DNA of 64,000 bases from Mesoterricola silvestris. GTDB taxonomy: Bacteria > Acidobacteriota > Holophagae > Holophagales > Holophagaceae. Location of the stretch: the NCBI RefSeq assembly GCF_030295405.1, contig NZ_AP027080.1, positions 992,001 through 1,056,000 of the forward strand. The letters run 5' to 3'. Position numbers and translations under genes: made by a program. Under the pieces are notes generated by a model. It was not told where the DNA came from and made no database searches. It saw only the letters and a program-made list of their open reading frames with translations. This document shows, piece by piece, positions 1-64,000 of this stretch. The stretch's first letter is position 1. Each line of letters opens with the position of its first letter.

Positions 1-702
1 CCGGTGCAGGGCCAGGGCCTCCTCCCGGCGGCCCTCCAGGGCCAGCTGGACCAGGCGCGCCGTCTCCCGGGGCAGGGCGTTGCCCAGGACGCTCACCAGG
101 CCCGAGGCGCCCACGGCGATGCTGGCCAGGGCCAGGCCATCGTCCCCGGCCAGGAGGACCTTGCCTTCGGGCAGGGTGCGGGCCACCTCGGCGATCTGGG
201 CCAGGTTGCCGCTGGATTCCTTCACCGCGGCCACCTGGGGGTTCTCCCACAGGCGCGCCAGGGCCGGGGGTGTGAGGTTGAGCCCCGTGCGCCCGGGCAC
301 GTTGTAGACGATGAGGGGCAGGCCCGGGGCCGCCTCGGCCACGGCCTCGAAGTGGGCCCGGATCCCGCCCGGGGTGGGCTTGTTGTAGTAGGGGGTCACC
401 ACCAGGGCGCCGTGGGCGCCCTGGGCCTGGGCCCTGCGGGTCCAGGCCGCGGCCTGGCGGGTGGAATTGGAGCCGGTGCCCACGATCACCGTGGCGCCGC
501 CGGCCTCCTCCAGGGTCAGGTCCACCAGGGCGTCCCGTTCGTCGTCCAGGATGGTGGGGGCCTCCCCGGTGGTGCCCAGCACCACCAGGTGGGCGCCCCC
601 GCCGGCCACGTGGCGCACCAGGCGGCGGTAGGCGGGGCGGTCGATGTCGCCCGCCGGGGTGAAGGGCGTGGCCAGGGCCACGAAGAGTCCGGTGAGGGTC
701 AT
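1..702 (-). CDS. dapA: 4-hydroxy-tetrahydrodipicolinate synthase (partial, C-terminus outside window)
   Basis: Condenses pyruvate with aspartate semialdehyde in the diaminopimelate/lysine pathway. The 234 codons visible begin MTLTGLFVALATPF and keep the family marks: GTTGEAPTL-like loop (GTTGEAPTI), the YNVPGRTG segment with the active-site Tyr, and VKESSGN with the Schiff-base Lys. The gene runs off the left edge, so about 55-60 residues are missing. Its ATG overlaps the dapB stop by 4 bp (ATGA), so it is the third gene of a lysC-dapB-dapA operon under the lysine riboswitch upstream of lysC. Confidence 0.95.
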   Translation of the reverse strand, partial: MTLTGLFVALATPFTPAGDIDRPAYRRLVRHVAGGGAHLVVLGTTGEAPTILDDERDALVDLTLEEAGGATVIVGTGSNSTRQAAAWTRRAQAQGAHGALVVTPYYNKPTPGGIRAHFEAVAEAAPGLPLIVYNVPGRTGLNLTPPALARLWENPQVAAVKESSGNLAQIAEVARTLPEGKVLLAGDDGLALASIAVGASGLVSVLGNALPRETARLVQLALEGRREEALALHR

Positions 703-1415
703 GGCAGGTCTCCGAAAAGGGGGTCGAGGATTTCGCGGGCGTAGTCGTCGAAGGTGCACAGGCCCCGGCGCCCCCGCAGCCAGCGCGCGGCGCGCAGGGC
801 GCCCTGGGCGAACACGGCCCGGGACCGGGCCTGGTGGGCGAGGGTCAGGGTCTCGGCGGGGCCGTCCAGGCCCACGGTGTGGCTGCCGAATTCCGCCCCG
901 GCCCGGATCACGGCGATGCCCAGCTCCCCGGGGCCGGGGGCGCCCAGGGTCCAGGCGGACTTTCCGGGCATCCCCGCCAGGACCGCTTCCGCCAGCCTGC
1001 GGGCGGTGCCGCTGGGGGCGTCGGCCTTGAGGCGGTGGTGGTGCTCCAGCACGTAGGGGTCCAGGGTCCCGTCCAGGGCGGCGAAGCGCCCCAGCACGGT
1101 GGAGAGCCGGGCCATGAGGGCCACGGCGAGGCTGAAATTGGGGGCGGCCAGGACGCCGATGCGGGAGCCGATGCGGCCCTCCAGGCCCGGCAGCGCCCAG
1201 CCCGTGGTCCCGATCACCAGGTCCGCGCCCGTCTCCAGGGCCCAGGCCAGGTGCCCGTCCACGGCCCCCGCCACGCTGGCGTCGATGGCCAGGTCCACGG
1301 GGGTGGGCACCCCCTCCGGACCCAGCACCCAGGCCAGGTCCAGGTCCGGGGCGGCCTGGGCCTCCAGCGCGATGGCCGAACCCAGCCGGCCCTTGCCGAA
1401 GATGCCGATCCTCAT
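699..1415 (-). CDS. dapB: 4-hydroxy-tetrahydrodipicolinate reductase
   Basis: NAD(P)H-dependent second committed step to diaminopimelate and lysine, cytosolic. The 238-residue protein starts MRIGIFGKGRLG, a Rossmann GxGxxG variant. It carries the DapB segment LEHHHRLKADAPSGTA, which has the catalytic His pair, Lys and the substrate-binding SGTA, and ends DPLFGDLP. It is somewhat shorter than the ~270-residue E. coli enzyme, as in many non-enteric DapB proteins. The start overlaps the lysC stop by 4 bp and the stop overlaps the dapA start by 4 bp, so translational coupling is likely. Confidence 0.95.
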   Translation of the reverse strand: MRIGIFGKGRLGSAIALEAQAAPDLDLAWVLGPEGVPTPVDLAIDASVAGAVDGHLAWALETGADLVIGTTGWALPGLEGRIGSRIGVLAAPNFSLAVALMARLSTVLGRFAALDGTLDPYVLEHHHRLKADAPSGTARRLAEAVLAGMPGKSAWTLGAPGPGELGIAVIRAGAEFGSHTVGLDGPAETLTLAHQARSRAVFAQGALRAARWLRGRRGLCTFDDYAREILDPLFGDLP

Positions 1416-2755
1416 GCGGCGCCTCCCCCGATGAGGGCGGCGTGGAGGCGCTGGACGGCCTTCTTCGCCTCTTCCGCCTTCACCACGATGCTCAGGTTGA
1501 TCTCGTTGGCGCCCATGCTGATCATCTCCACGTTGATGTCCTGCATGGCGCCGAAGGCCAGGCCCGTGACGCCCGGGGTGTGCTTGAGGCGCTCGCCCAC
1601 GATGGCCACGATGGCCCGGCCCCCGGCCACGCCCACCGTGGCGAAGGCGGAGAGGTCGGCGATGAGGTCCTCCAGGGGCGCGTCGGCCTCCACCGTGAGG
1701 GAGACGCTCACCTCGGCGGTGGCGATGAGGTCGACGCTCACCCGGTGCCGGGCGAAGACGTCGAAGAGCCTGGCCAGGAACCCGCTCTGGTTGAGCATGC
1801 GGGCCGAGGCCACCGTGAGCACGGTGACGGGGCCCCGGTGGGCCAGGGCGGTGACGGGCCGGCCCGTGCGCACCTCGGCGGTGATGGTGGTGAAGCGGCC
1901 CCCGGGCTTGCGGGTGTGGCGCACCGTGACGGGGATGCCCTTGTCCACGGCGGGCTGGATGGTGGCGGGGTGGAGCACCTTGGCGCCGAAGGCGGCCAGC
2001 TCCCCGGCCTCGGCGAAGCTCAGTTCGGGGATGGGCTGGGCCCCGGGCACCACGCGGGGATCGCTGGTGAGCACCCCCTCCACGTCGGTCCAGATCTGGA
2101 TGTCCTCGGCCCCCAGGGCCGCGCCGAAGAGCGCGGCGCTGAAATCGCTGCCTCCGCGGCCCAGGGTGGTGGTGAGGCCCTGGGCGGTGGCGCCGATGTA
2201 CCCCTGGGTCACCACCGCCCGGCCCGGGCCCAGCAGGGGCGCGAGGATGGACGCGGCCAGGCCCTCCAGGTCGGGCACCAGGGGCCGGGCCGATCCGAAG
2301 GCGGCGTCGGTGCGCAGGACGGTGCGGGCATCCACCCAGGCCGCGCCCATGTACGCCGCCAGGATGCGCGTGGAGAGCCGCTCGCCGATGCTGGCGATGG
2401 CGTCCATGCTCCGGGGGGAGAGCTCCTTGAGGAGCGCCACGCCCCGCAGCAGGAGGTCCAGCTCGGCGGCGAGGTCCGCCAGGGCCCCGTCCAGGTCCGC
2501 CGGGAGCCCCGCGGGCAGGAGCTCTTCCGCCAGGTTCCGGTGCCGCCGCACCAGGGCGGCGTGCAGGGCCAGGGCCCCGGGCAGGTCCCCGCCCTCGGCG
2601 GCGGTGGCCGCCTCGAAGAGCTGGTCCGTGGTGCGGGCCGTGGCCGAGAGCACCACCAGGGGGGAACGGGCGTGGGCCGCCGCGGCCAGGGCCGCCACCT
2701 CCCGCATGCAGGGGGCGTCGGCCACGGAGGAGCCGCCGAATTTCATGACGATCAT
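1412..2755 (-). CDS. lysC: aspartate kinase (ACT-domain)
   Basis: Phosphorylates aspartate, the entry step to lysine, threonine and methionine. The 447-residue protein opens with MIVMKFGGSSVAD, the amino-acid-kinase nucleotide loop. A Gly/Asp-rich core (TLGRGGSDFSA) follows, with two ACT-type regulatory regions in the last ~150 residues (VTVLTVASARML and INVEMISMGANEINLS). The length and the FGGSSVAD start suit the monofunctional lysine-sensitive type; the feedback effector is inferred, not shown. The first gene of lysC-dapB-dapA, it lies about 115 bp downstream of a lysine riboswitch. Confidence 0.94.
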   Translation of the reverse strand: MIVMKFGGSSVADAPCMREVAALAAAAHARSPLVVLSATARTTDQLFEAATAAEGGDLPGALALHAALVRRHRNLAEELLPAGLPADLDGALADLAAELDLLLRGVALLKELSPRSMDAIASIGERLSTRILAAYMGAAWVDARTVLRTDAAFGSARPLVPDLEGLAASILAPLLGPGRAVVTQGYIGATAQGLTTTLGRGGSDFSAALFGAALGAEDIQIWTDVEGVLTSDPRVVPGAQPIPELSFAEAGELAAFGAKVLHPATIQPAVDKGIPVTVRHTRKPGGRFTTITAEVRTGRPVTALAHRGPVTVLTVASARMLNQSGFLARLFDVFARHRVSVDLIATAEVSVSLTVEADAPLEDLIADLSAFATVGVAGGRAIVAIVGERLKHTPGVTGLAFGAMQDINVEMISMGANEINLSIVVKAEEAKKAVQRLHAALIGGGAA

Positions 2756-2845
2756 CGGGCACCCCCGCAGGGCGCCGGAACGGGATTGGGCAGGTTTGTC
2801 ACGAGGGCCTCCGTCAGGAAACGGATGAAGACCCTTGACCCCTCC

Positions 2846-2863
2846 CCGGTCCCCGGGGACCGG
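2846..2863 (-). promoter_or_regulatory. GC hairpin in lysC leader
   Basis: An 18-bp perfect palindrome (CCGGTCCCC/GGGGACCGG) lies just 3' of the lysine aptamer and about 90 nt before the lysC ATG. No U-run follows it, so it does not look like a classical intrinsic terminator. It may be part of the riboswitch expression platform. Confidence 0.45.
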
Positions 2864-2869
2864 CTCGCC

Positions 2870-3045
2870 GTCCTAAGGCACTCCGCGGCGATTTGGCGCC
2901 GCGACAGCCGCCGGGATTTAGCCCTGACGTCCAAGGAGTGCGCTGATGATTCGCAACCCTTTCGGCGATTCTCCCCTTTCGGACGGGCTCGTCGGGTCCA
3001 TCAACCCTCCTCCGGCCTACTGATGGGAATCGCTCCTCCATCGGT
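2870..3045 (-). promoter_or_regulatory. lysine riboswitch (L-box) upstream of lysC
   Basis: Read on the minus strand, the leader carries the conserved blocks of the lysine aptamer in the right order. They are a GGAGGAGCGA...CAGTAGGCC block near 3035-3010, GAAAGGGGAGAATCGCCGAA around 2972-2952, GGGCTAAATCCC followed by GGCGGCTGTCG around 2922-2896, and a closing GGAGTGC at 2878-2884. Compare the B. subtilis lysC element (AAAGGGGAGCGTCGCCGAAG) and the E. coli one (GGGGCTGAATCCCC...GGTTGTC). I could not draw a convincing long P1 helix. The position ahead of lysC-dapB-dapA fits lysine feedback on the operon. Confidence 0.8.
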
Positions 3046-3092
3046 TTTTCCACCGTGGCACAAAGCCCGGGGATGTGCAACATACTTGAGGC

Positions 3093-3575
3093 ATGTCCAA
3101 GACCCCCTCGACCCCGGCCACCCGTCTGCTTAGGGAACTCAAGATCCCCTATACAGAGCATTTGTACACGTACCAGGAGCACGGCGGCACCGCCGTGGCC
3201 GCCCAGTCCCTGGGGGTGGACGAGCACGCCGTCATCAAGACCCTCATCATGGAGGACGAGGCCGCCCGGCCCCTGGTCGTCCTCATGCACGGCGACCGGG
3301 AGGTGAGCACCAAGGCCCTGGCCCGGCAACTCGGTTGCAAGACCGTGCACATCTGCAAGCCCGAGGTGGCCCACAAGCACTCCGGGTACCTGGTGGGCGG
3401 CACCAGTCCCCTGGGCACCCGCAAGGCCATGCCCGTCTACATGGAGCGCGGGATCCTCGGCCTGGAGCGGGTCTTCGTGAACGCCGGCAGCCGGGGCTTC
3501 CTGGCGGGGCTGGCCCCGGCGGACCTCGCCCGGGCCGTGGGGGCCGTGCCGGTGGAGGCTACGCAGGAAGGATGA
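3093..3575 (+). CDS. ybaK: YbaK/EbsC-family aminoacyl-tRNA deacylase
   Basis: A trans-editing enzyme; the YbaK branch hydrolyses mischarged Cys-tRNA(Pro). The 160-residue protein matches YbaK in length and layout: TPATRLLRELKIPYTEHLY at the N-terminus, then AAQSLGV, VIKTLIM, the LVVLMHGDREVSTKALAR strand-loop and the GYLVGGTSPLGTRKAMPV block that forms the tRNA pocket. It is transcribed alone and is convergent with the sensor kinase gene, overlapping it by 17 bp at the 3' ends. Confidence 0.92.
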   Translation: MSKTPSTPATRLLRELKIPYTEHLYTYQEHGGTAVAAQSLGVDEHAVIKTLIMEDEAARPLVVLMHGDREVSTKALARQLGCKTVHICKPEVAHKHSGYLVGGTSPLGTRKAMPVYMERGILGLERVFVNAGSRGFLAGLAPADLARAVGAVPVEATQEG

Positions 3576-5298
3576 GCCGGACCGTGGTGCCCGTGCCCGT
3601 GGCGCCTTCCAGTTGCACGGAGCCGCCGTGGGCCTCCAGGATCTCCCGGGCGAGGGTGAGGCCCAGCCCCGCGTTGCCGGCCCCGGCCCGGGTGGTGAAG
3701 AAGGGCTCGAAGGCCTGGCGGGCCACGGCGGCGGGGATTCCCGGGCCCGCGTCCCGCACCTCGAAGAAGACCCGGGTCCTCATGGGCCCCGGGGAACCGC
3801 CGGGGCGGTGGTCCCGGGGGTAGAGGATCCCCGTGGCCAGGCGGATGACCCCCGCGCCGCCCATGGCCTCGCGGGCGTTGGCCAGGAGGGCGTCCAGGGC
3901 CTGCTCCAGGGCGCCGGGGTCCAGGCGCGCCGCGGGGAGGCCCGGGGCGGGCTCGAAGTCGATGCGGATGCCGGGGCCGGCGGCCTCCCGGGCCCGGGGC
4001 AGGAGGGCCTCCACGAAGGCGTTGGGCGGGGTGGGGACCGGGGCGGGGGGCCGCGGGTCGGCGAAGGCGCGCAGGGCGTCCCCCAGGGGTTCCGGAAGCC
4101 GGGCCGCCAAGCGTCTGGCCAGATCCCGGGCGCCTTCCAGGCGCCGGCGCCGGTCCAGGCGCTCCTGGAGGTGGACCTCCTCGGAGATGTCCTGGATGGC
4201 CCCGCGGTAGCCCTCGGGGCATCGGTCCACGCTCCACCGGGTCCACAGCCAGGCCCCCGAGGCCTGGCGGACCCGGGCCCTGAAGCCCACGTTGCGGCTG
4301 CGCTCCAGGGCCTCCCGGAACGGCTCCGCGTCCCCGGGGTGGAGGATGGCCATGAGGCCCTCCAGGTCCGCGGGCAGGGGCGCGAGACCCAGGATCTCCG
4401 CCGCCGCCTCGGGCATGGAGAGGCGGTCCCCGGCCAGGATCCAGGGCACGATCCGCACGGCCAGCGCCGCCTCCGTGAAGCCCTGGCGTCCGGCCCCGAT
4501 GGCCCCCAGCAGGCCGGGGGCGGGTTCCCGGGGGACGGGTTCGCGGAAGGCGAGGACCCGGCCCACGGTTTCCGCGCCGACCGTGTGGGGACGGCTGGTC
4601 TCCTCCAGGATCCGTCCGTTCACGGGGACCTGGCCCCGGTTCTCCTGGTCGGAACGGGCGCGGAGGAGCCGCGCCTCCTCCAGGAGCACGCCGGGATCCC
4701 CCAGCTGCCCCGTGAGGTAGTGGATCACGTCCCCCATGTCCATGGGCGCCATGACGTATTCCGGAATGCCGCACAGGGCCAGGAACTTGCGGTTGTAGGC
4801 CGAGATCCTTCCCGCCAGGTCCACCACCAGGATGCCCTCGGAGGTGGATTCCAGGGTGGCCCGCAGCAGGGACGCCACCCGGGCGTGGGAGGCCTGGGCC
4901 TCCCGGTGGACCCCGGCGACGCGCGCCTCCTCCAGGGCCCGGCGCACCACCGGGGCCAGGCGGTTCAGGTTGGACTTGAGCACGTAGTCCGTGGCCCCCT
5001 TCCGGAGGCACTCCACGGCCCGCTCCTCCCCGAGGCTTCCGGAAACGAAGATGAACGGCAGGCCCGGGGCCCGTCTACGGGCCAGCTCCAGGGCCTCGTC
5101 CCCGCCGATGTCGGGCAGGGCGTAGTCCGCCAGCAGGAGGTCGAAATTCCAGCTGTCCCGCAGGGCCGAGATGTAGGCTTCGCGCCCGTCCACCCAGGTC
5201 ACCTCGGCGGCCAGGTACTCCCGGTCCAGCTGGGCCTTGACCAGTTCCAGATCCTCGCGGCTGTCCTCGAGGTACAGGATGCGCAGGGGGCGGCTCAT
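3559..5298 (-). CDS. receiver-PAS-PAS-HATPase hybrid protein lacking the H-box histidine
   Basis: 579 residues. Residues 1-122 form a response-regulator receiver with E11/D12, phospho-acceptor D58 (LLLADYALPD), S86 and K108 all present. Two PAS-like regions follow (about 148-255 and 275-375). The last ~150 residues are a GHKL ATPase with N-box (LLANAREAM, N474), G1 (DAGPG, 516-520) and a Gly-rich G2 (GNAGLGL). The dimerisation segment reads LARRLAAR at 393-400 where HWE/HisKA-type kinases have LAGGIAHD, so Ala399 stands at the phospho-His position. The start overlaps the Ser/Thr kinase stop by 4 bp. It may be a pseudokinase, a phosphatase, or a partner phosphorylated in trans; autophosphorylation on the usual His looks impossible. 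Confidence 0.9.
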   Translation of the reverse strand: MSRPLRILYLEDSREDLELVKAQLDREYLAAEVTWVDGREAYISALRDSWNFDLLLADYALPDIGGDEALELARRRAPGLPFIFVSGSLGEERAVECLRKGATDYVLKSNLNRLAPVVRRALEEARVAGVHREAQASHARVASLLRATLESTSEGILVVDLAGRISAYNRKFLALCGIPEYVMAPMDMGDVIHYLTGQLGDPGVLLEEARLLRARSDQENRGQVPVNGRILEETSRPHTVGAETVGRVLAFREPVPREPAPGLLGAIGAGRQGFTEAALAVRIVPWILAGDRLSMPEAAAEILGLAPLPADLEGLMAILHPGDAEPFREALERSRNVGFRARVRQASGAWLWTRWSVDRCPEGYRGAIQDISEEVHLQERLDRRRRLEGARDLARRLAARLPEPLGDALRAFADPRPPAPVPTPPNAFVEALLPRAREAAGPGIRIDFEPAPGLPAARLDPGALEQALDALLANAREAMGGAGVIRLATGILYPRDHRPGGSPGPMRTRVFFEVRDAGPGIPAAVARQAFEPFFTTRAGAGNAGLGLTLAREILEAHGGSVQLEGATGTGTTVRLILPA

Positions 5299-7730
5299 GG
5301 CAGCCCGGGCAGCGCCCGCTCCAGGTGGACCCCGGCCCCCGGTCCCCGGGCGGAGGCCCGGGCCGGCTTCTGCGGCGGGATCGCCGACGAGGCCAGGAGC
5401 GTCCCCCGGGCCGGGCCGGCCTTCCTTTCCAGGTCCTCCGCAAGGCCCTTGAGGGCGGCCGCCTCCGGGGCCCCGGCCCAGTCGCCCAGGGCCCGGTCCG
5501 CCAGGGCGCGCACCCTCCCGAGGCTTGCGGAGGGGTCGACGGAATGGGCGGCTTCCCAGACCGCGCGCAGGTACCAGGCCTCCGCGGCGGCCTGGGCCAG
5601 GTCCCAGGTGTCGGCCGCGCCCAGGTGGCGCAGGGCGGCCTCCACCGCGGGGCGCGGATCCTGGCCCCGGGCCGCGTCCACCCGCGCCCTGAGGACGAGG
5701 AGCGCGGCCTGGTAGTCCCGGCCGAAGGCCGGGGCCGGGCCCCGGGAGGCGAGGGCCTCGCCCAGGGCCGGTCCGGGATTCCCGGCGTGGGTGAACTCCC
5801 AGTCGGCGATCTGCCAGAGGATGGCCATGCGAAGGCCGTCGGGCCCCGGGGCCTCCCTGCGCTGCGGGCGGGATTCCAGGAAGGCCAGGGCCTCCCTCAG
5901 CACCGGCCTGGGATCCAGGTCCAGGGTGGCCCGGTGCCGTCCCACCAGGAAGCGCGAGGCCAGCCAGTCCTCGCGCAGGATCCGGTCCCCGGGGTCCATG
6001 CGCAGGGCCTCCTCGCACCGGCGGGACAGTTCCCGCAGGGCCTCCGGGGACTGGGTGCCGCGGCCGATCTCCAGGTCCGCCAGGGCCAGCGCGGCCCGGG
6101 CGAAGGCGTGCCGGAGTCCCGGGCTGCTGGCCCAGACCGCGACCCTGCGCCAGGCGGTGTCCGCGGCCTCCTGGAAAAGGGTCCGGGCCCCGGTGACCTC
6201 CCCCGCGCCCAAGGCCCTGCGGCCCAGGGCGCAGAGCGCCGCGCACTGGAGGGCCGCGGCCTCGGGCGAATCGGGGGACGCTTCCGCGGCTTCGCGGGAC
6301 AGGCGGGCCGCGGTGGAATAGTCGCCCAGGATGAAGGCGGCCCGCCCCTCCTGGAGGGGGCCGGGGTCCGCGGCCGCGCTGCCCAGGCGGGCCCAGCGCC
6401 GCGCCGAGGGATCGGGGGCGGCCCCCGGGCGCCAGTAGGCGGCCTCCGCCAGGGCGCGGATCATCAGGGGGGCCAGGAGCTCCTCGTCGTACCCCAGGGC
6501 GGCGGCGCTGCGGAGGGCGGCGCAGGCCTCGGCCTCCTCCCCCAGGAGCAGGTGCGCCTGGGCCAGGGCGAACCACGCCGGCCCCCGGAAACCGGGACCC
6601 ACCTCCCCCATGTGCGCCCTCACCTGGGCCATGCGGGTCCTCAGGCGGTTGCGGGAGGACCGCAGATCATGGAGGGGGAGGGCGAGGTCCGCGGGTTGGT
6701 TCCAGATCTGGACGCCACTGGCCGCCTCCAGGTCCCTCACCAGGGCCTCCTCGCGGGTCCGGCCCAGGAGGGCCAGCCCCGCCCCCGCCGCGAGGGTGAG
6801 CCCCAGGGCCGCCAGGAACCAGCCCAGGGCCAGCATCCGGGAGCCGCGCCCGGGGAGGAAGCCCAGGAACCGGCCCAGGGGCCCCCGGGGCCGGGCGTGC
6901 ACGGGGATCCCCCGCAGGAAACGGTCCAGGTCGGCGGCCAGGGCCAGGGCCGTGGCATAGCGGTCCCCGGGGTCGGGTTCCAGGCATTTCCGGATGACCA
7001 GGGCCAGGTCCCGGGGGAGATCGCCCTGGCCGGACCGCAGCGGACCCGGGGGGGTTCCCGGGGGACCCGGGGGAAACCCCAGGAGGGCGAAGTGGAGGGT
7101 GCCCCCCAGGGCGAAGACGTCCGTGGCCGGGGAGATGCGGTCCCGGCCGCCGCGGCTCTGCTCCGGGGCCATGAAGGCCGGTGTGCCCACCGCCACCTGG
7201 CTCAGGGTCAGGGGCGGGTCGCCCAGGGACACCGCCAGGCCGAAGTCGCACAGGTAGGGGATCCAGGCCCCACCGGGCCCCCGCTCCAGGATGATGTTCG
7301 AAGGCTTGAGGTCCCGGTGGATGAGGTTCACCCGGTGGGCGGCGTGCACCGCCTCCGCCACGCTGCGGAGGATGCCCACCGCCTCCGCCGGGGACAGCTG
7401 CGGGGCGGCCTGTTCCAGGTTGGGTCCCTTGATGAGCTGCATGGAGATCTTGAGGGTGCGGCCCGCGGACTCGATATCGTAGATGCGGCAGATGTTGGGA
7501 TGGATCACCCGGGCCTGGAGCTGGGCCTCGTGCATGAAGCGGATCAGGGCCCCCGGGTCCATGTCCCGCAGGGCCTTGAGGGCCACGGTGCGGCAGAGCA
7601 GGGCATCCCAGGCCTCCAGGACCTCCCCCGCGCCCCCCTTGCCCAGGAGGGGCCCGAGCACGTAGCGCCCCTCCCGCGGCAGCCTGGGGCTCAGCCACGA
7701 CGGTTGAATCGGAGGGGGGTCCGGGGGCAT
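5295..7730 (-). CDS. membrane-anchored Ser/Thr protein kinase with C-terminal helical repeats
   Basis: 811 residues from ATG 7730; an in-frame TTG at 7754 would add 8. The Hanks-type kinase domain (about 20-275) has a Gly loop (LGKGGAGEV), K52 (TVALK), HRDLKPSN (D140), DFG (162-164) and GTPAFMAPEQ. A proline/Arg linker leads to one transmembrane helix at about 299-323. The remaining ~480 residues are Ala/Leu-rich helices with TPR-like spacing. ATG 7730 is preferred because a TATAAT sequence on the minus strand at 7754-7759 would put transcription start about 16 nt upstream; no Shine-Dalgarno is visible. It is co-translated with the receiver/HATPase protein downstream, which suggests joint signalling. 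Confidence 0.92.
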   Translation of the reverse strand: MPPDPPPIQPSWLSPRLPREGRYVLGPLLGKGGAGEVLEAWDALLCRTVALKALRDMDPGALIRFMHEAQLQARVIHPNICRIYDIESAGRTLKISMQLIKGPNLEQAAPQLSPAEAVGILRSVAEAVHAAHRVNLIHRDLKPSNIILERGPGGAWIPYLCDFGLAVSLGDPPLTLSQVAVGTPAFMAPEQSRGGRDRISPATDVFALGGTLHFALLGFPPGPPGTPPGPLRSGQGDLPRDLALVIRKCLEPDPGDRYATALALAADLDRFLRGIPVHARPRGPLGRFLGFLPGRGSRMLALGWFLAALGLTLAAGAGLALLGRTREEALVRDLEAASGVQIWNQPADLALPLHDLRSSRNRLRTRMAQVRAHMGEVGPGFRGPAWFALAQAHLLLGEEAEACAALRSAAALGYDEELLAPLMIRALAEAAYWRPGAAPDPSARRWARLGSAAADPGPLQEGRAAFILGDYSTAARLSREAAEASPDSPEAAALQCAALCALGRRALGAGEVTGARTLFQEAADTAWRRVAVWASSPGLRHAFARAALALADLEIGRGTQSPEALRELSRRCEEALRMDPGDRILREDWLASRFLVGRHRATLDLDPRPVLREALAFLESRPQRREAPGPDGLRMAILWQIADWEFTHAGNPGPALGEALASRGPAPAFGRDYQAALLVLRARVDAARGQDPRPAVEAALRHLGAADTWDLAQAAAEAWYLRAVWEAAHSVDPSASLGRVRALADRALGDWAGAPEAAALKGLAEDLERKAGPARGTLLASSAIPPQKPARASARGPGAGVHLERALPGLP

Positions 7731-7918
7731 GGATGCCGAATCGCTATAATTCAATTATATTGATACAACACCCAACACCCTGCGGCATCCGCGGTTCCTC
7801 CATGGCTTTATAAGGTGTCACCGAATGGACAGCATGCAAGAAAAATCCGACCTTGATCATGAGATTTGAATATATCAACCCGTGGGGACCCGGCCGGAGG
7901 GGGACGGGAGGGCGCAAC

Positions 7919-7950
7919 GGAAACGGGCGACCGTTTGGTCGCCCGTTTCC
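7919..7950. terminator. hairpin downstream of the cytochrome gene
   Basis: A 14-bp perfect stem (GGAAACGGGCGACC) with a 4-nt loop sits 20 bp past the cytochrome stop codon. The U-tract is poor on both strands, so it may act mainly as a 3'-end stabiliser or a factor-assisted terminator. Confidence 0.55.
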
Positions 7951-7970
7951 TTGACTTCAGCCGGCCCGCG

Positions 7971-9665
7971 TTATTCGGCGGGTTCGTCCGGGTCGGGGCT
8001 CGGCTCCTCGCCCTGGTGATCCAGGGGGTGCTCCTCGTGGTGGTGGTGGGGGGTCACCTTGCCGTCCAGGAAGGCCCAGTTCACGGGGTAGACCTCGGGG
8101 TCGAAGATCACGAAGTAGAAGTGCCACACGATGATGGCCAGGGTGGCCAGGATGGCTTCGTAGTAGTGGACGGTGATGGAGACGTCCACCATCCACCGGG
8201 GCATCCAGCGGGTGAAGTACATCTTGAACCAGATGAGGCCGCCGGTGGTGCCCATGAGGAAGGTGCCCCAGACCACGGCCCAGTACTCGGCCTTCTCGGC
8301 GTAGCCGAAGCGCTTGAACTGGGGCTTGGCGGCGCCGGGGACCACCAGGTACTTCAGGTGGGTGAAGACGTCGAAGAGATCCTTGGGCTCGGGCAGCATG
8401 TCCTTGACGAACTTGCGGCCGTCCTTGGTGAAGATGGCGTAGATGAGGTGGATGACGGCGCCGGTGATCATGACGACGGCGGCGATGCGGTGGCCGATGC
8501 GCCGGACCACTTCGCTGGAGCCCATGCACCAGCCCAGCCAGGAGTTGGGGTACTTCAGGGCGAAGCCGCTGACCACCAGGAAGATGAAGCTGGACGCCAG
8601 CAGGGCGTGCTGGATGCGGGCCTGGGTGTTCATGCGCACCACGGTGCGGTTGGGGTCGCGCAGGGCCGCCAGGGCCTTCTTGCGCAGGATCAGGATGTTG
8701 TGGAGGGCCATGCCGCCGATGGTCATGAAGATCAGCGACAGGTACGTGTAGCGCACCCAGTGGTCCACCTTGCCGCCGATGTCCGAGGCCTCCTTGCGGT
8801 CCACGTGGATCTTGCCCAGGGAGAACTTCTCGGTGGCGTTGGGGTGGCACTTCTGGCAGGTCTGGACGAGGTTGGCCTTGTTCACGGAGGACCGCTGGTC
8901 GGAGGCGGGCAGGACCAGGTGGTAGCCGTGGCAGCTGGCGCAGTTGGCCGCGTTGGGCGAACCCATCTTGGCGGCCATGCCGTGGTAGCTCTCGAAGAAG
9001 GTGGTGACCCGGTTGTCGGGAAGGTCGAACTTGGCGTTCATGCGCGCCGAGCCGTGGCAGCGGCTGCAGACCTGCTGGGAGACCTTCATGGGCGAGGCGC
9101 TCTTGAGGCCTTCGATGGCGTGGTCGGAGTGGCAGTCGGTGCAGACCGGGGCCTCCTGGACGCCGGCGGCCGTGGCCTGGCCATGCACGGAGGCGTCCAG
9201 CTGGGCCACCACGTCGGGGTGGCACTGGCCGCAGGTGAGGTGCAGGTTCTCGCGGCGCACCGGGGAGGTGGGGGCGGTGGCCTTGACGATGTCGTGGGTG
9301 CCGTGGCATTCCGCGCAGCCCGCGGCGCCGGCGTTGCCGGCCTTGCGGGCCCGGCCGTGGGTGCTGACGGCGTAGGTCTTGGAGGGCTTCTCATGGCAGC
9401 TGGCGCAATCCACGGGGGCCAGCTTGGCGCCGGGGTGGGTGGCGGTGTCCAGGTCCGCATGGCAGCTGGTGCAGCCGTTGCCCGCGTGGATGGAGGCCTC
9501 GAACTTCGCCTTGTCCACGAAGGGGGGCTGCTTGCCCTTGGCCGAGGCGGCGGGCTTGCGGCCGTGACAGGCGAAGCAGGCCGCGTCCGGCCCGGCGGGC
9601 TGGGCTGAGAGGGTCAGGGCTGCGGCCAGGGCGAGCAGCGACGATCGTACGATTCCCACGTTCAT
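7971..9665 (-). CDS. nonahaem cytochrome c fused to a b-type cytochrome membrane domain
   Basis: A probable quinone-linked electron-transfer protein. 564 residues from ATG 9665; a TTG directly upstream is also in frame, but AAAGG sits 7-8 nt before the ATG. A signal peptide (to about residue 21) is followed by nine CxxCH motifs (CFACH, CTSCH, CASCH, CAECH, CGQCH, CTDCH, CSRCH, CASCH, CQKCH) over about 270 residues. Then come five hydrophobic helices with paired His residues (for example LHNILIL, IGHRIAAV, VHYYEAIL, VWHFYFVIF) typical of a di-haem cytochrome b. The C-tail is His/Glu/Pro-rich (HHHHEEHP). Families of this form occur in metal-reducing bacteria as periplasm-facing quinone:cytochrome oxidoreductases; the direction of electron flow is not known. 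It is monocistronic, with a hairpin after the stop. Confidence 0.9.
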   Translation of the reverse strand: MNVGIVRSSLLALAAALTLSAQPAGPDAACFACHGRKPAASAKGKQPPFVDKAKFEASIHAGNGCTSCHADLDTATHPGAKLAPVDCASCHEKPSKTYAVSTHGRARKAGNAGAAGCAECHGTHDIVKATAPTSPVRRENLHLTCGQCHPDVVAQLDASVHGQATAAGVQEAPVCTDCHSDHAIEGLKSASPMKVSQQVCSRCHGSARMNAKFDLPDNRVTTFFESYHGMAAKMGSPNAANCASCHGYHLVLPASDQRSSVNKANLVQTCQKCHPNATEKFSLGKIHVDRKEASDIGGKVDHWVRYTYLSLIFMTIGGMALHNILILRKKALAALRDPNRTVVRMNTQARIQHALLASSFIFLVVSGFALKYPNSWLGWCMGSSEVVRRIGHRIAAVVMITGAVIHLIYAIFTKDGRKFVKDMLPEPKDLFDVFTHLKYLVVPGAAKPQFKRFGYAEKAEYWAVVWGTFLMGTTGGLIWFKMYFTRWMPRWMVDVSITVHYYEAILATLAIIVWHFYFVIFDPEVYPVNWAFLDGKVTPHHHHEEHPLDHQGEEPSPDPDEPAE

Positions 9666-9859
9666 CAAAGGACCTTTCCATCCGAAAATCTGAAACCTCA
9701 GTCTAGGGTTTTTTCCATGTAAGAAAAGTCACTTTAGTGGATCGTTCCCGCATTCATCTGCGAATGAGACTCATGTTGCAAATCGGGATGGCCCGGCCGG
9801 CGCCGGAATCTGCTACGATGGTCGTTCGCGCCTCACCAACGGGGCGCACCTTTTTTTAT

Positions 9860-10825
9860 ATGGCACCCACCTCCCCCGACTCCCGCCCCTCCTTCCGCCA
9901 TCGCGCGGAGGCGGGCCTGTACCACCTGGTGGAGGGCATCGTGAGCCGCCTTCCCTGGGAGACCACCCTGACCCTGGGCCGCGGCCTGGGGCGCCTGGCC
10001 CACGCCCTGGACCGGCGCCACCGCGCGGTGGTGCGGGAGAACCTGAGGGCCGCGGACATGGGCCTGGACGAAGCCCAGGTGCGGGCCATCTCCCTGGACT
10101 GCTTCGAGCATTTCGGCACCCTGGCCCTCACCGCCATCCACCTCCTGCGCATGGACGAGGAGGAGCTGGGGCGGCGGGTGAAGGTCCTGGGCATCGAGAA
10201 CTACGACGCCGCCAAGGCCGGCGGGAAGGGCTTCATCGTCCTCACCGGGCACTACGGGAACTGGGAGGCCACCGCCCTGGCCCTGAGCGCCCTGGGCCGC
10301 ACCCTCTCGGTCATCGGACGGGAGCTGGACAACCCCCTCCTGGAGCCCCGGCTCCGCGAGCTCCGCGGGCGGTTCGGCAACGAGGTGATCCCCAAGGCCG
10401 GCGCCTTCCGGGGGGCCCTCAAGGCCCTGCGCATGGGCAAGGCCGTGGGCTTCCTCCTGGACCAGGACGCGCTCACCGCGGGAGTCTGGGTGAAATTCCT
10501 GGGCCGCTGGGCCTCCACCTTCCCCTCCGCGGGGCTTCTGGCGGTCAAGTACGGCCTGCCGGTGGTCCAGCTCCGCAGCTGGCCCAACGCCGACGGCACC
10601 ATCACCGTGTCCGTCGAACCCCCCTTCCAGGTGCCCGTGACCGGGGACCTGGACCGGGATGTGTGGACCGCCACCCAGATCATGACCCGGAAGATCGAGG
10701 ACGAGATCCGGCGCGAGCCCCGGTGGTGGTTCTGGATGCATCGACGTTTCAAGACGCGGCCCGGCGAGGGGAATCCCCTCCCGGCACCGCTACCTCCTGA
10801 TGAATGGCTTTTAAACAGCCGTTGA
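9860..10825 (+). CDS. LpxL/HtrB-like lysophospholipid/lipid A acyltransferase
   Basis: Transfers an acyl chain to lipid A or a related acceptor at the inner membrane. 321 residues from ATG 9860. The acyltransferase motif HYGNWE (HX4E) follows FIVLTG, and FLLDQDA and GLLAVKYGLPVV are further family blocks. The C-terminus has the RREPRWWFWMHRRFK block typical of this family. Upstream ATGs at 9737 and 9818 are in frame but lack a signal and lie in promoter-like sequence (TACGAT at about 9814). There is no good Shine-Dalgarno at 9860. It lies 41 bp ahead of greA, probably in the same transcript. Confidence 0.87.
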   Translation: MAPTSPDSRPSFRHRAEAGLYHLVEGIVSRLPWETTLTLGRGLGRLAHALDRRHRAVVRENLRAADMGLDEAQVRAISLDCFEHFGTLALTAIHLLRMDEEELGRRVKVLGIENYDAAKAGGKGFIVLTGHYGNWEATALALSALGRTLSVIGRELDNPLLEPRLRELRGRFGNEVIPKAGAFRGALKALRMGKAVGFLLDQDALTAGVWVKFLGRWASTFPSAGLLAVKYGLPVVQLRSWPNADGTITVSVEPPFQVPVTGDLDRDVWTATQIMTRKIEDEIRREPRWWFWMHRRFKTRPGEGNPLPAPLPPDEWLLNSR

Positions 10826-10866
10826 ATCCCTCCCGGGGCTCCGGCCCCCCGACCATGGACTTTCCT

Positions 10867-11334
10867 ATGCCCAAGCACGTTCTCGCCAAGCTCGAGGTCG
10901 AACTGAAGGCCCTCAAGCAAGCCCTCCTCGTGGATATCCCCAAGGAGATCGCCACCGCCGCCTCCCAGGGCGACCTTTCGGAGAACGCCGAATACGAACA
11001 GGCCCTGGCCAAGCGGGACATGTTCCAGAACAAGGTGGTGGTGCTGGAAAAGCGCATCGCCGAGGTGGCGAGCCTGGACCTGGACCGCCTGCCCAAGAAC
11101 AAAGTGGCCTACGGCACCCGGGTGACCCTCCTGGACCTTGACTCGGAGAAGGAAGTCACCTACAAACTGGTGCTGCCCGAGGAGCTGGGGGACCACCCCG
11201 ACCACTTGAGCATCAGTTCCCCCATCGGGATGGCCCTGGTGGGGCTGGAGGAGGGGGCCGAGGTGAAGATCAAGATTCCCGCGGGCACCAAGCGCTTCGA
11301 GGTCCTGGGACTGGTCACCGTCCACCAGCAGTGA
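10867..11334 (+). CDS. greA: GreA/GreB-family transcription elongation factor
   Basis: Stimulates RNA polymerase to cleave backtracked RNA. The 155-residue length matches GreA (158 in E. coli). It has an N-terminal coiled coil whose tip has the acidic GDLSENAEYEQA sequence that enters the polymerase secondary channel, then the C-terminal FKBP-like domain (ISSPIGMALVGLEEGAEVKI). ATG 10867 gives the canonical MPKHVLAKLE start; an in-frame ATG at 10804 would overlap the acyltransferase and add 21 unlikely residues. It is between the acyltransferase and clpX, all on the plus strand. Confidence 0.93.
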   Translation: MPKHVLAKLEVELKALKQALLVDIPKEIATAASQGDLSENAEYEQALAKRDMFQNKVVVLEKRIAEVASLDLDRLPKNKVAYGTRVTLLDLDSEKEVTYKLVLPEELGDHPDHLSISSPIGMALVGLEEGAEVKIKIPAGTKRFEVLGLVTVHQQ

Positions 11335-11409
11335 TCTTCGGCACTGGAATGGCACGTGCCAGGGGGGCGTTCCGGCCCCACAATGAACGACGCAGTGGTA
11401 GGAGACCCC

Positions 11410-12654
11410 ATGACGAAGCCCAAGCGTGACCAGCAGTGCTCCTTCTGCGGCAAGGCCCCCAACGAGGTGGAACAGCTCCTGGCGGGGCCCAATGCGTACA
11501 TCTGCAACGAGTGCGTGGAGGCCGGCCAGCTCCAGCTGCGCATGAGCCGCCAGGGCAAGCCCGCCGGCAAGCATGAGCCCCGCCTGGCCCGGCCCAAGGA
11601 GATCAAGGCCTTCCTGGACGACTACGTGATCGGGCAGGAGGGCGCCAAGAAGCGCCTGGCCGTGGCGGTGTACAACCACTACAAGCGCATCCTCGCGCCC
11701 CAGAAGAGCCTGGGCGCCACGGAAGTGGAGCTTTCCAAGAGCAATATCCTCCTCATCGGGCCCACGGGCACCGGCAAGACCCTCCTGGCCCAGACGCTCG
11801 CCCGTATGCTGGACGTGCCCCTGGCCATGGCCGACGCCACCACCCTCACCGAGGCCGGCTACGTGGGCGAGGACGTGGAGAACATCCTCACCAAGCTCCT
11901 CCAGGTGGCCAACTACGACGTGGAGCGGGCCCAGCGGGGCATCGTGTTCATCGACGAGATCGACAAGATCGGCCGCAAGAGCGAGAACCCCAGCATCACC
12001 CGGGACGTTTCCGGCGAAGGCGTTCAGCAGGCCCTGCTCAAGCTGGTGGAGGGCACCGTGGCCAACGTCCCCCCCCAGGGCGGCCGCAAGCACCCCCACC
12101 AGGAGTTCATCCAGTTGGACACCTCCAATATCCTCTTCATCTGCGGCGGCGCCTTCGTGGGCATCGAGGAAACCATCAAGCAGCGGGTGCGGGCCAAGGC
12201 CGTGGGCTTCGGCGCCAAGGTGACCTCCAAGGGCGGCAAGGACAACCTCCTGGCCCTGGTGGAGCCCGAGGACATCATCAAGTTCGGCCTCATCCCCGAA
12301 CTGGTGGGCCGCCTTCCCGTGGTGGCCACCCTCCAGCCCCTGGACCGGGAGGCCCTGGTGGCCATCCTCACCCAGCCCAAGAACGCCGTCACCAAGCAGT
12401 TCGCGCGGCTCTTCGAGATGGACGACATCGAGCTGACCTTCGAGGCCGGCGCCCTGGACACCATCGCCGACCAGGCCCTCCTGCGCAAGCTGGGCGCCCG
12501 GGGCCTGCGCTCCATGCTCGAGCAGATCCTCCTGGAACCCATGTTCGACCTCCCCAGCGAGGAGCGCACCACCAAGGCCACCCTGCACCTGACGCGCGCC
12601 ATGGTGGAGAAGGAACTGGGCATCGCGAGCCTCCCGATTCCCGCGGCGGGGTAG
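11410..12654 (+). CDS. clpX: ATP-dependent Clp protease ATP-binding subunit ClpX
   Basis: AAA+ unfoldase that feeds ClpP. 414 residues: N-terminal zinc finger (CSFCGK...CNECVE), Walker A GPTGTGKT from residue 117, Walker B VFIDEIDK, sensor regions, and a VGF loop (AKAVGFGAK) equivalent to the IGF loop that docks on ClpP. ATG 11410 follows GGAG at 5-8 nt; two earlier in-frame ATGs give no family-like N-terminus. In many bacteria the order is tig-clpP-clpX-lon; here clpP is not adjacent and greA takes its place. lon follows after a long inverted repeat. Confidence 0.97.
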
Positions 12655-12779
12655 CGGCGCACCGGGGCGCCCCGGCCGGTTCCAGCTGTCCCCGCCGGGG
12701 GCTGCGGAGTATCCGGACCCGGTTCCGGGGGTGGGCGCCGACCCACAGGGGTTCCAACACCTTGCCCCGACCCATCGGT

Positions 12780-12808
12780 AGCGCGAGCAGCAAGCTGCTG
12801 CTCGCGCT
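12780..12808. repeat. 13-bp-stem hairpin, left arm of inverted repeat
   Basis: AGCGCGAGCAGCA, loop AGC, then the perfect complement. It has the same stem length and loop as the right-arm hairpin but a different stem sequence, so the structure rather than the sequence is conserved. Confidence 0.85.
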
Positions 12809-12894
12809 TGCCGTCATCCAGGTCGGCCAGGGTTTCACGGACGTGGGGCTCTCAGATTCAGAAGGCCCACCAGTCCTTTGCCTGGATACGGCTA

Positions 12895-12923
12895 GCGCTC
12901 GCAGGCAGCTTGCCTGCGAGCGC
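12895..12923. repeat. 13-bp-stem hairpin, right arm of inverted repeat
   Basis: GCGCTCGCAGGCA, loop GCT (AGC on the other strand), then the perfect complement. Compared with the left-arm hairpin, base pairs have changed on both sides of the stem, which suggests selection for structure. Confidence 0.85.
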
Positions 12924-13108
12924 CACGGTGGGTCGGCGCGATGGGAAGGAACCCCTGTGGGTCGACGGAACAAAGGGGAACCCGGTCCCGATGCCCCGCG
13001 GCCCCCGGCGGGGACGGTTGGAACCGGCCGGAACGCCCCGGGCTCCGGGCCATCGCCGATCGCGGGGGAATGTATGCGTATGTCATGATTGGGCAACGGT
13101 AGGACGCC

Positions 13109-15415
13109 ATGACGAATCCGCTTCGCAAGACCATCACGCTTCCGGCCATTCCCATCCGGGACATGGTGCTGTTTCCCGGGGCCCGGGTGCCCTTCATGGT
13201 GGGGCGGCGCGCGTCGGTGAAGACCCTCGAGCTGGGGATCAAGGTGGGCGACCATTTGCTCCTGCTCACCCAGCGCAACCCCAAGGAGGACCAGCCCAAG
13301 CAGGAGTCCATCCACGCCGTGGGCACCCTGGCCCTGGTGGAGTCGCTCATCCCGCTGCCCCGGGACTACTACAAGGTGGGCGTCAAGGGCGTCGCCCGGG
13401 TGCGGCTGGAGCGGTACCTGGACGAAGGGGACGTGGTGCAGGCGGAGGTGGAGATCCTGGCGGAGCCGGCGGCGCCGGGGGAATCCGCCCTGCAGGAGGC
13501 CTTCGGCTCGGCGGTGGAGGGCTTCCTCCAGCGCAACCCGGAACTGGCCCGGACCCTCAGCCTGGATCCCTCCCTTCCCCTGGGCCAGGCCGTGGACGCG
13601 GTGGCCGCGGTGATGCCCGGGGACGTGAGGGAGAAGCAGGCCGTCCTGGACCAGCTGGAGATCGAGCCCCGGCTCCACACCCTCCTCAAGCTCCTGGAGG
13701 CCGACGCCGCCAGCCACCAGGCCGAAGGCAGGGAGGATGCCCAGAACCTGGAGAAGGACCACAAGGCCTTCGTCCTGGGGGAGAAGATGCGGGGCGTGCT
13801 CCCCGAAGGCCGCAAGGACGAGCTGGCCCAGCTGCGGGAGCGGATCCTCAAGGCCGGCATGGGCGAGGAGGCCGAAGGCAAGGCCCTGGAGGAGGTGGAC
13901 CGCCTGGAGGGCATGCCCCCCCAGAGCGCCGAGGCCACCGTGAGCCGCACCTACATCGACTGGCTCCTGGCGCTGCCCTGGACGAAGCTCGCCGAGGACC
14001 ACCTGGACCTGGAGGAGGCCGAGCGCATCCTGGACGAGGACCACGCGGGCCTGGAGAAGGTGAAGGCCCGCATCCTGGAGTACCTCGCCGTCATGCGCCG
14101 CCTCCGGGACCAGGCCGCGGGCGCGCCCCTGCGGGGCCCCATCCTCTGCCTCGTGGGCCCTCCGGGGGTGGGCAAGACGAGCCTGGCGCGGTCCATCGCC
14201 CGGGCCCTGAACCGCCCCTTCCTGCGCTTCTCCCTGGGCGGCGTGCGGGACGAGGCCGAGATCCGGGGGCACCGGCGCACCTACATCGGCTCCATGCCGG
14301 GGCGCATCATCTCGCTCCTGAAGAAGGGCGGGGTGCGCAATCCCCTCATGCTCCTGGACGAGATCGACAAGATGGGTTCCGACTGGCGCGGCGACCCCAG
14401 CTCGGCCCTCCTGGAGGTGCTGGACCCGGAGCAGAACCAGACCTTCCAGGACCACTACCTGGACGTGGGCTTCGACCTCAGCCAGGTGCTCTTCCTCACC
14501 ACCGCCAATGTGCGCCACCAGATCCCCCAGCCCCTGGACGACCGCCTCGAGGTGATCGAGCTGAGCAGCTACACCCTGGGGGAGAAGAGGGCCATCGCCC
14601 AGGCCCACCTGGTGCCCAAGGCCCTGGACCGCCACGGCATGACCGGCCTGGGCATCGTGTTCGAGGACCGGGCCCTGGAATGGATCATCCAGGCCTACAC
14701 CAAGGAGGCCGGGGTCCGGCAGCTGGAGCGGGAGATCTCCGCCGTGCTGCGCAAGCTGGCCCGCCTGAGCCTCCAGGCCGATCCCTTCGACCCCGTGGTG
14801 ACCGCGGAGCGGCTTCCCCGCCTCCTGGGCCCCGAGCGCTTCCTGGAATCCCCCCTGGGGGGCCAGCCCGCCCCGGGCGTGGTCAACGGCCTGGCCTGGA
14901 CCCCCACCGGCGGCGACCTCCTCACCATCGAGGCCGCGCGCCTTCCCGGCAAGGGCGTCCTCAAGCTCACCGGCAAGCTCGGCGAGGTGATGCAGGAAAG
15001 CGCCAACCTCGCCCTGAGCTTCGTGCGCATGCGCGCCGACAGCCTGGGACTGGCCCCGGACTTCCTGGAGAAGACCGATCTCCACGTGCACCTGCCCGAG
15101 GGGGCCATCCCCAAGGACGGCCCCAGCGCCGGCATCACCCTGGCCATGGCGCTGATCTCGGCCCTCACGGGCACGCCGGTGCGCGCGGACGTGGCCATGA
15201 CCGGCGAGCTGACCCTGCGGGGCATGGTCCTGCCCATCGGCGGGCTCAAGGAGAAGCTCCTGGCCGCCCACCGCATGGGGTGCCGCACCGTCATCATCCC
15301 CGCGGACAACGCCAGGCACCTGGAGGAGCTCCCCGAGGAGGTGCGCAGGGACCTCACGGTGCACCTGGTGAAGACCATGGACGAGGTGATCCCCCTGGCC
15401 CTGGTCAGAACCTGA
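13109..15415 (+). CDS. lon: ATP-dependent endopeptidase Lon
   Basis: AAA+ protease that degrades misfolded and regulatory proteins. 768 residues: N-terminal LON substrate domain ([16 protein letters not shown]), Walker A GPPGVGKT from residue 350, Walker [10 protein letters not shown], and a C-terminal protease domain with PKDGPSAG (catalytic S673) and GGLKEK (partner Lys about 43 residues later, K716). Length and order match bacterial LonA. AGGA lies 6 nt before ATG 13109. The stop overlaps the 3' end of a convergent small gene by 11 bp. Confidence 0.97.
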
Positions 15416-15770
15416 CCTTCACCCCGGCCCGGTAGTAGTTGTCCGCCACGACCCCGGCCTCCAGCACGACGGACACCACCTGGAACCGCCGCCGCCAGGG
15501 CCGGGGCAGGGCCCAGCTGAGGGCGGCGTGGCCCGCCACGTTGAGGACGCAGAGCTGCGTGATGGTCTTCGCGCTGGGGTGGCGGGGCAGGAGCGGGTTG
15601 CGCTCGTAGCGGCCCCCGTTCTCGATCTGGCGGCTCTGGCTGCAGTCCATGGCGACCACCGCCGCGTACGAGAGCTCCCAGGTGGTGTCGCGAGCGGTCC
15701 AGGGGTCCGCGGCACGGCAGGGCAGGGCGAGGCCGAGGGCCACCAGGCCCCGGGCGAGGTTCCTATGCAT
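15405..15770 (-). CDS. small exported or membrane protein of unknown function
   Basis: 121 residues, function not recognised. The N-terminus ([16 protein letters not shown]) looks like a signal peptide, possibly cleaved after CRA. The body has Trp/Tyr near the start, [10 protein letters not shown], and two weakly hydrophobic stretches ([18 protein letters not shown] and [16 protein letters not shown]). The RNPLL-type motif followed by two helices is seen in small uncharacterised membrane proteins of several phyla. It is convergent with lon (11-bp overlap) and divergent from dnaE. Confidence 0.7.
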
Positions 15771-15913
15771 GGATCACGACCCTCCGGCGAATGGGGCGAG
15801 ACCCAGTATGAGTTATTAATTAGGCCTCGCAAGCCCGCGCGCACGCTTGTTCACAACTGCAACACCCGAGCAACTTTCCCCAAGGCGACCCAGGCTTGCG
15901 ACAATGGCCCTCT

Positions 15914-19522
<3,609 letters not shown>

Positions 19523-19539
19523 TAAAAGGAGCCCCACCC

Positions 19540-21423
19540 ATGCGCCGAATCCTCCCCCTGCTTGCCGGAGCCACGATGATCGCAGGTCAACCCATACCCG
19601 ACTTCTCCCAGACCGAACGCGCCAAGGTGCCCGAGATCTACAAGTGGCGCGCCTCGGATATGTACAAGACCGACGCGGCCTGGCACGCCGAGCTGGACGC
19701 CGTGAAGGGCCTCATCGCGGCGCTGGATCCCCTGGCCAAGGGCTGGACCGGGTCCCCCAAGGCCATGGGCGACTTCATGGAGCGCCTGGACGAGGTGAAC
19801 CTCCGCGGGGGCCGCCTGTACCGCTACGCCAGCCACCAGGGCGACATGGACCTGGGCGACACCAACTACCAGAAGATGAAGGGCGAGATCCAGACCGTGC
19901 TGGTGGGCCTGGGCGCGAAGCTGGCCTTCATGGACGCGGACCTCATGGCCCTGGGCCAGGACAAGGTGGAGGCCTTCATCAAGGCCGAGCCCCGCCTAGC
20001 CTCCCACCGGGTGGGTTTCCTCAAGACCCTGCGCATGAAGGCCCACATCCTCCCCGAAGGCGAGGAGCGGGTGGCGGCCACCGCCGGGCTCTTCTCCGAC
20101 GCGCCCTCGGGCGCCGCCGGCATGCTCAACAACGTGGACATGCCCCACGCCACCGTCACCCTCTCCACCGGCGAGAAGGTGGTCCTCACCACCGCGAACT
20201 ACAACAAGCTCCGCGCCTCCAAGATCCCCGCGGACCGCCGCATGGTCATGGAGGCCCACTTCCGCGAGCAGGCCCAGTACCAGAACACCTTCGCCACCCT
20301 CCTGGACGCCAACACCAAGAAGGACCTCTTCCAGGCGAAGATCCGCAGGTACCCCACCTGCCTCGACGCCGCGCTGTACCCCGAGGCCATCGACACCGCG
20401 GTGTACCGGAACCTGGTGGCCTCCGTGAAGGCGAACCTGGCCCCCCTCCACCGCCTCATGCGCCTGCGGGCGCGGATGCTGGGGCTCACGGACATGAACT
20501 ACGGCGACGTGTACGCCTCCGCCGTGCGGTCCGTGGACAAGAAGTACACCTTCGAGGAGGCCCGCGACCTGGTGCTCAAGGCCACCGCCCCCCTGGGCCC
20601 CGACTACCGCAAGGGCCTCGAGCAGGCCTTCACCCACGGCTGGATCGACATCTACCCCAACAAGGGCAAGCAGTCCGGGGCCTACTCCGACGGCGTCTAC
20701 GGCGTTCACCCCTTCGTGAAGATGAACTTCGACGGTTCCTTCCACGAGGTGTCCACCCTGGCCCACGAACTGGGCCACGCCATGCACTCCTACCTCTCGG
20801 ACGCCGCCCAGCCCTTCCCCATGGCCGACTACCCCATCTTCCTGGCGGAGATCGCAAGCACGTTCAACGAGAACCTGCTCATGCACCACCTCCTGGACAC
20901 CGTTTCCGACGACACCCTCAAGCTCTACCTCCTGGACAGCTACCTGGAGACCATCCGCGGCACCCTCTTCCGCCAGACCCTCTTCGCGGATTTCGAACTG
21001 GCCATGCACGAGCGGGTGGAACAGGGCCAGTCCCTCACCCCCGACTGGCTCGACGCCAAGTACCTGGAGCTCACCCGCCTCTACTACGGCCACGACAAGG
21101 GCGTCATGAAGGTTGACGACTACATCAAGTCCGAGTGGACCTCCATTCCGCACTTCTACTACAACTACTACGTCTTCCAGTACGCCACCGGGATCGTGAG
21201 CTCCATGGCCCTCTCCGAGGCCGCCCTGAAGGACCCCGCCGCCCGGGACCGCTACCTGGCCTTCCTCCGGTCGGGCGGCAGCCGTTTCCCCCTGGACACC
21301 CTCAAGACCGCCGGCGTGGACCTCACGTCGCCCCGGCCCGTGGACGAGGCCCTGAAGGCCTTCGATGCCCTGGTGGGACGCATGGAGACCCTCTACGATA
21401 AGACCCGGGCCGCCGGGAAGTGA
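19540..21423 (+). CDS. pepF: M3-family oligoendopeptidase F, possibly exported
   Basis: Zinc metallopeptidase that cleaves oligopeptides. 627 residues with the HELGH zinc motif at 409-413 (LAHELGHAMHS) and a downstream EIASTFNE carrying the third ligand Glu. Length and the PHFYYNYYVFQYATG C-terminal block fit PepF. The N-terminus (MRRILPLLAGATMIAG) reads as a short signal peptide, unusual for the cytosolic family, so the enzyme may work in the periplasm. AAAGGAG precedes the ATG by 9 nt. It follows dnaE closely and is probably read through from it. Confidence 0.92.
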   Translation: MRRILPLLAGATMIAGQPIPDFSQTERAKVPEIYKWRASDMYKTDAAWHAELDAVKGLIAALDPLAKGWTGSPKAMGDFMERLDEVNLRGGRLYRYASHQGDMDLGDTNYQKMKGEIQTVLVGLGAKLAFMDADLMALGQDKVEAFIKAEPRLASHRVGFLKTLRMKAHILPEGEERVAATAGLFSDAPSGAAGMLNNVDMPHATVTLSTGEKVVLTTANYNKLRASKIPADRRMVMEAHFREQAQYQNTFATLLDANTKKDLFQAKIRRYPTCLDAALYPEAIDTAVYRNLVASVKANLAPLHRLMRLRARMLGLTDMNYGDVYASAVRSVDKKYTFEEARDLVLKATAPLGPDYRKGLEQAFTHGWIDIYPNKGKQSGAYSDGVYGVHPFVKMNFDGSFHEVSTLAHELGHAMHSYLSDAAQPFPMADYPIFLAEIASTFNENLLMHHLLDTVSDDTLKLYLLDSYLETIRGTLFRQTLFADFELAMHERVEQGQSLTPDWLDAKYLELTRLYYGHDKGVMKVDDYIKSEWTSIPHFYYNYYVFQYATGIVSSMALSEAALKDPAARDRYLAFLRSGGSRFPLDTLKTAGVDLTSPRPVDEALKAFDALVGRMETLYDKTRAAGK

Positions 21424-21460
21424 GAACCCTTCCGGTCCGGCTGCCTGGGGGACTCCGCAC

Positions 21461-22633
21461 TTGCTCGCTCTGACATTCATCGTCCTGATCTTTGGCCTGC
21501 AGTACTTCCACAGGCAGCTGCTGCACCGGTTGCTTCCCAAGGGGTACGACCGCTGGGTCACCCCCGTGCTGATCCTCATCCACGTTCCCCTGGCCCTGTA
21601 CATGGGGATCCGCCTCACCGGCAACGCCGGCTGGCTCCAGTGGCTCCGCCCCCTGTCCCGGGCCGGCCTCTACTTCCAGATCCTGAGCGCCTTCAACCTC
21701 GTCATGTGGCTGCTTTCCGAGGGCCTCTGGCGGTTGCGGCACCTGTGGAAGCCCCAGCCGGGCCAGCCCCCCGAGGACCCCGCCCGGCGCACCTTCCTGC
21801 GCCAGACCACGGCGGCCGGCGTGGGCCTCGCCTCGTACGGCGTCCTCGCCGGCCGGCGCGAGGCCCACGGGGATCCGGACGTGGTGCATCTGCAGCTCTA
21901 CTTTCCGGATCTCCCCCCGGGCATGGACGGGCTGCGCATCGCCCAGATCAGCGATCTGCACGCCGGCCCCCTGGTGAAGGCCCCCCTGGTGGCCCGCTGG
22001 CGCACCCTCGTGCAGGCCGAGCGGCCGGAAATGCTGCTCCTCACCGGGGACGTCACCGACAGCATCCCCGAGGAGGCCGGCATCGTGGAAGAGGCCTTCC
22101 GCAACTTCCCCGCCCCCCTGGGCCGCTACGCCATCCTGGGCAACCACGACTACTTCACGGACCCCCGTCCCATCTGGAAGATCCTGGAGCGCACCGGCTT
22201 CCAGTGCCTGGAGAACCGCTGGGCCTACGTGTACCGCAACGGTTCCCGCATGGCCCTGGTGGGCCTCCAGGACCCCATGGCCCGCCACGGCCACTTCCGG
22301 GATATCCGCTACGGCCCCGGCCCCTCCCCGAAGATCGCCACCGAGGGCCTCCCCGCCGACACCTGGCGCCTCTGCCTCAGCCACCGCCCCAGCGATTGGC
22401 CCCTGGCCCGCCAAACCGGCGCCCGCCTCACCCTCTCCGGCCACACCCACGGCGGCCAGATCAACCTCATCCCCTTCGTGAACAGCGCCCTCCTCCTGGG
22501 CCCCTACGCCCAGGGCATCTACCGCAAGGACGGCGACGTCCTCTACGTGAACCGCGGCCTGGGCGTGGTGGCCCTCCCCGTGCGCATCGGCGCCCCCCCC
22601 GAAATCACCCTCATCACCCTCCGCCGCCGTTGA
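21461..22633 (+). CDS. membrane-anchored metallophosphoesterase (YkuE/YaeI-like)
   Basis: Calcineurin-like phosphoesterase; the substrate is unknown. 390 residues from TTG 21461, which has GGGGGA about 9 nt upstream; the in-frame ATG at 21365 would overlap pepF by 59 bp. Three hydrophobic helices lie in the first ~110 residues (LALTFIVLIFGLQYF and two more). A twin-arginine-like RRTFLRQTTAAG and the catalytic blocks DLHAG, LTGDVTD, GNHDY and SGHTHGGQ follow in standard order. The catalytic domain would face the periplasm. The gene ends 55 bp before tRNA-Glu. Confidence 0.88.
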   Translation: MLALTFIVLIFGLQYFHRQLLHRLLPKGYDRWVTPVLILIHVPLALYMGIRLTGNAGWLQWLRPLSRAGLYFQILSAFNLVMWLLSEGLWRLRHLWKPQPGQPPEDPARRTFLRQTTAAGVGLASYGVLAGRREAHGDPDVVHLQLYFPDLPPGMDGLRIAQISDLHAGPLVKAPLVARWRTLVQAERPEMLLLTGDVTDSIPEEAGIVEEAFRNFPAPLGRYAILGNHDYFTDPRPIWKILERTGFQCLENRWAYVYRNGSRMALVGLQDPMARHGHFRDIRYGPGPSPKIATEGLPADTWRLCLSHRPSDWPLARQTGARLTLSGHTHGGQINLIPFVNSALLLGPYAQGIYRKDGDVLYVNRGLGVVALPVRIGAPPEITLITLRRR

Positions 22634-22688
22634 AAATGTCTTCCCCATTCCCCGGACCTGCGCTAGAATCAAGGTTCGGCATAACCGT

Positions 22689-22763
22689 GGCTCCATCGTC
22701 TAGCGGTTAGGACGGCGCCCTCTCACGGCGTTAACAGGGGTTCGATTCCCCTTGGGGCTACCA
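22689..22763 (+). tRNA. tRNA-Glu (CTC anticodon)
   Basis: A 75-nt cloverleaf with CCA encoded. The acceptor GGCTCCA pairs with TGGGGCT (two wobbles), the D-arm is GTCT/GGAC, the anticodon stem GCGCC/GGCGT holds loop CTCTCAC (anticodon CTC), and the T-arm is AGGGG/CCCCT with TTCGATT. An intrinsic terminator follows 4 nt later. Confidence 0.97.
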
Positions 22764-22767
22764 GCAA

Positions 22768-22796
22768 ACACCCTTGAGAAATCAGGGGTGTTTTTG
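22768..22796 (+). terminator. intrinsic terminator after tRNA-Glu
   Basis: ACACCCTTGA/TCAGGGGTGT stem (one wobble), GAAA tetraloop, then TTTTTG. A classical rho-independent terminator just past the CCA end. Confidence 0.92.
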
Positions 22797-23122
22797 TTTA
22801 TATATCGGCATGCCAAAGGATGATGGGGACGCGTGCTCCACAAAGGGCTCCCAAATGCGTGCCTCACGGCTCGCCGGAGGACCTTCAGTCGGAGAGGGCC
22901 TCCCAGGGCAGCCACAAGGTTGACGCGTTCGTCCATATCTGGAATCCTAGGGCGGAGCACAGTCATTTCAACTTTTCTTGACATGTCAAAAAAAGTTGAC
23001 ATATTTGTCTGTGGAGACCTTGGCCATGAATCGACCCTCATCAACCGGCTCGGCGTCCATCGCCCTGGCCCTTTGGGCCGTGGGCACCGGCAAAGGCATG
23101 AAAACCGAATAAGGAGCGTGAA
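22797..23122. other. intergenic region after tRNA-Glu, possible gene remnant
   Basis: A 326-bp stretch without a convincing gene. On the minus strand a short frame starting near 22990 reads MDERVNLVAALGGPLRLKVL, which faintly resembles the helix-turn-helix start of an ArsR-type regulator. It runs out into the tRNA terminator. It may be the decayed end of an element once inserted at the tRNA 3' end. A 30-bp palindrome and a promoter for cysE are in its right half. Confidence 0.4.
22969..23005 (+). promoter_or_regulatory. 30-bp palindromic operator overlapping the cysE promoter
   Basis: CAACTTTTCTTGACA followed directly by TGTCAAAAAAAGTTG (22969-22998) is a palindrome with one mismatch and a perfect TTGACATGTCAA core. 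The TTGACA at 22978-22983 makes a consensus -35 with CATATT 16 nt downstream as a fair -10 (23000-23005). A dimeric repressor site on the cysE operon promoter is the simple reading. Confidence 0.6.
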
Positions 23123-23695
23123 ATGAACCAAGCCGCGTGCTGTCACCTGCCGTACCAGCCTGAAAGCCCGGCCCTGAGCAGGCTGCCCTACTTCCTCTCC
23201 GACGCCGCGGCCATCTGGCGCCGGGACCCCGCCCTGCGGGGAGGCGCCCTGAAGGCCCTGGAGATCATTCTCTACGCATCCTTCTGGGCCCTGTTGTTCC
23301 ACCGGATCGCCCACGCCCTGCACGCCCTGGGCCTGCCTTTCGTGCCCCGGCTCCTGAGCCAGGCGGCCCGGTTCCTCACGGGCATCGAGATCCACCCTGG
23401 CGCGGTGATCGGGCGAGGGCTGTTCATCGACCACGGCATGGGGGTAGTCATCGGGGAGACCGCCATCGTCGGTGAAGATGTCCTGCTCTACCACGGCGTG
23501 ACCCTGGGCGGCGTGGATGCCAGGCCGGGCCGGCGGCATCCCCGTCTGGGGAACGGGGTCATGGTGGGGGCGGGGGCGAAGGTGCTCGGCCCCGTGACCA
23601 TCGGCGATGGGGCCCGGATCGGGGCCCAGTCGGTGGTCCTCGCCTCGGTCCCTCCGGGCAGGACGGCGGTGGGAGCGCCCGCGCGCATCCTATAA
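23123..23695 (+). CDS. cysE: serine O-acetyltransferase
   Basis: Acetylates serine to O-acetylserine, the sulfide acceptor in cysteine synthesis. 190 residues, the short (SRPA/EpsC-like) form. An N-terminal helical part ends FLTGIEIHPGAVIGRG, then hexapeptide repeats form the left-handed beta-helix with IDHGMGVVIGETA and YHGVTLGGV carrying the active-site His residues, and the end is GAPARIL. AAGGAG is 8 nt before the ATG. The sigma-factor gene follows 7 bp after the stop, so the two share a transcript. Confidence 0.93.
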   Translation: MNQAACCHLPYQPESPALSRLPYFLSDAAAIWRRDPALRGGALKALEIILYASFWALLFHRIAHALHALGLPFVPRLLSQAARFLTGIEIHPGAVIGRGLFIDHGMGVVIGETAIVGEDVLLYHGVTLGGVDARPGRRHPRLGNGVMVGAGAKVLGPVTIGDGARIGAQSVVLASVPPGRTAVGAPARIL

Positions 23696-23702
23696 TCGGA
23701 CC

Positions 23703-24242
23703 ATGCCAGCCCAGGATTTCGAGACGATCCATGCCACCCTCCGGCCCAGGGTCGTCTCCTTTCTGCGTCGCCTGGCTGGGCCCGAAGAAGCCGAGGACCT
23801 GGCCCAGGAGGTGTTCCTCAAGGTCCACCGGGGACTCCCTGAATTCCGGGGGGAGAGCAAGGTGTCCACCTGGGTGTTCCAGATCGCCGCCCGCCACGCC
23901 CTGGACCACCTCCGGCGCCGGGTCGCCCCGTGCGTCCAGCCCCAGGCCGAGTTCGACTGCGCGCCGGCCCCTGGGGAGGCCGGACCGGTCATGGACGAGA
24001 TGAACACCTGCGTCCGGGACATGGTCGCTGCCCTCCCCACGGACTACCGGATCATGCTCAGCCTCTGCGAACTCAAGGAATTCCGCATCGGGGAGATCGC
24101 GGCCCTCCTTGGCATTTCGGAGGGCGCCGCCAAGATCCGCCTGCACCGGGCCCGGGCCCTGCTTCGGACGCGCATGGAGAAGGGCTGCCGCATCCTGCTG
24201 GATGAGCGGGCCGAGCTCCAGTGCGACCGGAAGGCCCCCTGA
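23703..24242 (+). CDS. ECF-type RNA polymerase sigma factor
   Basis: 179 residues. Region 2 has FLRRLAGPEEAEDLAQEVFLK and STWVFQIAARHALDHLRRR. Region 4 has FRIGEIAALLGISEGAAKIR as the -35-binding helix-turn-helix. The C-terminal tail has two Cys (KGC and QC) but is short. No anti-sigma gene is adjacent; instead a Cys-rich DGC-family protein follows after a strong AAAGGAGG site, and cysE lies 7 bp upstream. ATG 23703 is the start that keeps the family N-terminus. Confidence 0.9.
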   Translation: MPAQDFETIHATLRPRVVSFLRRLAGPEEAEDLAQEVFLKVHRGLPEFRGESKVSTWVFQIAARHALDHLRRRVAPCVQPQAEFDCAPAPGEAGPVMDEMNTCVRDMVAALPTDYRIMLSLCELKEFRIGEIAALLGISEGAAKIRLHRARALLRTRMEKGCRILLDERAELQCDRKAP

Positions 24243-24300
24243 CGAAATTCCGTATCCCTTTCTTGGGAACCCTCGTCTTAAAGGGTGAAAGGAGGACACC

Positions 24301-24750
24301 ATGTCCGAAACCATCACCCTGGAGCCCGCCAAGGCCTCCTGCGGCCTCTGCGAGGCCTACGCCACAAGGGAATCCGTCAAGCCCATCGTCGTCATGTCCT
24401 GCGAAGGAGCCTGCCTGAGGGGGGAACTGGCCCGGCTCGCGGCCAACCTGATCTGCGACGAATTGGCCCCTGATCGCACGGCACGGCTCTGCCTGGGCGG
24501 GGCCTTCACCAAGGACACGGGCCAGCGCAACCTGGCGCGCTTGGCGGAGCGGGTCGTGGCCATTGAAGGTTGCCCCACGGACTGCGGTTCCCGCATGATG
24601 CGAGCCGTTCTGCCGGGCTTGCAGGTGGAGGTGTTCCACCTGGAGGGGGCCCATTTCGATCCACATCTCTTCTCCATCCGGGAACTGGCTGAAGCTGAAA
24701 GAAAAGCCTGCGCGAATGACATCGCGCAGGTTGTTGCCCTGAAGCTATAA
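24301..24750 (+). CDS. putative zinc-binding protein, DGC-domain family
   Basis: 149 residues with Cys in a fixed pattern: CGLC at 14-17, CEGAC, C in RLCLGGAF, and GCPTDCG at the C-terminal third. This matches the DGC (COG4273) family of small proteins thought to bind metal; no reaction is known. AAAGGAGG precedes the ATG by 6 nt, so strong translation is likely. The context, last in a cysE-ECF operon, suggests a thiol- or metal-responsive partner of the sigma factor (inference). A 9-bp-stem hairpin (CCTGCGCGA) lies inside the last codons at 24707-24730. Confidence 0.75.
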   Translation: MSETITLEPAKASCGLCEAYATRESVKPIVVMSCEGACLRGELARLAANLICDELAPDRTARLCLGGAFTKDTGQRNLARLAERVVAIEGCPTDCGSRMMRAVLPGLQVEVFHLEGAHFDPHLFSIRELAEAERKACANDIAQVVALKL

Positions 24751-24814
24751 ATCTCCGACATCTTCCACCGGCGGCATTCGCGTCTGGATCACCTCGGGGA
24801 CGAGGCCCTCCCCA

Positions 24815-25831
24815 TCAGGCCAGCACGCCGCTCCGCACCGCGATCAGCCCCACGACGCAGACGATGAGCCAGAGCAGAACGCCCTGCAGCAGGGGGCGGA
24901 TGCCCACCTCCTTCAACGCCTTGCGGCTGAGGCCCGCGCCGATGAGGAAGAGCGTGAGCACCAGGGCCCGCTGGGCGGCGAAGGCGATCCAGTGGCCGGG
25001 GGTGCGCAGGGCGGGAATCCAGGTGACCAGGGCCGCCATGGCGAGGAAGCCGGCGATGAACCAGGGCTTCTTCACCGGCAGGGCGTCCGGGGCCTCCGGC
25101 ACCCCGCCGGCGGCCTTGCGGCGCCGCCGGGCATCCAGGTAGCCGATGAACAGCGTCAGGGGCACGATCCAGAGGGCCCGGGCCAGCTTCACGGTGGTGG
25201 CCACCTCCAGGGCCCGGGGGCCGTAGGCCAGGCCCGCGCCCACCACGGAGCTGGTGTCGTGGATGGCCAGGGCCGCCCAGAGGCCGAAGCCGTCCTGGCC
25301 CAGGCCCATGGCGTGGCCGATGGGGGGGAAGAGGAGCAGGGCCAGGGCGTTCAGCAGGAAGACCGTGGCCAGGGCCACGGAGACCTGGTGGGCCCGGGCC
25401 CGCACCACGGGGGCCACGGCGGCGATGGCGCTCCCGCCGCAGATGGCCGTGCCCACGGCGATGAGCAGGCCGGCATCCCGGTCCACCTTCAGGGTGCGGG
25501 CCAGCCAGAGGCCCAGGCTCAGCACCAGGACGATGCTCAGGGCCGTGATGCCCAGCCCGTGGAGCCCGGCCTTGGCCACGGCCACGAGGTTCATCTGGGC
25601 GCCCAGTCCGATGACGGCCAGGGGAAGGAGCCGATGGGTCCACACCTGGGTTTCGCGGGTGCGCGCATTGCCCAGGGTCAGGCCCAGGAGGGCGCCGCCC
25701 AGGAGGCCGGCCGCCGCGGACGTGAAGGGCGCCAGGGCCAGGGCGCCGCCGGCGAAAAGCAAGGGCAGGGCGAGGCGGGAAGGGGGATGGGTGGCGTCAG
25801 GCATCGTCGGTCCGGGGCTGGGGGTTTGCAT
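24815..25831 (-). CDS. yeiH: YeiH-family putative sulfate exporter
   Basis: Integral membrane protein of the PSE family (UPF0324), 338 residues, about ten hydrophobic helices. It keeps the family signatures GLGAQMNL, LIAVGTAICGGSAIAAVAPV and HDTSSVVGAG. The first ~18 residues (to TMPDATHPPS) are poorly conserved in type, so the start could be the inner ATG about 27 nt downstream. It is divergent from a LysR regulator, the same arrangement as yeiE-yeiH in E. coli, where YeiE responds to sulfite. Transport of sulfite or sulfate is inferred from the family name only. Confidence 0.88.
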   Translation of the reverse strand: MQTPSPGPTMPDATHPPSRLALPLLFAGGALALAPFTSAAAGLLGGALLGLTLGNARTRETQVWTHRLLPLAVIGLGAQMNLVAVAKAGLHGLGITALSIVLVLSLGLWLARTLKVDRDAGLLIAVGTAICGGSAIAAVAPVVRARAHQVSVALATVFLLNALALLLFPPIGHAMGLGQDGFGLWAALAIHDTSSVVGAGLAYGPRALEVATTVKLARALWIVPLTLFIGYLDARRRRKAAGGVPEAPDALPVKKPWFIAGFLAMAALVTWIPALRTPGHWIAFAAQRALVLTLFLIGAGLSRKALKEVGIRPLLQGVLLWLIVCVVGLIAVRSGVLA

Positions 25832-25909
25832 GGGGGGCCCTGAGGGGGTCCGCCCTTCGGGGGAAGGTTCCAGGATGCCCGGAAGGTAGAAGCAAATCGA
25901 ATCGCGAAG

Positions 25910-25938
25910 GCTGATATCTTATAAAAATAGCTGATATC
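25910..25938. promoter_or_regulatory. direct-repeat operator between yeiH and lysR
   Basis: GCTGATATC occurs at 25910-25918 and again at 25930-25938, a 20-bp (two-turn) spacing, flanking TTATAAAAATA, a plausible -10 region. The second copy ends 5 bp before the LysR start codon, which fits autoregulation by the LysR protein. Confidence 0.55.
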
Positions 25939-25942
25939 ACCC

Positions 25943-26854
25943 ATGACCCTCCCTTCCGCCCTCGACCCCCGCCGCCTGGAAACCTTCCGGGTGGTCGCGG
26001 ACATGGGCCAGGTGTCGGCCGCTTCGAGGCTGCTGAACCTGTCCCAGCCCGCCGTGACGGCCCAGATCCGCCTGCTGGAAGCCGAGGCGGGCCAGCCGCT
26101 GTTCACCCGCCATGCCGGGGGCGTGCGGCTCACGGAGGCGGGGCTGCGGCTCCTGGACTACGCCCGCCGGATCCACGCGCTGCTGGAGGAGGCCGTGGCG
26201 GCGGCGGCCCTGGCCGGCACCCCCGGCGGGCAGCTTCACCTGGCCGCCAGCACCACCACCGCCGGCCACGTCCTGCCGGGGCTGTTCCAGGGCTACGGGG
26301 CCCACCGCCGCTGCGGGAGCGTGCGCCTGGAGGTGGGCAACACCGAGGAGGTCCTGGCCTGGGTCCGGGAGGGCCGGGTGGGCCTGGGCATGGTGGAGGG
26401 GCTGACCCGGGCGCCGGGCGTGTCCCTGGAACCCTTCCTCCGGGACGAACTGGTGGCGGTGCGGCCGGTCCACGGCCCCTTCGCCGAGATCCGCTCCCTG
26501 CGGGCCCTGGTGGCGGCGCCCCTCCTCTGGCGCGAGGAAGGCTCCGGGACCCGCACGGTGGTGGAGCGGGCCTTCGCCAAGGCCGGCCTGAGGGTGAGGC
26601 CCCGGGACGGGGACCTGATCCTGGGGGACACCGAGGCCATCAAGACCAGCGTCCTGGCGGGCCTGGGCATCGGCTTCCTGTCCCGGTGGAGCATCCAGAG
26701 CGAATTGAGGCATGGCGAACTGGAGGTGATCCCCGTTCCGGACCTGGCCATCCACCGCACCTTCTCCTGGGTCCAGGGCGGGGGCGGCCTGGCGGGGGAG
26801 GCCCAGGCCTTCCTCCGCTGGGCCCGGAGCCATCCCCCGTCCCTGGCCTACTGA
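25943..26854 (+). CDS. LysR-family transcriptional regulator (YeiE/CysB-like)
   Basis: 303 residues. The N-terminal winged helix-turn-helix reads LETFRVVADMGQVSAASRLL and LSQPAVTAQIRLLE, followed by a LysR substrate-binding domain (LHLAASTTTAGHVLPGLF, GLGMVEGL, ILGDTEAIKTSVLAGLGIGFL). The last motif and the position beside yeiH resemble YeiE and CbbR/CysB relatives. It probably controls the divergent exporter and itself through the GCTGATATC repeats. The effector is unknown. Confidence 0.9.
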   Translation: MTLPSALDPRRLETFRVVADMGQVSAASRLLNLSQPAVTAQIRLLEAEAGQPLFTRHAGGVRLTEAGLRLLDYARRIHALLEEAVAAAALAGTPGGQLHLAASTTTAGHVLPGLFQGYGAHRRCGSVRLEVGNTEEVLAWVREGRVGLGMVEGLTRAPGVSLEPFLRDELVAVRPVHGPFAEIRSLRALVAAPLLWREEGSGTRTVVERAFAKAGLRVRPRDGDLILGDTEAIKTSVLAGLGIGFLSRWSIQSELRHGELEVIPVPDLAIHRTFSWVQGGGGLAGEAQAFLRWARSHPPSLAY

Positions 26855-27088
26855 GGGAAGGACCGGTCTTGACGGAATCTTGACTGGCCAGGCCCGGGGG
26901 GCGGGGGTTAGGCTGACCCTCTGGACTTCGGAAAGGGGGCTGCGATGCAACGTGAAACGCCGATCGCGGAACCTCCGTCGCCGCGCCGCGCCTGAACCCC
27001 AGCGTCCCCGAGGACCGGTCCCCGCCCATCGTCCATCCGATGGCCTCCGGCCCCGCCCCTTCTTCGATTCCCATCCATGGAGGAGCCC

Positions 27089-28372
27089 ATGAAGCTCCTG
27101 TTCGCCCTCTGCTGCGCCCTGCCCGCCCTCCTGGCCCAGGAACCCGGTGCCTGGCAGGTCCACGGCCAAGCCACCACCGTCACCCAGACCCACGGCGCCT
27201 TCCCCAGCCCCTACCAGGGACCCGATTCCCTGCGGCCGGTGCGGGAGGAGGCCACCTCCTTCACCACCACCCTCATGACCGGTTGGCGGCCCCTGGGGGG
27301 CACCGAGCTGTACCTTGATCTGGAGGGCGCCGCGGGGAAGGGGGTCAGCAGCGTCCTGGGCATGGCCGGCGCCCCCAATGGGGAGACCTACCGGGTGGGC
27401 AACCCCGGATTCCGGGCCTCCGTGGCCCGGGTCCTGGTGCGCCAGACCTTCGATCTGGGCGGCGAAGCCCGGAAGGTCGAGGACGACGCCCACCAGCTTG
27501 CCGGCCCCCGGTCCGCGCGGCGCCTGGTGGTCCACGCCGGCAAGTTCAGCGTCATGGACGTGTTCGACGCCAACGCTTACGCCCACGACCCCCGCACCCA
27601 GTTCCTCAACTGGACGCTCATGGGGCACGGCGCCTGGGACTACCCGGCCGACACCCGGGGCTACACCTGGGGCGCCGCGGCGGAACTGTACTGGGATGAC
27701 TGGGCGGCCCGCTGGGGCCGCTTCGCCGAACCCCGGGAAGCCAACCAACTGGAAATGGACCCCAGCCTGGTCCGGGCCCACGGCGATGCCCTGGAAATGG
27801 AGCATGACCACAGCCTCGGCGGCCTCCCGGGCGCCCTGCGGGTGATGGCCTTCCGGAACACCGCCCGCATGGGGAACTACCGGGAGAGCCTGGCCGGCGC
27901 CGTCCCCCCCGATATCACGTCCACCCGGGCCGATGGCCGCACCAAATCCGGGTGGGGGCTCAACGCCGAACAGGCCGTCACCCCGGAGGCGGGCCTTTTC
28001 GCCCGGTGGAGCTGGAGCGACGGCCGCACCGAATCCTGGGCCTTCACGGAAGTGGACCGGTCGGTATCCGCCGGCCTTTCCCTCCGGGGCGCGGCCTGGG
28101 GCCGGCCCCAGGATCGCCTGGGCCTGGCCTTCGTGCAGAACGGCCTGAGCGCGGACCACCGGGACTACCTGGCGGCGGGCGGCCTGGGGTTCCTCCTGGG
28201 GGACGGCCGGCTCACCTACGGCCCGGAGCGCATCGCCGAAGCGACCTACGCCCTCGCCGTGGGCCGGTACCTCACCGCCAGCCTGGATGTCCAGCGGTGC
28301 TGGAACCCCGGCTACAACGAGGACCGGGGCCCCGTGACCTTGTGGGCTCTGCGCCTCCACCTTGGCATCTGA
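27089..28372 (+). CDS. carbohydrate-selective porin, OprB family (probable)
   Basis: 427 residues from ATG 27089, with GGAGG 5 nt upstream; an in-frame ATG at 27077 overlaps the ribosome site. Signal peptide MKLLFALCCALPALLA, then a long beta-barrel rich in alternating hydrophobic strands that ends in an amphipathic strand (LWALRLHLGI). Blocks such as TSFTTTLMTGWRPLGGTELY, GAPNGETYRVGN, HAGKFSVMDVFDAN and GYTWGAAAELYW match OprB-type porins. It is 234 bp downstream of the LysR gene and 68 bp upstream of another outer-membrane protein. Confidence 0.75.
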   Translation: MKLLFALCCALPALLAQEPGAWQVHGQATTVTQTHGAFPSPYQGPDSLRPVREEATSFTTTLMTGWRPLGGTELYLDLEGAAGKGVSSVLGMAGAPNGETYRVGNPGFRASVARVLVRQTFDLGGEARKVEDDAHQLAGPRSARRLVVHAGKFSVMDVFDANAYAHDPRTQFLNWTLMGHGAWDYPADTRGYTWGAAAELYWDDWAARWGRFAEPREANQLEMDPSLVRAHGDALEMEHDHSLGGLPGALRVMAFRNTARMGNYRESLAGAVPPDITSTRADGRTKSGWGLNAEQAVTPEAGLFARWSWSDGRTESWAFTEVDRSVSAGLSLRGAAWGRPQDRLGLAFVQNGLSADHRDYLAAGGLGFLLGDGRLTYGPERIAEATYALAVGRYLTASLDVQRCWNPGYNEDRGPVTLWALRLHLGI

Positions 28373-28440
28373 GCCGGGGCCCCCCGGGCCCATGTTACGC
28401 TTGGGCCATCCCCCACCCCTATCTACTCCAAGGCCCTGAG

Positions 28441-29088
28441 ATGAACCTTCTTTCAGCACGACTCCCGATCCTGCTCGCCCTGGCCGCGGCCGGGCTCCAC
28501 GCGGCCGACTTCAGCTGGGGCCTGCAGGCCGGGATCCTGGCCCCCCAGGGCGACCTGAAGAACCACGCCATCCTGGGCACCGGCACGACCCTTGGCGGGT
28601 CCGCGGTGAACCTCCATTTCGAATGGGGGGTGAGCCGGCGGGACGCCCTGCGCCTCCGCTTCGGCCTCATGGGCACGGGGGAGGGCCGGGAGAACCTCCT
28701 GGACCAGGACCCGCAGCTGGGGCCCATCACCCTGAGCACCGAATGGACCTCCCGGGAGGCCGCCGTGGATTGGCGGCGCCTGTGGAGTGGCGGGGACACG
28801 GGATGGTATTCCACCGCCGGCCTGGGTCTGGCCAGCCCCCGGGAGAGCACCACCACCTGGGGCCTGCTGTACCCCGGGGGCCCCCGGGTGGGCAGCACCC
28901 GCAGCCGCACCCAGCACGGCAGGCTCGCCCTGTGCCTGGGCCTGGGCTACCAGCTGAACCGGCGCTTCCATGGCGAAGTGGCCTACCACCAGGTCAGCAC
29001 CGACAAGTCCGGGAGCCAGGGTTTCGGAATCAGCGCGATGTCCTGGATGACCCTGCAGCTGGGCGTGGACTTCGGGCGGGGACGCTAG
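28441..29088 (+). CDS. outer-membrane beta-barrel protein of unknown function
   Basis: 215 residues. A clear signal peptide ends near LHAADF, then alternating polar/apolar strands with turns suggest an eight-stranded barrel (SWGLQAGILAPQGDLKNH, YSTAGLGLAS, LCLGLGYQLNRRFHGEVAY) and a terminal strand TLQLGVDFGRGR. No enzyme motif is seen. It is downstream of the porin in the same direction, with a repeat element after the stop. Confidence 0.72.
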   Translation: MNLLSARLPILLALAAAGLHAADFSWGLQAGILAPQGDLKNHAILGTGTTLGGSAVNLHFEWGVSRRDALRLRFGLMGTGEGRENLLDQDPQLGPITLSTEWTSREAAVDWRRLWSGGDTGWYSTAGLGLASPRESTTTWGLLYPGGPRVGSTRSRTQHGRLALCLGLGYQLNRRFHGEVAYHQVSTDKSGSQGFGISAMSWMTLQLGVDFGRGR

Positions 29089-29192
29089 TCCAAGGCTCCG
29101 ACCCACCCGAACCATCAGGACGGAAGCCGTCCGATAGCCATCCCATGAAACCTCTGGTCAGGCCCCTCAGCCGGGAACGGCCTGAGTCCAAC

Positions 29193-29350
29193 GGCTGATC
29201 CCCTTGATCCTGTTCATCCGATTTCATCCCTGTACCCGCAGGGCCAGGGATGAGATGGGGCGGCGCGACGTTGATGTGCATGGGCCGACCCATCCTGGCA
29301 CTGGCCCTGCGGGAACTGGGATGAAATCGGATAAACAAGATGAAGGGGAT
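29193..29350. repeat. ~158-bp intergenic repeat element, copy A
   Basis: Its ends are inverted (CTGATCCCCTTGATCCTGTT... against ...AACAAGATGAAGGGGAT) and each half contains ATTTCATCCC and CCCGCAGGGCCAG. The reverse complement aligns nearly base for base with the copy at 38113-38269, including the asymmetric centre (GATGGGTCGGC, CGCGCCGCCCCA). It lies between two convergent genes. No gene is seen in the 29089-29390 gap. Confidence 0.88.
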
Positions 29351-29390
29351 GAACATGCCCAAGGGGCGGCGGCATTCCGGCAGATCGGAC

Positions 29391-29858
29391 TCAGGCCTTT
29401 CCCTTCCGGGCGGTAGACCGGGCTCCTTCCTCCAGGTAATCCATGAGCCGTCCCCCGCTCTGGAGCTTCCGCTGCAGGCCCTCGAACCACCGGAAATCCT
29501 CGGCTTCCCTCAGGAAGGAAGCGCCCAGCAGGCCGATCGAAGCCAGGAGGGCGGCGATGCCCAGCACGGCCAGCAGTTCTGGCCAGGCGCCCAGGGCATC
29601 GGCCACCTCCGGGAAGGCGTACTCGGCGCCCGCCCAGGCGGCCATCAGGAGGACGCCGGCCAGGGCGGCCCGCAGGGCCCGGGTGTGGAGGGGCCGGATC
29701 TCCCGGCGGTAGGCCAGGTCCCGCACCCCGGCCAGGGCGCCGATGAAGGCGTCCCGGCTCAGGGTCCCCTGGGCATGGTCCCGTTCCAGCCGTCCCAGTT
29801 CGGTCATGATCAGGCCGTGGACGCCTCGTGGGGGTGGGTTGAAAAGGTTCCATGCCAT
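29391..29858 (-). CDS. two-helix membrane protein of unknown function
   Basis: 155 residues. A soluble N-terminal part with MTELGRLERDHAQGTL is followed by two hydrophobic helices (ALRAALAGVLLMAAWAGAEYAF and LLAVLGIAALLASIGLLGASF) and a charged tail with RKLQSGGRLMDYLEEG. Function not recognised. It starts 12 bp after the efflux outer-membrane gene stop, so it is the last gene of the tetR-RND operon. A role near the pump is only inference. Confidence 0.7.
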   Translation of the reverse strand: MAWNLFNPPPRGVHGLIMTELGRLERDHAQGTLSRDAFIGALAGVRDLAYRREIRPLHTRALRAALAGVLLMAAWAGAEYAFPEVADALGAWPELLAVLGIAALLASIGLLGASFLREAEDFRWFEGLQRKLQSGGRLMDYLEEGARSTARKGKA

Positions 29859-29869
29859 GGGTGCCTCCG

Positions 29870-31306
29870 TCAGTGACTCCCGGTTCCCGCCGCCTTCTCG
29901 CGCAGGCCGCCGCCCAGGACCTTGTAGAGGGTCACCAGGTTCGCGGCCCGGGCCCGCCGCAGGGCGATGAGGCCCTGCTGCGCCCCGAAGAGCGACCGCT
30001 GGGCGTCCAGGACGCCCAGGTAGCCGTCGGCGCCGGCTTCGTAGCGGGCCTTGGCCAGCTGGAAGGTGCGCTCCAGGGCCCGGGTGAGGGACTCCTGGGC
30101 GGCCAGCTGCTCACCCAGGGTGCCCCGCTGGGCCAGGGTGTCGGCCACTTCCCGGAACCCCGCCTGCACGGCCTTCTCATACTGGGCCAGGCGGATGTCC
30201 CGGTCGGCCTTGGCCACATCCAGGCCCGCCTTGGTGGCGCCGGTGTTGAAGAGGGGCAGGACCACCTGGGGCGAGAAGGACCAGGTGTCGGAACCGGACT
30301 TGAAGAGGCCGGAAAGTTCGCTGCCCATGGTGCCGATGCCGGTGGTGAGGGAGATGCGCGGGAAGAAGGCGGCCCGGGCGGCGCCGATATTGGCGTTGGC
30401 CGCCCTGAGCTGGTTCTCGGCCATGCGGATGTCCGGGCGGGCCATGAGCACGTCCGAGGGGAGGCCGGGGGTGAAGTCCTGGAGGGGGGCCACGCCCTCG
30501 AGTCCGGCGGGTTGGCAGTCCGCAGGAACCGGCGCGCCCACCAGGAAGGTGAGGGCGTTCTCGTCCAGGGCCACCAGGCGGGTGGCGCTGGCCACATCCA
30601 CCCGCGCGGTTTCCATGCTCACTTCCACCCGGCGGGCGTCCAGCTCCGAGGCGATGCCCGCCTGGAACCGGCGCTGGGTGAGCGTGTGGGTCGCTTCCTG
30701 GCTGGCGAAGGTCTCCTTGGCCAGGCGCAGGGCGTCCCGGTCCGCGGCCAGGGTCAGGTACAGGTTGCTCACCTCGGCCAGGAGCGAGATGCGCGCGCTG
30801 GCCTGGGCCTGTTCGGTGGCGAGGTACTGTTCCAGGGCCTGGTTCTTGAGGCTCCGGACCCGGCCGAAGAAGTCCAGTTCCCAGGCGGTGACGCCCACGG
30901 TGACCGAGTCCTGCTCGGCGATGAGGTCCTTGCCCGTGGAGGAGACGCTGGCGGGGACCCGCTGCCGGGTTCCCGCCGCCGCGGCGTTGATGGAAGGCAG
31001 CAGTTCCGCCCGCTGGATGCGGTAGGCGCCCCGCACCTTTTCCGTGTTCAGCGCGGCGATGCGGAGGTCGGGGTTGTGGGCCAGGGCGAGGGTGAGCACC
31101 TTGCGCAGCTTCGCGTCCACGTAGAAGTCCTGCCAGGCCACGTCCGCGGCCGGTTTCGCCGGGGCGCCGGAGGGCGCGTAGGCGGGGCCTTCCGGCCACT
31201 GGGACGGGGTGGGCCGGGGCGGCGTCTTGTACCGCGGCGCCATGGACATGCAGCCCCCCAGGGCCGCGAGGAGGATAAGGGGGAGACCCTGGATCGGTTT
31301 CAGCAT
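29870..31306 (-). CDS. RND efflux outer-membrane lipoprotein, NodT/OprM family
   Basis: TolC-like exit duct of a tripartite pump. 478 residues. The lipoprotein signal ends LLAALGGC (Cys acylated), with SMAPRYKTPPRP after it. The body shows the two-fold OEP repeat: ALAHNPDLRIAALNTEKVRGAYRIQ and RPDIRMAENQLRAANANIGAARAAFFPRISL in the second half, and the long helices end ARYEAGADGYLGVLDAQRSL. Its start lies within the end of the permease gene (7-bp overlap), so the two are coupled. Confidence 0.93.
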   Translation of the reverse strand: MLKPIQGLPLILLAALGGCMSMAPRYKTPPRPTPSQWPEGPAYAPSGAPAKPAADVAWQDFYVDAKLRKVLTLALAHNPDLRIAALNTEKVRGAYRIQRAELLPSINAAAAGTRQRVPASVSSTGKDLIAEQDSVTVGVTAWELDFFGRVRSLKNQALEQYLATEQAQASARISLLAEVSNLYLTLAADRDALRLAKETFASQEATHTLTQRRFQAGIASELDARRVEVSMETARVDVASATRLVALDENALTFLVGAPVPADCQPAGLEGVAPLQDFTPGLPSDVLMARPDIRMAENQLRAANANIGAARAAFFPRISLTTGIGTMGSELSGLFKSGSDTWSFSPQVVLPLFNTGATKAGLDVAKADRDIRLAQYEKAVQAGFREVADTLAQRGTLGEQLAAQESLTRALERTFQLAKARYEAGADGYLGVLDAQRSLFGAQQGLIALRRARAANLVTLYKVLGGGLREKAAGTGSH

Positions 31307-34300
31307 TGTCCCTCTCCGGTGGACCCGGAAGCCGGGCGCTTTTTCTTGAAGAATTGGGTGACCAGGATGAAGGCCAGGGGGATGTAGAACACGGCGATGA
31401 CCGTGGACGAGATCATCCCGCCGATGACGCCGGTGCCGATGGCGTTCTGGGCGGCGGCCCCGGCCCCGCGGGTGATGGCCATGGGCAGCACCCCGAAGGT
31501 GAAGGCCAGGGAGGTCATGAGGATGGGCCGCAGGCGCAGGCGCGAGGCCTCCATCGCCGCCTCCAGGAGACCCACTCCCTGGGCCATCTGCTCCTGGGCG
31601 AACTGCACGATGAGGATGGCGTTCTTGGCGGCCAGGCCCAGGGTGGTCAGCAGGCCGATCTGGAAGTAGACGTCGCTGGAGAGCCCCCGGGACCAGGTGG
31701 CCGCCACCGCGCCCATGACGCCCAGGGGCAGGATGAGCAGGATGGAGAAGGGGATCGTCCAGCTCTCGTAGAGCGCGGCCAGGCACAGGAAGATGACCAG
31801 CACCGACACCGCGTACAGGGCCGGGGCCTGGGAACCCGCCTGGCGCTCCTGGTAGGAGAGGCCGGTCCATTCGAAGCCGATGCCCTGGGGCAGCTTGGCG
31901 GCGAGTTCCTCCATGGCCAGCATGGCCTCGCCGGTGCTCTTGCCCTTGGCGGGTTCGCCCAGGATGTCGATGGCCGGGAAGCTGTTGTAGCGCTGCAGGT
32001 TGGGCGAGCCGTAGGACCACTCGCCGGTGGAGAAGGCCGAGAAGGGCACCATGGTGCCGGAGCGGCTGGGGACGTAGAGCTTGTTCAGGTCCTCCAGCTG
32101 GCTGCGGAAGGGGGCGTCGGCCTGCATGTAGACGCGCTTGACCCGGCCGCGGTTGATGAAGTCGTTCACGTACGAGGCGCCCCAGGCGCTGGCCAGCGTG
32201 TCGTTGATCACGGGAAGGGAGACCCCCAGCGCGCCGGCGTGGTCCTGGTTGACCCGCACGTTGTACTCGGGCTGGTCGTCCAGGCCGTTGGGACGCACCG
32301 CCTTGAGGGCGGGGTTCTGGGCCGCGAGGCCCAGGAGCTGGTTGCGGGCCGCCATGAGCTTCTCGTGGCCCACGCCGCCGCGGTCCTGGAGCTGGAAATC
32401 GAAGCCGGTGGCGTTGCCCAGCTCCAGGATGGCCGGGGGCGCGAAGGCGAAGACCATGGCGTCCCGCCGGGGACCGAAGGCCCGCATGGCCCGGCCCACC
32501 ACGGCCTCGGCCTTGAGGTCCGGACGGTTCCGCAGCTTCCAGTCCTTGAGCTTGACGAAGGCCATGCCGTTGTTCTGGCCCCGGCCCGCCATGCTGTATC
32601 CGGCCACGGTCATGCACGAGGCCACGGCGTCCTTCTGGTCCACCAGGAAGTGCTGCTGCACCTCGGTCATCACCTTCTGGGTCTGCTCCATGGTGGAACC
32701 CGCGGGCAGCTGGATCATGGTCATGAGGATGCCCTGGTCCTCCTCGGGCAGGAACGCGGTGGGCAGCCGGCTGAAGAGCAGCCCGGTGCCGGCCACGATG
32801 AGGCCGTAGATGACGACGTAGCGCACCCGGTTGGCCAGGACCCGCCCCAGCTGGGCGACGAAGAAGGCGTTGAGCCGGTTGTAGACCTTGTCGAACCACA
32901 GGAAGAAGGGCCGCGTCACCGACCACCCCGTCTCGGCGGCCTCATGCCCCTTGGCCACGGGCTTGAGGAAGCTCACGCACAGGGAGGGCGTCAGCACCAG
33001 GGCCACCACCACCGAAAGCATCATGGCGGTGATCAGCGTGAAGGAGAACTGCCGGAAGATGATGCCCGTGGACCCGCCGAAGAAGGCCATGGGGCCGAAC
33101 ACCGCCGAAAGGACCAGGCCGATGCCCACCAGGGCGCCCGTGATCTGGCCCATGGATTTCCGCGTGGCCTCCAGGGGCGACAGCCCCTCCTCGTGCATGA
33201 TGCGCTCGACGTTCTCCACCACCACGATGGCGTCGTCCACCAGGAGCCCGATGGCCAGCACCATGGCGAACATGGTGAGCATGTTGATGGTCATGCCCGC
33301 GTACTGCAGCACCGCGAAGGTGCCCAGGAGCACCACCGGCACCGCGATGGTGGGGATCAGGGTGGCCCTGAAGTTCCCCAGGAAGAGCAGCATGACCAGG
33401 AAGACCAGGACCACCGCCTCGACGAGGGTCTTGACCACCTCCTCGATGGCCACGGAGACGAAGGGCGTGGTCTCGTACGGGTATTCCGCCCGGACGCCGT
33501 CGGGGAAGTAGGTGGCCAGGGTGTCCATCTTGGCCTTGATGAGTTTCGACGTGTCCAGGGCGTTCGCCCCCGAGGCCAGGCGGATGATCATGCCCGCCGC
33601 GGGCTTGCCGTTGAGCTGGGTGTCGCTCTCGTAGGACTCGGTGCCCAGCTCCGTGCGGGCCACGTCCTTCAGGCGGATGGTGGACCCGTCCGGGTTGATG
33701 CGCAGGGGGATCGCCCCGAACTGCTCGGGGGTCTGGAGAAGCTCCTGGACGTTGACGGTGACGTTGAGCCGCTGGTCCTTGAGGGCCGGGAGTCCCCCGG
33801 CCTGGCCCGCCGAGACCTGGGCATTGTAGGCCTTCACGGCCTGGCGCACGTCGTCGGGGGTGAGCTTGTAGCCCACCATGCGGTCCGGGTTGAGCCAGAT
33901 GCGCATGGAGTACTGCGTGCCGAAGGAGGTCACCTCGCCCACGCCCTCCACCCGGCTCAGCACGTTCTCGATGTTCGAGGCCATGTAGTCCCGCAGGTCG
34001 TCGGCGTTCATGCTGCCGTTGCTGGACGTGAGGGAGACGATCATGAAGAAGTTCTTGGTGGCCTTGGAAACCGTGATGCCCATCTGCTGCACGACCTGGG
34101 GCATGAGGGGCTTGGCCAGTTCGAGCTTGTTCTGCACCTTGGCCCAGGCCACGTCGGGGTCGGTGCCGGGCTGGAAGGTGAGGGTCACGCTGCCGTGGCC
34201 CGCGCTGTCGCTGTTGGCCGACATGTAGAGGAGCCGGTCCAGGCCGGTCATCTTCTGCTCGATGATCTGGGTGACGGTGTTCTCGACGGTCTTGGCGGAG

Positions 34301-34455
34301 GCGCCCGGGTAGAAGGCGTCCACGGAAATGGCCGGGGGCGCCACGGGGGGGTACTGGGATACCGGGAGCGTCTTGATGGCCAGGAGCCCCGCGAGCATCA
34401 TGACGATGGCGACGACCCAGGCGAAGATGGGCCGGTCGATGAAGAAATTGACCAT
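31300..34455 (-). CDS. HAE1-family RND multidrug efflux permease (AcrB-like)
   Basis: Inner-membrane proton-driven pump, 1,051 residues like AcrB/MexB. It starts MVNFFIDRPIFAWVVAIVMM. The first periplasmic loop has SVDAFYPGASAKTVENTVTQ, and transmembrane helix 4 has GLLVDDAIVVVENVER with the proton-relay Asp pair. The second half repeats the fold (RVRYVVIYGLIVAG, then NAILIVQFAQEQMAQG). It is 14 bp after the adaptor gene and overlaps the outer-membrane gene by 7 bp. With the adaptor frameshifted, pump function is uncertain in this sequence. Confidence 0.95.
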   Translation of the reverse strand: MVNFFIDRPIFAWVVAIVMMLAGLLAIKTLPVSQYPPVAPPAISVDAFYPGASAKTVENTVTQIIEQKMTGLDRLLYMSANSDSAGHGSVTLTFQPGTDPDVAWAKVQNKLELAKPLMPQVVQQMGITVSKATKNFFMIVSLTSSNGSMNADDLRDYMASNIENVLSRVEGVGEVTSFGTQYSMRIWLNPDRMVGYKLTPDDVRQAVKAYNAQVSAGQAGGLPALKDQRLNVTVNVQELLQTPEQFGAIPLRINPDGSTIRLKDVARTELGTESYESDTQLNGKPAAGMIIRLASGANALDTSKLIKAKMDTLATYFPDGVRAEYPYETTPFVSVAIEEVVKTLVEAVVLVFLVMLLFLGNFRATLIPTIAVPVVLLGTFAVLQYAGMTINMLTMFAMVLAIGLLVDDAIVVVENVERIMHEEGLSPLEATRKSMGQITGALVGIGLVLSAVFGPMAFFGGSTGIIFRQFSFTLITAMMLSVVVALVLTPSLCVSFLKPVAKGHEAAETGWSVTRPFFLWFDKVYNRLNAFFVAQLGRVLANRVRYVVIYGLIVAGTGLLFSRLPTAFLPEEDQGILMTMIQLPAGSTMEQTQKVMTEVQQHFLVDQKDAVASCMTVAGYSMAGRGQNNGMAFVKLKDWKLRNRPDLKAEAVVGRAMRAFGPRRDAMVFAFAPPAILELGNATGFDFQLQDRGGVGHEKLMAARNQLLGLAAQNPALKAVRPNGLDDQPEYNVRVNQDHAGALGVSLPVINDTLASAWGASYVNDFINRGRVKRVYMQADAPFRSQLEDLNKLYVPSRSGTMVPFSAFSTGEWSYGSPNLQRYNSFPAIDILGEPAKGKSTGEAMLAMEELAAKLPQGIGFEWTGLSYQERQAGSQAPALYAVSVLVIFLCLAALYESWTIPFSILLILPLGVMGAVAATWSRGLSSDVYFQIGLLTTLGLAAKNAILIVQFAQEQMAQGVGLLEAAMEASRLRLRPILMTSLAFTFGVLPMAITRGAGAAAQNAIGTGVIGGMISSTVIAVFYIPLAFILVTQFFKKKRPASGSTGEGQC

Positions 34456-34468
34456 GGTTCCGGCTCCT

Positions 34469-35607
34469 CTACTTCGACGCTGCGGTGAAGGGCACGACCT
34501 TGACGGTCATGCCCGGCCTGATCTTCTGGAGGCCTTCCAGGACGAGCCGGTCCCCGGCCTTCAGGCCCTCCAGCACCAGCCACCGGGTGCCGATGGCCCG
34601 GTCAACCTTGAGGGTGCGCTGCTCCACCTTGCCCGCGGGGTCCACCACCATGGCGATGGCGTGCCCTTGGGGTCCCGGGTGACGCCCTGCTGGGGGGCGA
34701 GGATGGCCTGCTCGTCTACGCCCTGCTCCACGATGGCCCGCACGTACATCCCCGGAAGCAGCACCTGCCCGGGGTTCGGGAAGACCATGCGCAGCACCTG
34801 GGAGCCCGTGGTGGGATCCACGGTCACGTCGGAGAACTTCAGGATGCCCGTCTTCGGGTAGGGGGTGCCGTCCTCCATGAGGAGCTTGACCTTGGTCTGG
34901 TCCCCGCCCTTGATGCGGCTGGATTCCAGGTTGCGCCGGAGGTCCATGAGGATGGCGCTGGACTGGGGGGAGTCCACGTACACCTGGTCCAGCTGCTGGA
35001 TGGTGGTGAAGGCCGGGCCCTGGTAGGCGGTGGCCAGGGCGCCCGGGGTCACCGTGGACCTGCCGGCGCGCCCGGAGATGGGGGCGGTGATGCGGGTGTA
35101 GCGCAGGTTGATGCGCGCCGCGTCCACCGCGGCCTTGCCGGCCAGGACCTCGGCCTCGGCCTGCTTGTGGGCGGCGGCGGCGTCCTCGTAGTCCTGCTGG
35201 CCCACGGCATTGACGGCCACCAGTTCCTTGAAGCGCTCGGCCCGCTTGCGCACCGCGGGGAGGTTGGCCTCGGCCCGGGCGAGGGCGGCCGCCGCGTTGT
35301 CGTAGGCGGCCTGGCTCGGGCCCGGGTCGATCTGGTAGAGGAGGTCACCCTCCTTCACCAGACCGCCCTCCGTGAAGACCCGCTTCTGCACGATGCCGTT
35401 CACCTGGGGATGCACCTCGGCCACCAGGAAGGCCGATACCCGCCCCGGCAGTTCCGACGTGAGCACGGCCCGCTCCGGGGCCAGGGTCACCACGGCCACT
35501 TCGGGGGTGGAGGCGGGCCGGGCCTCCTTGCCGCACCCCGTCGCAAGGATGCACGCCAGCGTCGCGCCGGAGAGGAGGATCGCTGGGTTGCGGAAGGTTC
35601 TTGGCAT
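34469..35607 (-). pseudogene. RND efflux periplasmic adaptor (MFP) gene with a frameshift
   Basis: AcrA/MexA-like lipoprotein (LATGC lipobox) with a biotinyl-lipoyl hairpin (VHPQVNGIVQKRVFTEGGLVKEGD) and a beta-barrel (VLLPGMYVRAIVEQGVDEQAILAPQQGVTRDPKG). After residue ~322 the frame turns to PSPWWWTPRARW and stops at 34561. The proper C-terminus continues in the next frame (MVVDPAGKVEQRTLKVDRAI, ending FTAASK at 34469). One base is missing near 34658-34664; restoring it gives 379 residues, the normal length. I see no slippery heptamer there. It is either a true mutation removing the membrane-proximal domain that contacts the permease, or a sequencing error. Confidence 0.85.
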
Positions 35608-35643
35608 GGAGGAACTCCTTGTGCGGGTCGTGGGAAGGGAGGG

Positions 35644-36285
35644 TCAGGGCTCGCCGAGCCCTTTGCAGGCGAAGCTCGCGAGCCTGTCCGCCGTCACCTC
35701 CAAGGAAAGGGTGTGATCGGCGCAGGGCCATGCGAGCTTGTTCATTTCGCGGTGGAGGGAGAGGGCCATGCACATGCCCTGCAGGGTGATGCCCCAGAAG
35801 GCGAGGTCGGCCTCGGCCATCCCGGGCCGGATGGCCTTGAGGCAGTCCCGGATCTCCTGCACCGCCGGCGCGATGCGTTCCAGGATCAGGTCCTTGACCT
35901 CCTCCTTGGGGCACTGCATTTCGCTCAGGAAGAGCCTCGCCGCCTGCTGCTGCACGGGGTTCCGGGAGCGCAGGTGATCCTCCACCTGGTTCAGGAGCCT
36001 CCGGAAATGGCGGGCCAGCCGCTCCTTGGGATCCGCCAGGGGCGGCTCCACCGGCTCCAGGCGCTCGCACCCGCGGAACCGGTCCAGCATGTACTTGAAG
36101 GCCTCCCGGTAGAGGCCCTCCTTGCTCTTGAAGTAGTAGGCGATGAGGGAGGAGTTCTTCCCGGCCATGGACGCGATGAGCCGAATGGAAGTCGCGTCAT
36201 AGCCATACTTTGCGAAGCAGGCGAGCCCCGCCTCCAGGAGGGAATCCCGGGTGTCGGGGTGGGGCGTGGGGGCGGAGGTGCCCAT
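35644..36285 (-). CDS. TetR/AcrR-family repressor leading the efflux operon
   Basis: 213 residues. The helix-turn-helix is at residues 10-60 (LLEAGLACFAKYGYDATSIRLIASMAG, SSLIAYYFKSKEGLYREAF). The C-terminal domain resembles the CerR/DUF1956 group (QQQAARLFLSEMQCPKEEVKDLI). It precedes the adaptor by 36 bp and is therefore in the same transcript, so it would repress itself and the pump through the operators just upstream. The ligand is unknown. Confidence 0.9.
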   Translation of the reverse strand: MGTSAPTPHPDTRDSLLEAGLACFAKYGYDATSIRLIASMAGKNSSLIAYYFKSKEGLYREAFKYMLDRFRGCERLEPVEPPLADPKERLARHFRRLLNQVEDHLRSRNPVQQQAARLFLSEMQCPKEEVKDLILERIAPAVQEIRDCLKAIRPGMAEADLAFWGITLQGMCMALSLHREMNKLAWPCADHTLSLEVTADRLASFACKGLGEP

Positions 36286-36299
36286 GGAGAACCTCGGTA

Positions 36300-36340
36300 T
36301 TGGTCGTACGACCGATTCAAAATCTAGCTCGGTCGATCAA
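36300..36340. promoter_or_regulatory. TetR-type operators ahead of the efflux operon
   Basis: TTGGTCGTACGACCGA (36300-36315) holds a perfect 12-bp palindrome, GGTCGTACGACC. A related half site, TCGGTCGATCAA, follows at 36329-36340. Both lie within 60 bp upstream of the tetR start. Confidence 0.6.
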
Positions 36341-36425
36341 ACAAAGCAAGGACGTTTTCCCCGTCAGGGTCCCATCGCTCGCCAGTGGGAGCGGTAGGGC
36401 CATTCCTGGACCGGGCCAGGCTTGT

Positions 36426-36437
36426 TCGTACGTACGA
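36426..36437. promoter_or_regulatory. second palindrome upstream of tetR
   Basis: TCGTACGTACGA is a perfect 12-bp palindrome about 140 bp upstream of the tetR start, sharing the CGTACG core with the proximal site. It could be a distal operator. Confidence 0.4.
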
Positions 36438-36481
36438 TTAAAGCTCTTTTATCCACCTGGAAGCCCCCCGCCGGACCTTTC

Positions 36482-37555
36482 CTAGAGCAGGACCGTGAGG
36501 CTCATCCCGATCCCCATGTCCGCGGTGTTCTCGTTATGGGTGATGTTGTTGAGGTACCGGAGGGTGAGCGCGGTCTTCGCGCCCAGGAACCAGCGGCAGC
36601 CCAGATCGTGCTGGAGGCTGGGGCGGTGCAGCTTCTGGTAGGGCTGTTCCGGCAGGAAGCCGCTCTGGGCGTAGAGCTGGATGAAGGGCCGGAACCGCTT
36701 CCAGCGCCGGTACTCCCAGGTGGCGTGGGCCCCCCAGCCGCCGGACATGCGGCCGAAGGCGATGCTGCTGTAGGCGAGGGTGCCCCGGGGCCGGCGGATG
36801 GCCCCCACGCCGCCGTAGAGCACGTGGTCCGGCGCCGCCCGCCACCGGGCCGTGAGGCCCAGGCCGTGGTCCCATCCGGAGCGGAAGACCCCGTACTGGG
36901 TGGTGAGCGGGGGTTTCAGGGCGGCGTAGACCGATAGCTCCAGGGCGGGCCCCGCCACCAGCCGGTGCGTGAGCCCGAAGGTGGGGTCCTGGGTGCGGGC
37001 GCGGACCGGCTGGTCGGTGTAGAACTGCAGCTGGCCGTGGGCCATGATGGCCACGGTGACCTGGTCCCGGCGGACCCGGTCCCGGCCGAACTGTTCGAAG
37101 CCCAGGCGGTGGAACTCCTCGATGGGGGCGTCCAGGCCGCCCCCGGTCTGGCTGACGAAGGGGAATTCCGCCCAGACGTCCGTGCGGTCCGAAAGGCCCA
37201 GGCGGACGCTCAGGGAGGTGCGCACCACCTCCTCGTCGAAGTAAAAGAGGACGGGCAGGCCGGGGTGGGCGGCGGCCATGGCCTGCGCGGTCTCCCGGGT
37301 GACCGCCACCCGGCTATCGGCCGGCGGCGCGTCGGCCTTGAAGATATCGGAGAATTCGAAGACATTGGCCCGCATGTGGTCCACGTCCACCCGCCACCGG
37401 CCCGCCCCCAGGGGCGTGGGATCCACCGGCTTGTAGACCAGGGTGGCCAGGTAGAGGGGGAACATCTCCCGGGTGGGCGCCGGTCCGAGCTCCAGATCCT
37501 GGGCCCCCAGGGAAAGGGCCGCCGCCAGGCCGAGGGCCCCCAGGGAGGGGCCCAT
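36482..37555 (-). CDS. DUF3187-family outer-membrane protein
   Basis: 357 residues. Signal peptide to about LSLGAQ, then blocks typical of DUF3187: FPLYLATLVYKPVDPTPLG, WRVDVDHMRANVFEFS, VRTSLSVRLGLSDRTDVWAEFPFVSQTGG (cut here for length) and a predicted beta-barrel ending MGIGMSLTVLL. Function is unknown; homologues are uncharacterised Gram-negative surface proteins. The gene follows the YciI-like gene by 2 bp, so they form an operon read leftward from about 37.9 kb. Confidence 0.82.
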   Translation of the reverse strand: MGPSLGALGLAAALSLGAQDLELGPAPTREMFPLYLATLVYKPVDPTPLGAGRWRVDVDHMRANVFEFSDIFKADAPPADSRVAVTRETAQAMAAAHPGLPVLFYFDEEVVRTSLSVRLGLSDRTDVWAEFPFVSQTGGGLDAPIEEFHRLGFEQFGRDRVRRDQVTVAIMAHGQLQFYTDQPVRARTQDPTFGLTHRLVAGPALELSVYAALKPPLTTQYGVFRSGWDHGLGLTARWRAAPDHVLYGGVGAIRRPRGTLAYSSIAFGRMSGGWGAHATWEYRRWKRFRPFIQLYAQSGFLPEQPYQKLHRPSLQHDLGCRWFLGAKTALTLRYLNNITHNENTADMGIGMSLTVLL

Positions 37556-37557
37556 GG

Positions 37558-37863
37558 TCAGGCACCCTTGCGCAGGCGTCCCCAGGATGGTTCGGTGGCC
37601 TCTGGCCCCGCGCCGGCGGTGAAATGGTAGCTGGCCAGCCCCCCGGCGAGGAGGGGATCGCAGGCCAGGAAGGCGATGAGGGCGGCGCCCGAGGTGGCCG
37701 GAGCCCGGGCGATGATGGCCGGATCCCCGGCGGCGGACCCCACCAGCTGGAAGAGTCCGAGGCGCTCCCCTTCCTTCAGGAGCTCCTGGTGGCCCCGCAG
37801 GCGGTTGGGGCTGATGCCCTGCGGGGGCGTGTGGTAGGTGAAGGCGACGAGTCGGTGGTTCAT
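37558..37863 (-). CDS. small YciI-like protein
   Basis: 101 residues. The arrangement of an N-terminal strand (HRLVAFTYHTPP), a central helix (HQELLKEGERLGLFQLVGSA) and IAFLACDPLLAGGLASYHF near the end resembles YCII-domain proteins (…DPFVxAGL). The catalytic Asp/His of known YciI proteins cannot be assigned with confidence. It is first in the pair with the DUF3187 gene. Two TetR-type sites lie upstream. Confidence 0.62.
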   Translation of the reverse strand: MNHRLVAFTYHTPPQGISPNRLRGHQELLKEGERLGLFQLVGSAAGDPAIIARAPATSGAALIAFLACDPLLAGGLASYHFTAGAGPEATEPSWGRLRKGA

Positions 37864-37910
37864 GGGCTGGCTCCAGGGGCCATGGGGACGGCTGGGTCGG
37901 GGTGAAGCTT

Positions 37911-38066
37911 AATCGGTCGTTCGTTCAATTCGTATTCCCATGATCGGGCGGCCGCTTCCTTCGCGCAAGATGGATATTTGTCATATTTAAATGACAATCC
38001 CGCCTCCTCCGTCACACCCCGGTAACGGGCAGGTGACCGACGCCTCTTTGATCGGACGTTCAATCC
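37911..38066. promoter_or_regulatory. TetR-like motifs in the 37.9-38.1 kb intergenic region
   Basis: AATCGGTCGTTCGTTCAATT starts at 37911 and TTGATCGGACGTTCAA, an imperfect palindrome, at 38048-38063. Both share TCGGWCG with the operators of the efflux operon. The gap between the YciI-like gene and the second tetR (37864-38267) otherwise contains only the repeat at 38113-38269. Confidence 0.5.
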
Positions 38067-38112
38067 ACTCAGCGTCGGCGACCCCCGCCGCCGGGAATGG
38101 GCCGGATTCGAG

Positions 38113-38269
38113 GGCTGATCCCCTTCATCCTGTACATCCTTTTCATCCCTGTTCCCGCAGGGCCAGAGCCGGGATGGGTCGGCGCTTACGGATCAACGAC
38201 GCGCCGCCCCACCTCATCGCTGGCCCTGCGGGAACAGGGATGAAAAGGATGTACAGGATGAAGGGGATT
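38113..38269. repeat. ~157-bp intergenic repeat element, copy B
   Basis: Long inverted ends: TCCCCTTCATCCTGTACATC... matches the complement of ...GATGTACAGGATGAAGGGGA. Inside, TTCATCCCTGTTCCCGCAGG and its complement flank an asymmetric centre (GATGGGTCGGCGC, CGCGCCGCCCCACC). It is the inverse of copy A. It ends on the TAA stop of the second tetR gene. Confidence 0.9.
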
Positions 38270-38924
38270 AGGGCCTGGTCCCGCTCAGCAGGCCGTTCAG
38301 GGCCAGGTCCACCAGGCGTTCGCAGGCCTCGAACTGGCTGGCGGGGTTCAGGCTTTCGCCCCACACCACCCGGTTCAGGCCGCTCATGAAGCCATGGCCC
38401 GTCATCATGCCCATGATGGAGGCTCCGGCGAAGCGGGCCTCGCATTCCGAAAGGTCGGGCCGGAGGGTCTGGATGCAGCTCTTCATGGTCGCGGCCACGG
38501 GGGTGAGGTGCTGCGTGAGCAGGGGCCGCAGGCTTTCCCGGGGGGCCCGCACCTCCTGGATCCAGAGGCGGGAGCCCAGTTCGTGGAGCGGATCCTGGTT
38601 CCGGGGGTCCCGGACGATATCGGCGAAGAGGTCGTGGATCAGCTCCCGCAGGATGCGGATGGCGTCCTGCTTGTCCCGGGGCTGGAAGCCCTCATCGGGA
38701 ATGGGGGGCTTCCCCTTGCGCATGAGCTTGGTCTCGAAGAGGTACTGGAAGACCTCGAGGTACATCCCTTCCTTGTTGCGGAAGTAGTGGGCCAGGAGGG
38801 AGAGCGGCCGCTGGGCGTGATCCGCGATCATCCGGGTGCTCGTTCCGTCGAACCCGTGCTCCGCGAAACAGGCCAGGGCCGAAAGCAGCAAAGCCGTGCG
38901 GGTGTCGTGGGTTGCGTTTTCCAT
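38268..38924 (-). CDS. TetR-family regulator divergent from the AOR gene
   Basis: 218 residues. The DNA-binding domain is at 8-58 (LLLSALACFAEHGFDGTSTRMIADHA, HYFRNKEGMYLEVFQYLFE), with an all-helical ligand domain after it (DPLHELGSRLWIQEV). It is similar in style to the efflux TetR at 35.6 kb, and the two may be paralogues. It is divergent from the aldehyde oxidoreductase gene (141 bp apart), whose control it probably exerts through the site at 38982. The stop codon abuts repeat copy B. Confidence 0.88.
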   Translation of the reverse strand: MENATHDTRTALLLSALACFAEHGFDGTSTRMIADHAQRPLSLLAHYFRNKEGMYLEVFQYLFETKLMRKGKPPIPDEGFQPRDKQDAIRILRELIHDLFADIVRDPRNQDPLHELGSRLWIQEVRAPRESLRPLLTQHLTPVAATMKSCIQTLRPDLSECEARFAGASIMGMMTGHGFMSGLNRVVWGESLNPASQFEACERLVDLALNGLLSGTRP

Positions 38925-38981
38925 CAAGGGTCCCGTCCAATCAAGCCATCTTCGCGCATCGGGGGCGCAGGGTCCATGGGC

Positions 38982-38997
38982 GATCGGTCGAACGTCC
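38982..38997. promoter_or_regulatory. TetR-like site between tetR and aor
   Basis: GATCGGTCGAACGTCC shares the ATCGGTCG half site seen at 37911 and its complement shares GGACGTTC with the site at 38048. It lies in the divergent promoter region. Confidence 0.45.
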
Positions 38998-39065
38998 TGT
39001 CCCTGGCGCCGGAATATCCAGGAGGATACACTTCCAGCCCCCATACTTGGGTTCAGGAGGAGACC

Positions 39066-40949
39066 GTGATCAAGGGATTCGCCGGGCGCGTGCTGGAGGT
39101 GGACCTGGAAGCGCGCACGGCGGTCTTCAGGCCCCTGGACGAGGCGATCGCGCGGCTGTACCTGGGGGGGAAGGGCTACGGCACCCGGCTCCTCTACGAC
39201 CTCACCCCGCCGGGAATCGATCCCCTGGGGCCGGAGAATCCCCTCATCTTCGCCACGGGGCCCCTCAACGGATCCCTGGCGCCCCAGTCCAACCGCTTCG
39301 CGGTGGTGTGCAAGAGCCCCCTCACGGGGGGCATCGGCAGTTCGGCCTGCGGAGGCTCCTTCGCCTTCGGCATGAAGAAGGCCGGCATCGACGTGCTGGT
39401 GGTGCGGGGCCGGTCCGCGGGGGCGGTGCGCCTGGAGATCGACGGCGACGCGGACGAGGTGCGGTTCCTGGACGCCTCGGACCTCTGGGGCCTGGGCACC
39501 GGGGCCGCCCAGAAGGCCCTGGGCAAGGGGATGCACCACGCCGTCATCGGCCCCGGGGGGGAGAACCTCGTGCTCTACGCCGGCATCGTCTCCGACGCCC
39601 GCATCGCGGGGCGCTGCGGGGTGGGCGCGGTCATGGGCTCCAAGCGCCTCAAGGCCCTTTCCATCCAGGGCACCCGCAAGCTGGACATGGAGGACGAGGC
39701 CGGCTTCAAGAAATACACCCAGTGGGTGCGCCAGGTGTTCAAGGGCCACCCCGTCCTGGGCGAGAAGCTCCGGCGCTTCGGGACGATGGGCATCGTCAAC
39801 ACCACCAACGGCCGGAACATGATCCCCACCCGGAACTTCCAGGAGGGGCACCACCCGGACGCCATGGGCCTTTCGGGGGAGTACCTGGAGGACCACGGCC
39901 TGGCCGGGGTGCGCTCCAGCTGCCTCCACTGCCCCGTGGCCTGCGGCCGGGAGGTGGAGGTGCCCGGGGCCGGCCGGGTCAAGGGGCCCGAGTACGAGAC
40001 CGTGGGGATGATGGGCACGAACCTGGGCGTCACCGACCTGGAAAAGGTGAGCCACTGGAACTGGATGGCCGACGAGCTGGGTCTGGACACCATCAGCCTG
40101 GGGGTGACGCTGGGCTTCGCCATGGAGCTCCAGGAGCGCGGCATGCTGGAGACGGGCCTGCGCTTCGGCCGCGCCGAGGGGGTGGCGGAGATGATCGAGG
40201 CCATCGCCCACCGGCGGGGCCTGGGCGACGACCTGGCCCAGGGCACCCGGCGCATGAGCGAGAAGTACGGCGGCAAGGCCTTCGCCATGCACGTCAAGGG
40301 GCTGGAGCTTTCGGCCTACGACCCCCGGGGCTCGTACGCCCAGGGCGTGGAGTACGCCACCACCAACCGCGGCGGCTGCCACGTGCAGGGGGCCAGCATG
40401 TACTTCGAGAGCACGGGCCCGCTCACCATCAACCCGCAGAACCTCAAGCTCAAGGCCGAGCTCCCGGTGGTGCAGCAGAACCTGGCCTGCGCGGTGAATT
40501 CCATGGTGCTGTGCATCTTCACCACCTATGGGCTCATCCCCCGGCAGGTGCACGCCCTCAAGCCCGGGGGCTGGACGCACCGGCTGGCCCGGGTGATCTT
40601 CGAGAACAGCGGGCCCGCCTACCGCCTGATCATGGGCAGCAAGCTCCTGCAAGTGACCTGGCTGGACACGTGGCTGTCGCGGATCACGGGCTTGCGCTTC
40701 ACCCCCGGGCACCTCCAGGAGATCGGCGCGCGGATCTTCAACCTGGAGCGCATGTACAACCTGCGGGAGGGCCTCACCGGGGCCGACGACACGCTGCCGG
40801 AGCGCATCCTGCGCGAGCCCCTGTTCAAGGGCATGGATTCGGGCCACCCCCTGGACCAGCTCCTGCCCCGGTACTACCGCATCCGCGGCTGGGACAGCCA
40901 CGGGGTGCCCCTGCCGGAGACCCTTCGAAAACTCAAGGTGCGCACATGA
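39066..40949 (+). CDS. aor: aldehyde:ferredoxin oxidoreductase (tungstopterin enzyme)
   Basis: Interconverts aldehydes and carboxylic acids using ferredoxin. 627 residues from GTG 39066, with AGGAGG 5-6 nt upstream. The N-terminal domain holds LYLGGKGYGTRLLYDLTPPG and GPLNGSLAPQSNRFAV, and domains 2-3 have CLHCPVACG, which gives 4Fe-4S ligands C286, C289 and C293. A later Cys (C475 or C483) may be the fourth. GLDTISLG and LELSAYDPRG are further AOR blocks. The MoaD-like gene overlaps its stop by 4 bp, an arrangement known for other AORs. Substrate unknown. Confidence 0.92.
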   Translation: MIKGFAGRVLEVDLEARTAVFRPLDEAIARLYLGGKGYGTRLLYDLTPPGIDPLGPENPLIFATGPLNGSLAPQSNRFAVVCKSPLTGGIGSSACGGSFAFGMKKAGIDVLVVRGRSAGAVRLEIDGDADEVRFLDASDLWGLGTGAAQKALGKGMHHAVIGPGGENLVLYAGIVSDARIAGRCGVGAVMGSKRLKALSIQGTRKLDMEDEAGFKKYTQWVRQVFKGHPVLGEKLRRFGTMGIVNTTNGRNMIPTRNFQEGHHPDAMGLSGEYLEDHGLAGVRSSCLHCPVACGREVEVPGAGRVKGPEYETVGMMGTNLGVTDLEKVSHWNWMADELGLDTISLGVTLGFAMELQERGMLETGLRFGRAEGVAEMIEAIAHRRGLGDDLAQGTRRMSEKYGGKAFAMHVKGLELSAYDPRGSYAQGVEYATTNRGGCHVQGASMYFESTGPLTINPQNLKLKAELPVVQQNLACAVNSMVLCIFTTYGLIPRQVHALKPGGWTHRLARVIFENSGPAYRLIMGSKLLQVTWLDTWLSRITGLRFTPGHLQEIGARIFNLERMYNLREGLTGADDTLPERILREPLFKGMDSGHPLDQLLPRYYRIRGWDSHGVPLPETLRKLKVRT

Positions 40950-41206
40950 CCGTCACCCTCGAACTCACCTACGACATGGCCAAGGCCCTGGGCACCCGCG
41001 CCCTCCAGGTGGAGGGGGCCCGCACGGTGGCGGAGGCCCTCCGGGCGGCGCGGGAGCGGTTCGCCGGCAGGGAAGGGGACTTCGAGCGCATGGCCGGGGT
41101 CGCGGCCATCGCCGTGAACGGGGTCCTGGTGGCCCACCGCCGGGAGGGGGTCCGCCTCGCCGACGGGGACCTGGTCACCTTCGTGAAGACCGCCGCCGGA
41201 GGATGA
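40946..41206 (+). CDS. MoaD/ThiS-like small sulfur-carrier protein
   Basis: 86 residues with a ubiquitin-like fold pattern (MTVTLELTYDMAKALG, AAIAVNGVLVAHRREGVRLADGDLV) and a C-terminal Gly-Gly (FVKTAAGG), the site that MoaD/ThiS proteins use for thiocarboxylation. Coupled to aor by an ATGA overlap, so it probably serves tungsto- or molybdopterin assembly for that enzyme. Confidence 0.85.
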   Translation: MTVTLELTYDMAKALGTRALQVEGARTVAEALRAARERFAGREGDFERMAGVAAIAVNGVLVAHRREGVRLADGDLVTFVKTAAGG

Positions 41207-41306
41207 GCGCCGCTTGAAGAACCCAACCTGGAATTTCAGGGTATTCTTGGCCAACGATCCCAATCGCCCCAACCCGGCAACGCCCCCCGACCCGAGGACC
41301 CTCCGC

Positions 41307-42431
41307 ATGAAACGTGTCTTCCTGCTCCTGCCCTTCCTCCTGGTCCTGGCCGGCTGCAAGCCCAAGGCGGACGAAGTGAAGATCGGCGTCTCGGCCCCGC
41401 TCACCGGGGACATCTCGGCGCTGGGGCAGTCCACCCGGAACGCCATCACGCTGGTGCAGGAGGAGTGCGCCGCCGGCATCCCCCTGGGCGGAAAGCAGGT
41501 GAAGGTGCGGTTCCTGGTGGAGGACGACGAGAACAAGCCCGAGGCCACGGCCACGGTCTTCCAGAAGCTCATCAGCCAGGACCGGGTCGTGGCCATCATC
41601 GGCTCCCAGTCCAGCAAGTGCTCCAACGCGGGCGCCCCCATCGCCGAGGCGGCGCGGATCCCCCAGGTGACGCCCTGGTCCACCAACCCCAACGTCACGC
41701 GGGGCCGGAAGTTCATCTTCCGGGCCTGCTTCATCGACCCCTTCCAGGGACGCGTGGTGGCCCAGTTCGCCATCGGCAAGCTCAAGGCCCGCACCGCCGC
41801 GGTGGTCTACGACGTGGCCAGCGACTACAACAAGGGCATCGCCGAGGTGTTCCGGGACGAGTTCACCCGCCTGGGCGGGAAACTGGTGGGCTACGAGACC
41901 TACAACACCAAGGACACCGACTTCTCGGCCCAGCTCACCAAGATCAAGGGCGCCAATCCCGAAGTCCTCTTCCTGCCCAACTACTTCAACGAGGTGCCCC
42001 TCCAGGCGCAGCAGGCCCGCAAGCTGGGGCTCACCGCCACGCTTCTCGGCGGGGACGGCTGGGACAACCCCGAGCTGGTCAAGCTGGGCGGCGCGGTGAT
42101 GGACGGCGCCTACTTCTCCAACCACTATTCCCCCGACGCCGACAGCCCCGTGGCCAAGGAGTTCATCGCGAAGTACACCGCCCGGTTCAAGGCGGTGCCC
42201 GACGCCGCCGCGGCCCTCACCTACGATTCGGCGCGCCTGGTGCTGCGGGCCATCGGCGCCGCCGGCAAGGCCGATCCCAGGGCCATCCGGGACGCCCTGG
42301 CCGCCACCTCCGGCTTCCAGGGGGTCACGGGCGCCATCTCCTTCGCGGGCTCCGGGGACCCGGTGAAGGGCGCCGTGATCATCCGCATCGAGAAGGGCCG
42401 GTTCGTCTTCGACAGCGCGGTCAATCCCTGA
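41307..42431 (+). CDS. livK: ABC transporter substrate-binding lipoprotein, LivK family
   Basis: 374 residues. The lipoprotein signal ends LLVLAGC. The periplasmic-binding fold shows VKIGVSAPLTGDISALGQSTRNA, VVAIIGSQSSKCSNAGAPIA and AALTYDSARLVLRAI, all typical of the branched-chain amino-acid type (type I fold). It starts 100 bp after the MoaD-like gene and 1 bp before livH, the first gene of livKHMGF. Substrates of this family include amino acids, amides, urea and aromatic acids; the specificity cannot be told here. Confidence 0.92.
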   Translation: MKRVFLLLPFLLVLAGCKPKADEVKIGVSAPLTGDISALGQSTRNAITLVQEECAAGIPLGGKQVKVRFLVEDDENKPEATATVFQKLISQDRVVAIIGSQSSKCSNAGAPIAEAARIPQVTPWSTNPNVTRGRKFIFRACFIDPFQGRVVAQFAIGKLKARTAAVVYDVASDYNKGIAEVFRDEFTRLGGKLVGYETYNTKDTDFSAQLTKIKGANPEVLFLPNYFNEVPLQAQQARKLGLTATLLGGDGWDNPELVKLGGAVMDGAYFSNHYSPDADSPVAKEFIAKYTARFKAVPDAAAALTYDSARLVLRAIGAAGKADPRAIRDALAATSGFQGVTGAISFAGSGDPVKGAVIIRIEKGRFVFDSAVNP

Positions 42432-43322
42432 ATGGGCGTCCTCGTCCAGCAGCTCCTCAACGTCGCGCAGCTGGGGGCCGTGTACGCCCTCATCGCCCTG
42501 GGCTACAGCATGGTCTACGGCATCATCCGCCTCATCAACTTCGCCCACGGGGACATCTTCATGCTGGGGGGATTCCTGGGGCTGCTCATCGGGGTGCACC
42601 TGGCGTGGCTGCCGGTGTACGTGATGATGCCCCTGGCCATGGTCCTCACCGCCCTGGCCGGGGTGCTGGTGGAGCGCGTTGCCTACCGCAGGCTGCGCGA
42701 CGCCAACCGCATGTCCGTGGTCATCACGACCCTGGGCGTGGGGATCTTCCTGGAGAACCTGGTGCGCCTGGCCGTGGGCCCCGAGACCCGGCAGATCCGT
42801 TCCGGCCTGCCCACGGGCTCCGTGACCTGGCTGCAGGGGCACCTGGGGGTCTACGTCACCTGGGACAAGGTGCTGATCATCCTCGTGTCCCTCACCCTCA
42901 TGGCCGTCCTGTGGCTCATCGTGAACCGGACCCTGGTGGGCACGGCCATGCGCGCCGTGGCCGACGCCAAGGACGTGGTGCCGCTCATGGGCGTGAACCT
43001 GAACCTGATCATCGCGGGCACCTTCGCCATCGGGTCCGCGCTGGCCGCGGCCGGGGGGATCTTCTACGGCCAGGCCTACGCCCTGGACCCGTACATGGGC
43101 ATCGACCTGGGGTGGAAGGCCTTCATCGCCGCGGTCATCGGCGGCATCGGCTCCATCGAGGGGGCGGTGCTGGGTTCCTTCCTGCTGGCCGGCGTGGAGG
43201 TGACGACGGTGGCCTACCTCTCCTCCAACCTGAAGAACGGCATCGCCTTCGGCCTGCTGATCCTGCTTCTCCTGGTGTGGCCCTGGGGCATCATGGGCAA
43301 GCCCGCCATGAGGAAGGTGTAG
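42432..43322 (+). CDS. livH: branched-chain amino-acid-type ABC permease LivH
   Basis: 296 residues, about eight transmembrane helices. The start LLNVAQLGAVYALIALGYSM and VYGIIRLINFAHGDIFMLGG are LivH signatures, and GKAFIAAV-like WKAFIAAVIGGIGSIEGAVLG (split here) holds the EAA-type loop that contacts the ATPases. Its ATG directly follows the livK stop. Confidence 0.93.
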   Translation: MGVLVQQLLNVAQLGAVYALIALGYSMVYGIIRLINFAHGDIFMLGGFLGLLIGVHLAWLPVYVMMPLAMVLTALAGVLVERVAYRRLRDANRMSVVITTLGVGIFLENLVRLAVGPETRQIRSGLPTGSVTWLQGHLGVYVTWDKVLIILVSLTLMAVLWLIVNRTLVGTAMRAVADAKDVVPLMGVNLNLIIAGTFAIGSALAAAGGIFYGQAYALDPYMGIDLGWKAFIAAVIGGIGSIEGAVLGSFLLAGVEVTTVAYLSSNLKNGIAFGLLILLLLVWPWGIMGKPAMRKV

Positions 43323-43323
43323 C

Positions 43324-44318
43324 GTGGGGCGCGCGCGTTTCTGGATGGTGTGCGCCGCGGCCCTGGCCGCGTCCCTCCTGCTGCAGCTGGCCGTGGACGG
43401 GGGCGTGCTCCCGGACCTGCTCAATCCCTACTACCTGCACCTGCTGACGGTCATCGGCATGAACATCATCCTGGTGGCCAGCCTGAACCTGCTCAACGGC
43501 TACCTGGGGGAGTTCGCCCTGGGGCACGCGGGGTTCATGGCGGTGGGGGCCTACACCGCGGCGCTGCTGGCCACGAAGGTGCTGCCCCCGGCCGCGGACC
43601 TGCCGCCGGTGGTGGGGCCCTTCTGCGTCCTGGTGGTGACCCTGGGCGGCGCCATGGCCGCCGCGGCCCTGGTGGGGTGGCTGGTGGGCCTGCTCACCTT
43701 CAAGACCGTGGGGGACTACCTGGCCATCATCACGCTGGGCTTCAACATGATCATCGTCAACGCCATCCAGAACCTCGATTTCGTGGGCGGGCCCCGGGGC
43801 TTCACGGGGATCCCGAAGAACACCACCTTCTTCGCGGTGGCGGTGTGCGCGGTGCTCACCCTGGCGATCCTGCGCAACCTCATCCAGTCCAGCTTCGGCC
43901 GGGTGTGGGTGTCCATCCGGGAGAACGCCATCGCCGCCGAGCTCATGGGCGTGGCCGTGAACCGCGCCAAGAACATGGCCTTCACGGTGGCCGCGGCCTT
44001 CGCGGGCCTGGCCGGGGGCCTCTGGGCGCAGAACCAGCAGTTCATCACTCCCCGCAGCTTCGATTACATCAAGACCACCGAGATCCTCGTGATGCTCTAC
44101 CTGGGCGGCATGGCGAGCCTTTCCGGGTCCATCCTGGGGGTGGTGGCCTACACGGTCCTCATGGAGGTGCTGCGCAACCTCCTCAGCGCCTTCGCGCCCC
44201 AGCTGGCGGAATGGCGGATGCTCATCAGCCCCCTGATCCTCATCCTCATCATGCTCACCCGGCGCTACGGGCTCATGGGGAACCGGGAGTGGTCCTGGCT
44301 GCGCCCGGGGCGCTCCGC

Positions 44319-44322
<4 letters not shown>
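43324..44322 (+). CDS. livM: branched-chain amino-acid-type ABC permease LivM
   Basis: 332 residues from GTG 43324, one base after the livH stop. LivM signatures are GMNIILVASLNLLNGYLGEF, ALGHAGFMAVGAYTAALL and the loop WVSIRENAIAAELMGVAVNR. About nine to ten hydrophobic helices. It pairs with LivH to form the channel. The stop overlaps livG by 4 bp. Confidence 0.93.
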
Positions 44323-45082
<760 letters not shown>

Positions 45083-45086
<4 letters not shown>

Positions 45087-45793
45087 CCTGCATCGAGGTG
45101 GAGAACCTGCACGTGGCCTACGGCTCCATCCGGGCCCTGCACGGCATCGACCTGGTCATCCAGGAGGGGGAGATCGTTTCGCTGCTGGGCGCCAACGGGG
45201 CCGGCAAATCCACCACCCTCCGGGCCCTTTCCCGCATGATCCCCTTCCGCGAGGGGGATATCCGCTTCCGGGGCCGCAGCGTGCGGGACCTGCCCGCCCA
45301 CCGCCTGGTGGCCCTGGGCATGGCCCACGTGCCCGAGGGCCGAGGCATCTTCCCCAGCCTCACCGTGCGGGAGAACCTCGCCCTGGGGGCCTGGACCCAG
45401 AAGGACGGCGCCCGGGTGCGCCAGGCCTACGACCAGGTCTTCGGCATCTTCCCGCGCCTGGCCGAGCGCCTTTCCCAGCAGGGCGGCACCCTCTCCGGCG
45501 GCGAGCAGCAGATGCTGGCCGTGGGCCGCGCCCTCATGACAGGCTGCCGCCTGATGCTCCTGGACGAGCCGTCCATGGGCCTGTCCCCCCTCCTGGTGAA
45601 GGAGGTCTTCAAGGCCCTGCAGGCCATCAACGCCCAGGGCACGACGATCCTCCTGGTGGAGCAGAACGCCCACATGGCCCTGAAGATCGCCCACCGGGGA
45701 TATGTCCTGGAAAACGGGCGCCTGGTGCTGGAGGGCGCCGCGGAGGATCTGGCGAAGGATCCGCGGGTGAAGGAGGCCTACCTGGGGGGGTAG
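45083..45793 (+). CDS. livF: ABC transporter ATP-binding protein LivF
   Basis: 236 residues. Walker A GANGAGKST, the LivF hallmark HVPEGRGIFPSLTVRENL, signature LSGGEQQMLAVGRAL, Walker B LMLLDEPSMGLSP and VEQNAHMAL. Last gene of the liv operon; after its stop the base composition falls toward the low-GC island at 45.9 kb. Confidence 0.94.
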
Positions 45794-45919
45794 GGGCCCC
45801 CGGAAAGGGAGGCCCGGTTTCGCAGCGTGCGGCAGGGGAAGTGATTCCGCGGGGGCTCTTGCGAAGCTCTTGAAAAGATCTAGACTGGGATGGCAGGTAA
45901 AAAACCAGCATATTGAGTA

Positions 45920-46246
45920 ATGTTGCACAAAAATTTCATATATCTATTAATAGGTGCTTCCCTGTCCGTCACCATCCCCTTGTCCGCACAGTCTTCCCTC
46001 ATTACCGCCCCGCCGGCCGAAGAGGGCCTTGGTATCAGGGGCTGGAGAACGAACGTGCAGAATGGGGATCCGGCCTTCGAATTCCCCCTTTTCAGGATCC
46101 CCGGCAGCGTGTCCATTCCCGTCGCCATCCGTTTCCACGCGGCGTTCCTGCCCAAAACCAGGGAGCCTTCCGGACCCGACGCGGATCTTGCGGCGGACAG
46201 GGTGGCCAGGTATGGCATGGTACGGAAACGCACGGAACCGGGGTGA
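45920..46246 (+). pseudogene. N-terminal fragment of an RHS/YD-repeat secreted protein
   Basis: 108 residues. Signal peptide MLHKNFIYLLIGASLSVTIPLSAQ, then NVQNGDPAFEFPLFRIPGSV and SIPVAIRFHAAF, which matches the opening of secreted RHS/YD-repeat proteins (…ISIPLYTI..LSVPISLSYHA). The frame stops at 46246, long before any YD repeat, so the ~1,000+ residue core is absent. The next frame over continues to a different C-terminal domain, which suggests an internal deletion. Confidence 0.55.
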
Positions 46247-46317
46247 GGTGCGAAATTGTCCAGACATGGGTCAGCGGGGCCGGCTCCACGGATGGTCCAG
46301 GGAACGGAAATTCGGGC

Positions 46318-46740
46318 ATGGGCCAAGGCGGATCGCCATCGCCGACCAATGAGGACCGAATCAGAGGCCTGCAATTGAAAAATGACACCATGAAATCTCA
46401 AATGGATTCGCAAGCAATTAAAGAGTATTTGACATCCGTGGGTGTCGAGACCATTAAGGCGGCCATTGGAAGCGGGATTATTTGTGGTGAAGCTGCGGTG
46501 GCGATCGGGGCTGTTCTCGGATTCGGGGTAGGGGGTCCTCCCCTGGGTGGGGTCGGTGCGGCTGGAGGTGCAATCATTGCAGGGGTCGGAGCAATGAGTT
46601 ATACGGGGGTGACTGAAGGCATTAAATTGCAAAAAACATTAAATGTTATAAAATCAAATTGGGAAGCTGATTATAGAGCTGTCCAAAGCTATTCGGATAT
46701 TAACTGCATTGGTGAACCACCAGAAACTAGGTATCAATAA
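46318..46740 (+). CDS. orphan RHS-tip-like protein with glycine-rich hydrophobic domain (candidate toxin)
   Basis: About 140 residues from ATG 46318; ATG 46390 and 46402 are alternative starts, and the frame is open back to 45913. After a polar lead (GSPSPTNEDRIRGLQLKND) comes a long Gly/Ala/Val/Ile stretch (AAIGSGIICGEAAVAIGAVL, GFGVGGPPLGGVGAAGGAII) like the membrane-active part of bacteriocins or the hydrophobic region near RHS toxin tips. A polar tail ends YSDINCIGEPPETRYQ. No catalytic motif is seen. Base composition falls steeply within it. The two small membrane proteins that follow would suit immunity proteins. Confidence 0.42.
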   Translation: MGQGGSPSPTNEDRIRGLQLKNDTMKSQMDSQAIKEYLTSVGVETIKAAIGSGIICGEAAVAIGAVLGFGVGGPPLGGVGAAGGAIIAGVGAMSYTGVTEGIKLQKTLNVIKSNWEADYRAVQSYSDINCIGEPPETRYQ

Positions 46741-46742
46741 CC

Positions 46743-47015
46743 ATGCTGAAATCGCCAAAGGCAAATTTCAAAATATCTGTACTGTTTACTAAAATGTTGG
46801 CATTTGTAGTGGCATTATCCCTTGAGAGGCCATTTTATATTTTTCTTGGAATTGCTGATCCGATCAAAAAGTTGTCACTGATTCAAAATTTTGCTTTGGC
46901 GCTAATTTCTGTCTTAGGTATTTGGTTCATTCTATTCCATACCATATATGTAATTGGACAATTGTTGGTTCTAAGCGTTTTCAGCAAGAGGAAGACCAAA
47001 TTAATATTTCTCTGA
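46743..47015 (+). CDS. small two-to-three-helix membrane protein (candidate immunity protein)
   Basis: 90 residues, AT-rich codons unlike the rest of the window. Hydrophobic helices at about 12-35 (ISVLFTKMLAFVVALSLERP) and 55-82 (FALALISVLGIWFILFHTIY), with a basic end SKRKTKLIFL. It starts 2 bp after the candidate toxin stop. The order toxin-immunity and the membrane nature fit protection against a pore-former, but no family is recognised. Confidence 0.5.
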   Translation: MLKSPKANFKISVLFTKMLAFVVALSLERPFYIFLGIADPIKKLSLIQNFALALISVLGIWFILFHTIYVIGQLLVLSVFSKRKTKLIFL

Positions 47016-47065
47016 GTAGTAATCGAAATGTAAACTCAAAAATTTCAAAATAGTTGGAGTGCGAT

Positions 47066-47317
47066 TTGAAAATAATAAATTCATTTCGTATTATTATCAT
47101 TTTGTCATGCTTGATTTTGAAGAAAAATCTAAATTCTGTTTTGGGTTTGGATCCAATTTTGCATGATTTTAGGTTTTTTAATAAGATGCTATTTGAATTA
47201 GTTACCGTAATTGGATTAATCTATATATGGGGTACCATGGTTTATAGTGTCGCCAAATTGATATGTCCGGAAGTTTATGAAAAATTTAAGAATGAGATTG
47301 CTGGCTACCCTATTTAA
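47066..47317 (+). CDS. second small membrane protein, similar in plan to the preceding one
   Basis: 83 residues from TTG 47066, which has GGAG 6 nt upstream; a TTG at 47054 is also in frame. Two hydrophobic helices (SFRIIIILSCLILKK and LFELVTVIGLIYIWGTMVYS). A middle LGLDPI recalls LGIADPI in its neighbour, and the second helices align in plan, so the two may be diverged duplicates. AT-rich. Function unknown; a paralogous immunity protein is one reading. Confidence 0.45.
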   Translation: MKIINSFRIIIILSCLILKKNLNSVLGLDPILHDFRFFNKMLFELVTVIGLIYIWGTMVYSVAKLICPEVYEKFKNEIAGYPI

Positions 47318-47469
47318 CTTTTGCATGCTTGGAAGCTATTTCATGTGTGTGTTTCGAATGATGCTTCCATTTCCTGCCGGCGAAAAGGAACCAGTCACCG
47401 GAGGCTGTGCTGGATCGAACGGCTGGGTGGTGAGCCGACCTCTAAAGGCGAAGCAAGACCGCACAAGGC

Positions 47470-47859
47470 ATGGGAATGGCCCTTGAACGCAAGGGATCCG
47501 CTGATGGACCGGTCAAGGGGATTGACCGCCCACGGAATCAAGTGGAAAAGACCTCATCGAAATCGTGGGAGACAATCAATGTTGAATCGACAATCAACGG
47601 TTGGAGAGGAAACATTTGTTACGGCATTTGTATGGATTTTGATATTGATGGTCAGGCATTGCCCGATTTCCTTCTTCCGGAAAAACGTGGACGAGGATTC
47701 GGAACGCCACCATCGATAGGCTTTGACCGAAAACAAGCGACCGGCCGTCTGAAAGCCATGAACTCCCGTGTTTTGGGGATTGAGTCATTCCTTGAATCCA
47801 GTAGAATTCCCCATCACATTCAGCTGGGGGACACCGCATGGGAGCGTGGGGCGCCGTGA
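47470..47859 (+). CDS. hypothetical protein, possible toxin-tip remnant
   Basis: 129 residues with no recognised domain. The middle reads GNICYGICMDFDIDGQALPD and FLLPEKRGRGFGTPPSIGF; the start (MGMALERKGSADGPVKG) is not signal-like. It overlaps the next gene by 22 bp and lies at the right edge of the low-GC island. It may be a scrap of another exchanged RHS C-terminus, or not a gene at all. Confidence 0.25.
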   Translation: MGMALERKGSADGPVKGIDRPRNQVEKTSSKSWETINVESTINGWRGNICYGICMDFDIDGQALPDFLLPEKRGRGFGTPPSIGFDRKQATGRLKAMNSRVLGIESFLESSRIPHHIQLGDTAWERGAP

Positions 47860-48374
47860 TCATGGGATTCTTCGGGTCGGTGTTCGCCGCCTTGACGATG
47901 CACCATCAATGGCACCTGCCCTGGGAGCTTTGGGTCCTGCCCTTCCTCGTGGCCATGCTGATTTGGGTGTCCGCGGTCTGGGTGCTGCGCTTGCCCGGCG
48001 AGGATCCGGTCCCTTCCGAGCGAGCTAGGCGGGCCATGTACTGGAGCTCCTTCGGGGAAGGCATCGGACTCTTCCTCGCCGCCAATATCGTCATCAATGT
48101 GCACCGCCCGGATCTGCTGATCCCGGCCATGGCCATCGTGGTGGGCCTCCATTTCCTGCCCATGGCGTTCGCGGCGTCCTTCCGGCCCTTCTACATCCTG
48201 GGGGCGGCGCTGGCCGTTGCGGGGATCCTGGGCTTCGTTGCGCCGTCGCCCCTGGGGGGAGGGATCGCCGGCTTCATGGCCGCCCTGGGCCTCTGGATCG
48301 CGGCGGTCCTCGCGGTGCGGCGCCACGGGCGGTTGAAGCGAGGTAACCGTGATGATGGCGCTGTTCCAGGTTGA
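47838..48374 (+). CDS. membrane protein of unknown function
   Basis: 178 residues, high-GC codons, about five to six hydrophobic helices (VIMGFFGSVFAALTM, LWVLPFLVAMLIWVSAVWVL, GIGLFLAANIVINV, LIPAMAIVVGLHFLPMAFA, YILGAALAVAGILGFVA, FMAALGLWIAAVLAV). No family recognised. The last few residues (about DDGAVPG) are encoded within the repeat at 48358, so its natural C-terminus may have been altered by the repeat. Confidence 0.65.
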   Translation: MGAWGAVIMGFFGSVFAALTMHHQWHLPWELWVLPFLVAMLIWVSAVWVLRLPGEDPVPSERARRAMYWSSFGEGIGLFLAANIVINVHRPDLLIPAMAIVVGLHFLPMAFAASFRPFYILGAALAVAGILGFVAPSPLGGGIAGFMAALGLWIAAVLAVRRHGRLKRGNRDDGAVPG

Positions 48375-48620
48375 GCGGATCCCCGTTCATCCCATCGATC
48401 GGCGTTCATCCCGGTTTCCGCAGGGCTGGCGCAGAGGTGGGTCGGAGCGCATGTTACTCGATGTCCTTGACCCAAAGGTTGCGACAAATCCCAGCGAAGC
48501 TCAAACGGGGATAAACAGGATCCAGGGGAAAAGGCAGGATGAAGAACGTCTGGTCCAAGGTGGAGCCAGACCACCGAGAACAACCTTGCGATTCATGACC
48601 TAGGGATTGCCGACACACCC
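48358..48620. repeat. ~263-bp repeat, left copy flanking the glycan locus
   Basis: It aligns with the reverse complement of 63324-63586 at roughly 35 differences in 263 positions. The longest identical run is the ~40-bp stretch TCAAACGGGGATAAACAGG... at 48501-48540. The outer half (TTCATCCC, TTTCCGCAGGGCTG, GTCGGAGCGC) resembles the intergenic elements at 29.2 and 38.1 kb. It ends at the GH1 stop codon and also covers the 3' end of the gene at 47838. Confidence 0.93.
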
Positions 48621-49960
48621 TACCCCAGGACCTGGCCGTTGGAGCGCACCACCTCCGACAGGAAGCGCGCGCTGGCCTTGGGGGTGCGCTTGAGGGTTTC
48701 GTAGTCCACGTGGACGATGCCGAAGCGCTTGGCGTAGCCCAGGGCCCATTCGAAATTGTCCAGCAGGGACCAGGCGGAGTAGCCGCGCACGTCGGCGCCC
48801 CGGGCCATGGCGCTGAGCACGGCCTGGAGGTGGGTGCGGAAATACTCAACCCGGAGGGGGTCCCGCACGCCGCCGGGGGGGGCGGTGGCGGGGTCCGGGA
48901 AGGCGGCGCCGTTCTCGTTGACGTAGACCGGAATGGGGCCGTAGCGGTCCTGGAGCCACAGGAGGGTCTCGGTCAGGCCTTCGGGGTACACCTCCCAGTC
49001 CATGTCGGTGCGCAGGTGGCTGGGGTGGGGGACGCTGGACCACTGGCCGAAGGGGACGGCGGGGTCGTGGCGGGTGATGCCCCGGCTGTAGTAGTTGAGG
49101 CCCAGGTAGTCGATGGGTTCCTGGATGGTCCTGAAGTCGGCCTCGGGGAACGCGGGCCAGGCCTCCCCGAAGAGCGCGGGGAACTCCTCCGGGTAGCGCC
49201 CGAAGAAGACGGGGTCCAGGTAGTGCCGGTTCATGTAGGCGTCGGCCCGGGCCGCGGCGGCGACGTCGGCGGGGCGGTCCGTGGCGGGGTGCTTGGGCTC
49301 GATGTTCACCACCAGGCCCACGGTGCGCGCGCCGGCGGCGCGGCAGGCCTGGACACCCAGGCCGTGGGCGAGGAGGAGATTGTGGGAGACCCGGGGGAGT
49401 TCCCGGAAATCCCGGTGGCCGGGGGGGTGGGAGCCCTGGAGGTGGCCCTCGTGCATGACGACCCAGGGCTCGTTGAGGGTGGACCACATCTCCACCCGGT
49501 CCGAAAGGGCCGAGGCCACGGTGTGGGCGTAGTCGGCGAAGCGGCCCGGGAGATCGGGGTCGAGCCAGCCGCCCCGGTCCTCCAGGGCGGCGGGGAGATC
49601 CCAGTGGAAGAGGGTGATCAGGGGCCGGATCCCGGCCTCCAGGAGGCCATCCACCAGCTTGGCGTAGAAATCGAGTCCGGCCGGGTTCACGGGGCCCCGC
49701 CCGCCGGGGAGGACCCGGCTCCAGGAGACGCTGAACCGGTAGGACTGGAAGCCCAGTTCCTTCATCAGCGCGATATCCTCCCGCCAGCGGTGGTAGTGGT
49801 CGCAGGCCACGTCGCCGCCGGGGGCGAGGTGGGCGCCGGCCCCGCCGGGGCGGCAGAAGCGGTGCCAGTTGCTGGGCCCCGCGCCGTCGGCCAGGGGGGA
49901 CCCTTCGATCTGGTAGGCCGAGGTGGAGACGCCCCAGAGGAAATCCGGAGGGAAGGCCAT
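48620..49960 (-). CDS. GH1 beta-glucosidase
   Basis: Hydrolyses beta-glucosides; here probably short beta-1,2-gluco-oligosaccharides such as sophorose (inference from the locus). 446 residues, normal for GH1, no signal peptide, so cytosolic. FLWGVSTSAYQIEG is the N-terminal signature; E164 in TLNEPW is the acid/base and E349 in VNENG the nucleophile; SAWSLLDNFEWALGY closes the sugar site. Last gene of the minus-strand operon, 2 bp after GH94. Its stop codon touches the left repeat. Confidence 0.95.
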   Translation of the reverse strand: MAFPPDFLWGVSTSAYQIEGSPLADGAGPSNWHRFCRPGGAGAHLAPGGDVACDHYHRWREDIALMKELGFQSYRFSVSWSRVLPGGRGPVNPAGLDFYAKLVDGLLEAGIRPLITLFHWDLPAALEDRGGWLDPDLPGRFADYAHTVASALSDRVEMWSTLNEPWVVMHEGHLQGSHPPGHRDFRELPRVSHNLLLAHGLGVQACRAAGARTVGLVVNIEPKHPATDRPADVAAAARADAYMNRHYLDPVFFGRYPEEFPALFGEAWPAFPEADFRTIQEPIDYLGLNYYSRGITRHDPAVPFGQWSSVPHPSHLRTDMDWEVYPEGLTETLLWLQDRYGPIPVYVNENGAAFPDPATAPPGGVRDPLRVEYFRTHLQAVLSAMARGADVRGYSAWSLLDNFEWALGYAKRFGIVHVDYETLKRTPKASARFLSEVVRSNGQVLG

Positions 49961-49962
49961 GG

Positions 49963-52900
49963 TCAGGCCCCCAGCCGGATGACGACCGTGGTGTCCCGGT
50001 CCAGGGGCACCCGGATATCCGGGTCCGCCGGGTGGTCGTGGCCGTCGATGAGGGCCGCCACGGCACCCGGAGGCAGCCCCGGATCCCGCACCAGGGTGAT
50101 GTCGCACCGGCCCCGTCCCTGGGGGTCGCGGTAGCGGATGCGGGCCCGGTCCCAGGACGGGGGGAGCCCGGGGCTCAGGCGGATGGCGCCGCCCTCCAGG
50201 CGAAAGCCCAGCACGTCCTCCACCGCCACGCGGTACATCCACCCGGCGGAACCGGTGTACCAGGTCCAGCCGCCGCGCCCGGTGTGGGGGGCGACGCCGT
50301 AGACGTCGGCGGCCACCACGTAGGGTTCGGTCTGGTAGGTGGCGGGATCCTTGCCGTGGGACACCGGGCTCAGCATGGCCAGGAGGTCCGCGGCGCGGCC
50401 CCTGCGGCCCGCCTGGGCCACGGCCTTCACGGCCCAAAGGGCGCCGTGGGTGTACTGGCCGCCGTTCTCCCGCACCCCGGGGATGTAGCCCATGATGTAG
50501 CCGGGATCGTTGGGGAACGTGTCGAAGGCGGGGGTCAGGAGCCGGATCATGCCGGCGCCTTCGTCCACCAGCTGGGCCTCCATGGCTTCCAGGGCCCGTT
50601 CCGCCCGGGCGGCGGGCACGGCGCCGGAGAGGGTGGCCCAGGCCTGGGCCAGGCAATCGATGCGGCATTCGGGATTCTGGGCGGAGCCCAGGGGCGTGCC
50701 GTCGTCGAAGTAGGCCCGGCGGTACCATTCGCCGTCCCAGCCGGCCGCCTCCAGCGCCGCGGACAGGGTGCCCATGCGCTCGCTGAAGCGCGTGGCCCGG
50801 GCCAGGTCCCCCCGGCGGGCGCACACGGGCCCGAAGGCATCGAGGATGGTGTAAAGGAAGAAGGCCATCCACACGCTCTCGCCCTTGCCCTCGCGGCCCA
50901 CGCGGTTCATGCCGTCGTTCCAGTCGCCCGTGCCCATCAGGGGCAGGTCGTGGACGCCGGTGCGGCTCAGGGCCAGGTCCAGGGCCCGGCAGCAGTGCTC
51001 GTAGAGATCGCCCCGGGTGCCCGAATCCGCGGGCGCCAGGTAGGCCTCGTCCTCCCCCGGCGCCAGGGCCCTGGCCTGGAGGTAGGGGGCGGTTTCCGAA
51101 AGGATGGCCCAGTCGCCGGTGCTGCGCAGGTAGTGGGCGGTGATGAAGGGCAGCCACAGGAGGTCGTCGGAGAAGCGGGTGCGGATGCCCTGCTCGATGG
51201 GGGGGTGCCACCAGTGCAGCACGTCGCCTTCCACGAACTGGTGGGCGGCGTGCAGGAGGATCTGGGACCGGGTGAGGCCGGGCAGCAGGTACAGGAGCCC
51301 CGCGGCGTCCTGCAACTGGTCGCGGAACCCGAAGGCGCCCCCGGACTGGTAGTAGGCGGTGCGGCCCCACATGCGGCAGGCGAGGTTCTGGTAGGGGAGC
51401 CAGCCGTTGACCATGAGATCGATGGCCGGTTCGGGGGTTTCCACCTGGAGGCCCGAAAGGGTGCGGTCCCAGTGGGCCCGCACCTCGGCCAGGGCCGGGG
51501 CGGCGTCGCGGATCCGGGCCAGGCGCCGCGCCTCCCCGGCGTCCGCGGCCTCGCCGGACACCAGCACGCAGGTGCGGGTCTCCCCGGGCTCCAGGACCAG
51601 GTCCAACTGGAAGGCGAAGCAGGGGTCCGCCATGGTGCCGGCGGCCCCGTCCAGGGCTCCGGCGGTGGTGACGGCGGCGGGGGCCTCGGGGCGGCCCGGG
51701 CGGCCCAGGAAGGCGCCCCGGTCCGTGGTGGCGGCCACGGCGCCTTCGGCGGCGGCGAAGGCCACCAGGCCCTGGAAGGGGCCGGGGGCGGTGTTCCAGG
51801 CGAGGACGGTATCCCCCTCGATGCGGGTCTCCAGCGGCGCCCCGGGGGTCTCCGCCAGCACCAGGTGCGCGTGCCAGAACAGCGTCAGGCGGCGCCCGCG
51901 GGGGCCGCGGTTGGTCAGGCGCACCGTCATGAATTTCTTGGGCGCGCGCAGCGCCGCGAACACCTGGACCTCCTGCTCCAGGCCGTCCACGGAGCTCTCC
52001 CAGCGGGTCGTGCCGAAGCCGTGGCGCACCGTGAAGGCCAGGCCCTCGCCGCTGGGGCCCGGCATGGGCGACCAGAATTCGCGGCTGTCCTCGTCCCGGA
52101 GGTGGAGCGTCTCGGGCAGCGGATCGGCGATGGGGTCGTTGTGCCAGGGGGTGATGCGGTGGAGGCGGCTGTTGGCGTTCCAGGTGCAGCTGATGCCCCG
52201 CTCCGTGGTGATGAGGCCGAAGGTTTCGTTGGCAAGGACATTGGACCAGGGCATGGGGGGGAGGACGGGGTGGCCGCCGGCTCCCGGCCGGACGTGGATG
52301 ATGTATTCCTTGCCATCCGGGGAAAAGCCGCCCAGGCCGTTGTCCAGGATCGTGGGGGCCTGGGCCGCGGGGGTGGGACGCGGGGCCCGGGGAATGAAGG
52401 CCGGGCGGGGGGCGGCCACCGGCGCCAGGGGGGCCGGGCCGCTGCCGGGGAAGGCGGCGTCCACGGCCGCGGCGGTGGCCAGGCCCGCGCACAGGGCCAG
52501 GGCCTCCGCGCGTTCCGCGGCGTAGCCCAGGCCCAGGGCCAGGGTGGCGCTGGCGCCGGGCTCCAGTTCCAGGACGCAGCGCAGGGCCAGCAGGGGATCC
52601 AGGACGGAACCCGCGGAGCCCGAGAGGGGGCCCGGAGCCAGGAGGGCGGCGGGGGCCGCCAGGGTGCGGCCCCGGCCCAGGAACAGGGCGCGGTCCGATT
52701 CGAAGGAGAGGCCGCCCACGGGGCCCGAGGCCAGCCAGTGGAACATCCACCGGGGCTTTTCGTCGGCCCCCCGGGGCCGGCGGCGGGCCAGCAGGGCCCG
52801 GGCCCCGGGTACCCACTCCGTCTGCACGAAGAGCTTGGAGAAACCCGGATGGGCCAAGTCGGCGTCGCGGGTGTTGAGCACGGCCTCCAGGCAGGAGGTC

Positions 52901-53286
52901 ACTTCGATGCGCCGGGGCGCGGCCCCGTGGTTCGTGAGGGTGAGCCTGCGCAGTTCCGCGTCCTGGCCGGGCAGGACCACCACCTCCAGGGTCGTGTCCA
53001 GGGTGCCGTCACGCCGGGTGAGGGTCCCCTGGCGCCCGGTGAAGGCGCTGCCCGCGGCTTCGGGGGGGACGGGCACCGGCTGGAGCCCGGCGGACCACAC
53101 CCTGCCGCCGTCCATGTCCCTCAGGTAGATGAAGAAGCCGTCGCCATCCTCAACCCGGTCGCCCTTCCAGCGCGTGAGGGCCTGGTCCCCGCACACCGAG
53201 TATCCGGTTCCCCGCGGCGTGAGAAGGACCTGGTACCTGCCGTTGGAGAGAAGCTGCCCGCGATCCCCGTCTTGATTGCTGTCCAT
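49963..53286 (-). CDS. GH94 phosphorylase, probably 1,2-beta-oligoglucan phosphorylase
   Basis: Phosphorolyses beta-glucan chains to alpha-glucose 1-phosphate. 1,107 residues from ATG 53286; GTG 53295 is in frame, and AGGA lies awkwardly for both. Two large beta-sandwich parts precede the (alpha/alpha)6 barrel with DWNDGMNRVG (788-797, the GH94 catalytic Asp). Phosphate-site blocks GGQYTHGALW and GRGGWTWYTGSAGWMYR follow. Cellobiose phosphorylases are ~800 residues; the ~1,100-residue length is that of the 1,2-beta-oligoglucan phosphorylase group, and a GH144 enzyme is nearby. No signal peptide: cytosolic. Confidence 0.88.
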   Translation of the reverse strand: MDSNQDGDRGQLLSNGRYQVLLTPRGTGYSVCGDQALTRWKGDRVEDGDGFFIYLRDMDGGRVWSAGLQPVPVPPEAAGSAFTGRQGTLTRRDGTLDTTLEVVVLPGQDAELRRLTLTNHGAAPRRIEVTSCLEAVLNTRDADLAHPGFSKLFVQTEWVPGARALLARRRPRGADEKPRWMFHWLASGPVGGLSFESDRALFLGRGRTLAAPAALLAPGPLSGSAGSVLDPLLALRCVLELEPGASATLALGLGYAAERAEALALCAGLATAAAVDAAFPGSGPAPLAPVAAPRPAFIPRAPRPTPAAQAPTILDNGLGGFSPDGKEYIIHVRPGAGGHPVLPPMPWSNVLANETFGLITTERGISCTWNANSRLHRITPWHNDPIADPLPETLHLRDEDSREFWSPMPGPSGEGLAFTVRHGFGTTRWESSVDGLEQEVQVFAALRAPKKFMTVRLTNRGPRGRRLTLFWHAHLVLAETPGAPLETRIEGDTVLAWNTAPGPFQGLVAFAAAEGAVAATTDRGAFLGRPGRPEAPAAVTTAGALDGAAGTMADPCFAFQLDLVLEPGETRTCVLVSGEAADAGEARRLARIRDAAPALAEVRAHWDRTLSGLQVETPEPAIDLMVNGWLPYQNLACRMWGRTAYYQSGGAFGFRDQLQDAAGLLYLLPGLTRSQILLHAAHQFVEGDVLHWWHPPIEQGIRTRFSDDLLWLPFITAHYLRSTGDWAILSETAPYLQARALAPGEDEAYLAPADSGTRGDLYEHCCRALDLALSRTGVHDLPLMGTGDWNDGMNRVGREGKGESVWMAFFLYTILDAFGPVCARRGDLARATRFSERMGTLSAALEAAGWDGEWYRRAYFDDGTPLGSAQNPECRIDCLAQAWATLSGAVPAARAERALEAMEAQLVDEGAGMIRLLTPAFDTFPNDPGYIMGYIPGVRENGGQYTHGALWAVKAVAQAGRRGRAADLLAMLSPVSHGKDPATYQTEPYVVAADVYGVAPHTGRGGWTWYTGSAGWMYRVAVEDVLGFRLEGGAIRLSPGLPPSWDRARIRYRDPQGRGRCDITLVRDPGLPPGAVAALIDGHDHPADPDIRVPLDRDTTVVIRLGA

Positions 53287-53302
53287 AGACTGCACGTTCC
53301 TT

Positions 53303-56242
53303 TCATGGCTCCATCACCACTGTGGCGGGAATCCGCCGCAGCGTCAGTTCCGTTCCCGTGGATCCTTCCACGATCCTGCCGTCCACCCGGGCCCGGCGGA
53401 AGGCGCCTGGGAGGGGCCAGCGCACCACGACGCCGCCCCGGGGGCAGGGCGCCGTGCCGGTGATCTCCACCACCACGCGCCCGGCTTCGGTGCGGGCCGA
53501 GAAGCCCAGTTCCCCGCCGGGGACCCGCAGGCCTTCCAGGCGCACGCCCTTGGCGAGCCAGGTGGCCGGAACCCCCGCCCCCAGCACCAGCGCGTCCCCG
53601 CGCTCCCGCACCAGGAGGCTCAGGAGGGAGCGGATGTAGTCCGACCCCACCCAGGCGTGGGGGAGGTCCCCCAGGAAGACGGGGCTGCGCGGGTCGCGCT
53701 GCACCACCTCCGGCCACTGGTTCCAGGCCAGGGGGCGCCGGTCCTCGAGGTAGGCGCCCAGCAGTTCCTGGGCCCGGTCCACCCAGCCCAGCTGGGCGAA
53801 GGCGCCGATGGTGCGGGTTTCGTACGGCGTGTAGCGGTCCCCGGGGGCCCCGCCCTGGCGGCGCACCCGGAACTGCCGGTAGAACTCGGCGAAGGTGGCC
53901 TCCACCGCGGACCGGGGCAGGTTCCCCAGCTCGTCGCCGGGCATGAGGGCCACGGTGGTGGAGGTGGCGTCGAAGTCCCCCAGCTCCGCGCACCCGGGGA
54001 TGTAGTCCACCCGGTGGGCGGCCATGGTGGCCTGGATGGAGGCCAGGAGGCTCCCCCGGAACCGGGTCTCCAGGGCCGCGAAATGCGCGGCGCCCGCGGA
54101 ATCCCCCAGTTCGCCGCAGATCCAGGCCGCGTCCCGGAAGCCCCGCAGGCTCCAGAAATCGTCCCAGTAGCTGTGCATGGGCTTGGCGGAATAGCCTTCG
54201 TGGCTGATGGAGGCCGGCACCAGGCCGTTCTTCTCCAGGATGCCCTCCAGGTAGTCCGCGGCGCGCCGGCCCTGGGGCCAGAGGCGGGCCAGGAAGGCCC
54301 GGTCCCCGGTGCACCGGGCGTACTCGGCCAGCAGGTGGAGGAATTCCCCGGGGCTGTCGTTCTCCGGCACGGGGTCGGCGCCCCGGTCATCCACCACGCA
54401 GGGCACCTTCCCGTTGGGGTAGAGGTAGGGGGCGTACCATTCGATGTAGTCCCTCACCTCGTCGGCGTGGCCCATGCGCAGGAGGGCGGCGGACATCATG
54501 GCGCCGTCGCGGATCCAGGACCTCGCGTAGGAGCGGGTCCCGGGCCGGAGGGCGGGGCCCTTGCGGCTGATGAGGATGTGGGCGAGGCAGGTGCGGAGGG
54601 TGTCGGCGGCCCCCGGTTCGGGCAGCTCCACCCGCACGCGGTTCAGCTTCTCGTCCCAGGAGGCGACGGCCTCCCGCAGATCGGCCTCGAAGGGGGGGCG
54701 GGGGCCGGCCCCCAGCAGGGGCAGGTCCACGAGGATGTCGCGCACCTCGCCCGGGGCCAGGTCCACGTCGTAGCGCAGGGCGCCGGAGGCGTGGCCGGCG
54801 GGGTCCGTGGCGGTGGCCGCGGGGGGCAGGGCGCCCCGGTGGAGGTAGTCCACGATGGATCCGCCGTGGAAGCCAACGGCGCCGGCCCCGTCGGGGCGGG
54901 TGGCGGAGCGCAGCAGGACCTTGCCGTCCACGGTGGCGGAATCGCCGCCGAAGGCCAGGGTGCCGATGGCGGCGGCGCCGCCCGGGGTGCCCAGGAACTG
55001 CACCGGCGGGTTCACCTGGAAGGGGCGCACCGCCAGGAACAGGGTGCCCTTCCAGGGGCTGGCGGAGGAGAGGCGGTAGCGGGCCCGGATCACCGGGGCC
55101 GCGGGGGAGCCCGCCCCGAAGGCCGTGACGCGCAGGGTCAGGTCGCCGTGGGTGCGGGTGACGGTGGGGATGGGCAGGGCGCCCCGCTCCAGGGACTGGG
55201 CGCACGCCGCCTGGGCCCAGCCGAGGAGCTGGCCGCCGCTCCACAGGAAGGGCTCCACGGAGGGGCCGCCGACGCCGGCCTCCAGGGCGCCGTCCTCGGA
55301 CAGGAGCGCGGAATCCAGGCCGCCGTCCACGCCCACCAGGGTCCAGTAGGGCTGCTCGCCCAGGTAGCACCGGGGGTAGTCGCCCCGGGGGGCCTCCCGG
55401 GCGAGGGTCTCGAAGGCCGCGTTCCAGGATTCGCCGAAGGCCAGGGGCCGCACGGCCAGGGCCTTCGCCGCGCCGCCCTCCACCCGCAGGAACCGGGCCT
55501 CGGTTTCGGGAAGGAGCAGATGGCTCGCGGGGCCCGCTGCGCCGCGCACCTCGCGCAGCGGGGTCCAGGCGGAGCCGTCCGGGGATACCAGGACCCGGAA
55601 GTCCCGGGGGCCCGGGTCGGCCCAGTCGATTCGCAGGCCGCCGAACTCCCGGGGGATCCGGAAGTCCAGCTGGCTCCAGCCGGGGCCGGAGGTGGCCGCG
55701 GGGGTGCGGTCGTAGGGGACCTCCACCGGGAGCTCGCGGATGGCCAGGTCGCGGAACTCCACGCGGCCCTTGCCCCCCGATCCGGCGGTGACGCACCATT
55801 CCACCGACGCGATGCGGGTGGGGTCCGCGCCGCCGGGGCCCCAGGCGAAGGACACCTGGCGCTTCTTCAGGGTCACCCGCGTCCATTCCCGGGGGAAGGC
55901 GAAGGCGGGCTTGCGCACCCACCAGACGTTCTCCCCGGAGGGGTCCACCAGCTTGAACTCCAGGTTCTCCGGGGGGCAGTCCCCGCGCACCAGGAAGGTG
56001 ATCTCGTAGTTGGGGGGCAGGGTGAGGGGCAGGTCCCGGCGCGCGGCGGCGTAGCCGCCCCGGCCCTGGAAATCGAAATCCATGCGCAGGCTGCCGGCGC
56101 CGCCCAGGGCCAGGAGCACGCCGTCGGAAGGCACGGCCTTCCAGGCCCGGACGGTCTCGAACCCGTCCAGGATCCGAGGCGGCGCGGCCAGGGCCGCCCC
56201 GGCCGCCAGGGCCAGGAGGAGTCCGCGCATGGGCCCCCTCAT
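53303..56242 (-). CDS. large exported (alpha/alpha)6-type glycoside hydrolase-like protein, family unassigned
   Basis: 979 residues. Signal peptide LLLALAAGAALA. Residues ~22-165 form a CBM-like beta-sandwich (DFQGRGGYAAARRDLPLTLP) and ~180-285 a discoidin-like module (FRVLVSPDGSAWTPLREV, EARFLRVEG). A beta-rich domain and then helices with SYARSWIRDGAMMSAALLRM, PENDSPGEFLHLLAEYA, GCAELGDFDATSTTVALMPG and LPHAWVGSDYIRSLLSLLV follow, the pattern of an (alpha/alpha)6 barrel as in GH15/GH63/GH94-like enzymes. Acidic residues in WIRDG, PENDSPGE and ELGDFD are catalytic candidates. I cannot place it in a numbered family. It overlaps GH144 by 4 bp and precedes GH94 by 16 bp, so it acts on the same glycan, in the periplasm or outside. 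Confidence 0.8.
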   Translation of the reverse strand: MRGPMRGLLLALAAGAALAAPPRILDGFETVRAWKAVPSDGVLLALGGAGSLRMDFDFQGRGGYAAARRDLPLTLPPNYEITFLVRGDCPPENLEFKLVDPSGENVWWVRKPAFAFPREWTRVTLKKRQVSFAWGPGGADPTRIASVEWCVTAGSGGKGRVEFRDLAIRELPVEVPYDRTPAATSGPGWSQLDFRIPREFGGLRIDWADPGPRDFRVLVSPDGSAWTPLREVRGAAGPASHLLLPETEARFLRVEGGAAKALAVRPLAFGESWNAAFETLAREAPRGDYPRCYLGEQPYWTLVGVDGGLDSALLSEDGALEAGVGGPSVEPFLWSGGQLLGWAQAACAQSLERGALPIPTVTRTHGDLTLRVTAFGAGSPAAPVIRARYRLSSASPWKGTLFLAVRPFQVNPPVQFLGTPGGAAAIGTLAFGGDSATVDGKVLLRSATRPDGAGAVGFHGGSIVDYLHRGALPPAATATDPAGHASGALRYDVDLAPGEVRDILVDLPLLGAGPRPPFEADLREAVASWDEKLNRVRVELPEPGAADTLRTCLAHILISRKGPALRPGTRSYARSWIRDGAMMSAALLRMGHADEVRDYIEWYAPYLYPNGKVPCVVDDRGADPVPENDSPGEFLHLLAEYARCTGDRAFLARLWPQGRRAADYLEGILEKNGLVPASISHEGYSAKPMHSYWDDFWSLRGFRDAAWICGELGDSAGAAHFAALETRFRGSLLASIQATMAAHRVDYIPGCAELGDFDATSTTVALMPGDELGNLPRSAVEATFAEFYRQFRVRRQGGAPGDRYTPYETRTIGAFAQLGWVDRAQELLGAYLEDRRPLAWNQWPEVVQRDPRSPVFLGDLPHAWVGSDYIRSLLSLLVRERGDALVLGAGVPATWLAKGVRLEGLRVPGGELGFSARTEAGRVVVEITGTAPCPRGGVVVRWPLPGAFRRARVDGRIVEGSTGTELTLRRIPATVVMEP

Positions 56243-57675
56243 GGCTTTTTCGCCGCGGGGGTGTCGAGCCAGCCGCCCTTGAACCCGGCCCGGACCATGC
56301 CGCGCCGGAGGGTGGGATCGTTCCGCAGGAGGCGCCACACTAGGCCCGAGCGGTAGTTCTCCACCATGCCCAGGATCAGGCCCTGGTCGATGCCCAGGTA
56401 GTCGGTGTCCACCCAGCCCAGGCCCTTGATGGTGCGGCCGTGGTGGGCGGGGGCGCCCTCGGGGAAGGTCTCGTTGAAGGCGTCCAGGAAGCCGTATTTG
56501 GAGAAGAGGTTGTCCCCGAAGCGCCGCCGCATCTCCTTCAGGGCGGGCAGGGACACCTCCGGGGTGAAGGGCAGGGAGCCCGCGGCCGCGTTGGGGGTGA
56601 TGGTGCCGTCGTCCAGGATGCCGTTGGCGGCGGCCCCCCGGGCGGCGTAGGTGAGGAAGGTGCGCCGGACGCCGTCCACCTGGAGCACGGCGTCGCTGGG
56701 GCCGTCGCAGGCGGAGATGCCCCAGATATTGGGACCGTAGCCCTTCCAGTTTCCGGGATTGGCCTGGGCGTAGGCGCGCTGGGATAGGGTGGCGCGCCGG
56801 GTCTCCTCGGCGTAGTCGATGCCCAGGGCGGCCGTGGCGGCGTCGCGCACGCCGCGGAAGTCCACCCACACGTGGGAGAACTGGTGTCCGAAGAGCGGCC
56901 CGAACTGGTAGCAGGCCTGCCCCTGGAAGGTGGCCCACGCCTGGGACTTCGTGTACTCGGGCCAGGCCGCCGCGGGGATGGCGTGGGTGGGGGAGCCCAG
57001 GGCCAGGAATTCCAGGAGCATGGCCTCCATGTACCCGTGCCAGTCGTAGGTGTTGAAGCCCTCCTCGGGGGTCCAGCCCATGCTCACGCGGTTGGCCCGG
57101 GGCATGGCCCAGGTCCACTCCACTCGCTCGTTGAGGCGGGAGGCGATGGCGCGGATCTCGGCCTCGGCGGGGCGGTCGAAGTAGGCCTGGCAGGTGAGGG
57201 CCCCCGCGATGAGCAGGGCGGTGTCGATGGTGGAGAGCTCGACGTTCTTGAACCGGAGGCCGGTCTTCATGTCGAGGAAATGGTAGTAGAAGCCGTGGTG
57301 GCCCGTGGCGTTGACGGGGTCCGGGCCCTGGGGGGCCCGGTCCAGGAAGCGCAGGGTGAGGAGCACCCGCTGAGCGGCCTGCTCCCGGGTGACGTAGCCG
57401 CGCTCGGCGCCGATGACGTAGGCGGTGAGCCCGAATCCCACCGCCGAGATGCTGGCGAAGGAGGGGCTGGGATGGCGGTCCGGGATGAGGCCCGTCCCCG
57501 GATCCGCCGTGTCCCAGAAGAACTGGAACGTCCGCTGTTCCAGCAGTTCGATGAATGCCTGGTCCGAGAGCTCCGGCACGGGTTGGGCGGGCGGGGCGCC
57601 GCCGCAGGCGGTGGAAACCGCCAGCAGCAGCGACAGGCCTACGGACGCCTTGTTAAAAAATGTAAACGTTCCCAT
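56239..57675 (-). CDS. GH144-type endo-beta-1,2-glucanase lipoprotein
   Basis: 478 residues. The lipoprotein signal ends LAVSTAC, so the enzyme is lipid-anchored. The body is the Glycoamylase (PF10091) fold of GH144: FFWDTADPGTGLIPDR, GFYYHFLDMKTGLRF, ELSTIDTALLIAGAL, GYMEAMLLEFLALGSPTH and FGHQFSHVWVDFRG appear in order. Characterised GH144 members cut beta-1,2-glucan to sophorose or short oligomers; other PF10091 proteins are uncharacterised, so activity is inferred. It is 19 bp after the TonB-dependent transporter. A LacI-type TGTAAACGTT sequence overlaps its first codons. Confidence 0.85.
   Translation of the reverse strand: MGTFTFFNKASVGLSLLLAVSTACGGAPPAQPVPELSDQAFIELLEQRTFQFFWDTADPGTGLIPDRHPSPSFASISAVGFGLTAYVIGAERGYVTREQAAQRVLLTLRFLDRAPQGPDPVNATGHHGFYYHFLDMKTGLRFKNVELSTIDTALLIAGALTCQAYFDRPAEAEIRAIASRLNERVEWTWAMPRANRVSMGWTPEEGFNTYDWHGYMEAMLLEFLALGSPTHAIPAAAWPEYTKSQAWATFQGQACYQFGPLFGHQFSHVWVDFRGVRDAATAALGIDYAEETRRATLSQRAYAQANPGNWKGYGPNIWGISACDGPSDAVLQVDGVRRTFLTYAARGAAANGILDDGTITPNAAAGSLPFTPEVSLPALKEMRRRFGDNLFSKYGFLDAFNETFPEGAPAHHGRTIKGLGWVDTDYLGIDQGLILGMVENYRSGLVWRLLRNDPTLRRGMVRAGFKGGWLDTPAAKKP
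57661..57674. promoter_or_regulatory. LacI-type operator-like sequence inside the GH144 start
   Basis: TGTAAACGTTCCCA shares TGTAAACGTT with the complement of the operator at 61707. It covers the second to fifth codons of the GH144 gene, so it could be a roadblock site or chance. Confidence 0.35.
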
Positions 57676-57694
57676 ACCGGTTGGACCTTCCTGC

Positions 57695-60547
57695 TCAGAA
57701 CTGGAACGTGGCGCCGAACTGGATGCGGCGGCCCACCATGGCGTCCACGGGCTGGCCGAACTTCGCGGCCGCGCCGGCGGACCCGTCAATGTAGCCCGAA
57801 TCCCATCCGTAGATCCAGTTGTGGTAGTTGAAGGCGTTGAGGGCTTCCACGTTCAGGCCCAGCCTGCTCTTGCCGATGCGGAAGTCCTTCTGGAGCTTCA
57901 GGTCCACCGAGCGGTAGCCCCAGGCGTTGGGGATGATGAAGCTGTACTTCTGGGGCCGGCCGGCGTTGTAGTGGAAGTGGCGCTGGTTGTAGCCCCACCC
58001 GTTGGTCACGTCCCAGATGGTGTAGGGCAGGCCGGAGGAGAGGGTGATGAGGCCGCTCAGGCGGAAGCCGTAGGGCAGGCTCACCATGCCGTCCATGACC
58101 AGGCGGTTGCGCTCGTCGTCGGCCGTGGGGTGCTTGCCGTAGGCGTCGGCGTTGACGAAGTCCAGGCTGAAGAGATCGTTCCCGGTCTGCTTGGCGCTGG
58201 AGAGGGTGTAGTGGATGCCGGCGCCCCAGCCCGAGGCCTCGGTGTAGGGCTTCTCCACGACCACGTACATCGCGTCGTACCAGGTCTTCTTGGTGTCGCT
58301 GAGCAGCACGTTGGAATAGCCGGGGACGGAGATGTAGTTCAGCTGCGCGTCGCGGTTGCCCCACTTCCAGGTGATGGCGTCGAAGCTGCGCACGTCCGTG
58401 AAGGTGATCGAGGCGTTGACGCTGCCCACCTTCGTGCGCATGCCCAGGCTGATCTGGTCGGAGTGGGCGGGCTTGGCGTTGTTGTCCAGGAGGAAGACCT
58501 CGGGATTGGGGGCCACGCCCTGGGCGATGAGGCCGTTCAGGCCGTCCTTGGACATGTAGCTGGGATCCCACTTGATGGCGGGGGTGCCGTTCACGGGCGA
58601 GCCGTCCTTGGAGAACGTGAAGGTGCGCACGGCGTACTGCAGGCGGAAGCGCTCGTCGAGCACGTTGTTGAAGGACTCCCGGTCGTAGTAGCGGCCCACG
58701 CCGCCGAACACGACCGCCGTGCCGTCGCCCTTGACGTCATAGGAGAAGCCCAGGCGCGGCTGGAAGGCGCCGTAGTAGGGCTTGCGCTTGGTGCCGTCGG
58801 TGAAGTACTTGGAGTCGTACATCCCGCCCAGGGCCGTCACCACGGACTTCGGGGTGACGTAGTCGTCGTTGAACATGTCGGACTCGTAGTCCCAGCGCAG
58901 GCCGATATTGACCAGGAGGCGGGGGGTGACGTTCCAGTCGTCCTGGGCGTACCACCCGATCTGGCGGTTCGTGGCGCTCAGGTCGGGGTTGCCGACGCCG
59001 TACTGGGCCTGGAAGGGGATCGTGAGGGTGGGGTCGAGATTGGGGTCGAAGTTGAAGACGGGGTTGCCCAGCTGGTACTTCTTGATCCCGTAGTCCATGA
59101 AGTCGATGTTGCCGCCGAACTTGAAGCTGTGGTTGGCCACGGCGACGTAGGAGAAGTCGTCGCGCAGGGAGATGCGCTTCTGGACGAAGTCCTGCTGATC
59201 GGTGTGGCCGCCGGTGATCAGGATGCCGTAGTAGTTCTTGGCGACGAGATCGGGGTTGATGGCCTTGGGATTCCACTCGGACTTCTGGTAGGTGATCATG
59301 AATTCGTTCACCCAGCTGGAGGTGGTGAACTTGTCCTTCAGGCTGGTGGTGAGGACGCTGTTGGACATGTCCGAACCGTTCTCGTACGTGGTCTGGCCGC
59401 CGAAGTCCCGCTTCTCGTGCTCGGAGCGGTAGTTGAAGGAGTACTCCAGGATGTGGGCGGGGTTGAGCTGGTAGTCCACCTTGCCGAACACCAGGTTGGA
59501 GCGGAAGGGGGAGGCGTAGTTCCCGGCGTAGCTCTTGAGCTGGTTCACCAGGGCCGCGGAGGCGCCGCTGAGGTTGCCGCCGCCCAGGTAGACCTGGTTG
59601 TCGCGGTTCTGCTGGTTGCCTTCATAGGACAGGAAGAAGTGCATCTTGTCCTTGAGGATGGGGCCGCCGACGCTGAACCCCTCCTGGGTGCGGGAGTACT
59701 CGGGCTTGGGCTGGCCGCGCTTCTCGGCGAAGTAGTTGTTCGAGACCAGGTCCTTGTTCTGGTAGTACACGAAGAGGTCGCCGTGGAAGTCGTTGGTGCC
59801 GGACTTGGTGACGGCGCTGATGACGGCGCCCGAGGCCTTCTGGTACTCGGCCTTGTAGTTCTCCGTCATCACGCGGAATTCCTGCACGGCGCCCAGGGGG
59901 AAGGGGTTCCCGCGGCTGCTGTCCTGGCCGACGGTGCCGCCGGAAAGGACATCGCTCTTGTAGCTCGCGCCGTCGATGAAGATGTTGACGCGCTGGTTGG
60001 TCTGGCCTCCGGAGGAGAAGGACTGGTTCAACTCGTCGTTGGAGAGCTTGATGCCGGGGGCCAGGGCGGCGTAGTTCAGGAAGTTGCGGTTGCCCTGGGG
60101 AAGGCCCTCGAGCTGCTCGAGGCTGATGTTGGTGGCCACTTCGGCGGAACGGAGCTCGGTGAGGGAACCCGTGACCTCCACCACCGCGGCGGCCTGGGGG
60201 GCCAGGTTGAAGTCCAGATCCAGGGCCTGGCCCACCTGCACCCGCACGGACTTCACGGCGGTGCCGCCGCCCGGGGCGGTGGCGGTGAGGGTGTAGGTGG
60301 CGGGGTCCAGCATGAGGTGGTAGGTGCCGTCGGCCTTGGCCACGGCCCGGGTGGTGAAGCCCTTGGCCTTGTCCACGGCCGTGACGGTGGCGCCGCCCAC
60401 GGCCTTGCCGCCCATGAGGACGTGGCCGCGCAGGATGGCGGTGGTGGTCTGGGCCATCAGACAGGGGGCTGTGCCCATGGCGATGAGGGCCGCCGCGAAG
60501 GCGGGGATAGAGGCTCCGCTGACCCTGGCTCGGAGGGTTCGGCTCAT
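57695..60547 (-). CDS. Oar-like TonB-dependent outer-membrane transporter
   Basis: 950 residues. Signal peptide to about CLMAQ, then a carboxypeptidase-regulatory (CarbopepD_reg) domain (AILRGHVLMGGKAVGGATV, GTYHLMLDPATYTLTATAPG). The plug has NIFIDGASYKSD and GAVQEFRVMTENYKAEYQKA, and GTNDFHGDLFVYYQNKDLVS opens a long barrel that ends RRIQFGATFQF. This Oar/Cna-B style transporter is the usual form in Acidobacteriota. It has no SusD partner here. Operon position between lacI and GH144 points to uptake of beta-1,2-glucan fragments. Confidence 0.92.
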   Translation of the reverse strand: MSRTLRARVSGASIPAFAAALIAMGTAPCLMAQTTTAILRGHVLMGGKAVGGATVTAVDKAKGFTTRAVAKADGTYHLMLDPATYTLTATAPGGGTAVKSVRVQVGQALDLDFNLAPQAAAVVEVTGSLTELRSAEVATNISLEQLEGLPQGNRNFLNYAALAPGIKLSNDELNQSFSSGGQTNQRVNIFIDGASYKSDVLSGGTVGQDSSRGNPFPLGAVQEFRVMTENYKAEYQKASGAVISAVTKSGTNDFHGDLFVYYQNKDLVSNNYFAEKRGQPKPEYSRTQEGFSVGGPILKDKMHFFLSYEGNQQNRDNQVYLGGGNLSGASAALVNQLKSYAGNYASPFRSNLVFGKVDYQLNPAHILEYSFNYRSEHEKRDFGGQTTYENGSDMSNSVLTTSLKDKFTTSSWVNEFMITYQKSEWNPKAINPDLVAKNYYGILITGGHTDQQDFVQKRISLRDDFSYVAVANHSFKFGGNIDFMDYGIKKYQLGNPVFNFDPNLDPTLTIPFQAQYGVGNPDLSATNRQIGWYAQDDWNVTPRLLVNIGLRWDYESDMFNDDYVTPKSVVTALGGMYDSKYFTDGTKRKPYYGAFQPRLGFSYDVKGDGTAVVFGGVGRYYDRESFNNVLDERFRLQYAVRTFTFSKDGSPVNGTPAIKWDPSYMSKDGLNGLIAQGVAPNPEVFLLDNNAKPAHSDQISLGMRTKVGSVNASITFTDVRSFDAITWKWGNRDAQLNYISVPGYSNVLLSDTKKTWYDAMYVVVEKPYTEASGWGAGIHYTLSSAKQTGNDLFSLDFVNADAYGKHPTADDERNRLVMDGMVSLPYGFRLSGLITLSSGLPYTIWDVTNGWGYNQRHFHYNAGRPQKYSFIIPNAWGYRSVDLKLQKDFRIGKSRLGLNVEALNAFNYHNWIYGWDSGYIDGSAGAAAKFGQPVDAMVGRRIQFGATFQF

Positions 60548-60606
60548 GGTTCTCTCCTTTTGGTGGAAAAATTTGACTTACGGTAATGCTGCGAAGGGGC
60601 GGAGGC

Positions 60607-61680
60607 TCATGGGCCCCCGTTCCCGGGAAGGGGCGGGCAGGTGGAGCCGCGGGGCACCAGGAGCACTTCGAGGGTCTGCTGCCGGGGCTGGACGGCGCCC
60701 CCGGCTTCGATGACCGTCAGCAGCCTCTCGGCGGCCCTGGCGCCCAGGTCGGAGATGGGCGCGCGGATGGAGGTGAGGGCGGGGGTCAGGTACCGCACGA
60801 TGGGCACGTCGTCGAAGCCCGCCAGGGAGATGTCCTCGGGGACCCGGAGGCCCTGGTCCTTCAGGGCGGCCAGGGCCCCGATGGCCATGTCGTCGTTGGC
60901 CGCGAAGATGGCGGTGGGCCGGGGCGAGGTCTTGAGGAGCCGGCACGCGGCGCGGTAGCCTGAGGCCTCCCCGAAATCCCCCTGGGCCTCCAGGCCGCGG
61001 CCCTGGGTTCCGGGAAAGCCGGCCATGGCGTCCCGGTAGCCCCTCAGTCGCTGCTGGGCGTCGGTGTTGTTCTCGGGGCCGCGGATGAAGGCGATGCGCG
61101 AATGGCCCAGCCCGATGAGGTAGCGCACCATGGACAGCGCCCCGCCGTGGTTGTCCACGCTGATGGAATCGAAGCGCTCCTCCAGGCCCCCCGCCACCTG
61201 GCTGAGGAAGACCGCCGGGGTGCGCTTCAGGAGGCGGGCCATGCCGGCATGCACTTCCATCTCCGAGGAGAGGATCACCAGTCCGTCCACCTTGCCGTGC
61301 ATGGTCCTGAGCATCGCCTCGGCGGATTCCATGTCCCCGTGGGTGCAGGTCACCAGGAGGCTGTAGTGGCGGTTGCGCGCCACCTGGTCCAGGCCCCGGA
61401 TCACCTCCGAGAAGAACTCGCCGAACATGTCCGGGAGCAGGGCGCCGATGGTGCGGGTCTCCTTCTTGATCAGGCTCCGGGCCCCGCTGTGGGGGATGTA
61501 GCCCAGGGCCTCGATGGCCTCCTGGACCCGGTCGCTGGTGGCGCCCTTCACCGGGTTGGTGCCGTTGAGCACCCGGGACACGGTGGCGATGGAAACGTTC
61601 GCCATGCGGGCCACGTCATGGATGGTCACCTCCGCCCGGTCATCCGGGGGGGCGGCACCTTCCTGGGGGCGCTGCGTCAT
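60607..61680 (-). CDS. LacI-family transcriptional regulator of the glycan locus
   Basis: 357 residues. The DNA-binding head is at 18-65 (VTIHDVARMANVSIATVSRV, LNGTNPVKG, IEALGYIPHSGARSLI) with the hinge helix, and the periplasmic-binding-type sensor follows (IGALLPDMFGEFFSEVIRGL, IAFIRGPENN, AIFAANDDMAIGAL, VPEDISLAGFDD). Divergent from the symporter, with an operator between them. The TonB-dependent transporter gene follows 59 bp after its stop, so lacI may head the whole catabolic operon and be autoregulated. The effector is probably a short beta-glucan oligosaccharide (inference). Confidence 0.92.
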   Translation of the reverse strand: MTQRPQEGAAPPDDRAEVTIHDVARMANVSIATVSRVLNGTNPVKGATSDRVQEAIEALGYIPHSGARSLIKKETRTIGALLPDMFGEFFSEVIRGLDQVARNRHYSLLVTCTHGDMESAEAMLRTMHGKVDGLVILSSEMEVHAGMARLLKRTPAVFLSQVAGGLEERFDSISVDNHGGALSMVRYLIGLGHSRIAFIRGPENNTDAQQRLRGYRDAMAGFPGTQGRGLEAQGDFGEASGYRAACRLLKTSPRPTAIFAANDDMAIGALAALKDQGLRVPEDISLAGFDDVPIVRYLTPALTSIRAPISDLGARAAERLLTVIEAGGAVQPRQQTLEVLLVPRGSTCPPLPGNGGP

Positions 61681-61706
61681 GGCTCGGTTCTCCGGTGGAG
61701 AGGAAA

Positions 61707-61742
61707 TGAAAACGTTTACAAGTCTGGGACAAGTAGTAATAT
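61707..61742 (+). promoter_or_regulatory. LacI operator overlapping the symporter promoter
   Basis: TGAAAACGTTTACA (61707-61720) is a good LacI/CcpA-type palindrome. Its TTTACA (61715-61720) also serves as a -35 with TAATAT at 61737-61742 after a 16-bp spacer. A bound repressor would block the symporter promoter and lies 27 bp before the divergent lacI start codon. Confidence 0.72.
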
Positions 61743-61917
61743 ACCCCTGACCTTGAAACCTGCAAGAAGAAAGTAACGACCCTGTAACGAAACGAAAATG
61801 GTTGCAGGACGCCCACGAACGCAGCTCGCAGCCTGGCAAAAAGCGGCATGACCCTTGGATATCCGGGGCTGGATGCCGGTTTTTGCTCCCCGCCGCCGCC
61901 TCCCGTCAGGATCCCCC

Positions 61918-63348
61918 ATGGCCAGCCACCCCCACCACACGACCCTCGCCGCGGACCGGGTTCCCGTCCGGCAGAAGATCGCCTACGGGCTGGGGGCGAT
62001 CGTCACCATCGTGGCCGTGAATTCCGTGGTGCAGCTCACGAGCCTCGTGTACGTCGTGGGGCTGGGCATCAGCGCCATCTGGATCGGGTACGCCCAGGCC
62101 ATTCCGCGCCTGTGGGACGCGCTGGTGGACCCCATCCTGGGCAACCTTTCGGACAACAGCCGCTCCCGCTTCGGCCGGCGCATCCCCTTCCTGGTGGTCG
62201 GCGGCATCCTCCTGGGCGTGGCCTTCACGCTCCTGTGGACGGTGCCCAGGGACTGGAGCCGGCCGGCGATGTTCGCGTACTTCATCGCAACGTCGCTGTT
62301 CTTCTACACCGTCGTGCCCATCTATTCCATCCCCCACGGGGCGCTGGGCCTGGAGATGACCGAGGACTACCACGAGAAGACCAGCATCTTCGCCTACGCC
62401 AGTTTCATCGGCAACGTGGGGGCCTTCTTCCTGCCCTGGGTGTACTACCTGGCCAACCGGCCCGTGTTCCACGGGGACACGGTGGCGGGCATCAAGTGGG
62501 TGTGCCTGGGCATGAGCTTCTTCCTCACCGGCTCCGCCCTGGTGTGCGCCCTCGTGTGCAAGGAGGGCAAGCTCCACCAGGCCCGCAAGCAGGAGCACAT
62601 CCCCATCCTCAAGGGCTTCCGGGCCACCTACCGCAACGGCGCCTTCCTGAAGCTGGTGGCGGCCTTCACGCTGCTGATCGTGGGGTTCCAGGTGGTGATG
62701 GGCTTCAGCAACTTCACGACGATCTTCTACCTCTACGGGGGCGACAAGGACGCCGCCAGCAGCCTCATGGCCCAGAACGGCACCCTCTGGGCCGCGGTGG
62801 GCATCGCCGGCGTGTTCCCCATGCTCTGGCTCTCCAGGCACCTGGGGAAGAAGGGCACCGTGATCCTCAGCTTCGCGGTCATCGCCGGCGGCAACCTGCT
62901 CAAGCTGGTGTGCTACAACCGCGCCTGGCCCAGGCTCACGTTCATCCCCACCATCTGCCTCTCCCTGGGGATGGTGTTCTGCTTCTCCCTGGTGAACTCC
63001 ATGATCTCGGACATCTGCGACGAGGAGGAGGCGCGGGTGGGCACCCGCCAGGAAGGCGTCTATTTCGCCGTCTACAACTGGTGGTGGAAGGTGGGCGTCT
63101 CCATCGCCTCGGTGGTGGGAGGCTACCTGCTGCGGTGGACGGGCTTCCTGGAGGGCATGGGCACCCAGACGGCTTCCACGATGTTCTGGGTCCGGTTCTG
63201 GGAGATCGGCCTGCCCACGGCGCTGTGCGTGGCGGGCATCCTCCTGCTCGCGGCCTACCCGCTGACGGAGGAGTCGGCTTATGCGACGAAGGCCCTGCTG
63301 GCGGAGCGCAAAGAAGCGGACTCGGGTGTGTCGGCAACCCCTAGGTAA
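61918..63348 (+). CDS. GPH-family (MelB-like) sugar:cation symporter
   Basis: 476 residues from ATG 61918, with AGGA 6 nt upstream; an in-frame ATG at 61855 is less likely. Twelve hydrophobic helices. GPH signatures are GYAQAIPRLWDALVDPILGN, LSDNSRSRFGRRIPFLVVGG, IPHGALGLEMTEDYHEKTSI and MISDICDEEEARVGTRQEGV. It probably carries glucan oligosaccharides released in the periplasm to the cytosolic GH94 and GH1. The last ~9 codons (SGVSATPR) run into the right repeat. Confidence 0.92.
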   Translation: MASHPHHTTLAADRVPVRQKIAYGLGAIVTIVAVNSVVQLTSLVYVVGLGISAIWIGYAQAIPRLWDALVDPILGNLSDNSRSRFGRRIPFLVVGGILLGVAFTLLWTVPRDWSRPAMFAYFIATSLFFYTVVPIYSIPHGALGLEMTEDYHEKTSIFAYASFIGNVGAFFLPWVYYLANRPVFHGDTVAGIKWVCLGMSFFLTGSALVCALVCKEGKLHQARKQEHIPILKGFRATYRNGAFLKLVAAFTLLIVGFQVVMGFSNFTTIFYLYGGDKDAASSLMAQNGTLWAAVGIAGVFPMLWLSRHLGKKGTVILSFAVIAGGNLLKLVCYNRAWPRLTFIPTICLSLGMVFCFSLVNSMISDICDEEEARVGTRQEGVYFAVYNWWWKVGVSIASVVGGYLLRWTGFLEGMGTQTASTMFWVRFWEIGLPTALCVAGILLLAAYPLTEESAYATKALLAERKEADSGVSATPR

Positions 63349-63586
63349 TGAATCCCGGGATTGTTCTCGATGGTCTGGCTCCAGCATGGACCTGACGTTC
63401 TTTATCCTGCCTTTTCCCCTGGATCCTGTTTATCCCCGTTTGAATTTCGCCGGGAGTTATCGCCACCTTTGGGTAAAGGACGTCGAGTAACCTGCGCTCC
63501 GATCCCCGCTGCGTCAGCCCTGCGGAAACAGGGATAAACGCCGATCAACGGGATGAACCGGGATACGCTCAACCTGGAACAGCCCC
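63324..63586. repeat. ~263-bp repeat, right copy flanking the glycan locus
   Basis: The inverse of 48358-48620, about 87% identical by hand alignment. It begins inside the symporter stop region (GGGTGTGTCGGCAACCCCTA) and ends with AACCTGGAACAGCCCC. The rest of the gap to the SDR gene (63587-63627) shows no feature. With the left copy it brackets seven genes. Confidence 0.93.
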
Positions 63587-63627
63587 TTCATCACGGGTTC
63601 AAGGCACCTGGGGTTTGCCGACCCATT

Positions 63628-64000
63628 CTAGAGCATCATCCCGCCGCCGCCCGCCGAGAGGTACTGACCCGTGAGATAGCCCGCCTCGTCCGACGCCACC
63701 AGGGCGATGATCCCCGCCACGTCATCGGGCTGCCCGATGCGGCGCAGCGGCAGGCGGCTCCCGGCGGCGGCCTTGGCCGCCTCGGGGAAGTGGGCGGTGG
63801 CGTCGGTCTCGGTGAGGCCGGGGGCCACGACGTTCACGCGGATGCCGTGGGGGCCCAGCTCCAGGGCCAGGGACTTCATGAGGGCGTCCAGGCCCGACTT
63901 GGCGGTGGTGTGGGCGGAGAAGCCCTCCCCGGGCTGGCGGGAGAGGCCGCTGCTCACGGCGATGATGCACCCCTTGCCCCGGGCGATCATGCCCGGCACC
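63628..64000 (-). CDS. SDR-family oxidoreductase (partial, N-terminus outside window)
   Basis: Last ~123 residues of a classical short-chain dehydrogenase. The catalytic Ser lies in IIAVSSG, then HTTAKSGLDALMKSLALELG, where the motif YxxxK reads HTTAK: Lys is kept but the catalytic Tyr is His. GIRVNVVAPGLTET, the RIGQPDDVAG block and ASDEAGYLTGQYLSAGGG follow as in FabG-like enzymes. The Rossmann N-terminus lies beyond the right edge. The substitution may reduce or change activity. Confidence 0.9.
   Translation of the reverse strand, partial: VPGMIARGKGCIIAVSSGLSRQPGEGFSAHTTAKSGLDALMKSLALELGPHGIRVNVVAPGLTETDATAHFPEAAKAAAGSRLPLRRIGQPDDVAGIIALVASDEAGYLTGQYLSAGGGGMML

What the first reader, a model, noticed from the sequence alone, without database searches (positions are those of the whole stretch)
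53303..56242. Possible new glycoside hydrolase family: exported CBM/discoidin/(alpha/alpha)6 protein
The 979-residue protein has two carbohydrate-binding-like modules and a C-terminal helical domain with conserved-looking acidic motifs (WIRDG, PENDSPGE, ELGDFDATST). It sits translationally coupled between GH144 and GH94, yet I cannot place it in a known family. It could remove chain ends or side groups that block beta-1,2-glucan.
Basis: partly seen in the sequence, partly recalled or inferred. Interest (0 to 1): 0.7.

Follow-up and report, generated by a model that had tools for sequence, protein, structure and literature searches.

The report
GH15-like partner of bacterial β-1,2-glucanase
The gene encodes an exported sugar-cutting enzyme of an undescribed, widespread family whose active site looks like that of α-glucosidases, yet it almost always sits beside a β-1,2-glucan-degrading enzyme, so it may cut the odd α-bond that the rest of that pathway cannot.

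Summary
Window 53303-56242, minus strand, encodes a 979-residue exported protein with an ATGA overlap to an upstream GH144 gene and lying just before GH94 and GH1 genes. Its modules are a CBM11-like domain, a discoidin/CBM32-like domain, a β-supersandwich, an (α/α)6 barrel and a C-terminal β domain (AlphaFold pLDDT 90.9). The family is real: 432 relatives, conserved full-length across many phyla. It is tightly tied to GH144: 46 of 47 loci with full flanks carry GH144 nearby, and the genomes holding it have GH144 in three samples (6/6, 7/7, 107/107). In Xanthomonas it shares the operon of a near-identical homologue of the characterised β-1,2-glucanase XCC2207. No curated GH threshold is passed, but profile comparison places the barrel near GH15 (95% against about 1% for GH94), and both GH15 catalytic glutamates and key subsite -1 residues are invariant (Y572, R578, D579, E682, E845). 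Best reading: an uncharacterised GH15-like exo-α-glucosidase of β-1,2-glucan utilisation, perhaps acting on the α-1,6 bond of α-1,6-cyclised β-1,2-glucans. α-specificity and substrate are inferred; inverting versus retaining cannot be told from sequence. CAZy models were not available.

The parts
53303..56242 (-). target gene, 979-aa exported GH15-like multidomain protein
   Evidence: AlphaFold model
56186..56242 (-). signal peptide (residues 1-19)
   Evidence: read from sequence; AF2 helix 5-14; lipoprotein-type N-termini in some orthologues (e.g. L081, L051)
55727..56185 (-). CBM11-like beta-sandwich (residues ~20-172), invariant W107 and W134, W108 nearly so
   Evidence: CBM11 6r3m Z 17.9, rmsd 3.8, 154 aligned; PF03425/PF02018 in some members
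55439..55717 (-). discoidin / CBM32-like module (residues ~176-268)
   Evidence: PF00754 in 28 of 28 members
54698..55375 (-). beta-supersandwich domain (residues ~290-515) of GH15/GH65/GH94 type
   Evidence: alignments to 9ju0, 1lf6, 1ug9 start at residue ~296-299
53573..54631 (-). [quoted passage not shown]
54506..54511 (-). R578-D579 of WIRDG, equivalent to GH15 subsite -1 Arg-Asp (O4/O6 binding)
   Evidence: DDase Arg542/Asp543 in PMC12446779
54197..54199 (-). E682, predicted general acid (alpha5-alpha6 loop; pLDDT is low here)
   Evidence: aligns with the GH15 'WE' acid in 16 of 16 sequences and with DDase Glu671; invariant in all members examined
53708..53710 (-). E845, predicted general base or nucleophile (alpha11-alpha12 loop)
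   Evidence: aligns with the GH15 base Glu in 16 of 16 sequences; invariant
56239..57675 (-). GH144 endo-beta-1,2-glucanase homologue (ORF open to 57789 with TTG; likely ATG at 57675)
   Evidence: PF10091; XcSGL/XCC2207 8xul, E 5.8e-148
49963..53295 (-). [quoted passage not shown]
   Evidence: 8rf0, E 1.4e-243
48620..49960 (-). GH1 beta-glucosidase
   Evidence: (TIGR03356)
57695..60547 (-). TonB-dependent outer-membrane transporter type beta-barrel
   Evidence: PF25183, PF13620
60607..61839 (-). LacI-family regulator
61855..63348 (+). MFS_2 sugar transporter, divergent; seems to replace the ABC importer found in most other clusters
   Evidence: compare

Best explanation
The protein represents an uncharacterised GH15-like family that works in beta-1,2-glucan utilisation. 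Shown by computation: a conserved exported protein, tightly linked to GH144, with GH15-type fold, the two GH15 catalytic glutamates (E682 acid, E845 base or nucleophile) and GH15 subsite -1 residues for a terminal D-glucose. Inferred: it binds glucan chains through its CBM11/CBM32-like modules and acts from the non-reducing end as an exo-alpha-glucosidase, cutting an alpha-linked glucosyl bond that GH144, GH94 and GH1 cannot. The most plausible known bond of this kind is the single alpha-1,6 link of alpha-1,6-cyclised beta-1,2-glucans (made by Xanthomonas, Ralstonia and Cereibacter), exposed after GH144 opens the ring and the ends are trimmed. The products would then enter by the TonB-type and inner-membrane sugar transporters and be finished by GH94 and GH1.
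For: Family and conservation. Linkage: 46 of 47 full-flank loci have GH144, median gap 3.1 kb. Target and GH144 occur in the same 6 of 93 genomes of the class, in 7 of 7 orthologue-bearing genomes of a phylum sample where 51 of 247 have PF10091, and in 107 of 107 in Xanthomonadaceae where 115 of 198 have it. In many other clusters the operon also carries an ABC binding protein related to the sophorooligosaccharide-binding Lin1841 (E 4.6e-62). In Xanthomonas the cluster carries a GH144 nearly identical to XCC2207, which is specific for beta-1,2-glucan (PMC12102758). Xanthomonas makes the alpha-1,6-cyclised glucan (PMC11228985, PMC11842490). GH15 affinity: TIGR01577 hits 30 of 30 members; hhalign 95.2%, E 2.5e-8, against 1.1% GH94, 0.4% GH144, 0.1% GH1; top fold match dextran dextrinase 9ju0 (Z 29.4, rmsd 3.8, 539 aligned; tied within 1 Z with GH65 7fe3). 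Active site: Y572, W576, R578, D579, E682, E845 match GH15 in 16 of 16 sequences, and E682 aligns with the mutationally confirmed acid Glu671 of DDase. The host class lacks OpgG/D, so scavenging of foreign glucan is likely.
Against: No biochemical evidence. Alpha-specificity rests on family resemblance: the same fold serves beta-linkages in GH94. The loop holding E682 is modelled with low confidence (pLDDT ~41). Co-occurrence counts are not corrected for phylogeny. Many GH144 carriers lack the target (44 of 51 in the phylum sample), so GH144 systems can do without it. The alpha-1,6-cyclised glucan idea rests on circumstance (producer group, missing activity) and needs exposure of the alpha-linked residue at a chain end.
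Confidence: 0.42

Rival explanations
1. It is a beta-specific exo-hydrolase of beta-1,2-glucan or sophorooligosaccharides (glucose- or sophorose-releasing) that uses the GH15-like scaffold with the sugar bound for attack on an equatorial bond.
For: Operon entirely devoted to beta-1,2-glucan. CBM11 is a beta-glucan-binding fold. GH94 shows that this architecture can handle beta-bonds; GH94 enzymes rank 4th and below in Foldseek.
Against: Sequence profile is far nearer to the alpha-specific GH15 than to GH94 (95% against 1%). The subsite -1 residues checked are GH15-type. GH144 and GH1/GH94 already cover beta-1,2 bonds.
Confidence: 0.3
2. It is a retaining transglucosidase like dextran dextrinase, moving alpha-glucosyl units rather than hydrolysing them.
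For: Dextran dextrinase is the best solved match of the catalytic part in sequence and fold and shares the ENDS-G motif. Its authors state that inverting and retaining GH15 cannot be told apart by sequence (PMC12446779).
Against: The residue before E845 is Pro or Ala; it is Pro in inverting KfIG and AgGD and Gly in DDase. A catabolic operon calls for a hydrolase. The N-terminal modules differ from the CBM35-like N1 domain of DDase.
Confidence: 0.1
3. It removes some other side group or acts on another glycan (for example beta-1,6 branches of osmoregulated glucans), the GH144 link reflecting co-regulation in a mixed-glycan locus.
For: Fold neighbours include GH78, GH65, GH116, GH63, GH125 within a few Z units. 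PF17389 (GH78 barrel) hits 25 of 30 members weakly.
Against: Near-perfect linkage to GH144 and no marker enzymes of another glycan seen in the core operon. The R-D pair implies a gluco-configured O4/O6 at subsite -1 (by analogy).
Confidence: 0.13
4. It is an ordinary GH15 glucoamylase or dextran hydrolase that sits beside GH144 by chance.
For: GH15-like active site.
Against: Below the GH15 gathering score (13.1 against 22 bits); linkage to GH144 in 46 of 47 loci.
Confidence: 0.05

Closest known systems
Dextran dextrinase (Gluconobacter oxydans, GH15 homologue, PDB 9ju0)
   Same: beta-supersandwich plus (alpha/alpha)6 barrel; E682/E845 equivalent to Glu671/Glu858; Arg-Asp pair of subsite -1; ENDS-G motif; best fold and sequence match of the catalytic part in PDB
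   Different: 12-13% identity; target has CBM11- and CBM32-like modules in place of the CBM35-like N1 and the C-terminal beta-helix; Pro/Ala not Gly before the second catalytic Glu; target has a signal peptide and is operonic with GH144
GH15 isomaltose glucohydrolase (Kribbella flavida, 5z3a), glucodextranase (1ug9), bacterial glucoamylase (1lf6)
   Same: barrel fold (Z 27.9, 26.5, 27.0), catalytic pair positions, Pro before the base in KfIG and AgGD
   Different: target below the Pfam GH15 cut-off; extra N-terminal modules; different gene context
[quoted passage not shown]
   Same: overall supersandwich and barrel architecture
   Different: profile probability about 1%; two catalytic Glu in the target, whereas GH94 uses Asp and phosphate (own knowledge)
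GH144 XcSGL (XCC2207) and its operon in Xanthomonas
   Same: same operon; an orthologue of the target lies beside a near-identical XcSGL
   Different: a different (alpha/alpha)6 family; hhalign 0.4%
IaSGT gene cluster of Ignavibacterium album (GH35 beta-1,2-glucosyltransferase, PMC8861115)
   Same: GH144/GH94/ABC/TonB-type beta-1,2-glucan locus; target homologues occur in Ignavibacteria (L065, L067)
   Different: the passages of the paper read here do not mention a homologue of the target

Membership tests
GH15 | Pfam PF00723 gathering score (22 bits) | tested here: not met
   10.1 bits full protein, 13.1 bits barrel alone
GH15 | (alpha/alpha)6 barrel, with N-terminal beta-supersandwich in bacterial members | tested here: met
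GH15 | catalytic Glu in alpha5-alpha6 loop and catalytic Glu in alpha11-alpha12 loop | tested here: met
   E682 and E845 align with both in 16 of 16 GH15 sequences; positions defined in PMC12446779; by sequence only, geometry not measured
GH15 | subsite -1 Tyr, Trp and Arg-Asp | tested here: met
   Y572, W576, R578, D579
GH15 | profile-level homology over the whole barrel | tested here: met
   hhalign 95.2%, E 2.5e-8, 283 columns, against controls at 1.1%, 0.4%, 0.1%
GH15 | action on terminal alpha-glucosides | not testable with these tools
   needs enzyme assay
GH94 | PF17167 catalytic domain | tested here: not met
   no PF17167 hit for the target at E up to 1; hhalign 1.1%
GH144 / clan GH-S | PF10091 domain | tested here: not met
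   no hit at E up to 1; hhalign 0.4%
GH133-type / GDE_C | PF06202 gathering score (21 bits) | tested here: not met
   12.5-14.9 bits
GH63, GH65, GH78, GH116, GH125 | family-level match of the barrel | tested here: inconclusive
   folds align at Z 24-28.5; no hit of the window protein to their Pfam models, weak hits of other members
CAZy family models (dbCAN) | curated CAZy assignment | not testable with these tools
   no CAZy library held
CBM11 | CBM11 beta-sandwich fold | tested here: met
   Z 17.9, rmsd 3.8, 154 aligned
CBM11 | PF03425 match of the window protein | tested here: not met
   absent for the window member; 5 of 28 members at E up to 0.1
CBM32 / F5_F8_type_C | PF00754 gathering score (28.2 bits) | tested here: met
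   31.1 bits on residues 20-272; 28.0 on the whole protein; 28 of 28 members hit

The most novel reading that the evidence does not exclude
A new CAZy family of GH15-like exo-alpha-glucosidases dedicated to alpha-1,6-cyclised beta-1,2-glucans, the missing enzyme for complete breakdown of this phytopathogen periplasmic glucan, present in about half of sampled Xanthomonadaceae species and in scavengers across many phyla.
Probability: 0.22. Interest if true: 0.75.

Novelty: new variant of a known kind. Interest (0 to 1): 0.52.

Why it matters
β-1,2-glucans and their α-1,6-cyclised forms are factors in bacterial symbiosis and plant disease, and how they are degraded is only partly known. This protein is the most constant unexplained member of a widespread β-1,2-glucan operon, including that of Xanthomonas. 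A GH15-type, α-glucosidase-like active site inside a β-1,2-glucan pathway is an unexpected combination that makes a direct biochemical prediction with named residues.

Tried and rejected
Translating the plus strand at the given coordinates gives no gene. I first took D694 (W-D-D) as the general acid by analogy with GH63/GH37; the GH15 and dextran dextrinase alignments put the acid at E682 instead. I briefly thought the neighbour might be GH193; the paper shows XCC2207 is GH144. Distant homologues (L087, L096, L097; 22-24% identity) sit in uninformative contexts, and their genomes have no PF10091 match at the cut-offs used. About 35%-identical paralogues in Xanthomonadaceae lie near TonB, LacI or tryptophan-halogenase-like genes and gave no substrate clue. 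A search for OpgG/D in the host class found none, which argues against recycling of the host's own GH186-made glucan. Paper searches found no description of this family, though subscription papers are not covered and terms with commas cannot be searched. A search for the Xanthomonas citri binding protein found nothing on this operon. The hhalign alignment blurred the acid loop; the L-INS-i alignment resolved it. GH families absent from the fold list were not taken as excluded.

Full report
What is there. Window 53303-56242 on the minus strand encodes a 979-residue protein with a Sec-type signal peptide. The gene is the second of four tightly packed genes: GH144, target, GH94, GH1. GH144 and target share ATGA, the target-GH94 gap is 7 or 16 nt depending on the GH94 start, and GH94-GH1 is 2 nt. 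A TonB-type barrel and a LacI regulator lie upstream, and a divergent MFS sugar transporter beyond them. The GH144 protein is closest among solved structures to XcSGL (XCC2207), a GH144 enzyme specific for β-1,2-glucan (PMC12102758). The GH94 is closest to the phosphorylase part of cyclic β-1,2-glucan synthase.

Domains. AlphaFold with 52 homologues gave pLDDT 90.9 and pTM 0.91. The N-terminal region, folded alone (pLDDT 94.2), has a first module that matches CBM11 (Z 17.9, rmsd 3.8, 154 aligned). The next is a discoidin/CBM32 module (PF00754 in 28 of 28 members; profile E 6.9e-16 to chitosanase CBM32). Residues 296 onward match GH15, GH65, GH78, GH116 and related supersandwich-plus-barrel enzymes; dextran dextrinase 9ju0 leads (Z 29.4, rmsd 3.8, 539 aligned), but rows within 1 Z are tied.

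Family. A scan of one genome per species found 432 relatives, and the best 80 are mostly full-length at 36-80% identity, in Acidobacteriota, Gemmatimonadota, Pseudomonadota, KSB1, Ignavibacteria, Bacteroidota, Eisenbacteria, Phycisphaerales and others. In 77 aligned sequences 131 columns are at least 95% conserved. The nearest relatives (80% identity) are Holophagaceae, so the window is most likely from that family.

Gene context. Of 47 loci with at least 7 kb on both sides, 46 carry GH144, 32 GH1, 33 a TonB-type gene, 29 LacI and 21 GH94; the median GH144-target gap is 3.1 kb. A common order is LacI, TonB, GH144, ABC binding protein, two permeases, target, GH1, GH94, with an ABC ATPase in some. 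The binding protein is related to Lin1841, the sophorooligosaccharide-binding protein of Listeria innocua (E 4.6e-62; PMC8861115). Co-occurrence: in the host's class the full or near-full target and PF10091 are in the same 6 of 93 genomes. In a phylum sample all 7 genomes with a true orthologue have PF10091 (51 of 247 do); two genomes with only a distant homologue do not. In Xanthomonadaceae 107 of 107 have it (115 of 198 do); two of these 107 hold only a ~35%-identical paralogue. Fisher p-values are 1.3e-9, 1.1e-5 and 4.9e-47, uncorrected for shared ancestry, so they are descriptive. In one Xanthomonas-like genome the GH144 is nearly identical to XCC2207 and the binding protein nearly identical to 3uor, with the target orthologue in the same operon.

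Relation to GH15. No curated model claims the protein (PF00723 13.1 of 22 bits; TIGR01577 32.4 of 820.7 bits), but TIGR01577 (oligosaccharide amylase, which I take to be GH15-type) hits 30 of 30 members, best E 1.4e-16. Profile-profile comparison of the barrel gives 95.2% and E 2.5e-8 to 16 GH15 proteins of the same class, against 1.1% for GH94, 0.4% for GH144 and 0.1% for GH1. In a separate L-INS-i alignment the GH15 acid falls on E682, the base on E845, and Y572, W576, R578, D579 and D629 match in all 16. A HMMER alignment puts E682 on the acid of dextran dextrinase, which mutants confirm as Glu671 (PMC12446779). These residues are kept in paralogues and distant homologues (W576 becomes Phe in the paralogues). 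D756, D758 and E808 are kept mainly in closer members and may define substrate fit.

Mechanism. Known GH15 enzymes act on terminal α-glucosidic bonds, and one branch (dextran dextrinase) is a retaining transglucosidase with the same two glutamates; its authors state that sequence cannot tell the two. So an exo-α-glucosidase with catalytic pair E682/E845 is the most likely chemistry, inverting somewhat more likely than retaining because Pro or Ala precedes E845. What in a β-1,2-glucan pathway needs an α-glucosidase? The known α-bond is the single α-1,6 link of α-1,6-cyclised β-1,2-glucans from Xanthomonas, Ralstonia and Cereibacter (PMC11842490; PMC11228985). That step is inference. The host class has no OpgG/D, and the host genome has PF10091 only in this one GH144, so it most likely scavenges foreign glucan.

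Limits. No CAZy library, no coordinates for distance measurement, low model confidence for residues 679-689 that hold E682, and no assay. The β-specific rival remains open because GH94 shows that this architecture can act on β-bonds.

Noticed in passing
L132, L133, L134 (Xanthomonadaceae; e.g. L133:7993-11094, L134:14529-17606): About 35%-identical paralogues of the target; the two aligned (L133, L134) keep the catalytic residues and L133 has a strong discoidin domain. In L132 and L134 they lie near tryptophan-halogenase-like genes; in L134 the paralogue lies in the same beta-1,2-glucan cluster.
   Followed up: partly
L087:1213-3456 (minus), L096:157-2946, L097:1384-4155 (minus): Distant homologues (22-24% identity) that keep R578, D579, E627, D629, E682, D694 and E845; they suggest a larger superfamily with other substrates. 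L087 sits beside a PHP-like phosphoesterase gene.
   Followed up: partly
window 61855-63348: In the window an MFS_2 sugar transporter stands where most other clusters have an ABC importer, an apparent transporter swap.
   Followed up: no
L005:4947-6239 and L138:8737-9960: The operon's binding protein is nearly identical in Xanthomonas to 3uor, deposited only as a sugar-binding protein; the context suggests its ligand may be sophorooligosaccharides.
   Followed up: partly
window 43324-45793: Genes resembling branched-chain amino-acid ABC transporter parts (permease and two ATPases) lie in this stretch, unrelated to the finding.
   Followed up: no
window 48620-57118, both strands: Very long overlapping antisense open frames, expected from high GC content; most likely not genes.
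   Followed up: no
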